A DNA stretch of 45,317 bases from IMG/VR virus record IMGVR_UViG_3300006987_000001, positions 1 to 45,317 of that record. One strand, given 5' to 3'. Below, piece after piece: positions 1-45,317 of the stretch. The translations under genes and the position numbers were made by a program. How positions within the stretch are numbered: position 1 is the first letter of the stretch; each line of letters opens with the position of its first letter. A model generated the notes under the pieces. The model worked only from the letters and a program-made list of their open reading frames with translations, ran no database searches and was not told the DNA's origin. The stretch is from a virus.

Positions 1-47
1 GACTCATAATCCTTTGGTCGTAGGTTCAAGTCCTACTGGGCCCACCA
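1..47 (+). tRNA. tRNA (CAU anticodon), 3' part; likely tRNA-Ile2 and phage attachment site
   Basis: This is the 3' part of a tRNA cut by the window edge. The anticodon loop reads CTCATAA (CAU). The T-arm GTAGG-TTCAAGT-CCTAC spans 20-36, the acceptor strand TGGGCCC spans 37-43, and the discriminator A and encoded CCA end at 47. The order of blocks after the anticodon closely follows enterobacterial tRNA-Ile2(CAU), in which C34 is modified to lysidine, but elongator tRNA-Met cannot be excluded without the 5' half. A tyrosine integrase gene starts 170 bases downstream in the same direction, so the 3' end of this tRNA is the likely attachment core. Confidence 0.85.
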
Positions 48-53
48 TATTTA

Positions 54-87
54 AACCCCGCAAACGCACTGTTTACGGGGTTTTTTG
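54..87 (+). terminator. Intrinsic terminator of the tRNA
   Basis: An interrupted hairpin pairs CCCCG with CGGGG and AAAC with GTTT around the loop GCACT, with one mismatch. It is followed by a run of six T. It sits directly after the tRNA CCA end. Confidence 0.85.
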
Positions 88-137
88 TTGCCTAATATTT
101 TTGGCTGGCTTGCCGTAGTTTGCGACAAACCTCTGTA

Positions 138-157
138 TGGGCACTTTGTGGGCACTT
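138..157 (+). repeat. Two direct copies of TGGGCACTT, 11 bp apart
   Basis: TGGGCACTT occurs at 138-146 and 149-157, one helical turn apart, between the tRNA and the integrase start. The position suits arm-type binding sites for the integrase. A small inverted repeat GTTTG-CGA-CAAAC lies at 118-130. The role is inferred from position only. Confidence 0.4.
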
Positions 158-217
158 CTTATAATCTCGCTTATCGGCTATGATACCCAAGTAAATATAC
201 GAAATAGGCAGGCTAAA

Positions 218-1474
218 ATGGCACGGGTTAAACTAACCAAGCGCTTTATAGACGCGCTTGAATACTCTGATAAAGCGGATATCATCCAAGATGAGTTGGT
301 CAACGGTTTTGCCGTGCGTACCAACAAGACAAATAAAAGCTACATGATTAGCAAACGGATTGGCGGCAAGATGATCCGTAAGTCTATCGGTGATTGCTCA
401 GTCATGACTTTGCAGGATGCACGCGAGCAAGCCATGTCTATCATTAGTGAATTGATGCAAGGCCGCGATCCATTCAATGATGATATGAAAGACGTGATAG
501 TTCCTACACTTGGTCAAGCTTATGAATATTATATTACTCATAAGCCGGGACTGAAGCAGTCGACTATCAACACCTATAATCGGCAGATACCAGGCAAGCT
601 GGCTGAATGGCAAGATAGGTCGATGAATGAGATTATGCAAAGCAATGTCACCGAAAAGCATTTAGAGCTTACCAAGTTGAGCCCGTCACAAGCCAATGCC
701 ACTTTTAGAGCCCTTAATGCCGTGTGGAATTTTGCTAGGCTAAGCTTTTTAGATAATTCCGAATCTCCTATTATTAAGCTAAGTCCGGTTGAGATACTGA
801 CAGCCAAAAAATTATGGAACACGGTTAAGCCTCGCACGACTTATCTAAACGAAGATACGATGGGTAATTATGTGCGTGTGCTCACTGATTTTAAGAGTGA
901 GGACTTCCACAACATGCAGCCGCATAGTAATAATGCACGCGATATCATGCTGCTATTTTTATGCACTGGCATACGTGCCAGCGAAGGCTATACACTTAGG
1001 TGGGATTTTATCGACTTAAAACACGGCACCATGACCATTCACGAAACTAAGAACGGTGATACTTTGCATGTGCCATTGGGTAAAGTCATGTGCGCAATGA
1101 TGGGGCATCGTCACCACTACCGAAAAAATGAGCCTTGGGTATTCCCTTCTCGCTTGACTGAGCATGATGGAAATCTGACCGACATATCAAGGCAGTATAG
1201 AAATATTGGTGATGCAGCTGGCATTTGTATCACGCCGCACGATCTACGCCGGACCTTCTCGACCATTGGCGATATTCTTAATTTAAATATATCGGTGATT
1301 AAGCGACTTATGAACCATAGAACGTCGAAGGCGTCAGATGATGTGACATTACAGTACATTCAAGTCAGTCAAAAAAGATTGCGTACTGCAATGAATGATA
1401 TTGAAGAGTTTATTTTTAATGAGGCTGGCATGTCACAAGAGGAGGTTATCGAGAAGTTGTACAAGATTTACTAG
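218..1474 (+). CDS. int: Tyrosine-recombinase phage integrase (P4-type)
   Basis: This 418-aa site-specific recombinase would integrate and excise the prophage at the adjacent tRNA. The N-terminal part resembles the DUF4102 arm-binding domain of P4-type integrases, followed by a SAM-like core-binding domain and the catalytic domain. With the start at 218, catalytic residues are visible: R253 (in TGIRAS), H341-x-x-R344 (HDLRR), H367 (MNHR) and the nucleophile Y380 (TLQYIQ). I chose ATG 218 because the family begins just there (MARVKLTKRFIDAL). A longer in-frame reading from 137 runs through the presumed arm-site repeats and has no ribosome binding site. It is the only gene in the rightward direction. 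The last helix (MNHR) departs from the usual LGH, which is common among tRNA-targeting integrases. Confidence 0.95.
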   Translation: MARVKLTKRFIDALEYSDKADIIQDELVNGFAVRTNKTNKSYMISKRIGGKMIRKSIGDCSVMTLQDAREQAMSIISELMQGRDPFNDDMKDVIVPTLGQAYEYYITHKPGLKQSTINTYNRQIPGKLAEWQDRSMNEIMQSNVTEKHLELTKLSPSQANATFRALNAVWNFARLSFLDNSESPIIKLSPVEILTAKKLWNTVKPRTTYLNEDTMGNYVRVLTDFKSEDFHNMQPHSNNARDIMLLFLCTGIRASEGYTLRWDFIDLKHGTMTIHETKNGDTLHVPLGKVMCAMMGHRHHYRKNEPWVFPSRLTEHDGNLTDISRQYRNIGDAAGICITPHDLRRTFSTIGDILNLNISVIKRLMNHRTSKASDDVTLQYIQVSQKRLRTAMNDIEEFIFNEAGMSQEEVIEKLYKIY

Positions 1475-1488
1475 CTAACAAGTATTGT

Positions 1489-1500
1489 TATGTTATACTA
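1489..1500 (+). promoter_or_regulatory. Extended -10 promoter for the first RNA gene
   Basis: TGTTATACT ends at 1499, a TGn-TATACT extended -10, placing the start near 1506. It lies just after the integrase stop codon. No good -35 is visible, which extended -10 promoters tolerate. Confidence 0.6.
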
Positions 1501-1505
1501 TTTTG

Positions 1506-1731
1506 TATTACCTAATATATTATTTGAGGTGTAAACCCTAGTCGCTAGGGCTGTGTTGACAGATAGAGCGAACGTAGTCAGACCAGCGGTGCTACGACAT
1601 GCAAAAACACTGGCAGATGATGTGCGTTTCCTTACCTCCGTATCACCGCGCATGAGTCATCCGATTGATACCCGTAAAGATTTCTTAAGGTATTTGGGCA
1701 AAAGCCGCTAATTACAGTTAGCGGCTTTTTT
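1506..1731 (+). ncRNA. Structured small RNA A (possibly C4-like), paralogue of RNA B
   Basis: This stretch of about 226 nt has a promoter and a terminator but no credible reading frame. Three hairpins can be drawn. Stem 1 pairs CCCTAG (1536-1541) with CTAGGG (1545-1550). Stem 2 pairs CGTAG (1573-1577) and ACC (1582-1584) with GGT (1588-1590) and CTACG (1592-1596). Stem 3 pairs GATGA-TGTGCG (1616-1626) with CGCGCA (1647-1652) and TCATC (1657-1661). The 20-nt loop of stem 3 contains ACCTCCGT, an anti-Shine-Dalgarno sequence. The downstream neighbour RNA B can form the same three stems from different bases. Phage P1/P7 C4 antisense RNA is the closest family I can name, because of the prophage setting and an antirepressor gene in the same phage. 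I recall the C4 consensus only loosely, so the family name is tentative; the structure is seen directly. Confidence 0.65.
1701..1731 (+). terminator. Terminator of RNA A
   Basis: An 11-bp perfect stem, AAAGCCGCTAA with TTAGCGGCTTT, is followed by T residues. Confidence 0.9.
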
Positions 1732-1751
1732 ACGTCTAGCTTTTAGACGTA
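1731..1751. repeat. 8-bp inverted repeat after the RNA A terminator
   Basis: TACGTCTA (1731-1738) and TAGACGTA (1744-1751) form a perfect inverted repeat around a 5-nt loop. It has no T-run and no known role. It could be an operator or a 3' end structure. Confidence 0.45.
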
Positions 1752-1783
1752 CTTAGAACTGTGCATGGGAATTACCATAGACC

Positions 1784-1808
1784 AACTGTCCGGGAATTCC
1801 GGATAGTT
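1784..1808. repeat. 10-bp inverted repeat between RNA A and RNA B
   Basis: AACTGTCCGG (1784-1793) pairs with CCGGATAGTT (1799-1808) around GAATT, with one G-T pair. It lies about 110 bases upstream of the RNA B promoter and looks like a protein-binding site. The function is unknown. Confidence 0.45.
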
Positions 1809-1883
1809 CAGTTACTGCCTAATTCTCGGTAACTAAAATTTTTGGCAAAAAAAGCTTATTGAATTAAAGTTGAGTTTGCTGTA

Positions 1884-1912
1884 ACTTAATCGTAATAATT
1901 ATTGCTTATAAT
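1884..1912 (+). promoter_or_regulatory. Promoter for RNA B
   Basis: A perfect -10 TATAAT lies at 1907-1912, with a weak -35 (ACTTAA, 1884-1889) at 17-bp spacing. The predicted start is near 1919. Confidence 0.55.
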
Positions 1913-1918
1913 GATTAT

Positions 1919-2118
1919 GCCAGTGACAGTGAAGCCTAGCTACTGGGCCTGTATTACAGAGAAGTAGACAGTACCAGCCATCGGTGTACTGCATAGAAAA
2001 AACAATGGCAATTAACGCATGGCTCACCTTAAGGTTACATTCCACCATGTGAGTTAATCGAGTAACGCACGAGACGCATAGAAAAAGCCGCTACAAGTTA
2101 TCTTATAGCGGCTTTTTC
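1919..2118 (+). ncRNA. Structured small RNA B (possibly C4-like), paralogue of RNA A
   Basis: A second, promoter-to-terminator, non-coding unit of about 200 nt. It repeats the architecture of RNA A with diverged sequence. Stem 1 pairs GCCTAG (1934-1939) with CTGGGC (1943-1948), including a G-T pair. Stem 2 pairs CAGTACC (1969-1975) with GG (1983-1984) and TACTG (1987-1991). Stem 3 pairs TTAAC and CATGG (2012-2022) with CCATG (2045-2049) and GTTAA (2053-2057). The shared primary sequence is mainly the CCTAG loop region, ACCAGC/GGTG in stem 2, and the following AAAAACA-TGGCA segment. Paired positions differ between A and B while pairing is kept, which supports a functional RNA structure. The stem 3 loop holds CTCACCTT, again complementary to ribosome binding sites. 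The target is unknown. Confidence 0.65.
2082..2118 (+). terminator. Terminator of RNA B
   Basis: AAAAAGCCGCTA (2082-2093) pairs with TAGCGGCTTTTT (2106-2117). It closely matches the RNA A terminator. Confidence 0.9.
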
Positions 2119-2148
2119 ATGTCAAATTTTTGGCATAAAGAAAGCCCG

Positions 2149-2319
2149 CTAATTAAAGTAAGCCGGCTTGTTTTGTTTTAGTTGCTCTTCAATAGAGTTT
2201 TTATTTTCACTATTAGCGGTTTTATCTAACGCCCGGGCTGCAACATCTAGATCTTCAGCAATACGACAAATAGCCTCAAAATCATATTCTTGTTTTGTCT
2301 TCTTCTGATCTTTCTTCAC
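2149..2319 (-). CDS. Small hypothetical protein, 56 aa
   Basis: A short reading frame with a GTG start and no ATG alternative; an in-frame stop lies six codons upstream. A GAGAG element precedes the start by about 13 bases, so the ribosome site is only fair. The product is soluble and charged: a lysine-rich start (KKDQKKTK), then a probable amphipathic helix (AICRIAEDLDVAARALDKT), and an acidic/glutamine tail. No family is recognised. It follows the 131-aa membrane protein gene on the same strand (69 bases apart), so they may be co-transcribed. An imperfect hairpin with a T-rich tail on this strand overlaps its stop codon (about 2135-2168) and could end the transcript. Confidence is limited by the size and weak start signal. 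Confidence 0.45.
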   Translation of the reverse strand: MKKDQKKTKQEYDFEAICRIAEDLDVAARALDKTANSENKNSIEEQLKQNKPAYFN

Positions 2320-2387
2320 TTTATTACTTGCTCTCTAATTACCCATAAATGCTGGCATTCAAAAGGTAATATCCTGACTCACTAGCA

Positions 2388-2783
2388 TTAAGGTTCGTTT
2401 GTAGTGCTAATTAATATACCTGTCTGCGAAAAATCACAAGATGCCTTTTTGGCCATACTAATGCCATAACTGTTTTCTGCGTAATACAACATATCCAGTA
2501 CCAATTTATTGTCATGCTTATAAACTCGTGTTTGTCGCGTATCAAGCTTGAATGACTCAGGCTTATTCAGCTGAGGTTTAATCACTGCCTCGCATTTAGT
2601 TATAAGTGTTGATGCCTTAATATCAAGACTTTTCTCTAGCTCCTCAGCACCTGTATGCTTTGGTCGATCTGCCGCTTTACGGTTTATGTTAAAAAAGCTA
2701 ATGTCTACAAGTAGGATTGTCACCACTGCAGCGCCGCATATACCTATTATTATAAAATCTCTTAAGCCCATAATAGTAACCAT
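2388..2783 (-). CDS. Small membrane-anchored protein, 131 aa
   Basis: No recognised family. The N-terminus has one clear membrane segment (about residues 6-28, LRDFIIIGICGAAVVTILL) after a very short start, so the remaining 100 residues are probably outside the cytoplasmic membrane, as a single-pass anchor or uncleaved signal. The soluble part contains two cysteines (in ITKCEAV and KASCDFS) that could form a disulphide in the periplasm. The ribosome site is poor for ATG 2783, and a second ATG four codons later is equally possible. A TGn-TATAGT extended -10 at 2803-2808 would give it a private promoter. It sits among small RNA genes between the late operon and the integrase, a usual place for genes expressed in the lysogen. 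A role in host surface modification or exclusion is only inference. Confidence 0.7.
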   Translation of the reverse strand: MVTIMGLRDFIIIGICGAAVVTILLVDISFFNINRKAADRPKHTGAEELEKSLDIKASTLITKCEAVIKPQLNKPESFKLDTRQTRVYKHDNKLVLDMLYYAENSYGISMAKKASCDFSQTGILISTTNEP

Positions 2784-2802
2784 TTATTCAGTATTAGATA
2801 TC

Positions 2803-2811
2803 ACTATAGCA
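2803..2811 (-). promoter_or_regulatory. Extended -10 promoter for the 131-aa membrane protein gene
   Basis: Read leftward, TGC-TATAGT lies here, with a weak -35-like GCTAAA 17 bp upstream. The predicted start is near 2796. Confidence 0.45.
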
Positions 2812-2849
2812 TACCATTATTAGCTTTTAGCCCATCTTAATACTAGCAA

Positions 2850-2913
2850 TAAAAAAGCCCTACACGTTAATGCAGGGCTTACAAGATAAAATTTGGAGAA
2901 CCTAATCTTGATG
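2850..2913 (-). ncRNA. Predicted small RNA C, about 64 nt
   Basis: A leftward unit with an extended -10 promoter (2920-2928) and an intrinsic terminator (2851-2880). No reading frame fits between them. The 5' half forms a hairpin with CAAGAT (2910-2905) paired to ATCTTG (2887-2882), with a 17-nt loop containing GGTTCTCC. Promoter, terminator tail and downstream bases are shared with RNA D, so the two look like an old duplication. Confidence 0.55.
2851..2880 (-). terminator. Terminator of RNA C
   Basis: Leftward, AAGCCCT pairs with AGGGCTT and is followed by six T, then ATTGCTAG, the same tail as the RNA D terminator. Confidence 0.85.
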
Positions 2914-2919
2914 GCACGT

Positions 2920-2972
2920 ATTATAGCAACTAAACATAGACAAGAATAGTCATATAAGGACGTTTAGTCACC
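2920..2972 (-). promoter_or_regulatory. Promoter region of RNA C, repeated upstream of RNA D
   Basis: Leftward, TAGTTGCTATAAT contains a consensus TGC-TATAAT extended -10 (TATAAT at 2920-2925). Further upstream, GGTG-AC-TAAACGTC and TTATATG (2949-2972) recur at the RNA D promoter, but about 12 bp further from the -10 there. The repeated block may be an operator or activator site. Confidence 0.6.
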
Positions 2973-3006
2973 TTATTTCTCTCAAAACTTGCTCACCTCT
3001 CTCAAA

Positions 3007-3038
3007 TTTTGCGTTCATTTGCGTTCATGAACGCAAAT
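3007..3038. repeat. 22-bp perfect palindrome plus a third half-site
   Basis: ATTTGCGTTCA (3017-3027) and TGAACGCAAAT (3028-3038) form a perfect 22-bp palindrome. A direct extra copy of TTGCGTTCA lies at 3009-3017. Next to it are two direct copies of CTCTCAAA-TTG-like sequence (about 2977-3010). This has the shape of a dimeric regulator operator. It lies 80-120 bp upstream of the RNA C start, between the RNA D terminator and the RNA C promoter. Confidence 0.65.
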
Positions 3039-3046
3039 TTCTAGCA

Positions 3047-3141
3047 ATAAAAAACCCCATCTAAATTAATAGGTGGGGTTAGTTGGTTTTTTCTGCGCTA
3101 CTTTACTCGAGTTTTCACACAGTCTCGGCGACCAAGCCAAC
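3047..3141 (-). ncRNA. Predicted small RNA D, about 95 nt
   Basis: A leftward unit running from a consensus extended -10 promoter (3148-3156) to a strong terminator (3048-3080). No reading frame is present. Near the 5' end TTGGC can pair with GCCGA. The body is otherwise unlike RNA C, although promoter and terminator tail are shared. It begins about 78 bases downstream of the stop of the secreted 118-aa protein, and its terminator would also end that gene's mRNA, so a processed 3' UTR product is an alternative. Confidence 0.5.
3048..3080 (-). terminator. Terminator of RNA D and of the 118-aa protein mRNA
   Basis: Leftward, a 10-bp stem of AACCCCACCT with AGATGGGGTT (one G-T pair) is followed by six T and ATTGCTAG. 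Confidence 0.85.
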
Positions 3142-3147
3142 AAGGTA

Positions 3148-3213
3148 ATTATAGCAGCTAAACCTAGCTATATGACAACGTTTTACGATACATATAAAGA
3201 CGTTTATACACCT
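3148..3213 (-). promoter_or_regulatory. Promoter region of RNA D
   Basis: Leftward, TAGCTGCTATAAT gives a consensus TGC-TATAAT (TATAAT at 3148-3153). The upstream elements GGTG-TA-TAAACGTC and TTATATG match those at the RNA C promoter. Confidence 0.6.
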
Positions 3214-3218
3214 ATGGA

Positions 3219-3575
3219 TTAGTAGCAGCCAAACTGCGTGCAAGTCTTGCTGTAATAATTACCTTTTGAATCTGTGCCAGAATACGTTGTACCAATAGAG
3301 CCGTTGTTCTGTATCGTTTGATTCCACGTATTGCCGTTTGAACTGCTGCCGCTTTGATAGGTAGTATTGCCATACGTGTTTGATGTTTGGCTCCATGTGC
3401 TACCAGTACGCGGATTATTACCCGTCATATAAGTCGTGTTGCCAAACTTATTAATCTGATAGTTATTGCCAGACTGCGGATCATTACAAGAATAAAGCGT
3501 ATCGGACCCAAAACACGAGGCATTAGCCCCAGTTGCAAACAATCCACTCAATAATAAAATAGCCAGTTTATTCAT
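3219..3575 (-). CDS. Secreted repeat protein, 118 aa (candidate lysogen-expressed gene)
   Basis: The N-terminus is a good Sec signal peptide (MNKLAILLLSGLFATGANA, cleavage after ANA near residue 19), so the mature protein of about 99 aa is periplasmic or outer-membrane associated. The mature part is rich in G, N, T, S and Y and has imperfect repeats of about 17-20 aa with the pattern YGNTTY-x-SG and TW-x-QT, suggesting a beta-rich fold. Cysteines occur near the start (ASCFG, YSCND) and at the end (KTCTQFGCY). The ribosome site AAGG precedes ATG 3575. A well-formed promoter and a terminator make it independent of the late operon that ends just upstream. No family is recognised. Its setting is that of a prophage moron gene, expressed in the lysogen and acting on the host surface; that is inference. 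Confidence 0.8.
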   Translation of the reverse strand: MNKLAILLLSGLFATGANASCFGSDTLYSCNDPQSGNNYQINKFGNTTYMTGNNPRTGSTWSQTSNTYGNTTYQSGSSSNGNTWNQTIQNNGSIGTTYSGTDSKGNYYSKTCTQFGCY

Positions 3576-3605
3576 TACCTTGTCTCCGCATTAGTTGATT
3601 CATTA

Positions 3606-3634
3606 ACTATAACCAAACCAATGCCGTTTAACAA
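3606..3634 (-). promoter_or_regulatory. Sigma-70 promoter of the secreted 118-aa protein
   Basis: Leftward, -35 TTGTTA (3634-3629), a 17-bp spacer and -10 TATAGT (3611-3606). This is the best two-element promoter I found in the window. Confidence 0.65.
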
Positions 3635-3670
3635 TATAAATAAACCAGCTATTTAAAGAGCTTTACCCTG

Positions 3671-6600
3671 TTACGTGCCAGCCAATTCCTCCTGCCTTAA
3701 TGCTAGGCTGTCCTGAATATTTTGGCGCTCGGCACTACCGAAGTCTTTACGCTCGACGCGCTTCTCTGCTGACTTCTCAATTTTATCGATATCAACATTA
3801 AAGTGCTCGGCGTTACGCTCATTCCACGCATCCATCTCGTTATACAGTGCATCGACGCGCTCATCATTTTCTTGATAGATAGCTTCTGCTAAGTGCTTGC
3901 TAAAGTAATCCGTCTTAGCTTTGAGCATATTTTTCATGTCATAAGCATTACTACGGTCACGCCCCGGTCTAGCATTATTAGCTGGGTTAAACTGCATTGC
4001 TTTAATCACGGCATCGGTTTTATCCAAGTCCATAATCTTATCGCCTTTGGTGTTTCGGTATGAGCCAGTCAATGCAATCTCGGCACCAGACGCGGCGTCA
4101 CGAATGTATCGAGGTGAAGCAGTGATAAGTGCGTCTTTATACTTTCCGTCGGCTGCCATTGAAGCAGCTGAAAAGAAACTTTCATAAAACCCTGACGACG
4201 CGCCTAAAATTTCAGCCCAATCAGTTGGACCCGGTCTAATAACGTCAGTACCAGGTATGACATTACCTAAACTTGAACGGCCATAGATATCGACACGTCC
4301 TTTTTCGCTGGCAAGCCCGTACATAAGCGCATCTGCATTACTCTTACCAAGCAAGCCCTCCAAGTAATCAGGAAGATTAAAGGCTTTACCGAATACGCGA
4401 TAAGCGATACCTTCAAAGATATCACGCAAGTCATCGGCAAACGGTAAGCCTAACATGCCAGCTAACGCAAACTGCCACATCATAGCGACGGCCAATGCGC
4501 TGACCTCTTTATCCCTGCCATGCCTAATCATCTGCTCAGTGTAGTTGATGGTGAACTGCTTAAACACTAGGATTAATGGCCCGTACTGACCTAGCTTGCC
4601 ATTACCACGTGCCAGCCCTGATCGGTTGCCTTTGTTATAGATACCCTGCGTCTGCTGAATGATTGATACCGCAAAGTCATATTTGCTATCAAAGCCCTTT
4701 TCTTTCAGCTTAGCATCGCCCATGTCTTTCGCAACTCTAAAGGCGGCTATCATAGTGCTGCGGCGGTTCATAGATTCCGATACTTCCGCTGGCCATCCTG
4801 CGGCTGCTTCGATATTACCCCAAACGCCACTTGCTACGCCTTGCTTGCCACGCTCCAAGCCTTTAATCATGTAGATATTTTGCGGATCAAGATGACCTTC
4901 ACGCGCCATGCGCAAGTAATCATCCCTATTAACCCATGCTGGCAAGTTATCTTCAAAGCCTGTCCAGCTTGGTGTTGGTAGTCCTGCGACCTTTTTACCC
5001 ATGTTAATAGCAGCTGATCCTGCGTGCTTACCTACCATTGCCAGTGCTTGCGCCATGTAAGCATGTGCTCTTGCTGCACCAGCATAAGCGGTCAGCTTAG
5101 GAATCGTTTGAGTGAATGGCTGTGTTAAGTTTAGGAATAAGAACGCTGGCGAGAACCCCATAAAGTAATGAAACATCATGCTGCGCGTTCCAGCAAACTC
5201 TTCTTGTGGGTTTTCCATGTTCTCAAAAACTTTCTGGGCCTCGTTTTGTAGGTTGCCGTCCTCAATATCTTGGATAGAGCGCTCAATCTCGCTGTTATAA
5301 AGGCCGCGACCACTGTAACGAGCATTACTCATAACGAATGATGACAGCACACGCGGCATATCTTCACTATAGCCTGGCACTTTCTTACGATGAATCAGGC
5401 GTTTTAGTGCGCTACGATCACTGACCGCAACTTTTAAGTATGCTTGATAAGCGCCATCGTCATCTAGTCCTAACTCGGCGGCAAATAATTGCACCGTTTC
5501 AGGCGATAGTCCTTTATTCTTAAACTGTTTAAACGCTTCCGGGTTTAGTGTGCCAGTGCCTACAGTAAATTGTGTTTCGTCGTAGCGCTCTTTCAGTTCC
5601 TTAATAGCCTTACGCTGCTGTCCTTTTGTTTCGTACAACTCGAACAAGTCCAAGTCATTCGATACTTTATCGCGCACCTCTACTGCATAGTGTCCAAAGC
5701 GCATCAGCGGTGCATAACCATCTTCGACCAATTTTTCATACTTGCCAGCGATAGCGCCCATCACGTCAAACACAGCATCTAACTGCTTTTGCATACGTGC
5801 TTCTGCTTTTGGTGTAATCAAACCACCTTTAGCCAGCTTCTCCAATTCGTCAGTCATGTACTGCTGTAGTGCTAGGTTATGGAAGATAGGGTGCATACCT
5901 TGCAGTTTTAACCTGTGGATAGTTTCGATATTAACCAGCTTCGTGCCTTTGGCTAATGACGATAGCGTATCGACTGTCATATTCATTACTGAACCATCAA
6001 TTGCTTGACGTGCTCTGCGGTAAAAATGAATATCCTTATCAGTTAAATCAAACATCGTTTGCAGCTCGTTATCACCCCACACCTTGTCCGCCATGGTGCC
6101 GTCAAAAATTGCTTTCGATACGCGCTCCATGGCTGCCTTTTTCTTACCGACAATCAAACGGGTATCCCATATCTCAGGCAAGTACGTTTGAATGAGTCCA
6201 GCCTCGTTGTTCTCATAAGCGATGCGCGCTTGCACGTTGTCCGTAAATATCTTAAAGACAGGATTAAGTAGAGCTACATGCTGCGGCGTTGCTAGATGGC
6301 GTCTAAGTAGTAGATTCACTCCAAACTTGGATGACATGGTTGTCGCTTGTGCTAGTGCCACTCTATCACGTGCTTTCTCTTTAGCGGTGACTGGCTTGCC
6401 GTCGGTGCCAAGTGTTGAGTAGCGGCGGCTGTAGCGAGTATCAGGGTTATTAGCATCAAACCACTCTCTAAATGCTGGCGTGTTTGCCTGTTGCACGCTT
6501 TCTTGACTAAACTGCATTTGTGCGGCTGTCATATTTTCAATACCAGCAATAGTCATATCACTTGCGCTCTGTTCTGCCAAGCGCTTAACCATACGCTCAG

Positions 6601-9600
6601 CAAGCTGGGTAATATCATTCGGTGTAATCTTTAATTGAACGCCAGTGTTTGCGCTCACCCATGCACGCACGCCAGCCATAACGCGATTAACAAAGCGTTT
6701 AATGACTGCAAGCGGACCGCCACGCTCTGTTGCTTGCGCGTACTCAGTGATTAGGTATGGAATATATTCATCGCGTGCTTCGCTATCGCTGCCAGTCATT
6801 GCCTCTGCGCGACTCTTAGCTCTGACTGCATACTTATTACCAGACCTTACTAAGGCGTAAAAGTTTTCCATCAGGCTCATATAAGTTTGCGGTGCAAGCA
6901 TTGATTGAATACCAGCATGACCACCTAATTCGTGGAGTAACGTTGCGACGGCTGTACCAGTTGTAAGATTGTCAGCGATCAATACAACCTTACCTCTATG
7001 ATAAAAACCTTCGGCATCACTTGGGATAAGCAAGCGACCATCAGCATTTACAAAGTCGTTGAGGCTGCGCACTCGCAATTTGCCAGACTTGATAAGCGCT
7101 GAGACTACTTCTTTGCCGAAACGATTTTGTAGAACAGTAACAACCTGCTGGCTAGTGGTGCCAGTATTGCCTTTAGCTGGATTAGTTTTTGAAAATTTAG
7201 GCTGCTCATCTTTCGCTGGCACGCGGTCAGCGTCGGTCAATGGTCTTGCGCTGTTTGATCCTGATGCCTGCGCTTTTATGGCTGCCGCTTCTGCGCGTAG
7301 CGTGTCATCAAGCTCCTTGTATTCTGCGTGCTTCTCTCTGCGCTCAACCTCATTCTCAAAACTTTGGCTGGCGCGGCGCTCAAAGTTATCAGCATCCTTT
7401 TTAAATCCTTCTATCTTACTTTCGATAGCTGCTTTGTAGTCGGCAAGCCCATTCACACGATTAATAATACTGGTAGCAATACCTGACGCGCTGACTTCGC
7501 CGCTATTGTTATCGAATAGCACGTTATCGTTAGACTTAGGGATAGAGATATCAGCATCAGCGATAAAGGTTTCGCCAAGCATGACGCCATTATAGACCAC
7601 GTTATAGCCTGACGCGGTGCCAAGTACGTGTTCGCCTTGTGCTTGTGTCGCCTTTAATTTGTCAAAAGCCTTGATGATAGCCTCGCCAAACTCTTGACGG
7701 TTATCAAACGTCTTGCTGCCCACTTTACCAATGACGCCGCCTGTCTCAATGCTTTTATGATTGGCTAACAGTTTATTAACTTCGCTCAGCTCGCGCTCAG
7801 CACGCACAGCGCTCTCTCTACTGCGTTTGGCTTCGCGGCTGTTCTCAATCCTTGCGTTCTCGTAGGCTGAATAATAACGGTCCAGTCTTTCAACGTCTGC
7901 TGCCAGTCCTGCCAGCTGTAACGCTCGCGGATCACCTGACGATAATGCGCTGGCTTGTTCAAACGCGCTTGCCTCACTGATATCATCCATGTGACGCATT
8001 GAGATATCACCATTCATTGCCTGCTGAATAAAGCGAGCTTTACGCGCCACCATTCCCCACATGGTACTGTCATAACTGCCTTTAGTGGCATACGCTCGAA
8101 TAACGACTTCTTTATTCTGGTTGCCTTGACGAATGATACGACCTTCACGCTGTTCAACGGTAGCTGGATACCATGGAGAATCTAGGTGCGCTAAATGTGT
8201 TAAGCGTTTTTGAGCGTTCACGCCTGTTTCCATGTTCGAGCCACCAATCAAGATACGCTTACGACCTTGGCGCATATCTTCAAACAACTTGCCTTTTTTA
8301 GCGTGGCTATTAGCATCTGCCATAAAAGCGATATGGTCTGGCTCAACGCCTAAGCGGATAAGCTCGCTATTAATCCATGCTTTCATATCAAAGCCGGTAC
8401 TGGCTGCCGATTGTGCGCCCAGTCCGATATTGGTAAACAGCATTTGCGCGCCGCCGGTCAACTCGTCAACATTGCCCTTGCCGTCGTGGTACTCGTTGTT
8501 TGCGGTATCATGATAGGCTTGCGCCATATCTGCAATGGCTCGGTTTAACTTGCTGTTGGGGTCACTAGGTAAATCAGGGTTATTAAAGCGTAGATCGATA
8601 GCACCAAAACGACCATCATTAATGATCTTTAAAATGTTGTCATCGCCTTTTTTCGGCTTGCCGCTGCGATTGCGTGTTGCGGTGATACGGTCTGCTAAGC
8701 CTTGTTGAAACTCGTCAAAACCGTCCGGCGCTGGCACGCTGATAATCTGACGCCCACCACCTACGATATCGGGACGTTGAACAACATCGCCCAACTGGTC
8801 ACTGGTCAATACATCCATAAACCAGCGCACGCGGCTCATAAGCTCCGGCACGTTTAGGAATTTCGCAAAGCGTGGCACCACCTCATAATTACCAGCGGCG
8901 TTCTGCTCTAAGCCTTTAACCACTTCACCAAACTGATTAGACCAATTATCAAAGTGGTGTAACCCATCTTTGCGTAACTGCTTCGGCTGGAAGTACGTTT
9001 GTACTGAAAACAGCTCGCCCATCGTATTGGTAACGGGTGTTCCTGACGCCCCAACGATGGCGCGTGTCGGATTTTTCTCGCGGATAAGCTCAATCTTCAT
9101 CTGCAAGTCGCTTGCCATTTGCGAGCCACTTGAAACAATGCCTTTGATTCTGCCCTGCCTTGTGGCATAGCTTAGCTTGCGGTACTCGTGCATCTCATCA
9201 ACGATCAGTTTATCGACGCCCATATCCTCAAAGAATGTGGTGTCGTCTTTGGCTTCCGCTTTTAGCAAGTCGGTTAGCTTGGTTTCCATCGTTTGAATAT
9301 TGCGTTCAAGCTGGCGTACTGACTGCGAATTATCCTCACCCTTCACGCTTTTGGCGGTCAATAATGCTTCGCGCCAGTCATTGAGTGTGTTTTCAAGAAA
9401 TTTCTTTTGCGTCTCTGGCTTCACGCCAATCTTCCCAAACGCGGTATGAGTGATGATAATAGCATCGGGATTATTAACCGATATCTCAGCAACAAACTGC
9501 TTGCGGTTATGGGTATGAAAGTTTTGTTCATCAGCGACTACGATATCGGCGGCTGGATAAAGCATTAAAAACTCTTGGCTAAACTGCGCAAGCATGTGAT

Positions 9601-12600
9601 TAGGCACCACAAACATAGGCTTGTTGATAAGTCCTAGTCGCTTCTCTTCCATCGCTGCGGCAATCATGGTGAATGTCTTGCCAGCGCCGACCGCATGGTT
9701 AAGATATACATCACCTTGGCTGACCACGCGATAAATACCGGTCTTTTGATGCGGCCTTAGCTTGATCTTGCTCGACATGCCAGCCAATGTTAAGTGATCG
9801 CCGTTAAAGGTTGGCGGCACAATGTTGTTGTAGTTCTTGTTGTAATACTCAGCCAGCGTGTTGGCGCGTTCGGTATCTTTCCATATCCAATCTTTAAATG
9901 CCTTTTGAATCTTACTTGCCATTTGTTCTGCAAGCTCGGTTTTCTCTGCATCGGTATATGATTTACCATCTACCGTATAAGACACGGTGATAGGCTTGCT
10001 GTTTAAGATGGCGTCCATCAGCTCTTTGGTGGTTTTGCTTGGCGTCTGGTAGTCTGAGTTACGCGAGTAACCCGAAACATCCCATATTCCGGCGGCACCT
10101 GAGTAGCTGGCGGTGATATTAGCATCCAACACTTCTTGTGAGAACTGCTTGATAACCTCACCGGGTATCCAGCCTGAGCCTAAGTTGCTGGAGATATCGT
10201 TAGGCGCGATAAATTTTGGCTGCACATCCTTTAGTGCGTCAACATTCTTTTGATAGATATTATCTTTGGCTGCCATTGCTTCAGCGGTTGCCAGCTTTTC
10301 AACGACGTTTCCTGATAGATATATCTCTGCCATTTCCACAGCACCCGTTTCTGGGTTAGTGAATACTTGACTGCCTAGATCAGCGATAACTTCTTGCTCG
10401 CTCTTGTTGACCAATTTAGCAATTTGCTTAATATTAGGCGTACCCACTTCGTTGAGTACATACACTAAGGCGTCCTGCGTGGTCTTGATGGTAGGCGTCT
10501 TTGGCTTATTGAGCGTGCGGCCTTTAAAGTAACTGCCTTTCTCGATAACCGCATTTTTACCGACGACCTCACCATCAACGATGTTTTCAAGCGCACTTGC
10601 CACATAGCCGTCGACATCAAGGAATAGTATCGCCTTGTTTGCAAAGCGCGTGGTAGTAATCTCTTTGCCGTCTGCTCTCTCAGTGGTTGAGATAGTGTGC
10701 GCCATTAAGCGACCATGCTTTTTGACAAAGCTGTCATAGGCGGTATTGAGGCTATCTAAGGAGTCCTGCCAATTAGGATTGTCGTTTAACTGGTCTTGTT
10801 GCGATTGCTTAAAGGCATCACGCACGCCGGTATAGTCGGTTAGGAATTGAATTTGCGGATCAGTTAGGGCAATACGCTTGCCATTGGTGCCGTAACGATG
10901 GGTTAATGGCTTGCCTACGCCGTCAATCACCTTCATGAGATTGCCGTCTTTTACATAGACGCCGCCTTCACGCTGCTGGCTAGACTTAACGCCATAATCA
11001 ATCTCAGCGACCTTAGCAGCTTCAGCATTACTGCCGCGTGCTGGCTTGAATATATCTTTCGGTAGCTGCGCGATAGCGGTTTCTATTTGACCGGCCAAGT
11101 TATTGCTATCAGACTCTACGGTATAAGTGGGTCCAAACTGACCACTGGTTATCGTATTACGGCCCAACACCATGTTAGGGTTATCAATAAAGTATTCATT
11201 GATTGAGATTTTTTCACCATCGATTGTTTTTTCTTGGGTGTCCGTCCACTTAACCCCGTTGCTTACTTCATCAGGTAGTCGCTTACGCAAGAAGATAATA
11301 TCGGTAACAACGGCTGTTCCAGCCTCATCTTTAAACGCGGTATTCGGCAAACGGATTGCGCCAATCAGATCAGCTTGTTCAGCAAAACTATCGCGTGCTG
11401 CTGTGTTGGTTTTATCCATCGAGCCTTTAGAGGTGACAAACGCCATGACGCCGCCGGGCTTTAGCTTGTCCAGCGTCTTAGCAAAGAAGTAATCATGAAT
11501 TAGGTAGGGCTTTTTATTCTTGCCAGCACCATAATTATATGAGATATCAGCAAACGGCGGGTTTCCGACTGCTACATCAAAATGATTGTCCGGCAATTTA
11601 ACTTTAGTGTAGTCGCCCATACTCATGTCTGACAATGGATATAAGTGCTTGGCTATTAATGCAGTCGTTGGATCAAGCTCAACGCCTACATAGTGAGACT
11701 TGCTTGCCATATCACGAGGCATTAGGCCATTAAACACGCCTATGCCGCTGGCTGGTTCGAACACTTGACCGCCTTTAAAGCCAAACTGCTCTAACGCGGC
11801 ATAGATACCGTTTACGATTGACGGTGGTGTGTAGTGTGCATACTGAGTGGTGCGGCGTGCGGTTGCATACTCGCTGTCTGTCAGTAGGGATTTTAGTTTT
11901 TCGCCCAGCGCTTCCCATCGTGGCGATGAATAGCCTTTAGTTGGGTGAGGGAATATTTCAATCTTAGATGAACCCCAGCCTTTATAGTCAGCAAGCAATG
12001 CTTGTTCATCAGGCGTGGCATGACGCCCTTCGCTTTCCAACTCTTGCACAAGCTCAATGATTTCGACGTTGCGCTCGCCAATCTCAAACCAGCTTGGTTG
12101 TTTGGCGTTCTCGTCTCTTGGCGGTATGGCGTAGTCAGTAGCTTTTACTGCGACGGATTTAGCAGACTTCGCATTTGCTCCATCATTTGATTGAGTGCTT
12201 CCCGTTCTGCTTCTGCTGTCAGTAGATGTTGCTCGCTTATTCTTTCCTGCGGATTGTCCAGCTTCATCACCGTCATTAGTATCTGATCGGTTGCTACGTC
12301 CATCGATGTTAGGTACGTCGCTAGTAAGCTCTGCTTCAGCTCGTCCAGTGTTCCGGCTTTCTGCATCTGCTTGGTCTGCTGTGGATAACTCTCCATCAGC
12401 ACGCTGTCTATCGTCTTGATTACTTGTTCCGGCGTCATTGTTGTTATCCTTTTTGGCTGCCAATTCTTCTTTGGTTAAGTAGCGATCCTCTCTTGGCTGC
12501 TGCTCAATGCCAGTCGGAGTGATTGATACCGTTTCATTGTTAAATATACCGTATTCTTCAATCGCACGTACACCACTTTTGTTCTCGTACAATGGTAGGC

Positions 12601-15600
12601 CGGATTGGTTTTCGCCTACAAAGGTTTTCATTTGCGGCCCACTGCCTACGGTTTGTGGGTATTTTGGCTTGGCTGGCGCGATAGACTCGCTCGCCTGCTC
12701 GGACTCAGCCTTTAACTGATCGTACTCGCGCTTACTGTCCGCTACACTGGTCATACCTTCAGTATCAAGTCCGTCCCAGTTTCGAGCGCCTTCCCAAAAC
12801 GATAGTAATTGAGGCTTGATATTATCTCCAAAGTCCTCAACCATTAATTTAGCATAATCACCAAACTTGCGCACACCGCTTTCAATGTATGCACCTGCCA
12901 GCGTCATACCAGCAATTGCCATTTCTGGGTCAAAGCCTGAGTTGACTTGCCCCATCTTAGATTTCAATAGTGCGCGTGCGGCTGCTACCTTGTCTTCGGT
13001 GAATAATTTGTTGTCAGCAAAACGACTTTTGGCTTCTTGTTCGCTCACATCATTCTGTGATTTCTCGCTAGCGGATTTCTTCGCCGCTGCTCGTTTGGCT
13101 GGCGCGGACTGCTCGCCAGTCGGTGTAGATGGCGTGGTTCGGCTGCTAGTTAATTCTGCAAACTGCTCGTCGGTAATATTTTTGGGTGACTTGGTTGCGG
13201 ACGGCGCCTCAAAGCTACCTACACGAGAACCAAACATATTGTTAAATTCAGCAATACTGCGTCTTTGGGGTGAAAAATTCTTATCCGCATTGGGCGAGTT
13301 GGGATTAGGAATAAATAGCGTGCTCACTGAATTTACGCCGCCGCTACTATTAAACTCAACGTTAGTTATTTCATACTCATTATTGTTTTTCGCGGTAACT
13401 CTATCCCCTGCGACCAACTTCCTCTCGGAGTTGTCTTGGCTTTCCGATACCGTTTCCGCTTTTGCTACATCGGCTTGAGGCGTGCCTTCAGCTTTCGGCT
13501 GAATCTCAAAGCGAGACTTGCCAGCGCTCACAACCTCATGTGTACCGGACAAGCCTTTCTTGGCAATAAACGCTTGCGCCTTGTCGTTACTACCAAACCA
13601 TTTAGCCTGACCATCTTTACCGATAGCAACATCATTGTTAGGTGCTACGGTATTTTGCTGTGGTGTTGGCGTACTATTGCTTAGTGAGCGCCCTTGTATT
13701 TCATCGACGCGCTTAGCGAATGTCTCAAACTCTGCGTCTGTTCCACCGTACTCACCATCTTCATTGATAGTCATACCCAATTCAGTAGCAGCTTGCTCTT
13801 GTGCTTGTGTATAACTTGGTTTTGCTGGCGCGTTCGGCACAATCTCAAAGCCACCACCTTTCACCTGTTTAATGGTAACGCTATCAGGGTCAAGCTTTTG
13901 TTTCTTGATAGCAGCTTTTGCGGCCGGCTGGCTCTTATAGATACCCTCGTCAGTAGTCGGCGCTGGTATATTGATGACTGGGTTTTCATCGGTTAGCTGG
14001 GTAGCAGCTGGCTTCGTCCAGCCTACCTTCTCGCTTATCGTCTCTTGAATTACCCTGTTAATTTCAGGCTGCGGCAATCCTGCTTCTTCGGCGCGTTTCT
14101 GTGCGTCAAACATAGCTTGTGGGTCGCTGCCATAGTTATTATTAATATCATCTTTAAGGTTATCAAGCGTATAACTAGCAGCCTCCTGCTCAGCCTTCAC
14201 TGGTACTTGCTCGCTTGTCTGTACGGCTGCGCCTTCACGACTTTGGCGAATGCCGTCTAAGCGCTCAGTGAACCACTGGTGCAACTCTTTTTGCACGCCC
14301 TCTGGCATAGACTGCCAATCGGCCTTAGCGACGTTCTGCTCAACTTGCCCGCCAAACGCATCCGCGATTGCTTTCGCCTTGGCTGCGGCTGGCATGTTGC
14401 TATCCCAAAAACGTGCCAGCTTAAACGGCGCGCCATCAGCACCCACGATAGTAGTATCAAACGATTCATTTTCATAAGGCTGTGCAAGCTGCTCGCGTGT
14501 CGATAGCAACTCATCTTCTTTGGCACGATCAGCTTCGCGCTGTTCAATTTTTTGCGCGACAGCTTGTTTTTCTGCATCAGTAGTAGCGGCTTGCGCCTCT
14601 TGCTGTAACTGACCGTTGATTTGCTGCTGTTTTGCGCGCTCACTGGCGATGTAATCATTAATACTTGCGGTAGCACCTTTGATGCTTTCTTGCTGCTGTG
14701 CGAACGCTGTGTCCTGTTCTGTGGCTGCGGCTCGACTGACCACGCCTGACAATCCTTGCTTACCTTCACCGCGCTTGCTGTCGTACCAGCTTTGGGCGGC
14801 TGCAATTGATTCCTCTAATGGCTTCTCACTACTACCGTCTTCAATCGCCTCATCAAGTGCTGCTTGCTCTGCAATAAGCTCAGCAATCTGTGCGTCTTGG
14901 GCATCAAGCTCTTTTTCGCTCAATACTGGTGCGGCTGGCGTTGCTTGCGGGGCTGGCGTGCCATCTGGGTTTAATGCGTTCTCAAAGCCTTGGTCATCCA
15001 GTTCAGTAGCGCCATCGACTTGACCGTCAAATTCGGTTGCCGTGCTATTGGTTGGTTCAATACGTGGTGCGCGACGTGCCAGCGAGGTGCGAGGAATACT
15101 TGCCTTTTCTGCCTCTGCTGCCATGGCATCAAGTGCGGCGCGAGTTTCTTCCACACGCGCCGTTAGTGCCTGACCTTCTGGTGATCGTGGCGATACAGCT
15201 TCAATCTGCTGTTGAAGCTGCGGTATTTGTCCGGCAACTTCAGCATAGGCTTGTTGTGCGGCTTTTAAATCATCTTGTGCTTGCTGTAGTTTTGAGTTGC
15301 GTGTGCCAACATAGACACCGCCGCCCATTATACCGCCCAAGATACCGCCCATCAGCATCGCTTCCTTAAGCTGCGGCTGATTTATCTTGTCTTTACCTCC
15401 TGCACGCAAATCAACGGCAGCTTTCTGTGCTGTGTAGTCGGTATAACCTTCTTGCAACGCTTCTTCAGCGACGTTCAATCCGATAATGCCTGTGCCAACG
15501 GCTGCCGGTAGTGCGTACTTTGCCACCTTGCCAGCATCAGCCTTGACCGCAAGTTTGTTAAATACTTTTTGCCCAAACTTACTGACGGCACCACCAGTGG

Positions 15601-16690
15601 CGCGGTTGGCAGTGAATGAGCCTATGCCCGGCGCAAGCATACTAAGTGCTAATGTTGCCAAGCCTACCGTATGCCCTGATTCTTCTGCTATGCTGCTAAT
15701 AGTTTGCTCGCGTGCCTTTTCCCACGCCTTATCTTCATCTAGGCCAGATTTTATATTGTCGTTAAAGTGATTCTCAAACAATTCTTTCGAGCGAGGCTTA
15801 TTAGCGAGCTGCAAAGCAGTGACTTCTTCGATCTCTTGTTTGGTGCTATCATTACCATCACCGTATGCTTGTGGGTACATGGTCGCGGCGGCTGTGCCGT
15901 ATGCTGTGGCGGCTGTCATCTTCGCACCAGCACCGGCTAACTGCGCACCTTTTGCGGCGGCACCGGCACCTGTAAAGCTTAAAGCAAGGTTTGGTATTTG
16001 CTCAACGGCAGACAAGGCAAGCTTCTGTCCAAAATTTCCGTTCTGCTGAATATCAGCGTAGGCTGGATAGACTTGCTGTAAGTTATCCTCATGGCGCTCT
16101 AACGCCTTAGCGCCTCGGTCAAAGATTCCACCGTCGTCATTTTCGCCAATATCAGCGGCAAGCTGTAACGGATAACGCAAAGCTCTTGATGAGCCAGTAG
16201 CAAGCGCGCCCAATACCGCTTCGGCAGTATCACGAGCTGCCATTGCTGCGGAAGTTCTTTTGACGTAGGCGTCACCCCCTATTTTCTCTGCGTCTTTTAA
16301 TCTGTGTTCGTTATCTACACTACGCTGCGTCTGCCCTTTTTTTCTTAACGTACCTATCTGCTGCTGCGCTTTGGCTTTAGCTGATTGCAAGTCTTTATAG
16401 TTTTTATTAAAAAGACTGTCATAAGTTTGTTGATAGGCTTTACTGCCCGGCTTTAAATGTGGTGCCCGTGTTTTAAGCTCTTGCTTCAGCTTAGCCTCAA
16501 CCTTTGGCTTCCATGTGCTGTTCTCCCACTTACGTAAGGCCGCCGCTACTACTTTTTTATCTTCATTAGCGTAGCTTTTGCCAGCAATATTCAGTAAGCC
16601 TGAATACGGAATTGACTGCTCGCTGCGTTTTATCTGCTGGCTAGTTAAAGTGCGCTCAGCAATACCTAATAGTTTTTTATCTAAGCTCAT
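3671..16690 (-). CDS. Giant polyvalent protein: adenine methylase, SNF2-type helicase, zincin-like motif, LPD38-like C-terminus
   Basis: At 4339 aa this gene takes 29% of the window. The N-terminal 480 residues are helical with Ala/Gly-rich hydrophobic stretches (about 445-462, GILGGIMGGGVYVG), as in ejection proteins. A coiled, low-complexity linker follows, with two copies of a small domain (about 913-948 and 1027-1063). The methylase domain spans about 1540-1900, with SAM motif FEPASGIG at 1644 and catalytic NPPF at 1710-1713. The helicase spans about 2300-2950, with Walker A GAGKT at 2335-2339, DEMH at 2498-2501 and motif VI QREGRIIRQG from 2847. HELGGH at 3253-3258 is a metallopeptidase-type motif. 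The C-terminus resembles large-polyvalent-protein domain LPD38. Such proteins (P1 DarB and relatives) are packaged and injected to shield incoming DNA. Its place after two ejection proteins fits that role. The ribosome site is weak and the start lies 8 bases after the upstream gene. Confidence 0.9.
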   Translation of the reverse strand: MSLDKKLLGIAERTLTSQQIKRSEQSIPYSGLLNIAGKSYANEDKKVVAAALRKWENSTWKPKVEAKLKQELKTRAPHLKPGSKAYQQTYDSLFNKNYKDLQSAKAKAQQQIGTLRKKGQTQRSVDNEHRLKDAEKIGGDAYVKRTSAAMAARDTAEAVLGALATGSSRALRYPLQLAADIGENDDGGIFDRGAKALERHEDNLQQVYPAYADIQQNGNFGQKLALSAVEQIPNLALSFTGAGAAAKGAQLAGAGAKMTAATAYGTAAATMYPQAYGDGNDSTKQEIEEVTALQLANKPRSKELFENHFNDNIKSGLDEDKAWEKAREQTISSIAEESGHTVGLATLALSMLAPGIGSFTANRATGGAVSKFGQKVFNKLAVKADAGKVAKYALPAAVGTGIIGLNVAEEALQEGYTDYTAQKAAVDLRAGGKDKINQPQLKEAMLMGGILGGIMGGGVYVGTRNSKLQQAQDDLKAAQQAYAEVAGQIPQLQQQIEAVSPRSPEGQALTARVEETRAALDAMAAEAEKASIPRTSLARRAPRIEPTNSTATEFDGQVDGATELDDQGFENALNPDGTPAPQATPAAPVLSEKELDAQDAQIAELIAEQAALDEAIEDGSSEKPLEESIAAAQSWYDSKRGEGKQGLSGVVSRAAATEQDTAFAQQQESIKGATASINDYIASERAKQQQINGQLQQEAQAATTDAEKQAVAQKIEQREADRAKEDELLSTREQLAQPYENESFDTTIVGADGAPFKLARFWDSNMPAAAKAKAIADAFGGQVEQNVAKADWQSMPEGVQKELHQWFTERLDGIRQSREGAAVQTSEQVPVKAEQEAASYTLDNLKDDINNNYGSDPQAMFDAQKRAEEAGLPQPEINRVIQETISEKVGWTKPAATQLTDENPVINIPAPTTDEGIYKSQPAAKAAIKKQKLDPDSVTIKQVKGGGFEIVPNAPAKPSYTQAQEQAATELGMTINEDGEYGGTDAEFETFAKRVDEIQGRSLSNSTPTPQQNTVAPNNDVAIGKDGQAKWFGSNDKAQAFIAKKGLSGTHEVVSAGKSRFEIQPKAEGTPQADVAKAETVSESQDNSERKLVAGDRVTAKNNNEYEITNVEFNSSGGVNSVSTLFIPNPNSPNADKNFSPQRRSIAEFNNMFGSRVGSFEAPSATKSPKNITDEQFAELTSSRTTPSTPTGEQSAPAKRAAAKKSASEKSQNDVSEQEAKSRFADNKLFTEDKVAAARALLKSKMGQVNSGFDPEMAIAGMTLAGAYIESGVRKFGDYAKLMVEDFGDNIKPQLLSFWEGARNWDGLDTEGMTSVADSKREYDQLKAESEQASESIAPAKPKYPQTVGSGPQMKTFVGENQSGLPLYENKSGVRAIEEYGIFNNETVSITPTGIEQQPREDRYLTKEELAAKKDNNNDAGTSNQDDRQRADGELSTADQADAESRNTGRAEAELTSDVPNIDGRSNRSDTNDGDEAGQSAGKNKRATSTDSRSRTGSTQSNDGANAKSAKSVAVKATDYAIPPRDENAKQPSWFEIGERNVEIIELVQELESEGRHATPDEQALLADYKGWGSSKIEIFPHPTKGYSSPRWEALGEKLKSLLTDSEYATARRTTQYAHYTPPSIVNGIYAALEQFGFKGGQVFEPASGIGVFNGLMPRDMASKSHYVGVELDPTTALIAKHLYPLSDMSMGDYTKVKLPDNHFDVAVGNPPFADISYNYGAGKNKKPYLIHDYFFAKTLDKLKPGGVMAFVTSKGSMDKTNTAARDSFAEQADLIGAIRLPNTAFKDEAGTAVVTDIIFLRKRLPDEVSNGVKWTDTQEKTIDGEKISINEYFIDNPNMVLGRNTITSGQFGPTYTVESDSNNLAGQIETAIAQLPKDIFKPARGSNAEAAKVAEIDYGVKSSQQREGGVYVKDGNLMKVIDGVGKPLTHRYGTNGKRIALTDPQIQFLTDYTGVRDAFKQSQQDQLNDNPNWQDSLDSLNTAYDSFVKKHGRLMAHTISTTERADGKEITTTRFANKAILFLDVDGYVASALENIVDGEVVGKNAVIEKGSYFKGRTLNKPKTPTIKTTQDALVYVLNEVGTPNIKQIAKLVNKSEQEVIADLGSQVFTNPETGAVEMAEIYLSGNVVEKLATAEAMAAKDNIYQKNVDALKDVQPKFIAPNDISSNLGSGWIPGEVIKQFSQEVLDANITASYSGAAGIWDVSGYSRNSDYQTPSKTTKELMDAILNSKPITVSYTVDGKSYTDAEKTELAEQMASKIQKAFKDWIWKDTERANTLAEYYNKNYNNIVPPTFNGDHLTLAGMSSKIKLRPHQKTGIYRVVSQGDVYLNHAVGAGKTFTMIAAAMEEKRLGLINKPMFVVPNHMLAQFSQEFLMLYPAADIVVADEQNFHTHNRKQFVAEISVNNPDAIIITHTAFGKIGVKPETQKKFLENTLNDWREALLTAKSVKGEDNSQSVRQLERNIQTMETKLTDLLKAEAKDDTTFFEDMGVDKLIVDEMHEYRKLSYATRQGRIKGIVSSGSQMASDLQMKIELIREKNPTRAIVGASGTPVTNTMGELFSVQTYFQPKQLRKDGLHHFDNWSNQFGEVVKGLEQNAAGNYEVVPRFAKFLNVPELMSRVRWFMDVLTSDQLGDVVQRPDIVGGGRQIISVPAPDGFDEFQQGLADRITATRNRSGKPKKGDDNILKIINDGRFGAIDLRFNNPDLPSDPNSKLNRAIADMAQAYHDTANNEYHDGKGNVDELTGGAQMLFTNIGLGAQSAASTGFDMKAWINSELIRLGVEPDHIAFMADANSHAKKGKLFEDMRQGRKRILIGGSNMETGVNAQKRLTHLAHLDSPWYPATVEQREGRIIRQGNQNKEVVIRAYATKGSYDSTMWGMVARKARFIQQAMNGDISMRHMDDISEASAFEQASALSSGDPRALQLAGLAADVERLDRYYSAYENARIENSREAKRSRESAVRAERELSEVNKLLANHKSIETGGVIGKVGSKTFDNRQEFGEAIIKAFDKLKATQAQGEHVLGTASGYNVVYNGVMLGETFIADADISIPKSNDNVLFDNNSGEVSASGIATSIINRVNGLADYKAAIESKIEGFKKDADNFERRASQSFENEVERREKHAEYKELDDTLRAEAAAIKAQASGSNSARPLTDADRVPAKDEQPKFSKTNPAKGNTGTTSQQVVTVLQNRFGKEVVSALIKSGKLRVRSLNDFVNADGRLLIPSDAEGFYHRGKVVLIADNLTTGTAVATLLHELGGHAGIQSMLAPQTYMSLMENFYALVRSGNKYAVRAKSRAEAMTGSDSEARDEYIPYLITEYAQATERGGPLAVIKRFVNRVMAGVRAWVSANTGVQLKITPNDITQLAERMVKRLAEQSASDMTIAGIENMTAAQMQFSQESVQQANTPAFREWFDANNPDTRYSRRYSTLGTDGKPVTAKEKARDRVALAQATTMSSKFGVNLLLRRHLATPQHVALLNPVFKIFTDNVQARIAYENNEAGLIQTYLPEIWDTRLIVGKKKAAMERVSKAIFDGTMADKVWGDNELQTMFDLTDKDIHFYRRARQAIDGSVMNMTVDTLSSLAKGTKLVNIETIHRLKLQGMHPIFHNLALQQYMTDELEKLAKGGLITPKAEARMQKQLDAVFDVMGAIAGKYEKLVEDGYAPLMRFGHYAVEVRDKVSNDLDLFELYETKGQQRKAIKELKERYDETQFTVGTGTLNPEAFKQFKNKGLSPETVQLFAAELGLDDDGAYQAYLKVAVSDRSALKRLIHRKKVPGYSEDMPRVLSSFVMSNARYSGRGLYNSEIERSIQDIEDGNLQNEAQKVFENMENPQEEFAGTRSMMFHYFMGFSPAFLFLNLTQPFTQTIPKLTAYAGAARAHAYMAQALAMVGKHAGSAAINMGKKVAGLPTPSWTGFEDNLPAWVNRDDYLRMAREGHLDPQNIYMIKGLERGKQGVASGVWGNIEAAAGWPAEVSESMNRRSTMIAAFRVAKDMGDAKLKEKGFDSKYDFAVSIIQQTQGIYNKGNRSGLARGNGKLGQYGPLILVFKQFTINYTEQMIRHGRDKEVSALAVAMMWQFALAGMLGLPFADDLRDIFEGIAYRVFGKAFNLPDYLEGLLGKSNADALMYGLASEKGRVDIYGRSSLGNVIPGTDVIRPGPTDWAEILGASSGFYESFFSAASMAADGKYKDALITASPRYIRDAASGAEIALTGSYRNTKGDKIMDLDKTDAVIKAMQFNPANNARPGRDRSNAYDMKNMLKAKTDYFSKHLAEAIYQENDERVDALYNEMDAWNERNAEHFNVDIDKIEKSAEKRVERKDFGSAERQNIQDSLALRQEELAGT

Positions 16691-16697
16691 AATTTAT

Positions 16698-18746
16698 CTA
16701 CCAGTCCATGTTGTCGTTTAGGTTGCCCAGGTAATTCATATTCTCTTGCGCTTTCGGGTCAGTCTTTACTGCTGGCAAGCCGCGTGCGTATAAGGAAGCT
16801 AACTTGCCTGCCTGTGGGGTTTTGCCGCTAGGCGCTCCAGTCTTAACGCCATTAAAATCATCTACCGCCTCTTGGCGCTTCTTGTCTTTCATTGATTGCA
16901 ATTGACTTTGGTTTTTAGGTGCTACTCTGCTCGGCTGCTGACCAGGTAGCATTAATCCGCCACCTGTATTGGCACTGGCAGTAGACCCACCGCCTTTTGC
17001 ATTAGACCCACCGCCTTTTGCATTTGGATTGATGTCGTAGATCATTTGCTTGAGCTGACCAAGTGATGACGCGCCTGCCATTGAAAGCAACACTTTATGC
17101 CCTAGGGCGTTCTTATCAGCCTTACTCATCGCTTTCTTCTTACCCCTTGGCTCTGGTACAGCGCTAATCACTAAGTCAAACGCTTCTTGATATAGGTTTA
17201 AAAACTCTTGCTCATTCTTGGCTGTACCCATGCTTTTTAGCTTCGTGCCAGCACGTGCGTAGGTGGCAGTGGTGGCAGCATCCGGCTTGATACCTAGATT
17301 CTTCACGTCTTTTAGCGCGATATTGACGCCCTTATCAACTGTGGCGTTATAGTCTTTTGTGGTTCTGACGGCTTGTGCTGGCGTCTGATTGGTTTTACTT
17401 ACGCCTTTTGGTAGCTTAGGAATTGCTGGCACTGATCGAGCAACGGTATTACCGCCTGACGCATGTTTTGATAAGTAGTCTGTAAGAGAAGTCCCTAGCT
17501 GGTCTTTAGGGTTGTAGCGGCCATTGGTCTGCACAAACTTATTCATACCGCCCTTACCGCCAAGATGGGCGACGGCAACCAAGCCGCCTAATGTCACTGG
17601 AACGCCATTAATTACTTTGCCTACTGCACCGGTTGCCTGCGCTGCGCCTATTAAGTCATTGACATGCCATTCATTGATAGATCGTTGCTGCGCGGCTGGC
17701 AAATTTTTAAACTGGCTTGCTGAAATAGGTCTTGAACCTGTTTTTGTAGCGTAGTCTTTCAGACGGTCATCGCCCATCTGTATTAAGCCGCCATAGCTTT
17801 TGCCATTAGTATTGGTTCTAAATGCTCCACTGTTACCACCGCTCTCTGTCCCAGTAAGAGATCTAATGATAGAGCCTACTGTTGCTGGACCACCAACGAT
17901 AGGCGTACCACCAGCATCAACATCCGAGCGCCCAACGTATTCGCCAATACGGTTTTGACTATTGACGTTTGATAAGTCCACAGCATTAGCATGCCTAACG
18001 CCAAGCTCATCAATGGTGTAACCATGCTTTACGCCGAGCTCATCAATCGTATAGCCATGCTTGATACCCATCTCGTCGATTTTGTAAATATGGTCACGTT
18101 CAGCTTTGATGCCTTCTGCTTGTACATCGATTTTTTTCTTACCGCCATACAGTGTTAGCTCGCGCTGGTCTTTCTCCATCTCCTTGCGCTTCTCCGCCTC
18201 ATAAGCGGCATTCTCTGCGGCGATAGACTGACCACTCTGCAACTGCGTATAACCATTCATTAGCTGATCGTAAGTTACCGAATCAGTGCGCATGACCTTG
18301 CCAGTGTCTTTGTCGATGATATTTTGAAAGTAATACTCATTACCATTCTCATCGGTGCGCGTGGCGATATTGCCTTTTACGTCACGGTCAACACTGATTG
18401 TATAAGGTAGGTCGCTGTGACTGTTTGCGCCCTCAATAATGGCATTGATAGCGCCGTTTTTGTCGCCCATACTTTTAAAGTATTCAACTTTATTAAATGT
18501 CTTGCCATAGTTTCTGGCATTGGTTGCATCGGTGCGAGCTTCTTTAGCACCCTCTAGCTTTAATGTGTCAGCCTGATAATTAACATCATGCGTTTGCTGG
18601 GCGTTTTGGTCTTGCTGCTGCTGGCGTGCCAGCTCGCGCTGTTTGTCTGCTAAGCGTTCGGCTTCGCTCTTCTTATCCTGCTCATACCCCATAATGTTTT
18701 GGGCGAAACGATTGGTAAACTGCGCAATGCCGGTTAAGCTACTCAT
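16698..18746 (-). CDS. Internal virion (ejection) protein with lytic transglycosylase domain
   Basis: This 682-aa protein probably sits in the capsid and is injected to help DNA cross the cell wall. An SLT/lysozyme-like domain starts near residue 293: SLTGTESGGN gives the likely catalytic glutamate E301, followed by SYGGLIQMGDDRLKDYA, typical of goose-lysozyme-like transglycosylases. The N-terminal 220 residues are a glutamine-rich coiled coil. Just before the enzyme domain lie three short tandem repeats of 11 aa (KHGYTIDELGV type, residues 222-252). The C-terminus is low complexity (AKGGGS twice). The gene starts with a good ribosome site (AGGGGAT) 13 bases after the 243-aa gene and ends 8 bases before the giant gene. 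The roles of T7 gp16 and P22 gp16/gp20 are comparable. Confidence 0.82.
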   Translation of the reverse strand: MSSLTGIAQFTNRFAQNIMGYEQDKKSEAERLADKQRELARQQQQDQNAQQTHDVNYQADTLKLEGAKEARTDATNARNYGKTFNKVEYFKSMGDKNGAINAIIEGANSHSDLPYTISVDRDVKGNIATRTDENGNEYYFQNIIDKDTGKVMRTDSVTYDQLMNGYTQLQSGQSIAAENAAYEAEKRKEMEKDQRELTLYGGKKKIDVQAEGIKAERDHIYKIDEMGIKHGYTIDELGVKHGYTIDELGVRHANAVDLSNVNSQNRIGEYVGRSDVDAGGTPIVGGPATVGSIIRSLTGTESGGNSGAFRTNTNGKSYGGLIQMGDDRLKDYATKTGSRPISASQFKNLPAAQQRSINEWHVNDLIGAAQATGAVGKVINGVPVTLGGLVAVAHLGGKGGMNKFVQTNGRYNPKDQLGTSLTDYLSKHASGGNTVARSVPAIPKLPKGVSKTNQTPAQAVRTTKDYNATVDKGVNIALKDVKNLGIKPDAATTATYARAGTKLKSMGTAKNEQEFLNLYQEAFDLVISAVPEPRGKKKAMSKADKNALGHKVLLSMAGASSLGQLKQMIYDINPNAKGGGSNAKGGGSTASANTGGGLMLPGQQPSRVAPKNQSQLQSMKDKKRQEAVDDFNGVKTGAPSGKTPQAGKLASLYARGLPAVKTDPKAQENMNYLGNLNDNMDW

Positions 18747-18759
18747 AATAATCCCCTAG

Positions 18760-19491
18760 TTACATCCAGACGCCAGTGCCAACGGTGGTATTTGCCGGTT
18801 TGTTGTTGTATTGATCCCACGCTTTATAAACTGTGCCGCCTAAGTCCGCCCAGCTATTAGCTGCGCTATTAGCATTAGCCTGTGATTGCGTGGCTTTATT
18901 GGCGTAGGTTTGTGATAAGGCTGTTGAGGCGCTATTAACATTTGACTGCGCGTTATTCAACTTGTTAATACCTACTTGATTAGCGTCGCTGTAGCGCGCA
19001 TAGGTTAAGTCTTTAGCTCGGTCCATTTCCTGCTGGCGCGACTGATTGATTGTTCCTGCCAGCGCAAGGCCGCGAGACAAGGACAACTGACGGCCCATAG
19101 AATCAGCACGTCCACTATTGGGGTTTACGCCTGTGCGCTGCATCTGCCTTAATCGTGCGGCTTCTGAATTGGCGAACTGGGTATTTATGTCACCGATGGC
19201 GCGTGTGGTGACACCTTCAATATCAGGCTTGACGCCCTGCGTCACCAGTGATAGATAGCCTTGTTCAATCGGCCCATACGTCTTGTCGTAGTCCTCCTGC
19301 CTTTTTTTGGCAATCTCCATCTGCTCTTTTTGCAAAGCAAGCGAGGCGTCGCTATAGCCGTCCGCTTTCTGCTGCTGCTTTTTTTGTTCTTTATCGCCAA
19401 GAAAGCCAGCTGCGCCGCCAATGACTGCACCAGCCGGACCACCCGTTAAAAACCCTGTCGCTGCCCCAAATATGCCGCTTAAAAAGCCCAT
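18760..19491 (-). CDS. Probable internal virion / DNA ejection protein
   Basis: This 243-aa protein begins with a Gly/Ala-rich hydrophobic stretch (MGFLSGIFGAATGFLTGG and onward to about residue 32). It continues as a long Gln/Ala/Asn-rich helix without cysteine or any enzyme motif. This composition and its place, first of three genes leading to the giant polyvalent protein, match the small ejection proteins of podoviruses (P22 gp7 or T7 gp14 type), which form or line the channel across the envelope. The ribosome site GAGGG lies 5 bases before ATG. A terminator (19545-19575) lies just upstream, and an extended -10 promoter lies beyond that. The assignment rests on composition and context rather than on a motif. 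Confidence 0.65.
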   Translation of the reverse strand: MGFLSGIFGAATGFLTGGPAGAVIGGAAGFLGDKEQKKQQQKADGYSDASLALQKEQMEIAKKRQEDYDKTYGPIEQGYLSLVTQGVKPDIEGVTTRAIGDINTQFANSEAARLRQMQRTGVNPNSGRADSMGRQLSLSRGLALAGTINQSRQQEMDRAKDLTYARYSDANQVGINKLNNAQSNVNSASTALSQTYANKATQSQANANSAANSWADLGGTVYKAWDQYNNKPANTTVGTGVWM

Positions 19492-19544
19492 GACGCCCTC
19501 GCTTATTTAATAATGAATATGTAATTTATGAATTTTAGACACGA

Positions 19545-19575
19545 CAAAAACCCAATCATCTGTTAATGACTAGGT
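19545..19575 (-). terminator. Intrinsic terminator between the fibre genes and the ejection genes
   Basis: Leftward, ACCTAGTCAT pairs fully (two G-T pairs) with ATGATTGGGT around TAACAG, followed by TTTTTG. It separates the fibre and 58-aa genes from the ejection-protein genes. Confidence 0.85.
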
Positions 19576-19638
19576 ATCTGTTTGTTGTGAGGCGGCAAAG
19601 ACTGCCTAATTACTGCAAGTGGAACAAAGTATTATTAT
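19545..19638 (-). ncRNA. Possible short leader RNA E
   Basis: A TGC-TATACT extended -10 (TATACT at 19645-19650) precedes the strong terminator by about 95 bases with no gene between. It could make a short RNA, or serve as a leader for the 243-aa gene that continues only on read-through. Evidence is sequence signals only. Confidence 0.35.
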
Positions 19639-19673
19639 GCTCTAAGTATAGCAAACTAAATTGCTGGCAAGCA

Positions 19674-19850
19674 TTACTTATTGGTTAGTTTCCCGTCTTT
19701 GATGTACTCGCATGTGTCATCAGCCTGCCTATCAATCGGTACAATAGATTCATCGCTGGCAAGTGATATGTTATTAATAAACCACTCTGGCGCTTCCACT
19801 GTTTTTACGATTTCACCCGTTTTATTTTTATACACTGCGTAATGAGCCAT
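19674..19850 (-). CDS. Small protein after the tail fibre, 58 aa
   Basis: A 58-aa frame starts at ATG 19850, two bases after the fibre stop codon, with a strong ribosome site (GGAGG, 5 bases before the ATG). It ends at TAA 19674. The start MAHYAVYKNKTGEIVKTVEA looks like a small beta-structured domain with one cysteine (DDTCEYI). Tight coupling to the fibre gene suggests a fibre accessory or assembly role, but no family is recognised. It is too short for common gene-finding length cut-offs, so it may be missing from automatic annotations. Confidence 0.7.
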   Translation of the reverse strand: MAHYAVYKNKTGEIVKTVEAPEWFINNISLASDESIVPIDRQADDTCEYIKDGKLTNK

Positions 19851-19852
19851 CA

Positions 19853-22800
19853 TTACCTCCGCATGGTTATAGCATGAATGTATCGTTGTGATATATTGGC
19901 TGTATCACCATTTGATACGCGCATTTGCAGCTCATAGTCACCTGCCACGCCTGTGCTATCATGTCTTGATAGCGCAAAACTGCCTGCATTTCGGTTGTCA
20001 TTCGCCACATCAATATTATGACTGTGACCGCCTAGACTCGTATAGCCTATAGTTACTGGTCCACCAATATTGATGTACTGCCCGTTAATGACGGTTGAGC
20101 CTTGAAAGCTTCCGCCGTGGTTGTGCCCTGACGCATCAACAGCAGTGGTTGCTCTACTTGCTGACCTTGCCTCACTAAAAAAAACCTCTATATTGTCCGC
20201 TAAAACCACACCGTTTTTCACTACTCGACATAAAATGCTTTGTATGCGAGCATAGCCAGGGAAGTTGAAAATAGCATTAAAATTTAGCATGGTATGCCCC
20301 ATGTCGGCCGGTACAAACAAACTTTGTATGGTAGTGTAAATGGTTCCCACAGCTATTGCGCTTTCTGTAAAAGATGATACTGGCACCGTTACCGCATTGC
20401 CTTTAATATCTAAAGTATCAATTGAGGCTCTGCGAATGTAAGTATCTTCTAAATAGTTTCCGGCTGGGATAGGTACGCCATCAATCACGGTGCCATCAGG
20501 GTATGATACGAACGGCACGCTCTTGCTGCCACTCTGCCCCTGTATCGCAAAACTACCCGCTCTCACCAGAAAGTCCACCGTCGAGCCATTATTGCCAAGC
20601 GCAATACCACCGACTACGCCGTTCACATCAACCTTTATTGACCATCTTGCATTAATGCCATCAATAGCTTGTTGCTGGGTTTGTATTGACGAGGTGTGTT
20701 CACCTACCGTTGATTGTATTGTGTCGGTGCGAGTGCTTAATGCTGAGTTATCGTCTGCCACTGCTTTAATTTCTGTCCGAACCACGCCAGCATTGTCATT
20801 GAAATCCGTACGCAAGGTATCAGTGCGCTGTGCCACTGCCTTGATTTCATTAATGCGTATCTTAGTTTCGGTAGAGATAGCCGCCGCATTACCATCAACC
20901 CTTGCGGTCATGGCGTCAAAACGTTCAGCGGTGTACATACCATCCTCAATACGCGCTGAGCGCTCCGACCACACACCCACGCCATTTAATGGATCATCAT
21001 CACCGGCCCATCTATTCGTATCGCCTGCCATACGTGGATTAACTTGCGCAAACACGCCGCTGATATCACTGGCATTTGCGGCGCTGGCGCTTGCTGCTGT
21101 CTGCGCATTTCTAGTGATAATACCTTGTGCGCTATACATTTCGGTATTGAATGTAGAGGTAAGCCCTGATATGTCTGTGGCATTGGTGTCGGTCTTGGTT
21201 GCCGTAGTCGTAAGCTTCTGGACAATCGATGAAGTTGAGCTTACACCATCGCCATTTATCTGTACATCGAGCGCCGTCACATCCTGTACGATTGCCAAGT
21301 CTTTATCGGCTCGTGCTTTTTCTTCACGCAATAAGGCCGCGTTACTTGCGCCGGGAGACGGTCTACCGACTGCTATCCAGTCCACCAAAAAGTAGTTTGA
21401 CGTACTGGCAACGCTGGCAAGATTTAGGCTAAACGAGGTTATAGTGCCTGTCCACTGTGCGTAAAAATTCACCAACGCAATACCATCTTCTGTATAGCTT
21501 GGCTCTAATGCGGTAACACTACTGCCAGCATAGCTTAGTAACCCTTGCCAAGTCGGTGTGCCAAATTTTTGAATCCGTATCTTAACGTGCTTATACATCG
21601 AGCCGTCAAGGGTGATAGTAGGGCTTATCAAGGTTTCATTCTTGACATTCAGCCAGCCGTCTTGGTAGACGCCGCCCGCCCAACCATCGTTATTCTTATT
21701 AAAATGCCATATCTCAAAACTATCAAACTGCTCGCCCACGCCAGCGGACAGCAAGCTGATTTGCTGCGCCAGCCCTTCGGTTTCTGTGGCACGTGCTTGG
21801 CGTTCTTGATGGATAAGCCCAGACGTTATATCCTGCAAATTATTGCCGTCATAGCCGCCGACCATTTGTGCGGCAAGACGGTTTATCTGACTTGCTACTA
21901 CCTCGTTTTTGGTGACCAAAGTTTTATTAACTTCAGTAATGGTTGCTTTATTATTGCCCACCTCTGTAGTAAGTCCATCAACACGCTTAGACATCGCTAA
22001 GTCATTCTCAATGATTGCGCTACGCTCGGTCCATGAGCCAACCAAATTTTGCGGCGAGTCATCACCAGCCCAACCGTCAGTATCACCCGCCATTTTAGGA
22101 TTAACTTGCGCGTAAACCCCATCTATTCTGTTTGCGTTGGCAGTGGTGGCGGTTGTAAGCGCATTATAATTACTTTGAATAGAGGCTGTATTAGCGCCAG
22201 TCGTAGACACCAGTGTATCAACACGGCTGCTTAACGCGCTGTCTGCTGTTGTTCGCGCCTGCGTTTCAGTTTGGATGGCTGCTGAATTTGTGCCGGTTGT
22301 TGATACCAGTGTGTCAATGCGACCGCTTAGCGCTTCGTCCTCTGTGGCTCTGACTATTGTTTCAGCCGTGATTGATGCGGTGTTTGTTCCAGTGGTGGCG
22401 ACCAGTGTATCAATGCGACTACTCAATGCACTATCGGCATCAGTACGTGCAGTAGATTCTGTTTGGATAGCGGCTGTGTTATTACCTGTGGTGGCTGTCA
22501 AGGTGTCGATGCGAACACTCAAGGCGCTATCAGCCGTTGTGCGTGCTGTCAGCTCGGTCTGAATAGAGGCTGTGTTTGTTCCAGTGGTGGCGAAAAGAGT
22601 ATCAATCTTGCCGCTCAGCGCTTCGTCTGAGTTGGTACGCGCTATTGATTCGGATGTAATTAACGCAGCATTATCATCTGTTACCGCGCTCAGTGTATCG
22701 ATACGGCTAGATAGAGCGCTATTAGCATCAGTACGTGCCTGCGTTTCAGTGTTGATTGCCGCCTCATTGTTATCTGTTCTAGCCCTTATAACATCGGTCT

Positions 22801-23758
22801 TTATAGCAAGAGCATTATCAGCTTCAGCTAGCACCTTGTAATTACTTTGGATCAAAGCATTGCTGTTATCAAAATCTGCGTTTAACGTGTCTATCCGCGT
22901 TCCTAGTGCAAAATCTTCCTCAATACGTGCTGACTGCTCTGACCATACGCCAACATAGCTTGCAGTATCACCAGCCCAACCGTCAGTATCACCCGCCAGC
23001 TTGGGGTTTACTTGCGCAAATACACCGCTTATTCTCTCAGCAACTATCGCTTCGTTGGTAGTTCGCTGGCTAGACTCATCAATGATAGCCGCAACTCTTG
23101 CTTCACGCTCTGCCGTTATATTTCTATTGGCTTCTAGTAAGGCTGCAATACGATCTCTTGTTTCACCTTCTAGCGCCGTATTGGTTGCTGTAACAGCTTG
23201 TAGTCGAGCCGTTGCCTCTTGTTCTATCTTGGTGTTAGCGGCCAAAATATCAGCGACACGCAAGTTCCGTTCTGCAATTATCTCATCCCTAGTGGCCGAT
23301 ATCGCATTTACTCGAGCTGTAACTTCTGCATCAATGTCTTGCTGTAATAGATTTGAGCTATCTGTAATCGCCTGTACTCTAGCGGCTGCCTCATCAACGA
23401 TTGCTTGATTGGCCGCCAGTACATCAGCCACGCGCTGCAACCTTTCTTCGGTGATAGCATTCTCGTTTGAAGTGATTTTCTCAATGCGTTCGCCTAAGTG
23501 TTTGCTGAGCTCTGACTCGGTAATTTGTCCTCTAATTTTATCAAGGATAGCGCCCACGCCTGCTTCATCGCCAATGACACCAACCAAGTCTTCACGGGTT
23601 TTTTTATCTATTCTAAGTACATAGCTTTTAGCGCCGTCGCTTAGCTCGGTCTGACCGCCGACTTGCAGTCGCTCTACCGCTTTTTTAAGTGACTGCAAAA
23701 AAACAGTGGTATCACGATCCGTACTTCTCGGTACGCTTGGCAAATTAATCTTACTCAT
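19853..23758 (-). CDS. Large repetitive tail fibre with gpJ-like DUF1983 region
   Basis: This 1301-aa protein is probably the receptor-binding fibre. The first 250 residues are coiled-coil (repeats such as ITEERLQRVADVLAANQ). A module reading VFAQVNPKLAGDTDGWAGD plus SERSARIE occurs three times, near residues 243, 545 and 898. Between the first two lie about six tandem repeats of 32 aa (pattern ALSSRIDTLVATTGTNT, then ARTTADS), residues about 330-535. Near residue 1040, INARWSIKVDVNGVVGGIAL resembles the C-terminal DUF1983 domain of lambda-type tail-tip protein J. The end carries HNHGG and GGHSHN motifs, which in other fibres bind metal along the trimer axis. The ribosome site AGGTGAG precedes ATG 23758. 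Short-tailed phages do not usually have protein J; here only its fibre end seems to have been borrowed. Confidence 0.85.
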   Translation of the reverse strand: MSKINLPSVPRSTDRDTTVFLQSLKKAVERLQVGGQTELSDGAKSYVLRIDKKTREDLVGVIGDEAGVGAILDKIRGQITESELSKHLGERIEKITSNENAITEERLQRVADVLAANQAIVDEAAARVQAITDSSNLLQQDIDAEVTARVNAISATRDEIIAERNLRVADILAANTKIEQEATARLQAVTATNTALEGETRDRIAALLEANRNITAEREARVAAIIDESSQRTTNEAIVAERISGVFAQVNPKLAGDTDGWAGDTASYVGVWSEQSARIEEDFALGTRIDTLNADFDNSNALIQSNYKVLAEADNALAIKTDVIRARTDNNEAAINTETQARTDANSALSSRIDTLSAVTDDNAALITSESIARTNSDEALSGKIDTLFATTGTNTASIQTELTARTTADSALSVRIDTLTATTGNNTAAIQTESTARTDADSALSSRIDTLVATTGTNTASITAETIVRATEDEALSGRIDTLVSTTGTNSAAIQTETQARTTADSALSSRVDTLVSTTGANTASIQSNYNALTTATTANANRIDGVYAQVNPKMAGDTDGWAGDDSPQNLVGSWTERSAIIENDLAMSKRVDGLTTEVGNNKATITEVNKTLVTKNEVVASQINRLAAQMVGGYDGNNLQDITSGLIHQERQARATETEGLAQQISLLSAGVGEQFDSFEIWHFNKNNDGWAGGVYQDGWLNVKNETLISPTITLDGSMYKHVKIRIQKFGTPTWQGLLSYAGSSVTALEPSYTEDGIALVNFYAQWTGTITSFSLNLASVASTSNYFLVDWIAVGRPSPGASNAALLREEKARADKDLAIVQDVTALDVQINGDGVSSTSSIVQKLTTTATKTDTNATDISGLTSTFNTEMYSAQGIITRNAQTAASASAANASDISGVFAQVNPRMAGDTNRWAGDDDPLNGVGVWSERSARIEDGMYTAERFDAMTARVDGNAAAISTETKIRINEIKAVAQRTDTLRTDFNDNAGVVRTEIKAVADDNSALSTRTDTIQSTVGEHTSSIQTQQQAIDGINARWSIKVDVNGVVGGIALGNNGSTVDFLVRAGSFAIQGQSGSKSVPFVSYPDGTVIDGVPIPAGNYLEDTYIRRASIDTLDIKGNAVTVPVSSFTESAIAVGTIYTTIQSLFVPADMGHTMLNFNAIFNFPGYARIQSILCRVVKNGVVLADNIEVFFSEARSASRATTAVDASGHNHGGSFQGSTVINGQYINIGGPVTIGYTSLGGHSHNIDVANDNRNAGSFALSRHDSTGVAGDYELQMRVSNGDTANISQRYIHAITMRR
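22160..22760 (-). repeat. About six tandem 96-bp repeats inside the fibre gene
   Basis: The DNA repeats with a 96-bp period (32 aa) across this stretch, with copies diverged by substitutions but in frame. They encode repeated coiled-coil or trimeric shaft segments. Such tandem repeats can change copy number by recombination, altering fibre length. Confidence 0.75.
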
Positions 23759-23765
23759 ATCTCAC

Positions 23766-25628
23766 CTATACAATCGTATCGCGCATGGTTTCTGCTAACA
23801 CCACTTCACGTACCGGCACACTGGATTCAATCTCAATAGAGAAGTCATGTTTAACACTATGGTTTTTAACCCTAAACGGTTTATGGTTTTTCACCAATGA
23901 TTCATGCAATAGCGCTCTATTGGCATACACTCTGAATATAATGCCGCCTACTGGGTATTCGTCAGCGATAACTTGCGCGGCAAGCATGCGTCTAGGCGTG
24001 TCCAGGTTAAAAGTCTTTGACTGCCACTTGAAGGTTTTATTGGTAAAGGCTTCGCCATACTCCGGGTTAAATGAGGCGTGCTTAGAGATAATACCGCCCA
24101 TTGCTGCTGTGCCTTTATTAATCATCTGCACGACATTGCCGTCCAAAAAGGTATTGCTGGCGTGCTCATCAAACCACATCACCCCTTTATTACCGTTATT
24201 CAAGTCAATATAGCCGCTGCCTTTTTTAACGCCGTTGTCCCAAAAGAACAAATAGCCATTTTTATAAGCGGTTGCGTGAATACTTGACGGCTTAATCTTC
24301 TGCCAGTCCTCTGTTGAAAAGGCGTTTTCGGTTAATAGTTTGGCGCTGTTGGTAGTAACCAATACAAGACCGTTCTCACTGGCGTACATACAGCCGTGAT
24401 TGAGGTTGACCATGCTGCGGCTTGAGACACAGCCTTCGTATAAGGGCAAGCTGAGCACGCCCATGCTTTCGGGGTCGCTGCCGCTAATAAGCATAGGGCT
24501 GCCTTTAGTGGCAACCACAATCGTATTGTCGTAATGCCCTAGCCCCATAATGGTATGCTGCGAACTAAGCTCATAAAATCGCGGCCATGCGTACAAGGTG
24601 TACGGCTCTGATAAGCAGATGGTCTTTTCAATGTAGGCATAACCCACGCCGTCATCGGTCACGCCCAAGCCTTTCATGCCCACTCGCGGCGGATCGTAAT
24701 TCATGGTTACTAATGGCTCGCCTATCTTGGTTGAGCCGTAAGGCATATCATCGATAATGGTCACGCTGTCACCTAGCATGGTTAGCAGGTATTCTTTAAC
24801 AAAGAGAAACTGCGCCACGCCTAACGAGTTGGTCACTGAACGATACAGTCTGATAGCATTGATACCATAGTCGCGTACCATGGCTTGCCTCACGCCTGCG
24901 GCATAAGGAATGGTTAATGTAGGCGCGTCACCTTTAGTGAGATACAAAACCTTTTCAATGACGCCCGGCGCTGACTCATCACCAAAGCGATTGACGTAAG
25001 TTAAGGCGTAAACCCTTGCCTCTGCATTTTCAGGCAAAGCATTGATGACAGTTGTTACTGCATCGCTAATCTCGCCCTCTTTTTTATCGACGCCTGATGA
25101 GTTCTTTTGACCATTAACTTTTTTGAATACTTCGTTGATGGTATCTTCAAGTGTGGAATAGGTGGCTGGCGCGTCCGGTGTGGCTGGCGGGTTAATCACT
25201 GGTGGATTGATACCGGTTATCACGATATCTTTTACCTCTGGCGGTGTCATGCCAGCGATATAATCGAAGTTGTCCGTTTCAAGTTCGCCAGTATTGGCTA
25301 TGTTCCAGTCGTTAAACATTAGCGGCGCTCTCGCGCTTTCGGTTGTCCAGTAAAGACGATAGGCGTCATGGACTGGCGAGAAGGCAAAGCGCACGATGTT
25401 ATTGGCATACTTCTTATAGGTCACGTTGTTGTGCTGAAAGAATATCGCACTGGCAAAATTCTCGTAACCTACAGTGTTAGATGGGTGCAAAGTGCTCGCT
25501 TGATTGATGGGTGATAAAATATCGTGCTCAACCATGACATTGCTGCACGACTGCGCAGCATGGTCTGGTAGCTTAGTTGGGTGCAACTTTGGAAACGTGC
25601 CAGCAAAATCATTGATCCGTATGTGCAT
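23766..25628 (-). CDS. Tail tube / stabilisation protein (P22 gp10-like)
   Basis: This protein of about 620 aa opens with MHIRINDFAGTFPKLHPTKL and LPDHAAQSCSNV, the characteristic start of P22 gp10-type tail stabilisation or nozzle proteins (NDF-G, LPD-AQ-A-N pattern). The rest is beta-rich, consistent with a propeller plus fibronectin-like insertions (for example around ARVYALTYVNRFGDESAPG). It would close the tail after DNA packaging. I prefer the fourth codon (ATG 25628) because GGAT lies 8 bases before it and family members begin there; starting at 25637 would add three residues and overlap the endolysin stop. It lies between the endolysin and the fibre gene, to which it would dock. Confidence 0.75.
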   Translation of the reverse strand: MHIRINDFAGTFPKLHPTKLPDHAAQSCSNVMVEHDILSPINQASTLHPSNTVGYENFASAIFFQHNNVTYKKYANNIVRFAFSPVHDAYRLYWTTESARAPLMFNDWNIANTGELETDNFDYIAGMTPPEVKDIVITGINPPVINPPATPDAPATYSTLEDTINEVFKKVNGQKNSSGVDKKEGEISDAVTTVINALPENAEARVYALTYVNRFGDESAPGVIEKVLYLTKGDAPTLTIPYAAGVRQAMVRDYGINAIRLYRSVTNSLGVAQFLFVKEYLLTMLGDSVTIIDDMPYGSTKIGEPLVTMNYDPPRVGMKGLGVTDDGVGYAYIEKTICLSEPYTLYAWPRFYELSSQHTIMGLGHYDNTIVVATKGSPMLISGSDPESMGVLSLPLYEGCVSSRSMVNLNHGCMYASENGLVLVTTNSAKLLTENAFSTEDWQKIKPSSIHATAYKNGYLFFWDNGVKKGSGYIDLNNGNKGVMWFDEHASNTFLDGNVVQMINKGTAAMGGIISKHASFNPEYGEAFTNKTFKWQSKTFNLDTPRRMLAAQVIADEYPVGGIIFRVYANRALLHESLVKNHKPFRVKNHSVKHDFSIEIESSVPVREVVLAETMRDTIV

Positions 25629-25629
25629 G

Positions 25630-26370
25630 TTAGGCATCCACTATGGTTAAGCACTCTAAGAATTGAACAGCGTATCGTGCGACAAGGCTGTCACGGTCTG
25701 TACCGTTGATAATGCGGCGGCTGTAAACAAACTCGCCATAAGAGCCGTAGCGCATACACTTAGCCAATGACAAGCCTGTGAATGAACCTAGCAGCATACC
25801 TTCGATCATAATGGCGGCGCTGCTCTCGGGCACCAATGCCAATTCAGGATTGTTGGCCAAGTCCAAGCCCAGTAGCGAACCCATTTTTTTATAATTATCA
25901 AGCCACGTTAGCTGTGGATAACCCCTGCCCCAAAATAAATGAGGATATTGTGATTTAAGGTAAACATCGCCTCTGTGATTGGCATGACCGTAAACCACGC
26001 CCTTGCTGTTCTTATACCATTTACCGTACTTGCGGGTACTGCCCTTGCCATATTCGTTGATAGCTTCCATCTTGGCGGCGGTTTCATGCCACGTGGTAGC
26101 TAGTGTATATGCGGCATACAGTGGGTTTAAGGCATCAGCGCCGCGCTTATTGATAGCCGCAATCAGCGTATTAAAGCCGTCAACCTGTGCTTGGGTGAAT
26201 CTGCCAAAGTGGTCACGCAATACACCCCAGTTGTAGTCAAGCTTTTTACCGCTGGCTTGTAGCGCCTTTTGCGATGTGCCGCCCCATGCACCATCGATAT
26301 GTTTTGGCGCAAGTTTTAACTCGCGCTGCAACCGTCTTACGGCGTCATCTATCCTATCGTCGTAACTCAT
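25630..26370 (-). CDS. Endolysin, glycoside hydrolase family 19
   Basis: This 246-aa cell-wall hydrolase would release progeny by cutting peptidoglycan. The N-terminal 50 residues look like a small peptidoglycan-binding domain (DDAVRRLQRELKL, then DGAWGGTSQKAL). The chitinase-like GH19 catalytic region follows: ATTWHETAAKMEAINE gives the likely catalytic glutamate E96 with E102 or E106. FWGRGYPQLTWLDNYKKMG is the typical substrate-cleft segment. There is no signal peptide, so access needs the holin. The start at 26370 has a GGAG site 8 bases upstream; longer readings run into the holin gene. A terminator hairpin lies between holin and endolysin, which is unusual within a lysis cassette. Confidence 0.9.
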   Translation of the reverse strand: MSYDDRIDDAVRRLQRELKLAPKHIDGAWGGTSQKALQASGKKLDYNWGVLRDHFGRFTQAQVDGFNTLIAAINKRGADALNPLYAAYTLATTWHETAAKMEAINEYGKGSTRKYGKWYKNSKGVVYGHANHRGDVYLKSQYPHLFWGRGYPQLTWLDNYKKMGSLLGLDLANNPELALVPESSAAIMIEGMLLGSFTGLSLAKCMRYGSYGEFVYSRRIINGTDRDSLVARYAVQFLECLTIVDA

Positions 26371-26387
26371 AGCTTTTCTCCAGCCGT

Positions 26388-26411
26388 AAAAAAGCCCCGT
26401 ATTAACGAGGC
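26388..26411 (-). terminator. Terminator overlapping the holin stop codon
   Basis: Leftward, GCCTCGT pairs with ACGGGGC (one mismatch) around a TAAT loop that contains the holin stop codon. It is followed by six T. Confidence 0.7.
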
Positions 26412-26704
26412 GTTGTTTGTTTGCGCTTACCGCACGATAGGTATTTTTGTCGGTACTGGCCTGCCAGCACACACCAGCTTATCAGCATGAGCACACGAGG
26501 CGCATCGATATGACTGGTAATCCCCATCGAATAGAAAGTATAGGCCGCACTGGTCCATGCCAGCGTGCCGCAGATTATAGGGAACGCGTATTTCATCTGC
26601 GTTGCCACGTCTTGACGAATAGCTTTTAGGTGCTTAATCAAAACGTATATACCGTACAGTGCACCAACTACACACAACATAGAACTAACTGTCATTGCTG
26701 CCAT
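26402..26704 (-). CDS. Holin-like membrane protein, 100 aa
   Basis: This small protein has three likely membrane segments (about residues 5-24, 41-61 and 68-84). Positively charged stretches follow the first segment (KHLKAIRQ) and close the C-terminus (CGKRKQTTPR), a class I holin layout. It lies directly upstream of the endolysin, as holins usually do, and would open the membrane at the time of lysis. The ribosome site AAGGAT precedes ATG 26704. A second start (AATG, four codons later) could give the dual-start arrangement known for holin/antiholin pairs, but this is not proven. It overlaps the upstream 173-aa gene by 20 bases. Confidence 0.7.
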   Translation of the reverse strand: MAAMTVSSMLCVVGALYGIYVLIKHLKAIRQDVATQMKYAFPIICGTLAWTSAAYTFYSMGITSHIDAPRVLMLISWCVLAGQYRQKYLSCGKRKQTTPR

Positions 26705-27206
26705 CTTTAATATCCTTATCGCCTGCCACTACGATCTTAAACTTAAATGGATTTAGGCTATTAAATAGCCCAGCTTGGTTTTTAGGAATAGTTACGACTG
26801 CTATTACCGCTTGCAGTATCGGTGCTGATAATAACGCTGCGCCAAACCCGTAGGCGGTCAATGCAACTTGTGGCGGCTCACTACCATCAGACACAAGCAA
26901 GCATAAAGAGATACCGCCAAACAAACCTAAGAATGGCTTGGCTAGCATTAGGTAGCGAAAGTGTTTATCGATTTCAGGTATCTTAATAAAGTTGGCGCCA
27001 ATACCGCCTACCAGTGCAAATATCCAGACGGGCACCCAGCTCAAAAGAAAGGGCGCACCCATGCCGTACTTGTTGACCACTATAACTGTCTGGGCGGTTA
27101 TGTATGTTGGCTCGGCTGCCATCGCCCCAGTCATAAGCATAAGTATGATGGCAAACAGCCATAGCACTCGCTGCTTAATATAAATGCCGTGTTTTAATCT
27201 GAGCAT
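26685..27206 (-). CDS. Membrane protein of the lysis region, possible holin or antiholin
   Basis: This 173-aa protein has three to four hydrophobic segments (about residues 13-30, 50-68, 88-106 and 115-138), the first resembling a signal anchor ending MTGAMAAEP. The tail is soluble and charged. It sits immediately upstream of the small holin-like gene and overlaps it, so it is likely part of the lysis module, comparable to the larger putative phage holin families seen in Moraxellaceae prophages. It could act as holin, antiholin or spanin-like helper; the sequence does not decide. AAGGAG precedes the start, and a terminator lies just upstream (27227-27252). Confidence 0.55.
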   Translation of the reverse strand: MLRLKHGIYIKQRVLWLFAIILMLMTGAMAAEPTYITAQTVIVVNKYGMGAPFLLSWVPVWIFALVGGIGANFIKIPEIDKHFRYLMLAKPFLGLFGGISLCLLVSDGSEPPQVALTAYGFGAALLSAPILQAVIAVVTIPKNQAGLFNSLNPFKFKIVVAGDKDIKDGSNDS

Positions 27207-27226
27207 AGTCGCTCCTTTTTTGTGTG

Positions 27227-27252
27227 AAAAAAGACAGCCACATATGCGGTTG
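27227..27252 (-). terminator. Terminator upstream of the lysis genes
   Basis: Leftward, CAACCGC pairs imperfectly with GTGGCTG around ATAT, followed by TCTTTTTTC. Confidence 0.6.
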
Positions 27253-27266
27253 TATTGAATTGTTTT

Positions 27267-27893
27267 CTAGCCAAAGCTGGCTGGTATCTCGGTCATCGGT
27301 CTATCTTTTAGGAAGCCTTTACTTATATCGCTCTTAGCCTTTTGGATAGCTCTTTCGAATAGCGCATAGTGGTCTTGCGCCAAGTTTGGCACTGCCCATT
27401 CGCGGTTCGGCATCATCTGCAAGTAAGCAATGGTGCCGGACAGCAAGCCATCGTAGTAGTGATTAAAAAGATAATCCGGACACTCGTCTGTGGTCTGACT
27501 GACTGACAGCGACACTACCACGTTATCGGTATTGCGCTGCTTATCATTTAAGTTAATGATATTGGGATAACCGTAGCGAGCACTTGCCAGCCAGTTGTCG
27601 TGCTCGCAGCAGTTGTCGGTCAAGCGCCATACCTTGATGATATGCGTGTTCGCTGGCAAGGTCAGCTCGCAGCGTTTATCAAGACGTGTTAGCGCCAAGT
27701 CCGCGTCGGTCAGTGGTCTACTGGTGTCGATAAGCGGGTCAAAAGCATTGACGATATAAGCAAAGCTTTCATCGCAAAATTTCTTTAATGCCTGCCTTGC
27801 GGCAAACACCACTGCAATGCGCGGCACATTGCTGGCGTCGTTATTACCCAGATGAATACTAATACCATCCACAAAATCATCAAGCTGTGCCAT
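27267..27893 (-). CDS. Tail / head-tail adaptor protein
   Basis: This 208-aa protein resembles podoviral neck proteins downstream of the gp4-like adaptor. It has an N-terminal helix with AARQALKKFCDESFAY, a middle part with LTLPANTHIIKVWRL, and the helix DGLLSGTIAYLQMMPNREW, a recurring pattern in tail-adaptor families. It would bridge the portal/adaptor ring and the tail tube. AGGTGAT precedes ATG, and it begins 10 bases after the stop of the 214-aa gene, so the two are probably translated together. The family name is by pattern only. Confidence 0.6.
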   Translation of the reverse strand: MAQLDDFVDGISIHLGNNDASNVPRIAVVFAARQALKKFCDESFAYIVNAFDPLIDTSRPLTDADLALTRLDKRCELTLPANTHIIKVWRLTDNCCEHDNWLASARYGYPNIINLNDKQRNTDNVVVSLSVSQTTDECPDYLFNHYYDGLLSGTIAYLQMMPNREWAVPNLAQDHYALFERAIQKAKSDISKGFLKDRPMTEIPASFG

Positions 27894-27903
27894 ATATCAC
27901 CTA

Positions 27904-28548
27904 TTAAGTAGAGGTACGTCTTGCAGATGATACGCGCTCATCTTGCGTATCTTTCACGCCCAGCAATTCCATAGCGACGCGCAGATGATCGTTACCGCTA
28001 TTACCGTTCGCGCTGTCACCAGATAGAAGCTTGTATAGCATAAGCTCCTGCACCGGCTGTGCAAAAATTGGCGATACGGGTAGTGGATTGCTGGCTGTAA
28101 GCTCAGTCACGTCATCCGCGTAGCTGCTATATTCAATCTCAAGCTTGCTGGTTGTCGGCACTGTTGGGTAGATATAAAAATGCTGAGGCGAACGCGAGTC
28201 AAACATATACTCTTTAACAATCGTGCCAGCAGCGTTATGCCAATCTGGTGACATGCTATCCATATCTTCTTGCTGCACTAATCGCACAGCGCGACCAGGC
28301 GCACCCAGCGCGGTAATATTACGCACCACACGCAGTAGGCGCACGCCATCAGTCGGTATCAGCTGGCGTGAACCCTCCACGATATCAAGTGTTGCTATTT
28401 TTGCTGAAGCATCAGGACGTACCAGTGACAGTATGCGTAACGCCTGATTAAGCGCGATAATAAGTGTTGCATCCGACCATGTGGTAGCATCGGGGTCATT
28501 TAGCTGCGTCATGCGCACGCCATTTAATAAGTCTTGACTGCTAAACAT
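27904..28548 (-). CDS. Head-tail adaptor (DUF6682-like)
   Basis: This 214-aa protein looks like a phage neck adaptor. The first 40 residues (LLNGVRMTQLNDPDATTWSD and following ALNQALRILSLVRPDAS) match the helical start of DUF6682-type adaptor proteins. The middle (EGSRQLIPTDGVRLLRVVRN) and FYIYPTVP parts are also characteristic of this group. It would attach under the portal and close the head, comparable in role to P22 gp4 without its muramidase motif. TAGGAC precedes ATG 28548. It pairs with the following 208-aa gene. Confidence 0.65.
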   Translation of the reverse strand: MFSSQDLLNGVRMTQLNDPDATTWSDATLIIALNQALRILSLVRPDASAKIATLDIVEGSRQLIPTDGVRLLRVVRNITALGAPGRAVRLVQQEDMDSMSPDWHNAAGTIVKEYMFDSRSPQHFYIYPTVPTTSKLEIEYSSYADDVTELTASNPLPVSPIFAQPVQELMLYKLLSGDSANGNSGNDHLRVAMELLGVKDTQDERVSSARRTST

Positions 28549-28630
28549 AGCGGTATCGTCCTAATGTGAGTGGTGTAAACGAGAGACAAGCCAGCTTGTG
28601 CCTCAGATTACGACGGTTTTGGTTTACAAG

Positions 28631-29374
28631 TTACTCGCCTTTGCTGGCTTGCTCACTGGCAGCACGTTCTTCTGCCTGCATCGCATGACCAATCTTGCGC
28701 AAAATCTCATTCATGTTGTCGCCTTTGGCAACTTTGACATCAAGACTGTCTGCTTTCTGACGAATCTTAGCGCTGTGCGACGGTGACAGTGCCAGAACTT
28801 CTTTCGCCCATGCTGCAACCGTGTCGTTTTCAGCGATTTCAAAATCGATAGAGAGGATGTCATCAAAGCGATTCACGAAAGCATTTTCATCGTCGTTCGC
28901 GCCGCCTGTGACTTCAATCTTATCAATCACGCCAGCGCCGCCACGATACAAGCGATATGCTTCGCGGATTGATAGCAGCTGATCTGCGTGCTCTTCATTA
29001 TCTACTGTACAGATATGCGGCGAATTTTCATCGTCTGCATCAATAGGTTTGAAGTGATAGGTTTTTTGCGTCGCTCGGTTATTACCAAACGTCACCTTGG
29101 TGCCACCTTTACGGCGTAGTAAGCATTGAATAGTTTCGCCGTCACCACTATTGGCATCAGCAACCTTAGTGACGCGCTTAGCAGCGGCTTCAAGTTTGTC
29201 TGCCGCCTTCTCGCGTGCTTCTGATTCAGCGAGCTTTGCTTCCAACTCTTCAATGCGTTTTTGCTGCGCTTCCGCTGCTTTATCTGCATCGGTAGATTCT
29301 TTAATAGCGGCATCAGCCTGTTTTTTGGTTGCAAGCGCTTTGTCGTCTTGCTTGTCGATTTTATCGTCAGCCAT
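28631..29374 (-). CDS. Coiled-coil virion-associated protein, 247 aa, function unknown
   Basis: The N-terminal 75 residues are a highly charged Ala/Lys/Glu coiled coil (for example RIEELEAKLAESEAREKA). The middle (residues about 83-150) is a compact domain beginning IQCLLRRKGGTKVTFGNN and containing HFKPIDADDENSPHICTV. The C-terminus is helical again and ends AEERAASEQASKGE. It lies between the head decoration-like gene and the neck adaptors, so it is likely a head-completion or internal head protein. A strong AAGGAG site precedes ATG 29374. No family is recognised. A leading terminator (29411-29440) separates it from the gene upstream. Confidence 0.6.
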   Translation of the reverse strand: MADDKIDKQDDKALATKKQADAAIKESTDADKAAEAQQKRIEELEAKLAESEAREKAADKLEAAAKRVTKVADANSGDGETIQCLLRRKGGTKVTFGNNRATQKTYHFKPIDADDENSPHICTVDNEEHADQLLSIREAYRLYRGGAGVIDKIEVTGGANDDENAFVNRFDDILSIDFEIAENDTVAAWAKEVLALSPSHSAKIRQKADSLDVKVAKGDNMNEILRKIGHAMQAEERAASEQASKGE

Positions 29375-29410
29375 GAGAATGACTCCTTTTTAATAAGCAT
29401 GTTAGGTGAA

Positions 29411-29440
29411 AAAGCCCACAGCGCTAAACGCCATGGGCTT
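29411..29440 (-). terminator. Intrinsic terminator in the head-gene region
   Basis: Leftward, AAGCCCA and GCG pair with CGC and TGGGCTT around TTTAG, followed by TTTTTC. Confidence 0.85.
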
Positions 29441-29464
29441 TAAATTACTTACCGATAGAACAAT

Positions 29465-29917
29465 CTATTCGTCGTTATTGGCGTGGCGATAATGCGGCGT
29501 CACATGAATGTACGCGCCCTTTGGAATCGTGCCAGCGTCTTTGAACTCAACCGCGATGGTAGTCGGATTGTCATGTACTTTTACCAAGCGACCTTCGATG
29601 ACATTATCACCGACTTTGTACCACTTAGCGGCAGCGAGGCTTGCGCCAGTTAAGAACTTACCAGTGATAGCTGTTTCGTCTTGGTTCATGGTGCCAACGT
29701 CGGCGGTCAACGTACCACCAAGGGCGCTACACACCAGCTCGACGTGCAAGATGGCGGCACGCTCTGGTAGTTTAGCCAGCAATAAGAAATCACCAGCAGC
29801 GACGGTTGTGTCTGCCATAAAATTATGGGTAATGGTTGGTGCATTGATCACACCACTGATCATTGAGCTTTGAATCTGCGTGTTATGCAGATAGCGCTCA
29901 GACTGGAACTTAGCCAT
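29465..29917 (-). CDS. Probable head decoration or minor head protein, 150 aa
   Basis: This 150-aa, beta-rich protein (TTVAAGDFLLLAKLPERAAI, AKWYKVGDNVIEGRLVKV, KGAYIHVTPHYRH) directly follows the coat gene, the usual position of a head-stabilising or decoration protein. It has only one cysteine and no enzyme motif. The pattern GDFLLLAKLPERAAILHVEL resembles small structural proteins found after N4-type coat genes in other phages, but this is recall of a pattern, not a match. AAAGGAT precedes ATG. It is isolated by terminators on both sides (29961-29996 and 29411-29440). Confidence 0.55.
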   Translation of the reverse strand: MAKFQSERYLHNTQIQSSMISGVINAPTITHNFMADTTVAAGDFLLLAKLPERAAILHVELVCSALGGTLTADVGTMNQDETAITGKFLTGASLAAAKWYKVGDNVIEGRLVKVHDNPTTIAVEFKDAGTIPKGAYIHVTPHYRHANNDE

Positions 29918-29960
29918 GGTCTTTTATCCTTTTATAAAGATACTGTATAAAAAATTGGGT

Positions 29961-29996
29961 AAATAAAAAGCAAGCTGGCATGACCAACTTGCTTTT
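29961..29996 (-). terminator. Intrinsic terminator after the coat gene
   Basis: Leftward, AAAAGCAAG pairs perfectly with CTTGCTTTT and TGG with CCA inside, followed by T residues. A copy of the heptamer GCTGGCA sits in this hairpin (29974-29980). Confidence 0.9.
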
Positions 29997-30012
29997 AAAG
30001 CATTACTTCAGA

Positions 30013-31143
30013 TTAGGTGCGCGACTTGCTAACCGCAGTATAGACTGCCATTGAGTTGACAACCTTACCGTCAAACTCTGGTAGCTTGGTGCCGTACACC
30101 ATGCCCGCAGAAATACCGACCTGATTGCCATAATCTTTTTCTTTCTCTTCCCAGTTAGCACGCATGTTCTTATCGCTTGCTGAACCGAACGCGACCACAG
30201 CCGCTTGACGCCCCATAAATACGCCGGTATGCGCTTTGACGTTGCCGCCTGCACCAAAGTCGTTATAAGTCACAACACTATTCACCTCTTTAATGTGAGT
30301 CTTGTTGTACTCGCCAGCTGAACCTTTAAAGATATGGTTCTGATAGCCGTTAGAGGCAGCCGCAGCTTTTTGGATATCAAGCCAGCCACCAACGCCGGTA
30401 TCTTTACGCAAGTCATGGATCTGCTCAGGTGATAGAGTCAGCATGTAATACTCTTCTGCCGACTCTTCTAATGGTTCCATGCGGAACTCACCGTCTGCTT
30501 TACCGCCGCTCTTAGCCTTCAAGATAAGCTCGTCGATGACGTCCAATGACATTACATCAGCGGTTGTCATGCTAGCTTTAGACGTAGCTGAACCACCATA
30601 GACGATACTGTCTGCATCGTACTGGGTGTATTCACTCGTACCACGAATAGGCGCTGTTGCACCTAATGGGATATACAAGTCTTTTGCATGACCACGACCA
30701 CCGCCCAATGTTGTCATCACGACATCATCAAAGTGGTTGGCGTGCCAGCGCTCAAGCTTAACCTTGGCAATTGCACGTAGATCGTTGATGGTACGCTTCT
30801 GGTTCATCTTGCCACCGGGCGTCACACCGTGGCGAACTTGGTTGATCTTAACTTCGTCCGTAAACGCGGTTAAATCTTCCTCGTTGCCTTCTAACACGTC
30901 ATCGCCATAAGTACCGCGACCTTTAAGCTGAACATACATATCAAATGATACGTTATCTCCAGCGCCACTTTCCAAGTCATTGATAACACCGATTGGCGCG
31001 TTGGCCATTGCACCGGCTTTACCGACAAGTTTGGTTGACGCCATCAGCTTGCTACCGTAAAAAGACTTTACGAAAGCGGAACCGAATAACGCGCCTGCCC
31101 ATTTTTTAACAGCTTGGCTGTCATTGATCTTAGTCTGTGCCAT
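30013..31143 (-). CDS. Major capsid protein, N4 gp56 / DUF4043 family
   Basis: This 376-aa protein should form the head shell. Its course fits the N4 gp56/DUF4043 coat family (HK97-type fold): the helical start QAVKKWAGALFGSAFVKSF, the E-loop region GDNVSFDMYVQLKGRGTYGD, LEGNEEDLTAFTDEVKINQ, and RHGVTPGGKMNQKRT, all hallmarks of the group. Family members are about 370-400 aa, so it is full length. A strong AAAGGAGA site precedes ATG 31143, in keeping with high expression, and a strong terminator follows. It is preceded by the scaffold and a 67-aa gene. The pairing with a P22-type portal shows mosaic ancestry. Confidence 0.88.
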   Translation of the reverse strand: MAQTKINDSQAVKKWAGALFGSAFVKSFYGSKLMASTKLVGKAGAMANAPIGVINDLESGAGDNVSFDMYVQLKGRGTYGDDVLEGNEEDLTAFTDEVKINQVRHGVTPGGKMNQKRTINDLRAIAKVKLERWHANHFDDVVMTTLGGGRGHAKDLYIPLGATAPIRGTSEYTQYDADSIVYGGSATSKASMTTADVMSLDVIDELILKAKSGGKADGEFRMEPLEESAEEYYMLTLSPEQIHDLRKDTGVGGWLDIQKAAAASNGYQNHIFKGSAGEYNKTHIKEVNSVVTYNDFGAGGNVKAHTGVFMGRQAAVVAFGSASDKNMRANWEEKEKDYGNQVGISAGMVYGTKLPEFDGKVVNSMAVYTAVSKSRT

Positions 31144-31147
31144 GATA

Positions 31148-31351
31148 TTAGTCTCCTTTAGTCAGACTATTTTTGGTATCACAGCACGTATGCGCTTGCT
31201 CACCCGTTGAAAAACTCACGTCGCTGTCGTGACCGGTTATCACTTTAAGTCTCGGTGACCGCCCACTCTTGCTTTCCACAACAATGGTACACGGTCCAGT
31301 GACTTCGATAACATCGCCTATGCGACAATCACGATAGCGTATTTTATTCAT
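31148..31351 (-). CDS. Small protein between scaffold and coat, 67 aa
   Basis: This 67-aa frame lies 4 bases before the coat gene. It is predicted beta-rich in its first two thirds (CRIGDVIEVTGPCTIVVES, then RLKVITGHDSDVSF) and ends in a polar cysteine pair (HTCCDTK). The pattern is faintly like CsrA or other small barrel proteins, but too weak to claim. The start lacks a clear ribosome site, so translation may depend on the upstream scaffold gene 14 bases away. No function is assigned. Confidence 0.5.
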   Translation of the reverse strand: MNKIRYRDCRIGDVIEVTGPCTIVVESKSGRSPRLKVITGHDSDVSFSTGEQAHTCCDTKNSLTKGD

Positions 31352-31365
31352 AAATAAGTATTAGC

Positions 31366-32289
31366 CTATTGGTTTAAGTATTCAGCTTGCTGTGCTTCGC
31401 TCATATCTGAAATAGCACGCTCAAGTGCTGGACCATCAAGCTTATCCAAGTGTGCAAACTTGTTGCCATCGCTGCTATTGGGTATGACTGCTGGCATGTT
31501 CGAGATACTTGGCATGGTCTCAGGGTCTTGCTTGACCGCTTTGTCCACGGGCTTACTACCAGTCTTGCCAGCCTCCGGCAATGTCATGTAAGACGATACA
31601 GCGGCGCGAGCCTTATCGAGTAGTACATCAAACGGCGTGCCCGGTGGCATACTTTGTGCGACCATACCCAACTGTTGATCCAATGCGGCAAACTCTGGGC
31701 TGCCCTCTACAAAGATTGCGTTCTCAGTACGGGCCATGAACTCATTGGCCGCTACAGCAAAGTCATTTTGAAACTGCTCTTGCTTACTGGTCTCACGCTC
31801 TGCAAGCGCATCTTCTTTGGTGACAAGCTCTGTCTCACGCGCTTCAATACGTTTTAAGTCACGCTCAATACGCACCTTGGCAGTATTATAGGCACCGTCT
31901 AAGATATCGCCGTTGTCGTATTGCTCACCTAGCGCTTCAAGCTCTGCGTGTTTGGCGTCAAACTCTGCATCAATCGCAGTGCGCTTTTCTGCTACCGTCG
32001 CGGCTTCTTGCTGGTAGTCGTCATCAGCACCATCATTGTCACCGTCAGCATTGCTAGCTTCATCTGCATTGTCGGCGTCATCTTCGGTAGTATCGATATC
32101 GTCAGCAGCGCCATCATTATCACTATCGGATTCTTCGGCATTGATGGCCTCAATCTCTTCATCGGTCAATCCAGTAAAATCAAAGTCATCATCATCAGCT
32201 GCGTCGTCAGTATCTTCTACCGCGTCGGCTGGCAAGTTTTCTAATTCACTGGTATCGATTTCAAAATCGTCGTTCATATCATCTGGCAT
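31366..32289 (-). CDS. Capsid scaffolding protein
   Basis: This 307-aa protein has the composition of phage scaffolds. The first 95 residues are extremely acidic (long Asp/Glu runs such as EDTDDAADDDDFDF), followed by a long coiled coil (about 100-180, with RIERDLKRIEARETEL), a helical middle, and a short C-terminal helix (LDGPALERAISDMSEAQQAE) that may contact the coat. It lies between portal and coat genes, the standard place. It would guide assembly of coat protein into a procapsid and then leave. AAGGAT precedes ATG 32289. Confidence 0.78.
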   Translation of the reverse strand: MPDDMNDDFEIDTSELENLPADAVEDTDDAADDDDFDFTGLTDEEIEAINAEESDSDNDGAADDIDTTEDDADNADEASNADGDNDGADDDYQQEAATVAEKRTAIDAEFDAKHAELEALGEQYDNGDILDGAYNTAKVRIERDLKRIEARETELVTKEDALAERETSKQEQFQNDFAVAANEFMARTENAIFVEGSPEFAALDQQLGMVAQSMPPGTPFDVLLDKARAAVSSYMTLPEAGKTGSKPVDKAVKQDPETMPSISNMPAVIPNSSDGNKFAHLDKLDGPALERAISDMSEAQQAEYLNQ

Positions 32290-32324
32290 CGTGGTTATCC
32301 TTATGGATGGTTAAATATAGGTAA

Positions 32325-32350
32325 TAAAAAAGCCACCGTGTAGGTGACTT
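32325..32350 (-). terminator. Intrinsic terminator upstream of the scaffold
   Basis: Leftward, AAGTCACC pairs with GGTGGCTT (one mismatch) around TACAC, followed by six T. Confidence 0.8.
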
Positions 32351-32367
32351 GATTAGTTTATTTGAGC

Positions 32368-32571
32368 TTATCTGGCAAAATCTCGCCAATCTTTTTCATT
32401 CATCTCAATCCAGTGGGTTATTGCCACATCAGACACTTGCAAGCCCTGACCTTTAGCTACAGAACTTATGAAATCATACTCACTAAAAATACGACCATCG
32501 GCAGTTGATATAGGCAGTTTGCGAATTAAAAGATTGTTTTTCGTTTGGTAGAAAACATAGAAACAGCGCAT
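32368..32571 (-). CDS. Small hypothetical protein, 67 aa
   Basis: This 67-aa protein sits between the portal and the scaffold. It has a hydrophobic beta-like start (MRCFYVFYQTKNNLLIRKLP), then a helical end (VAITHWIEMNEKDWRDFAR). A good AAGGAG ribosome site precedes ATG 32571, so it is probably translated. It has no recognised family and no motif. Similar tiny genes are often inserted in structural operons without being virion parts. A terminator follows it. Confidence 0.6.
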   Translation of the reverse strand: MRCFYVFYQTKNNLLIRKLPISTADGRIFSEYDFISSVAKGQGLQVSDVAITHWIEMNEKDWRDFAR

Positions 32572-32605
32572 GAATAACTCCTTATTTAATAGGGTTATTA
32601 TACCA

Positions 32606-34981
32606 TTACTCGCCAGCCTGCTGCCCCATCACTTGCTGCATCATAGCGGCTTCTTCTGGTGACATTGGCGCTTGTCCGTCTTCGCCAGCGGGCACCTCAC
32701 CCTCTGGCATGACTGGCTGTTCTTGTGTTGGCGGCTCTGGTTGCTGCGGCTGTGCTGGCAGGTCGGTCTGCATCGGTACTGGTGCTTGTTCAACTGGTTG
32801 ACCTTGCGCCTCTAACTGATCGCTGCCCGGCTGTGTTGGCTGTGTACCGTTCATTATGTTGTCCATATTGCTAATGAGGTCGTCAGCAATATTACTAAGG
32901 TCAGCGTTATCAACCACCAGTCCAGCGGCTTCGAGGTACTTAACCAGTGCTTCAGCCTGAGCGCGACGGGCATTGGCTTTCTCACGCTCGCCTTCACGGT
33001 TGTATTGGTTGGCACGCGAGTTGTCAAGGTTGATTGCTGATTTCTGCTTCGCCATTTCAAGCTCTTGTAGCGCTTCCTGCATTGCTTGCTGCTTCGCTTG
33101 CTCTTCTTTTTCACCCTCTTCACGCGCTTGTTTGTCATCTTCGTTCTCATCAATCGGTGGCAGTCCTGAAATCTCACGCAGCTTGCTAGATAGGCGCTCT
33201 TTGTTTGGCAGGTCTTGCAAGTCGATAGCCATTTCAATAAAGCCAATCGCTATTGCTGGATCACCTGTTGCTTGTGTTATCTGTGCTGATACGTTCATCA
33301 ACTGCTCGGACAAGGCTTGACGCATGGTTTGTCTGTAGTCACGCTCGGATATCACAAAGTCTGCTTGCGTCGCGGTAATGTCTGTCTCTGGCGTCTCGTT
33401 CAATACCACAAAATCTTTTTCACCAGGGTTCTTAATGTCACTGGTTACGCGAAACTGCATCTTACGATTGATGTACTGCTCACACAGCGATAGCACAAGC
33501 TCACCTTCTAGCTGGTGCGCCAGTTGGTGATTGTCGATGATAGGTGTTGTGATAACGGTGCCTTGCTCTTGCAAAGACTGAATAGCGATACCTGATAGAG
33601 CGCTGTTACCCATACCACGGTTTTCGCTGGTCACGCCGCTAATCTGTTTTAAGTACGCGCTGTCCATTTCAGCGAACTGTACATGCGGTCCTGCCAGCGA
33701 TTGATTGTCGCGAATCTCAAAGCGTGAGCCTTTTTTAACTTCGATATATCCATTAACTTTAGCGACTTGCTTGATAGCATCATCTTTATCTTCGACCGCA
33801 CCTTCATCTGCAACCACTTGACGGGTTGCCATCATAAATAGCGCTTGGTTCTTACGTTGGTTTAAGTCCGACTGTGGATCAACAATCTGACGCACGACGC
33901 CGTATGGTGACTTAGTAGTCTTATCGATGAATGCTAAGCGGCGCACGAATGGATAGCGGTTATGCTTATAGATAGACTTGCCATGGTACAAAACGGTGGT
34001 GGCGGTATAGATAGCCATGTACATTTGCTCGCGCACTGTCTCGCGCTTCTTAGCGCCTTCTTCTAGTGCCAGCAAATGCTTTTCGTTCTTACTGTTGAAT
34101 ATCTGCCCGGTCAATCCGCCAGCGTTAGCTAGCAGCTCAACTCGTTCGGTTTTGCGATACCACATTTCCCATACACGCACAGCGCGGCGCGTTGATGAGT
34201 AGTGACCACCCATGATGCTCATTGAGCCTGAGCGCACCACGTTAATATTGCTGTCGCTACACGCACTGGAGCGACGTGAGTTGTTATATAAATTATTGCC
34301 GTCATCGCCCACTTGGTCAAACATCAAGTCATCATCAAGCTCTTGGTACTCGCCAGCGTCCGCTTCAATCTCTTCTTTCTTTTTCGGGAACCACTGCTCA
34401 AGCGTCTCAATATCAATAATCTTTGTGGCCCACAAGTAGCGGTTGTCTGATAAGTCCGCTTTGACCGACTGACCATCGATTAAAATGTTTTGCCAATTCT
34501 CATAGTTCAGCTGAATCATCAGCTCACCATCCTCGTTTGGCTCTACACTGATACGGGTCCAGCCCTCGCCAGTCTTGACACAATCCTCAAATGCGGCACT
34601 GCGCTGCCACTTTGCCTTGTTGATATCATCAACATACTTGATGAGCTTGGTCTTTAACTGGGCTGGCTCGACATCATCAGCGGTACGCGGTAGCACATTC
34701 CAGTCACTACGGGCTCGGCGCTCACTACCAATGATCCAATCGACGGCTGGCTTGATCTCGTTATAGGTACGCGGCTTTTGATTGCGCTCAGCATAGACTT
34801 GTTTTTCTTCATCGCTGAATTGATGCCCGTCATAGAAGCGCTCATCGCGTGCCCGCAGTGCCCGACCTTCTGCTTGTGCTTCGCGCTCGTACTCATACAT
34901 ATCATGCGCCCACACAAGAAACTTGCCGTCCTTTGTTAGCTTAAAGTCGTCATCTAGTCCGTGTGTCGCTTGATTACTCAT
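32606..34981 (-). CDS. Portal protein, P22-like
   Basis: This 791-aa protein forms the dodecameric channel for DNA at one head vertex. The N-terminal part matches P22-type portal proteins: RFYDGHQFSDEEKQVYAERN, KPRTYNEIKPAVDWIIGSE, then RRARSDWNVLPRTADD and FEDCVKTGEGWTRISVE. The length is close to P22 gp1 (725 aa). The C-terminal 120 residues are a Gln/Glu-rich helix followed by a Pro/Gln-rich tail (about 710-790), reminiscent of the P22 portal barrel region. The start overlaps the stop of the 145-aa gene by ATGA, indicating translational coupling. Large terminase lies three genes upstream and the scaffold downstream. Confidence 0.9.
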   Translation of the reverse strand: MSNQATHGLDDDFKLTKDGKFLVWAHDMYEYEREAQAEGRALRARDERFYDGHQFSDEEKQVYAERNQKPRTYNEIKPAVDWIIGSERRARSDWNVLPRTADDVEPAQLKTKLIKYVDDINKAKWQRSAAFEDCVKTGEGWTRISVEPNEDGELMIQLNYENWQNILIDGQSVKADLSDNRYLWATKIIDIETLEQWFPKKKEEIEADAGEYQELDDDLMFDQVGDDGNNLYNNSRRSSACSDSNINVVRSGSMSIMGGHYSSTRRAVRVWEMWYRKTERVELLANAGGLTGQIFNSKNEKHLLALEEGAKKRETVREQMYMAIYTATTVLYHGKSIYKHNRYPFVRRLAFIDKTTKSPYGVVRQIVDPQSDLNQRKNQALFMMATRQVVADEGAVEDKDDAIKQVAKVNGYIEVKKGSRFEIRDNQSLAGPHVQFAEMDSAYLKQISGVTSENRGMGNSALSGIAIQSLQEQGTVITTPIIDNHQLAHQLEGELVLSLCEQYINRKMQFRVTSDIKNPGEKDFVVLNETPETDITATQADFVISERDYRQTMRQALSEQLMNVSAQITQATGDPAIAIGFIEMAIDLQDLPNKERLSSKLREISGLPPIDENEDDKQAREEGEKEEQAKQQAMQEALQELEMAKQKSAINLDNSRANQYNREGEREKANARRAQAEALVKYLEAAGLVVDNADLSNIADDLISNMDNIMNGTQPTQPGSDQLEAQGQPVEQAPVPMQTDLPAQPQQPEPPTQEQPVMPEGEVPAGEDGQAPMSPEEAAMMQQVMGQQAGE

Positions 34982-35415
34982 GAGTTGGCAATATCCATTA
35001 GTCCGGTGGTAAAGGTTTCTTCACCTTCAAAATATTTGTCTAGCGCCTTGCGGTTTAAATCTTCGCCTTCAGGCTTGTGCATGACCAGCTGATCGATGTT
35101 TTCTAGTAAGCAGTCCATGACGATATGCTTCTCACGCTCTGCTGCATGACCATTCCACAAGTATTGAGCGCAGTCCTCTGCGGTATCTGCTAAGAACTTG
35201 CCGTCCTTGTCGCGCAACTGGTACGCCTGATTGCGGCGCACAGCGATATAAGACTTGCCAATGCCAAACGCACGACGACAAAGTATCAATGCAGCATCGT
35301 TGGCAGTTGCGCCTTCGTCCGCCTCAAAGAACACGTTTGAGATAAACGCTTGCAAGCCATAGCCCTTTTTAACTACTGCTGGTGCTGGCACGCCGTATCG
35401 TATGGTTAGTGACAT
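34978..35415 (-). CDS. Hypothetical protein upstream of portal, 145 aa
   Basis: This 145-aa protein is translated in a coupled chain: it overlaps the 56-aa gene upstream by 10 bases and the portal by 4. It has a mixed alpha/beta sequence with a short hydrophobic N-terminus (MSLTIRYGVPAPAVV) and a region LILCRRAFGIGKSYIAVRRN. The resemblance of FGIGKS to a P-loop is superficial, as the rest of a Walker site is missing. No family is recognised. Position suggests a packaging or head-assembly helper. AAGGAT precedes ATG 35415. Confidence 0.6.
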   Translation of the reverse strand: MSLTIRYGVPAPAVVKKGYGLQAFISNVFFEADEGATANDAALILCRRAFGIGKSYIAVRRNQAYQLRDKDGKFLADTAEDCAQYLWNGHAAEREKHIVMDCLLENIDQLVMHKPEGEDLNRKALDKYFEGEETFTTGLMDIANS

Positions 35416-35576
35416 TGCTTATCCTTTAATTGCTTAATGAGTTTCTTAGCATCCGCATTACCATTGTTCGCACGCTTCTGTAGCGTCTCTAAGCTGTAGT
35501 CGCTCAATGCCTTGCTAACATTCTTGCCCTGCGCTCTGCCAAACAGCACGCTATTGGGTATCTGGTAATGCGTCAT
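35406..35576 (-). CDS. Small hypothetical protein, 56 aa
   Basis: This is a short basic helical protein (MTHYQIPNSVLFGRAQGKNV, then LQKRANNGNADAKKLIKQLK). A GTG five codons upstream (35591) lies beside the terminator at 35592-35616, so I prefer ATG 35576, though its ribosome site (GGGA, 9 bases away) is modest. It overlaps the following 145-aa gene by 10 bases, which favours real translation. Lysine richness suggests nucleic-acid contact, but no function can be assigned. Confidence 0.5.
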   Translation of the reverse strand: MTHYQIPNSVLFGRAQGKNVSKALSDYSLETLQKRANNGNADAKKLIKQLKDKQCH

Positions 35577-35591
35577 GGTTGTTTTTCCCAC

Positions 35592-35616
35592 AAAAAGCCA
35601 CCAGTTAAGGTGGCTT
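35592..35616 (-). terminator. Intrinsic terminator between the gp49/gp66 gene and portal group
   Basis: Leftward, AAGCCACC pairs perfectly with GGTGGCTT around TTAACT, followed by TTTTTGT. Confidence 0.85.
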
Positions 35617-35632
35617 ATGATGTTTGGTTCAC

Positions 35633-36109
35633 CTAGTCGCTAATAGCTTCTGCATTCGCAACACGAATACTCAATACATCTAAATACTCTTTCATATATC
35701 TCTTCTGTTGTTTTAATAAAACCCATTCATCACCTGCGATGAAACTAGGCTGAGGCTTATCTAAAAACACGCTAAGCTTATCGAGGCGGTCTTTTAACTG
35801 ACCCTGTTCTTTGTGCATACGCCCCAAATAAGTATCTACTGCGCTGGCACGATAGCGGTCATTAGCAAGCAAGTAACCTTCAAGCGGCCACAGTTTATCC
35901 ACAGCTTGTTCCAGCGCATACTTTTCGCCAATAGCTTTATCGTACTTAGCTGGATCAACGCAAGCAGACTCGCCAGTGACGCCATAGCCACAAGGTAACG
36001 TGATTACGCAATGCGTTAATGTACCAACTGGGTTTGTGTAAACGACTTCGCTTTTAGCAATTAAATCTTCCAAGCTTTCTTTGGTGACACTGTTCGGTAG
36101 CTCTGACAT
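35633..36109 (-). CDS. N4 gp49 / Sf6 gp66 family protein with C-terminal helical extension
   Basis: The first 85 residues follow the N4 gp49/phage Sf6 gene 66 family: LTHCVITLPCGYGVTGESAC, VDPAKYDKAIGEKYALEQAV, and KLWPLEGYLL. The function of that family is not known; it is common in temperate and lytic phages. After it comes a helical segment of about 50 residues (RMHKEQGQLKDRLDKLSVFL), resembling a small domain that is attached to many phage proteins of this kind. AAGGAT lies before ATG 36109, 11 bases after the large terminase stop. It has two cysteines in the first domain. Confidence 0.75.
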   Translation of the reverse strand: MSELPNSVTKESLEDLIAKSEVVYTNPVGTLTHCVITLPCGYGVTGESACVDPAKYDKAIGEKYALEQAVDKLWPLEGYLLANDRYRASAVDTYLGRMHKEQGQLKDRLDKLSVFLDKPQPSFIAGDEWVLLKQQKRYMKEYLDVLSIRVANAEAISD

Positions 36110-36120
36110 ATCTTTATCCT

Positions 36121-37647
36121 TTATAAAACCGTTGTATTGTTATTAACTCGATTGCGTCCTGCTCGCGGCTTGACCTTGGCATGTCTTAACATCATCACGC
36201 CGTAGCGTGTGGCATCCATCAAGTCATCGTATAGCTTCTTGATCTTGCCTTTGTCTCGATGATAGGTGCGGCGTTCGTCCTGCCACTCAGTACAATCACT
36301 GAACACCAGCAATCTGCCAGTCTCCATGCGCTGTAGTATTTCCATGAGGCCTGCTTCAACGCCATTACTACCATCATCATGCGTGGCATTTTCATCCAGC
36401 ATGTTGACGCCTTCGTCGCGGTACTGCTCAGCGAGTGTTAAGCCGCTGCCTTTGTCATGCTGATAACCGTCATGCGGCCATGCGACTGGCTGCCATGATC
36501 CGTTATCGTTAAAGTGTGGCGCGTGCTCGCGTGGTGTGCGCTCACGTGCTGCATATTCGTCCGTGACATAAACAATGTCGTTGTCTCTATCCCATGCCAG
36601 CGTAACGCACGTCGTTGGATGGTCCCATCCAAAGTCCATACCTTTGATTTGCGGCCAGTGTGCTGGTATATCGAAACGCTCAACGATGATTTCATCTTCA
36701 TCAATCGGATAGATGAGACCACTGCCAGCGTAAGGTATGCCTTCCATCCGCGCTTTATGCTCATGCTTAGGGAATAACGCTAAGTAATTCGCTTTGTCAT
36801 CATCTGTTAAATGCGGTGCGTCGTTCCAAGTAGCGCGAGTAACACTGGTAATTCCTTCATCGGCTTTCTCGATGAAGTTCTTGACCATCGGTGTTACGCC
36901 CATCAATGGCGTAAACGTGATGTAAATCAAACCTCGTGTCGTTGCTGTCCGCGTCAAACACTCGGTATAAACTTCTTCAGGCGGCTCTTCATCCAGATGG
37001 ATGTAGTGCATCGCCGTACCTTCAAAGCTTCCTCGCCCTTGTTGGTACGACTTAAGGCCAATGTACGACCAACCACCGCTGGCATGTTTGACCTTAACTG
37101 TATCGATTAAGTCAGCAACGCCAGACTTCCATCTGATTGATTTTTGGTCAATCAGGTGAATCGGTATGATGCCAGTGCCATCTACGGTCTTTTTCTTACC
37201 ACCATCTTTAAAGACGACGTTACCAAACAGCTCGACTTGCAGAATATCGCGTGTCGTCTCATTGGTCTTGCCAGCAATCCAGCCCTTCGTTGGATGGTCA
37301 AAACGCCTGCCTATCCACCAATCAGGATAAAGGCCGGTAGCGTGCAAAGTATCTTCATACGTGCCTGCAATCGTCTTGCCAACTCGGTTGCCAGCCATAA
37401 ATAGGCGTGAGCCGTAGTAAGCTCCGTCGCTAAAGAACGATAAGTGCTTGGTATAACCATGCCTTGCAAACGGTCCTTCATTGGGGAATAACTCGTTGAG
37501 CTTGTACTTCTTGCGCTTCTTAATCTCTTTAATGATATTAATGAGCGCAATTTTTTGCTTAGCAGTGAGCTTCTTTAAATCTGGCAATCTGCTGGCAAGT
37601 TCGCTAAGACTTGAGTAGCTGCTCCAAGTAGGCGTTAAGCTGCTCAT
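36121..37647 (-). CDS. Terminase large subunit
   Basis: This 508-aa motor and nuclease packages DNA into the head. The ATPase part has Walker A AGNRVGKT (residues 85-92) and Walker B IHLDEEPPEE (D219, E220 as catalytic acid). The RNase H-like nuclease has D338 in GMDFGWDHPTT and D478 in LMDATRYGVM, with further acidic residues between. The length and order match P22/Sf6-type large terminases. The start overlaps the small terminase gene by 44 bases, with GAGGA before ATG, so the pair is coupled. Homology with headful-packaging (pac) phages is suggested but not settled by the sequence. Confidence 0.93.
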   Translation of the reverse strand: MSSLTPTWSSYSSLSELASRLPDLKKLTAKQKIALINIIKEIKKRKKYKLNELFPNEGPFARHGYTKHLSFFSDGAYYGSRLFMAGNRVGKTIAGTYEDTLHATGLYPDWWIGRRFDHPTKGWIAGKTNETTRDILQVELFGNVVFKDGGKKKTVDGTGIIPIHLIDQKSIRWKSGVADLIDTVKVKHASGGWSYIGLKSYQQGRGSFEGTAMHYIHLDEEPPEEVYTECLTRTATTRGLIYITFTPLMGVTPMVKNFIEKADEGITSVTRATWNDAPHLTDDDKANYLALFPKHEHKARMEGIPYAGSGLIYPIDEDEIIVERFDIPAHWPQIKGMDFGWDHPTTCVTLAWDRDNDIVYVTDEYAARERTPREHAPHFNDNGSWQPVAWPHDGYQHDKGSGLTLAEQYRDEGVNMLDENATHDDGSNGVEAGLMEILQRMETGRLLVFSDCTEWQDERRTYHRDKGKIKKLYDDLMDATRYGVMMLRHAKVKPRAGRNRVNNNTTVL

Positions 37648-38266
37648 CTGTCATGTCCTCTACGTTTCTGCCGCTGCCAGACTCTCTACGTTCTGCTGCC
37701 TCCATCAGTTTTTTGCGCTGCTCAAGCTCAAGCGTCGCTATGCTTTGTTTGATTAGCTGCATCTCAAGCTTAGCAATCAAGTTAATCAGCCGGGCTTCTT
37801 CGTTTGCCCAGTCTCGTGTGCGATAAACCCTAGTGCGTTTTAACGGCTCTGACTCCTGACCGCCATAATCATCTTCATCGGGGTCATAGTATTCACCGCA
37901 TCTGACTGCATCTTTAGCGCGAGCTTTCTTAACGACGTCTTCATCTTCTTCATCTGCTAGTGTTTCGTCTTTGATTTCATCAAGCTGTGGCGTATCACCC
38001 TGCGCCTTACGATAAGCCAAGCAATTAGCAAGCTGTATGCGTGCAATTGCCAGCTCACGACTGACATCACCTTGCATTGCCTGAGCTTCATCTAACTGCT
38101 CATCGGTAAAGATACGGCTATACATGCCATGACGTAAGCCATGCTTATTGCCTTTTGGTGCGCCGGGAGATAAGCCGCCATGTAAACGGCAGCGCCTCTT
38201 ACCTTCGACCGGTGTTTTCTTGCAAGGCTTGCCAGCTCGTGTTTTAGCACCGCATTTATCTGCCAT
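37604..38266 (-). CDS. Terminase small subunit
   Basis: This 220-aa protein should recognise the packaging site and load the large subunit. It starts with a zinc-ribbon-like segment CGAKTRAGKPCKKTPVEGKR, CRLHGGLSPGAPKGN, the CxxKT-C-C-HGGxSxG signature seen in many small terminases of this type. A helical coiled middle (EEARLINLIAKLEMQLIKQS) and an acidic C-terminal helix (MTDEQLNAYLEQLLKS) follow, which usually bind the large subunit. AGAGAGGTG precedes ATG 38266. It overlaps the large subunit gene by 44 bases. Confidence 0.82.
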   Translation of the reverse strand: MADKCGAKTRAGKPCKKTPVEGKRRCRLHGGLSPGAPKGNKHGLRHGMYSRIFTDEQLDEAQAMQGDVSRELAIARIQLANCLAYRKAQGDTPQLDEIKDETLADEEDEDVVKKARAKDAVRCGEYYDPDEDDYGGQESEPLKRTRVYRTRDWANEEARLINLIAKLEMQLIKQSIATLELEQRKKLMEAAERRESGSGRNVEDMTDEQLNAYLEQLLKS

Positions 38267-38296
38267 GCTTGCACCTCTCTGGTTTACCTCGCATGT

Positions 38297-38331
38297 AAAA
38301 AAGACTCACAGCAAACAGATACTTATGAGTC
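38297..38331 (-). terminator. Terminator after the fibre-like gene
   Basis: Leftward, GACTCA pairs with TGAGTC across a long loop, then six T. It lies between the 287-aa fibre-like gene and small terminase. Confidence 0.7.
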
Positions 38332-38338
38332 AAAAGAG

Positions 38339-39202
38339 TTATGGGTTGTTTGTTTGTGCTGGCGCGTCTGCGCTAGTGTCTTGAGTTGGCATCACTGGTG
38401 GCTCTTTTGGTAACTCATGTAAACGCAAGCTGATAAAACGTCCAACCGGGATGTCACGAGGTTTAGTTAAGTTTGCGACGATATCGCCTGTTTCATCGTC
38501 AAACTTTTTAGCGTAAGTCTTGATACTTAAATCGTTGTTTGCTAACTGCTTATAAACGACTGCAACAAGCACATTACCGTTCGCGTCTTTTGGTGTCTCT
38601 ATGTACCAGCCTTCTTGAGCAAACCCGAGCGAGCCTTTGACTAAGTAATCACCTACGCCTAACTTTTCAAACGTGATGCCACCTTGTTGCTCAGCATCAT
38701 GATTTAAACCTATTTTGTTGTCATACATATCAACAACTGGGCTTGCGCCCTTCAAGAAGCCGTTTGCATCTTTTGTTGCGTTCAAAGTAGTATAAAGATC
38801 ACCCGCAACAATCGTCCCGTCATATATCGAAGTGAAAAATCTAACTTTGCCGTTTTTTAGCGATATACCTGCCTTATCAATCTCTGTGTTTATGAAAATA
38901 CCGCATGAGTATTGCAAGACGATTGAGTTTTCACCGCTTGCTGTAAAAAAGTGAGAGCCGTTTTGGGTTGCTGCCCTTATCAACGCAGCAGGATCGTTTT
39001 GTGAATATGCGTGTTTAGACATACCGCCAACCCCTGTTTCTGCAACTCCGTAAAGTGATATTTCGGGTACGTTACCCACGCCTTTACCAACTAAGCGACT
39101 AGCTGCATTGGTCTGGTCGCTAAAGTTAGCGTTAATCTTAATATTAGCGCTTCGCGGCGTATCACCGCCCGGTACTGTCACGTCAACTTTTTGAATAGCC
39201 AT
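38339..39202 (-). CDS. Tail fibre/tailspike-type protein, 287 aa
   Basis: This is the first gene behind the late-control region. The C-terminal 110 residues (YLVKGSLGFAQEGWYIETPK, DANGNVLVAVVYKQ, IKTYAKKFDD, IPVGRFISLRLHE) follow the pattern of the C-terminal domain of enterobacterial prophage tail-fibre proteins (GWRLAVPRDENNQPLIWV type). The N-terminus lacks an obvious anchor and the last 20 residues are a Pro/Ala tail. I set the start at ATG 39202 (MAIQKVDVTV) because GGTGA precedes it; a longer reading from 39229 would begin inside a terminator. A fibre gene ahead of terminase, 13 kb from the tail genes, is an unusual position. Confidence 0.65.
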   Translation of the reverse strand: MAIQKVDVTVPGGDTPRSANIKINANFSDQTNAASRLVGKGVGNVPEISLYGVAETGVGGMSKHAYSQNDPAALIRAATQNGSHFFTASGENSIVLQYSCGIFINTEIDKAGISLKNGKVRFFTSIYDGTIVAGDLYTTLNATKDANGFLKGASPVVDMYDNKIGLNHDAEQQGGITFEKLGVGDYLVKGSLGFAQEGWYIETPKDANGNVLVAVVYKQLANNDLSIKTYAKKFDDETGDIVANLTKPRDIPVGRFISLRLHELPKEPPVMPTQDTSADAPAQTNNP

Positions 39203-39213
39203 AAAATCACCCA

Positions 39214-39247
39214 CAAAAAAAGCCCACACCGATTAAGGTATGAGCTT
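39214..39247 (-). terminator. Terminator in the late leader, possible tR' equivalent
   Basis: Leftward, AAGCTCATACC pairs (two mismatches) with GGTGTGGGCTT around TTAATC, followed by seven T. It stands between the Q gene and the first late gene, only 12 bases before that gene's start codon. Confidence 0.8.
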
Positions 39248-39321
39248 TTTAGAATATGTTTAGTGCGGCAAGTCTGGCGGATTGCGAATACACAACCTCT
39301 TATCCATCGACCTACCCGTTC

Positions 39322-39330
39322 ACGATAGCA
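39322..39330 (-). promoter_or_regulatory. Candidate late promoter (pR'-like)
   Basis: In the non-coding stretch 39248-39474, leftward TGC-TATCGT is the best extended -10. It would start transcription near 39315 and give a leader of about 100 nt ending at the terminator 39214-39247. The -35 is poor. An alternative with TTGATT and TAACTT at 17-bp spacing lies just upstream. A Q-binding site should lie close by but I cannot define it. Confidence 0.35.
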
Positions 39331-39474
39331 CAAAGTTACCCCAAGTCGTGCCAATAATCAAGCTATTTTAAACCTGAAACGTAAATTAACGCGAATTGAC
39401 TTGATATATTCGTTCATGGGGTTGAGTTGCTGGCGGGTGTGGGGCTTGACTGCGTATATTAAGTGACACATAGT

Positions 39475-39930
39475 TTAAGCCAGCTCCAAAATAGCCTCAT
39501 AAATATGCCGTTCCGCATTACTCAAGTGCCTCTGCACCTTCCGAACATGAGCCTGTATCTTCGTGTCCTCGCCATACTCATACTTACTGACTACTGACTT
39601 ACTCAAGCGAGTATAAGACATACCATACAAGTAATAACGACGTATAAGGCTTGCCCACATCATAAGCTCTTTGTCACCTGACTGTCTCATGCCAGCCAGC
39701 TCGCGGTCTATCAGTGTGTAATACGCCTGATCGTCCATATTCCACAGTACCGGGCGAATACTTGCGCTCTGCTGCTCTACATTATCACGCATGATAATTG
39801 CACACGGCGATTGATACCCTAGATGACCGCCTACAGTACCGCGATTATTACAAAAGTCACCCCATCCAGTCAGCCAGCCTTGCACCTCTAATAAATCAGT
39901 TACCGCAGATTTTTCAATAGTATCGCTCAT
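39475..39930 (-). CDS. Late antiterminator, Q-type
   Basis: This 151-aa protein matches the layout of the Phage_antitermQ (DLP12 Q) family: an N-terminal WLTGWGDFCNN motif, a middle GYQSPCAIIM stretch, acidic ELAGMRQSGDKELMMWASL, and a helix-turn-helix-like end YYLYGMSYTRLSKS with VRKVQRHLSNAERHIYEAIL. Q proteins bind near the late promoter and make RNA polymerase ignore terminators. The gene is the last of the early operon and is followed by a 228-bp non-coding region with promoter- and terminator-like signals, which is exactly where Q should act. GAGGG precedes ATG 39930. Confidence 0.82.
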   Translation of the reverse strand: MSDTIEKSAVTDLLEVQGWLTGWGDFCNNRGTVGGHLGYQSPCAIIMRDNVEQQSASIRPVLWNMDDQAYYTLIDRELAGMRQSGDKELMMWASLIRRYYLYGMSYTRLSKSVVSKYEYGEDTKIQAHVRKVQRHLSNAERHIYEAILELA

Positions 39931-39969
39931 GTGTCGCCCTCAAATTGATGCTTTTTATTTAGGCAAAAA

Positions 39970-40200
39970 CTACTTAATGCCGTTGCGATTGATATTGCTA
40001 TTCTTCCAGTCACCGGCATAAAAACCGTAACCTATTAGCGTGCACTTACTACCTAGATGCTCACCCCATAAATCTTCGCCCCTATGGTGCTCTCTGCTCA
40101 ATATCACCTCAAAAGCATTCGCATTACCATCCGAGTCAACGGCGGCACTAATATATTTTTTGTCCAGCTTCTTAAGATGCGCCCGCGTTAATAGTTTCAC
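39970..40200 (-). CDS. Hypothetical protein, 76 aa
   Basis: A 76-aa protein with a GTG start that overlaps the stop of the preceding gene in GTGA; GGAGG lies 7 bases upstream. The sequence is basic at the start (LLTRAHLKKLDKKYISAAVD) and then mixed (FEVILSREHHRGEDLWGEHL), with an ending AGDWKNSNINRNGIK. No family is recognised. It stands between a 94-aa unknown and Q in the early operon, the lambda nin-like position for small accessory genes. Confidence 0.6.
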   Translation of the reverse strand: MKLLTRAHLKKLDKKYISAAVDSDGNANAFEVILSREHHRGEDLWGEHLGSKCTLIGYGFYAGDWKNSNINRNGIK

Positions 40201-40481
40201 TCGCTCACCTCCGCAAACATCGCCTCAATCTCTAAATAACGATTGAGCGTATCGCGTGCCTCAGTAACGTCTTTAATCTTATCTTTGTTGCCGCGCTTGC
40301 CAGCGTCCATCAACTTCTTTAGCGCATGATGTAACGCTCCGCTATCGTCTTTCACCTTCCAAACACGGCAGAATAAATAAGTGTCCATTTCATTGAAGTC
40401 GCTAACATCTTTGAAGTAATGCGCGTGCTTGCGCTGTACTGGCATTATCTTATCGGCTGTTCTTGCTTGATTATCACTCAC
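40197..40481 (-). CDS. Hypothetical protein, 94 aa
   Basis: A 94-aa helical protein with a GTG start overlapping the resolvase stop by four bases and preceded by AAGGAG. It contains CRVWKVKDDSGALHHALKKL and an acidic C-terminal helix (LNRYLEIEAMFAEVSE). The length and the lack of hydrophobic segments suggest a soluble cytoplasmic protein. No family is recognised. Translational coupling to the RuvC-like gene may indicate a related role in DNA processing, but that is only context. Confidence 0.6.
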   Translation of the reverse strand: MSDNQARTADKIMPVQRKHAHYFKDVSDFNEMDTYLFCRVWKVKDDSGALHHALKKLMDAGKRGNKDKIKDVTEARDTLNRYLEIEAMFAEVSE

Positions 40482-41002
40482 AACGCCTTCTCCTTTTTAA
40501 CTTTGTATAGCGCTGGCTTGCGCGGTTTCTTAATTTTTGGCTCAAACTTGGCTGGCATGTTGATATGCTTGCGCTTTAGCAATCGATAAACTTTATAAAT
40601 CATCATGCCAGCGTCTCGTGCGTGCCCTGACGTTTGGTATGGCCACTCAGTAATTATGTGAAAGTCTTTTTCGCTAAGCTTGGTCTGTATCGCTTTTGGC
40701 GCGACAAAGATATGCGGTATGCCGTTGCGCTCACAAAACTCTTGCCAGATACTACAATCACGCTTTACTGAGCCGACGCCTTGCATACGCTCATTGCCAA
40801 CGCCTTTTTGTACCCACTTGCGCAATCTAACGTCCTCAATACACACAATCACGTCCATGCCAGCGTGACCAACATCACCAGCGATACTTAATACTCGCTC
40901 CTGTGCGCTCAAAATCGATTCAGTATCGATGCTTTGAAACTTACCATTGATGCTCCACGCAAAACCAGTGCTCACCCCTGTGTCTATCCCTATCAAAATC
41001 AC
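40478..41002 (-). CDS. RuvC-like Holliday junction resolvase
   Basis: This 174-aa nuclease has the RuvC/RNase H-like layout. D7 lies in LIGIDTGVSTGFA (first catalytic Asp), E56 in VCIEDVRL, and HARDAGMMIYK gives H127 and D130 as the final acidic pair. It would cut recombination junctions during replication and ready DNA for packaging. A GTG start at 41002 is preceded by AGGGGT at 9 bases; no earlier ATG exists. The long basic C-terminus (from about 143: KRKHINMPAKFEPKIKKPRK) is longer than in RuvC and may bind DNA. It lies in the nin-like part of the early operon, where lambda-type phages carry Rap or RusA. Confidence 0.82.
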   Translation of the reverse strand: MILIGIDTGVSTGFAWSINGKFQSIDTESILSAQERVLSIAGDVGHAGMDVIVCIEDVRLRKWVQKGVGNERMQGVGSVKRDCSIWQEFCERNGIPHIFVAPKAIQTKLSEKDFHIITEWPYQTSGHARDAGMMIYKVYRLLKRKHINMPAKFEPKIKKPRKPALYKVKKEKAL

Positions 41003-41025
41003 TAAATTTCACCCCTAGGTTTGTT

Positions 41026-41334
41026 TTAGATTGTTCTTACACCCACTTGCACCGAACCAAGATTAAGTGAGCTTAAATCGTCATCTAGTGCGATACCGCT
41101 TTTATCCCAACTACACAGCTTCCCGTTATCACGCACGCCGTCTATCTCAATCGCGCTCGCTGAGTAACGCTGTAGCTTGCTGTTGTACGTCAGCCCTATG
41201 ACAAAATCGCCCGCCTTGGTCACTGCGACGTTTTTAAAGTACGTCATGGCGTTTGGCCTGCCAGCCTTGACCGCTTGCTGGCGAGCTAGGTACTTCTGCT
41301 CGCCTGCGGTGTAGTCAGCTGGGCCCTTCTTCAC
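41026..41334 (-). CDS. Hypothetical protein, 102 aa
   Basis: A beta-rich soluble protein with segments MTYFKNVAVTKAGDFVIGLT and YSASAIEIDGVRDNGKLCSW. I place the start at GTG 41334, because GGAGG lies 7 bases before it and GTGA overlaps the upstream stop; an ATG five codons earlier contains that ribosome site within its own coding sequence. No family is recognised and no catalytic motif is visible. Confidence 0.6.
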   Translation of the reverse strand: MKKGPADYTAGEQKYLARQQAVKAGRPNAMTYFKNVAVTKAGDFVIGLTYNSKLQRYSASAIEIDGVRDNGKLCSWDKSGIALDDDLSSLNLGSVQVGVRTI

Positions 41335-41594
41335 GCACCCACCTCCCAATCCTTGCTACCGTTAATAAAACTTAGAAAATCCGTGTGGCTGATCTCATGC
41401 AAATTGTTAAGCACGACGCCAACCGCTGCTGGACACGCCTGCTTAACGGCACTCACAATATCGTCATAGGCTGGCATGTCCGGCTGCTCAAATAAGACAA
41501 TCTCGTTAGAAACTGGCTGCCATGCTTTCGGACTACTGCACCAAGGCATGTCGATGTGGACGAAGGCGATGAAGTGTCTGTCTGGTTTGCTCAT
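41331..41594 (-). CDS. Hypothetical protein, 87 aa
   Basis: An 87-aa protein whose ATG overlaps the stop of the P-like gene (ATGA) with GGAGGA in front, so it is coupled. It contains RHFIAFVHIDMPWCSSPKAW and an acidic start of the second half (FEQPDMPAYDDIVSAVKQAC). The early strand HFIAFVHI suggests a small alpha/beta domain. No known family. It may be an accessory to replication by position only. Confidence 0.6.
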   Translation of the reverse strand: MSKPDRHFIAFVHIDMPWCSSPKAWQPVSNEIVLFEQPDMPAYDDIVSAVKQACPAAVGVVLNNLHEISHTDFLSFINGSKDWEVGA

Positions 41595-42283
41595 GCGCTC
41601 ATCCTCCGCAACTCCGCCAATTTTTTACTAATCCGCTTATCCGCCTCACTACCTACTTCGACCGGCTGGTGAATATTAGCTAAGCGATGTGACTGAGGAA
41701 TAACAAACGTCTTGCCAGCCTTATGCTCAATCACTACCTGCTCATACACTTGCTTAAACGTCTTGAAGAAATACTCCGTCGCACTTGCCAGCTTTCCCCA
41801 TCCAATCCTATTTGCTGTCTCATAAACCACTTCATGCTTCCAATCGCGTTCTATGTCACCCTTCATGCCGCAATTGGTACAAGCTATGGTAAAAGCGTCG
41901 TTGGCTGTGGGGTATGTATCAATCTCACCTAGTTTGCATAACTGAATAAACTTGTAAGCTCGCTCTACTGGATAATCCTGCTGCTTGAGTGCTTGCCAGC
42001 GTCCACGTTGGTACTGTTCGCCGTTTATGCCTGACTCTAGTAGCTCAACTGCCCATTCGCGTGCCTTGGCTGGCGTGTAGCGATGTTCTTTGTTGTCAAA
42101 CAATGCGCCATACTCTTCTTTGAGTTCTGCAAAAAGATTTAAGACCTTAGCTGTAGCAGTCTGTATTGCTGTCGGGCTGTACTTCGATTCCAAACTCTTC
42201 GTTAAACTCTCGCTGCATCCGCTGCTTGTATTCGTCTGTAGTTTCTCTGCGAGGTTTGTTGTTAGCTGGCTGGTTGTTTGCAT
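41591..42283 (-). CDS. Replication protein P-like (helicase loader)
   Basis: This 230-aa protein resembles phage replication P proteins that load the host DnaB helicase at the origin: FAELKEEYGALFDN, REWAVELLESGINGEQYQRG, and YPVERAYKFIQLCK. It also has a C4-like pair in IACTNCGM. The start at ATG 42283 has AGGGGA 8 bases before it, so the first 45 codons lie inside the upstream O-like gene in another frame, an overlap of 137 bases. That N-terminal part is Ser/Thr-rich and probably flexible. It follows the O-like gene with the iteron origin, the classical O-P arrangement. Confidence 0.72.
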   Translation of the reverse strand: MQTTSQLTTNLAEKLQTNTSSGCSESLTKSLESKYSPTAIQTATAKVLNLFAELKEEYGALFDNKEHRYTPAKAREWAVELLESGINGEQYQRGRWQALKQQDYPVERAYKFIQLCKLGEIDTYPTANDAFTIACTNCGMKGDIERDWKHEVVYETANRIGWGKLASATEYFFKTFKQVYEQVVIEHKAGKTFVIPQSHRLANIHQPVEVGSEADKRISKKLAELRRMSA

Positions 42284-43091
42284 GAGTGTTCCCCTGAGTA
42301 TTGTTTTGCTGTGCGTTAAGCGCTGCGATCTTGATTAGTTTCTTTTCCAACTGCTCAGTTGATCTAACGGCAATCTCGATTAGATTCTGACCATTGGCAA
42401 CATGCCAGCTATCAGTGGCAACGTAGGTCATAGCATCGATAATTTGCTGTTCTGTGAAATCATCATCCAATCGTGCGTTAATGTGACTAAGACGTTTTTT
42501 AGAGGGTTTGATTTTTTGACCAGATAATTCAATCCATTTGTCAAAAAGCGATTTAACTAAAATCTCTCGCTCTTGTTTTGCTGGTGACAATTTTTTAACG
42601 TCGGGGTTTTCTTCTGCGCCACTCTTTATAGTTTTCTTTAAAGAAGTTTTATTTATGTTTTCTTTATTACTTCCCATATTTTGGGACACAACTGGGTCAT
42701 ATTTTGGGAATCTAATGGTCATATTTTGGGATGCTAAATTTTGGGATGCTAAATTCTGACCATGTTTTTTAGCATCAAAAGTAGAGATATTTTCATAGTT
42801 CAAAGTGTAAATAGCGGTCTTTCTTTGCTGAGAATCTTGGTTTAAAAATCCAAATTCCACGAGTTCGCCAACCGCTTTTGAGACAGTGTTTTTACTCATA
42901 TTGCACATCTTCTGCAAAAAGGTATTTGATAAAGCAGCATCATCATTACCCTGATACCCTTCAATCATTCTGACCATTCGCATAAGCACACCAAAGGCGA
43001 TAGGCGTGAGAAACGGCTGTGCATCAAATATCTTGTTATCTACCTGTGTAAAGCCGGTCTCTTGCATTGCATACCTCTTATTAGTGTTCAT
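42147..43091 (-). CDS. Replication protein O-like (origin-binding)
   Basis: This 314-aa protein has an N-terminal winged-helix domain (residues about 12-100): FTQVDNKIFDAQPFLTPIAF, LSNTFLQKMCNMSKNTVSKAV, and GELVEFGFLNQDSQQRKTAI. The middle contains an LASQN repeat encoded by iterons (42675-42753). The C-terminal half is basic and helical and includes a possible second DNA-contacting or helicase-contact region (LFDKWIELSGQKIKPSKKRL). It should bind the iterons within its own gene, like lambda O. It begins directly after the antirepressor stop (GAGGTG before ATG), and its 3' end overlaps the P-like gene for 137 bases. Confidence 0.78.
   Translation of the reverse strand: MNTNKRYAMQETGFTQVDNKIFDAQPFLTPIAFGVLMRMVRMIEGYQGNDDAALSNTFLQKMCNMSKNTVSKAVGELVEFGFLNQDSQQRKTAIYTLNYENISTFDAKKHGQNLASQNLASQNMTIRFPKYDPVVSQNMGSNKENINKTSLKKTIKSGAEENPDVKKLSPAKQEREILVKSLFDKWIELSGQKIKPSKKRLSHINARLDDDFTEQQIIDAMTYVATDSWHVANGQNLIEIAVRSTEQLEKKLIKIAALNAQQNNTQGNTHANNQPANNKPRRETTDEYKQRMQREFNEEFGIEVQPDSNTDCYS
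42620..42753. other. Probable phage replication origin: four iterons plus AT-rich stretch
   Basis: Within the O-like gene, CATATTTTGGGA occurs at 42675-42686, 42698-42709 and 42720-42731, and a fourth, TAAATTTTGGGA, at 42735-42746. TTTTGGGATGCTAAA is repeated twice in tandem (42724-42753, 15-bp period). The neighbouring 42610-42675 is strongly AT-rich with several oligo-T runs, suitable for unwinding. Iterons within the gene of the origin-binding protein is the lambda arrangement. Confidence 0.8.
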
Positions 43092-43754
43092 TTACGCCAC
43101 CTCTTTGCTTAATAGCTCATAAACCCACATCTGGCCCTTGGTGGTAAATAACGGCTGCATGTGACCTGTATCACCCTGCTTCATCTCACCCAGTCCGCGC
43201 TGAATGAACCACGCTTGAAACGCTTTACCGCGCTTGCAGTTGGCGTTATACACACCGACCTGGCTAAGACGCTTGTTTAGCGCCTGAGCTGATTTAATCC
43301 CCACTGACTGAGCGACCTGCGTGGCATTTAGCAACGTCTTACGATCTGCCACCGCGTCATAATGAGCGACCTTTGGCGCATCCTGCTCGATTTGCTGTTG
43401 TAACTTGCCAGCAAGTAGCAGCGCCTCAGAAAATGACTGCGGTATGGCTGGCTGGCGTGCTCTGCGCTCACACTCAATAAAATATTGACGTGCGTGCCTG
43501 CCTTTGTCGGAACGCTGTATCATTGATATTTCTTTTGCCATATCAATAGAGACAAAAAAGTCTGTAAGTGTTTGATTTGCTAGGGTGTTAAAAACTTCAC
43601 ACCCTAAATAATCCTTACCATCGGTAAAGCCGTACTGTAACTGGCGGTCAAACCAGCTTGCAAAACGCTCTGTAGGCGCTAAAAAGCTATAAAGCTCCCG
43701 CGCCGATACCGCTTGCTGTAAATCAGTATTTTGTTGAATAGTTGGGAATTGCAT
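43092..43754 (-). CDS. Antirepressor, AntA domain plus KilAC domain
   Basis: A 220-aa antirepressor that would inactivate the phage repressor. Residues about 10-95 are an AntA-type domain (VSARELYSFLAPTERFASWF, YGFTDGKDYLGCEVFNTL, RHARQYFIECERRAR). The C-terminal 100 residues form the KilAC (ANT) domain (VAHYDAVADRKTLLNATQVA, GIKSAQALNKRLSQVGVYN, KGQMWVYELLSKE). I start it at ATG 43754, because GGAGA precedes it by 8 bases. An earlier in-frame ATG (43799) has no ribosome site and would add 15 polar residues. A hairpin at 43822-43856 lies in its 5' region. It ends immediately before the O-like gene. Confidence 0.85.
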   Translation of the reverse strand: MQFPTIQQNTDLQQAVSARELYSFLAPTERFASWFDRQLQYGFTDGKDYLGCEVFNTLANQTLTDFFVSIDMAKEISMIQRSDKGRHARQYFIECERRARQPAIPQSFSEALLLAGKLQQQIEQDAPKVAHYDAVADRKTLLNATQVAQSVGIKSAQALNKRLSQVGVYNANCKRGKAFQAWFIQRGLGEMKQGDTGHMQPLFTTKGQMWVYELLSKEVA

Positions 43755-43821
43755 GGCATAATCTCCGTTATTGATGGTTTGGTTGCCGTTAATGTTCATT
43801 TCGTAGTACTCGCTTTGTTAG

Positions 43822-43856
43822 ACGCTTTATCAGTTCACGCTGATAAGGCGTTTTTA
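43822..43856 (+). terminator. Rightward intrinsic terminator beside the antirepressor
   Basis: On the + strand ACGCTTTATCAG pairs with CTGATAAGGCGT (a T-G pair completes 12 bp) around TTCACG, followed by TTTTT. On the minus strand the same site has a C-A mismatch and no T-run. It therefore ends rightward transcripts, though the flanking genes all run left. Confidence 0.75.
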
Positions 43857-44711
43857 TTGCCCAGCTTTCGCTTTCTTCTCTTTTAAATGATCCAGCGCTT
43901 GCAACATATCGCCAAGCTTATGAATCTTCGCCTTGCGCTTTTCTTCATCTAAAATATATATCCAGCCATGTGTCACACGCTTATCATCAAACACGGTATA
44001 AACTTCCAAGTCGTGCTGCGTCGCAATAGTGAGCACTGTCGCTGTGGCTAACTTATTCGTGCCCATGACATCACTTGCCAGCACCAGCTTCTTGCTAAGT
44101 AATGCAGTAAGCAGCTTGTCTTTATCTTCAGCCGCACCGTTAATGACTTCTGGTGCTTGATAGCGAGCAAATTTATCTAGGACAAAGTAAGAGTCGCTAG
44201 ATCTAACCGACTTGATGCGCTTGATATTCATTTTGTGATTGTCGATAATCCAGCGCATATCTATGTACTGCGCTTGATAAGCTGCGCCTTTTTTACGCTC
44301 TAACTTAATTCTGCCGCCGGTGTTAATCGTTTTTATGATCTTGGCGCGTCTTGCTGCGGCATTCGGTCTATCCTTCGAGCTGTCTCTTTTGGTCTTGGTT
44401 GACTTTGCCTTGCCCTTCATTACCAATGCCGTGCCTTCTTTCTTTTGACGATGAATGGCTGTACCGTCTGCCAGTCTTGCCAGCGCTGCCTGGTGTTCTG
44501 CCTGCGCTCTTGCTTCCGCCTTGGCTTTCTCGATACCTTCAAGCTCACGCATCTGTTCTTCTGTACGCTGTACTTTGCGCTTCGATGCGTTTGGATCATC
44601 CAGATCAGTAAAACCAACCTTTTCTTTATGTTCAGCAATTTTTGCCAACCATTCAGCATCAACAGCTTTTGGATAATTACTTCTATCGCTAAAAGTTTGT
44701 TCTCTTAACAT
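43854..44711 (-). CDS. Hypothetical early protein, 285 aa
   Basis: No family is recognised. Residues about 25-90 form a charged coiled coil (EEQMRELEGIEKAKAEARAQ). A very basic linker follows (about 98-150, KGKAKSTKTKRDSSKDRPNA and GRIKLERKKGAAYQ). A folded C-terminal half carries KRIKSVRSSDSYFVLDKFAR and ATVLTIATQHDLEVYTVFDD. The basic region suggests nucleic-acid contact. The ATG (44711) shares a base with the CII-like gene stop (TGATG), so translation is coupled. A rightward terminator hairpin overlaps its stop. Confidence 0.65.
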   Translation of the reverse strand: MLREQTFSDRSNYPKAVDAEWLAKIAEHKEKVGFTDLDDPNASKRKVQRTEEQMRELEGIEKAKAEARAQAEHQAALARLADGTAIHRQKKEGTALVMKGKAKSTKTKRDSSKDRPNAAARRAKIIKTINTGGRIKLERKKGAAYQAQYIDMRWIIDNHKMNIKRIKSVRSSDSYFVLDKFARYQAPEVINGAAEDKDKLLTALLSKKLVLASDVMGTNKLATATVLTIATQHDLEVYTVFDDKRVTHGWIYILDEEKRKAKIHKLGDMLQALDHLKEKKAKAGQ

Positions 44712-45301
44712 CACAGCCCCCAGAATCTAAAAGTCATAGTCAGCAAGATAAATAATCCGACGATATTGGATAGAATCAGAGCTGTCTTCCAAAAGGCGGC
44801 ATCGTCTGCCACGATGTCTTGACGTTCTTGCTTTATCTCATTTTCAATATTCAACCTTGCAACTAGCAATGTCGGTCTACTGATATCGTTCTTGGGAGCT
44901 ACAAAGCTCTTGAAGCCTTCGTAAAGGCTGGCAAGCAATGCCAATACGGTGTTCGGATAGGTTTTTATATTTGATAGATCGCTTGTACGGCTGTAGCGCA
45001 CATCAGGTCTTTCAGGCATGCCAGCATCGTTCTCAAAGAAGTCATCTACTTCTTCTAAGTTTTGGAAGTGGTACTTTGTGACACGAAACAGTATTGCCAT
45101 TTTTTCCGCGTCATAGCATTTCGCATTGGCTGGCACGACCTTTAGACCGCAAAGCGCAAGAATGTCGCAAAACCGGACGACTTGGCTTTCTGGGTTTTTC
45201 GCATCTAGCCAGCGACCGACGGTACTTGACTCTACGCCAAGGCATTTAGCGACATTTACCTGCTTAGTCTCTGCAACTGCGTGCAAGATGTCTGATTGCA
45301 T
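44711..45301 (-). CDS. CII-like HTH regulator with C-terminal membrane segment
   Basis: A 196-aa protein whose first 60 residues match lambda CII-type regulators: VAETKQVNVAKCLGVESSTV, GRWLDAKNPESQVVRFCDIL, ALCGLKVVP. CII proteins are usually under 100 aa. Here a helical extension follows and ends with a membrane segment (about 172-193, TALILSNIVGLFILLTMTF). It may thus be membrane-bound, or be a fusion with a former separate membrane gene. It is the first gene of the leftward early operon in the window. Upstream, + strand TTGC-N7-TTGC (45303-45317) resembles a CII box, one base too wide. Confidence 0.7.
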   Translation of the reverse strand: MQSDILHAVAETKQVNVAKCLGVESSTVGRWLDAKNPESQVVRFCDILALCGLKVVPANAKCYDAEKMAILFRVTKYHFQNLEEVDDFFENDAGMPERPDVRYSRTSDLSNIKTYPNTVLALLASLYEGFKSFVAPKNDISRPTLLVARLNIENEIKQERQDIVADDAAFWKTALILSNIVGLFILLTMTFRFWGL

Positions 45302-45302
45302 A

Positions 45303-45317
45303 TTGCGTGACCGTTGC
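45303..45317 (+). promoter_or_regulatory. TTGC-N7-TTGC direct repeat at the window end
   Basis: TTGC at 45303-45306 and again at 45314-45317, just before the CII-like gene. The lambda CII box is TTGC-N6-TTGC, so the spacing is off by one. Weak evidence. Confidence 0.25.

Follow-up and report, generated by a model that had tools for sequence, protein, structure and literature searches.

A pair of divergent Proteo-phage-1 RNAs in a Psychrobacter-type prophage with a predicted double-pseudoknot core and a third hairpin

The genome of a Psychrobacter-type prophage carries, close to its integrase gene, two structured RNAs related to the Rfam family Proteo-phage-1 (RF03044). The family itself is already known, yet it has no explained function and we found none in the literature searched. 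Comparison of about 80 homologues indicates that the conserved structure is larger than the publicly displayed model, consisting of two pseudoknots followed by a hairpin (H3) whose loop matches translation signals. Our preferred explanation, to which we give about even weight, is that both are trans-acting structured phage small RNAs with an H3 loop directed at Shine-Dalgarno (SD) sequences. Four things are new, as far as we could check: a divergent B type, an A-type and a B-type RNA that recur together, the extension of the structure by H3 and its CCU core, and covariation in support of the pseudoknots.

The window, meaning the whole 45,317-nucleotide stretch that was analyzed, is the virus record IMGVR_UViG_3300006987_000001. 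Its first 44 positions are the 3′ portion of a tRNA gene, and an integrase gene (137-1474, plus strand) follows upstream of RNA A. The two RNA genes proposed in an earlier sequence-only reading are present where that reading placed them, with RNA A extending from about 1506 to 1731 and RNA B from about 1919 to 2118, both on the plus strand and both with predicted starts, that of RNA A being set by its −10 box. Their description as promoter-to-terminator units stands in part. Nearly identical terminators (AGCCGCTA...TAGCGGCT plus a T run) end RNA A at 1700-1731 and RNA B at 2082-2117, and −10 boxes precede both RNAs (TATACT at 1494-1499, extended by a TGT in front, for RNA A; TATAAT at 1907-1912 for RNA B), but a consensus promoter scan on its own did not score above chance. 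The sequence TGTTATA(A/C)T also lies upstream of the A-type RNAs in loci L049 and L134, behind other integrases. A promoter-like stretch, GTGTGTTAGGT...TATGAT, is conserved before the A-type RNAs of L020, L024 and L128/Shewanella Y11, and is possibly a regulated phage promoter.

In an Rfam covariance search, the core of RNA A (1536-1618, plus strand) matches RF03044 at 47.3 bits, passing the gathering score of 42 bits. The core of RNA B (1934-2013, plus strand) matches over the full model length at 31.4 bits (E 0.0012 in 801 nt), under the gathering score, whereas its nearest relatives, L133 and L031, which belong to the same clade and are 61-64% identical to it, pass at 46.6 and 42.6 bits; we therefore call RNA B a divergent relative of Proteo-phage-1 and not a curated member. 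Both RNAs have the P1, P1a and P2 helices and the invariant GUG and AAAAAC of the family, and the window and its relatives share its setting in phages and prophages of Proteobacteria. These matches, the weaker one for RNA B included, agree with the earlier proposal of a structured prophage RNA family present twice. The RF03044 model as displayed is drawn without either pseudoknot and without H3, stopping before that hairpin. Its ends correspond to the outer strands of the two pseudoknots, and the original authors may therefore have seen them already.

Across the homologues the fold consists of two consecutive H-type pseudoknots, then H3, then a terminator. In pseudoknot I, helix P0 encloses the 5′ strand of P1, with the small hairpin P1a in between. 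In RNA A this element occupies 1536-1571, with P0 at 1536-1539/1547-1550, P1 at 1542-1546/1567-1571 and P1a at 1551-1554/1559-1562, and in RNA B it occupies 1934-1967, with P0 at 1934-1937/1945-1948, P1 at 1940-1944/1963-1967 and P1a at 1949-1952/1956-1959. In pseudoknot II, the loop of P2 pairs (pk2) with bases following the AAAAACA. This element spans 1573-1614 in RNA A (P2 1573-1577/1592-1596; pk2 1583-1586/1610-1613; invariant GTG 1589-1591 and AAAAACA 1603-1609) and 1969-2009 in RNA B (P2 1969-1973/1987-1991; pk2 1977-1981/2005-2009; GTG 1984-1986 and AAAAAACA 1997-2004), all on the plus strand. The three hairpins first proposed thus become a richer structure, in which the third hairpin persists and P0/P1 and P2/pk2 form the two pseudoknots.

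The pairing is kept with different bases in the two RNAs, as the earlier reading had noted, and throughout the family. P0 is formed by CCCT/AGGG in RNA A and GCCT/GGGC in RNA B, and elsewhere by CTGC/GCAG, CCAC/GTGG, AGCG/CGCT and others; P1 pairs include TCGCT/AGCGA, CTACT/AGTAG and CCAGG/CCTGG, among others, and P2 is CGTAG/CTACG or a variant. The pk2 pairs are CCAG/CTGG in RNA A, GCCAT/ATGGC in RNA B and GCCGG/CCGGC elsewhere, with GTCGG/CCGAC, GACGG/CCGTC and TGCGG/CCGCA in distant relatives. GTG and residues of the AAAAAC type are among the invariant bases.

Covariation among homologues, the check that the earlier reading had proposed, supports both pseudoknots. A descriptor parse scores 22.3 on the real sequences and 8.9 on shuffled ones, and RNAalifold finds P0 and P2 unaided, with two-sided changes in eight of nine pairs. 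For P2 together with pk2, pairing is 98.1% and the covariation score is 0.548 compared with 0.186 in shuffles; the support for pk2 comes from two of its five pairs in the close set and from the arms of distant relatives. Because MAFFT misaligns the P0 and P1 arms of Psychrobacter copies relative to those of Pseudomonas, these helices were counted on the arms alone, giving 99.4% pairing, two-sided changes in all nine pairs, and a score of 0.984 versus 0.271 in shuffles, a value reached by none of 500 shuffles; this count leans towards structure since the excised arms were chosen for pairing, a bias from which the descriptor parse and RNAalifold are free.

Some copies (L009, L099) have an extra hairpin between the 5′ strand of pk2 and the invariant GTG. 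Four distant relatives (L141, L142, L143 and L145) keep pseudoknot II and occur in differing settings, L141 lying before a tape-measure-like gene and L143 near a relaxase-like open reading frame. A double match in genome G145 (L135, L138) lacks pk2 and the AAAAAC and is probably a false positive.

H3 follows the pseudoknots directly and has a lower and an upper stem separated on the 3′ side by an asymmetric stretch of 1-4 nt. In RNA A it lies at 1616-1661, outside the Rfam model, with the anti-SD-type loop TTTCCTTACCTCCGTATCAC at 1627-1646, and in RNA B at 2011-2058, with the loop CTCACCTTAAGGTTACATTCCA at 2023-2044 (plus strand in both). The asymmetric stretch is TGAG in RNA A, GA(G) in RNA B and a single G in many Pseudomonas-type RNAs; the distant relatives L141-L143 also retain H3, with a GTG bulge in this position. 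The bases of the H3 stems change while pairing is kept, and nearly all of the divergent RNAs have the hairpin with its 3′ bulge.

The loop of H3 varies between copies, although UCCUUA, which is identical to the 3′ tail of 16S rRNA, is kept in the A-type RNAs compared, including the Shewanella one. A motif chosen post hoc, (A/C/T)CCT(C/T), is found in ten of 16 independent H3 loops where 3.9 are expected (p 0.001), and anti-SD words stated beforehand are found in six of the 16 (2.5 expected, p 0.03); words of this type are not enriched in control stretches of the same loci. The enrichment of a CCU(C/U) core across independent lineages is suggestive of an anti-SD signal. The anti-SD loops of the sequence-only reading, ACCTCCGT and CTCACCTT, are both present, but their exact letters are not conserved: the A copies of L020, L049 and L024 lack ACCTCC, and the B copies of L020 and L049 have CATCTT in place of CACCTT, so literal conservation of either word was rejected.

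RNA A and RNA B share 42% identity. In a tree with moderate support at several forks they occupy different clades, A grouping with RNAs that occur singly in other Psychrobacter prophages and in Shewanella phage Y11, and B with L133, L031 and L112. Identity and tree together rule out a recent duplication of A into B, and argue that the two represent a pair of old subfamilies. A spacing of 310-400 nt separates A and B where they occur together, which we found only in the related Psychrobacter prophages of the window, L020 and L049; L024 and L134 have A alone, and L031, L112 and L133 have a B-type RNA alone. Neither a tandem duplication in the usual sense nor a link to the integrase, both of which the sequence-only reading had singled out, therefore holds up. 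The integrases around the pair differ, that of L020 being in the opposite orientation, and the pair stays while the integrase gene changes; the integrase is an incidental neighbor of the RNAs and no fixed partner. The small gene at 3219-3575, by contrast, is shared downstream of the pair.

Two short promoter-to-terminator units on the minus strand (2850-2945 and 3045-3165) face RNA B. Each has a TTTAG(C/T)TGCTATAAT box and an intrinsic terminator about 80-100 nt later, and orthologues in L020, L049 and L162 retain the box and a CCTCCA stretch; these units are possibly a second small RNA family. At the end of its late region, the window also has one 4339-codon open reading frame (3671-16690, minus strand).

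Proteo-phage-1 RNAs are common. A pattern-based scan identified 119 loci in viral contigs, about 75 of them with the RNA, and further copies were found in a Shewanella phage, annotated Pseudomonas phages and whole genomes. In the genus to which G369 belongs, probably Pseudomonas, 51 of the 199 genomes sampled have a match, as do five of 392 drawn evenly from the wider order and one of 369 in a class-level sample; the same search matched none of 14 control genomes.

Complementarity between the H3 loops and the gene start regions of the window is not, overall, above that of shuffled loops. For both loops the strongest duplex in the window is with the start of the gene at 39970-40200 (−22.4 and −18.0 kcal/mol). 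This candidate mRNA target was rejected, since 3.5% and 25% of shuffled loops pair equally well and relatives lack the gene. The genes neighboring the RNAs show no excess complementarity to the H3 loops and provide no target in cis.

The reading we prefer is of two paralogous, separately transcribed small RNAs of the Proteo-phage-1 family. Transcription would start from the −10 boxes. In each RNA two H-type pseudoknots, in which GUG and AAAAACA are invariant, make up a rigid platform at the 5′ side; H3 then displays a pyrimidine loop built around CCU(C/U), and an intrinsic terminator closes the unit. Acting in trans, the platform would bind a host protein or particle while the H3 loop pairs with the SD region of one or more mRNAs and so alters how these are translated around the early-late phase or during lysogeny, and the different loops of the two copies could confer two specificities on one platform. 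At the A-type loci checked (the window, L020, L049, L024, L134 and Shewanella Y11) the RNA and its terminator are followed by genes on the opposite strand, and there is therefore nothing obvious to regulate in cis; this arrangement argues for a separately made RNA, and the trans action foreseen in the sequence-only reading is probable. Also in its favor are the Rfam matches to both copies, the covariation of both pseudoknots, the near-constant H3 with a loop enriched in anti-SD-type words, the promoter-like stretch before A-type RNAs, and the terminators that follow 50 of 79 RNAs at a few fixed distances. Counting against a small RNA reading, two pseudoknots with invariant unpaired bases fit the binding of a protein or particle better than they fit a purely base-pairing RNA; the target searches were negative, the CCU(C/U) motif was chosen post hoc, and at most Pseudomonas-type loci the stretch separating the RNA from the terminator upstream of it accommodates no promoter.

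The Pseudomonas-type phages suggest a different role, that of a cis-acting late-leader element in which structure in the nascent RNA would modify RNA polymerase so that the late genes are read through surrounding terminators, by analogy with the put sites of HK022 and the lambda late-leader (6S) region on which Q acts. In these phages the RNA follows a Q-position gene (phrog_3373, 39 loci) and NinG and precedes the holin, lysis and terminase genes, which are encoded on its own strand, and at L031, L112 and L133 it lies about 15 nt after a late-regulator-like gene (Mor-like by eye only) and before an endolysin-like gene. Intrinsic terminators lie upstream of 45 of 79 RNAs, mostly ending 19-30 nt away, and downstream of 50 of the 79, at about 100-118, 150 or 257 nt. 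A late-leader role is possible there. As an account of the pair in the window it is unlikely, as same-strand downstream genes to be read through are lacking at the six A-type loci, and the Q-like gene and terminase of the window are about 34-37 kb from the RNAs. A structural decoy that binds a host protein, RNA polymerase or the ribosome without base pairing, for counter-defense or takeover, is in our view similarly doubtful. The two covarying pseudoknots with their invariant unpaired GUG and AAAAACA would suit it, as would the mobile position of the RNA among different phages and the likeness of the A-type loops to 16S rRNA, but no partner protein recurs beside all copies, and the variable H3 loop offers no fixed ligand site outside the CCU core.

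Some copies begin 5-25 nt after a stop codon (L025, L030, L063 and L031) and many end at a terminator, as would a passive 3′ UTR or a structure stabilizing terminators at operon ends. We consider this highly improbable, since stability alone needs no long-range pseudoknots or invariant loop bases, a promoter-like stretch of their own precedes the A-type copies, and the L020 copy adjoins the attachment site with a divergent integrase. The P1/P7 C4 antisense RNA, which acts on an antirepressor mRNA and was the closest family that the sequence-only reading would test, is barely credible here; it is a phage RNA that likewise works by loops complementary to ribosome binding sites (PMC12197685), but cmscan returned no C4 match to RNA A or RNA B at E up to 10, which counts against that assignment, and the fold is different. 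A more speculative proposal, which we think improbable as it stands, is that the double pseudoknot presents a mimic of the 16S rRNA 3′ tail (CCU(C/U), or UCCUUA in the A type) that redirects translation start at SD sites. If true, redirection would occur during the phage cycle, and the tandem divergent copies would constitute a two-specificity set.

An RNA present in about a quarter of the sampled genomes of one genus, probably Pseudomonas, is a common one, and there are several handles for finding its partner or targets: the full-length structure model of two pseudoknots plus H3, the recurring position at the early-late boundary in many phages, and the compact Psychrobacter locus with its two divergent copies.

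Among known systems, P1/P7 C4 differs from RNA A and RNA B in lacking a covariance match to them and in its target, none being found in their neighborhood, while their fold is pseudoknotted. The put RNA of HK022 is also a phage RNA structure near terminators, in lambdoid phages; it is set apart as a pair of plain hairpins acting in cis where early operons begin. Type III antitoxin RNAs (ToxI) form tandem pseudoknots too, from short tandem repeats with a toxin gene behind them, whereas RNA A and RNA B are units of about 200 nt with separate terminators, and the two open reading frames nearest to them matched no toxin family in PHROGs. The lambda 6S late leader and the StxS and AgvB-type RNAs of lambdoid prophages lie after the late regulator and before the lysis genes, the same slot that Proteo-phage-1 occupies in the Pseudomonas-type phages; we know of no structure that they have in common with it, and they are unlike the RNAs of the Psychrobacter and Shewanella phages, which are convergent with their neighboring genes.
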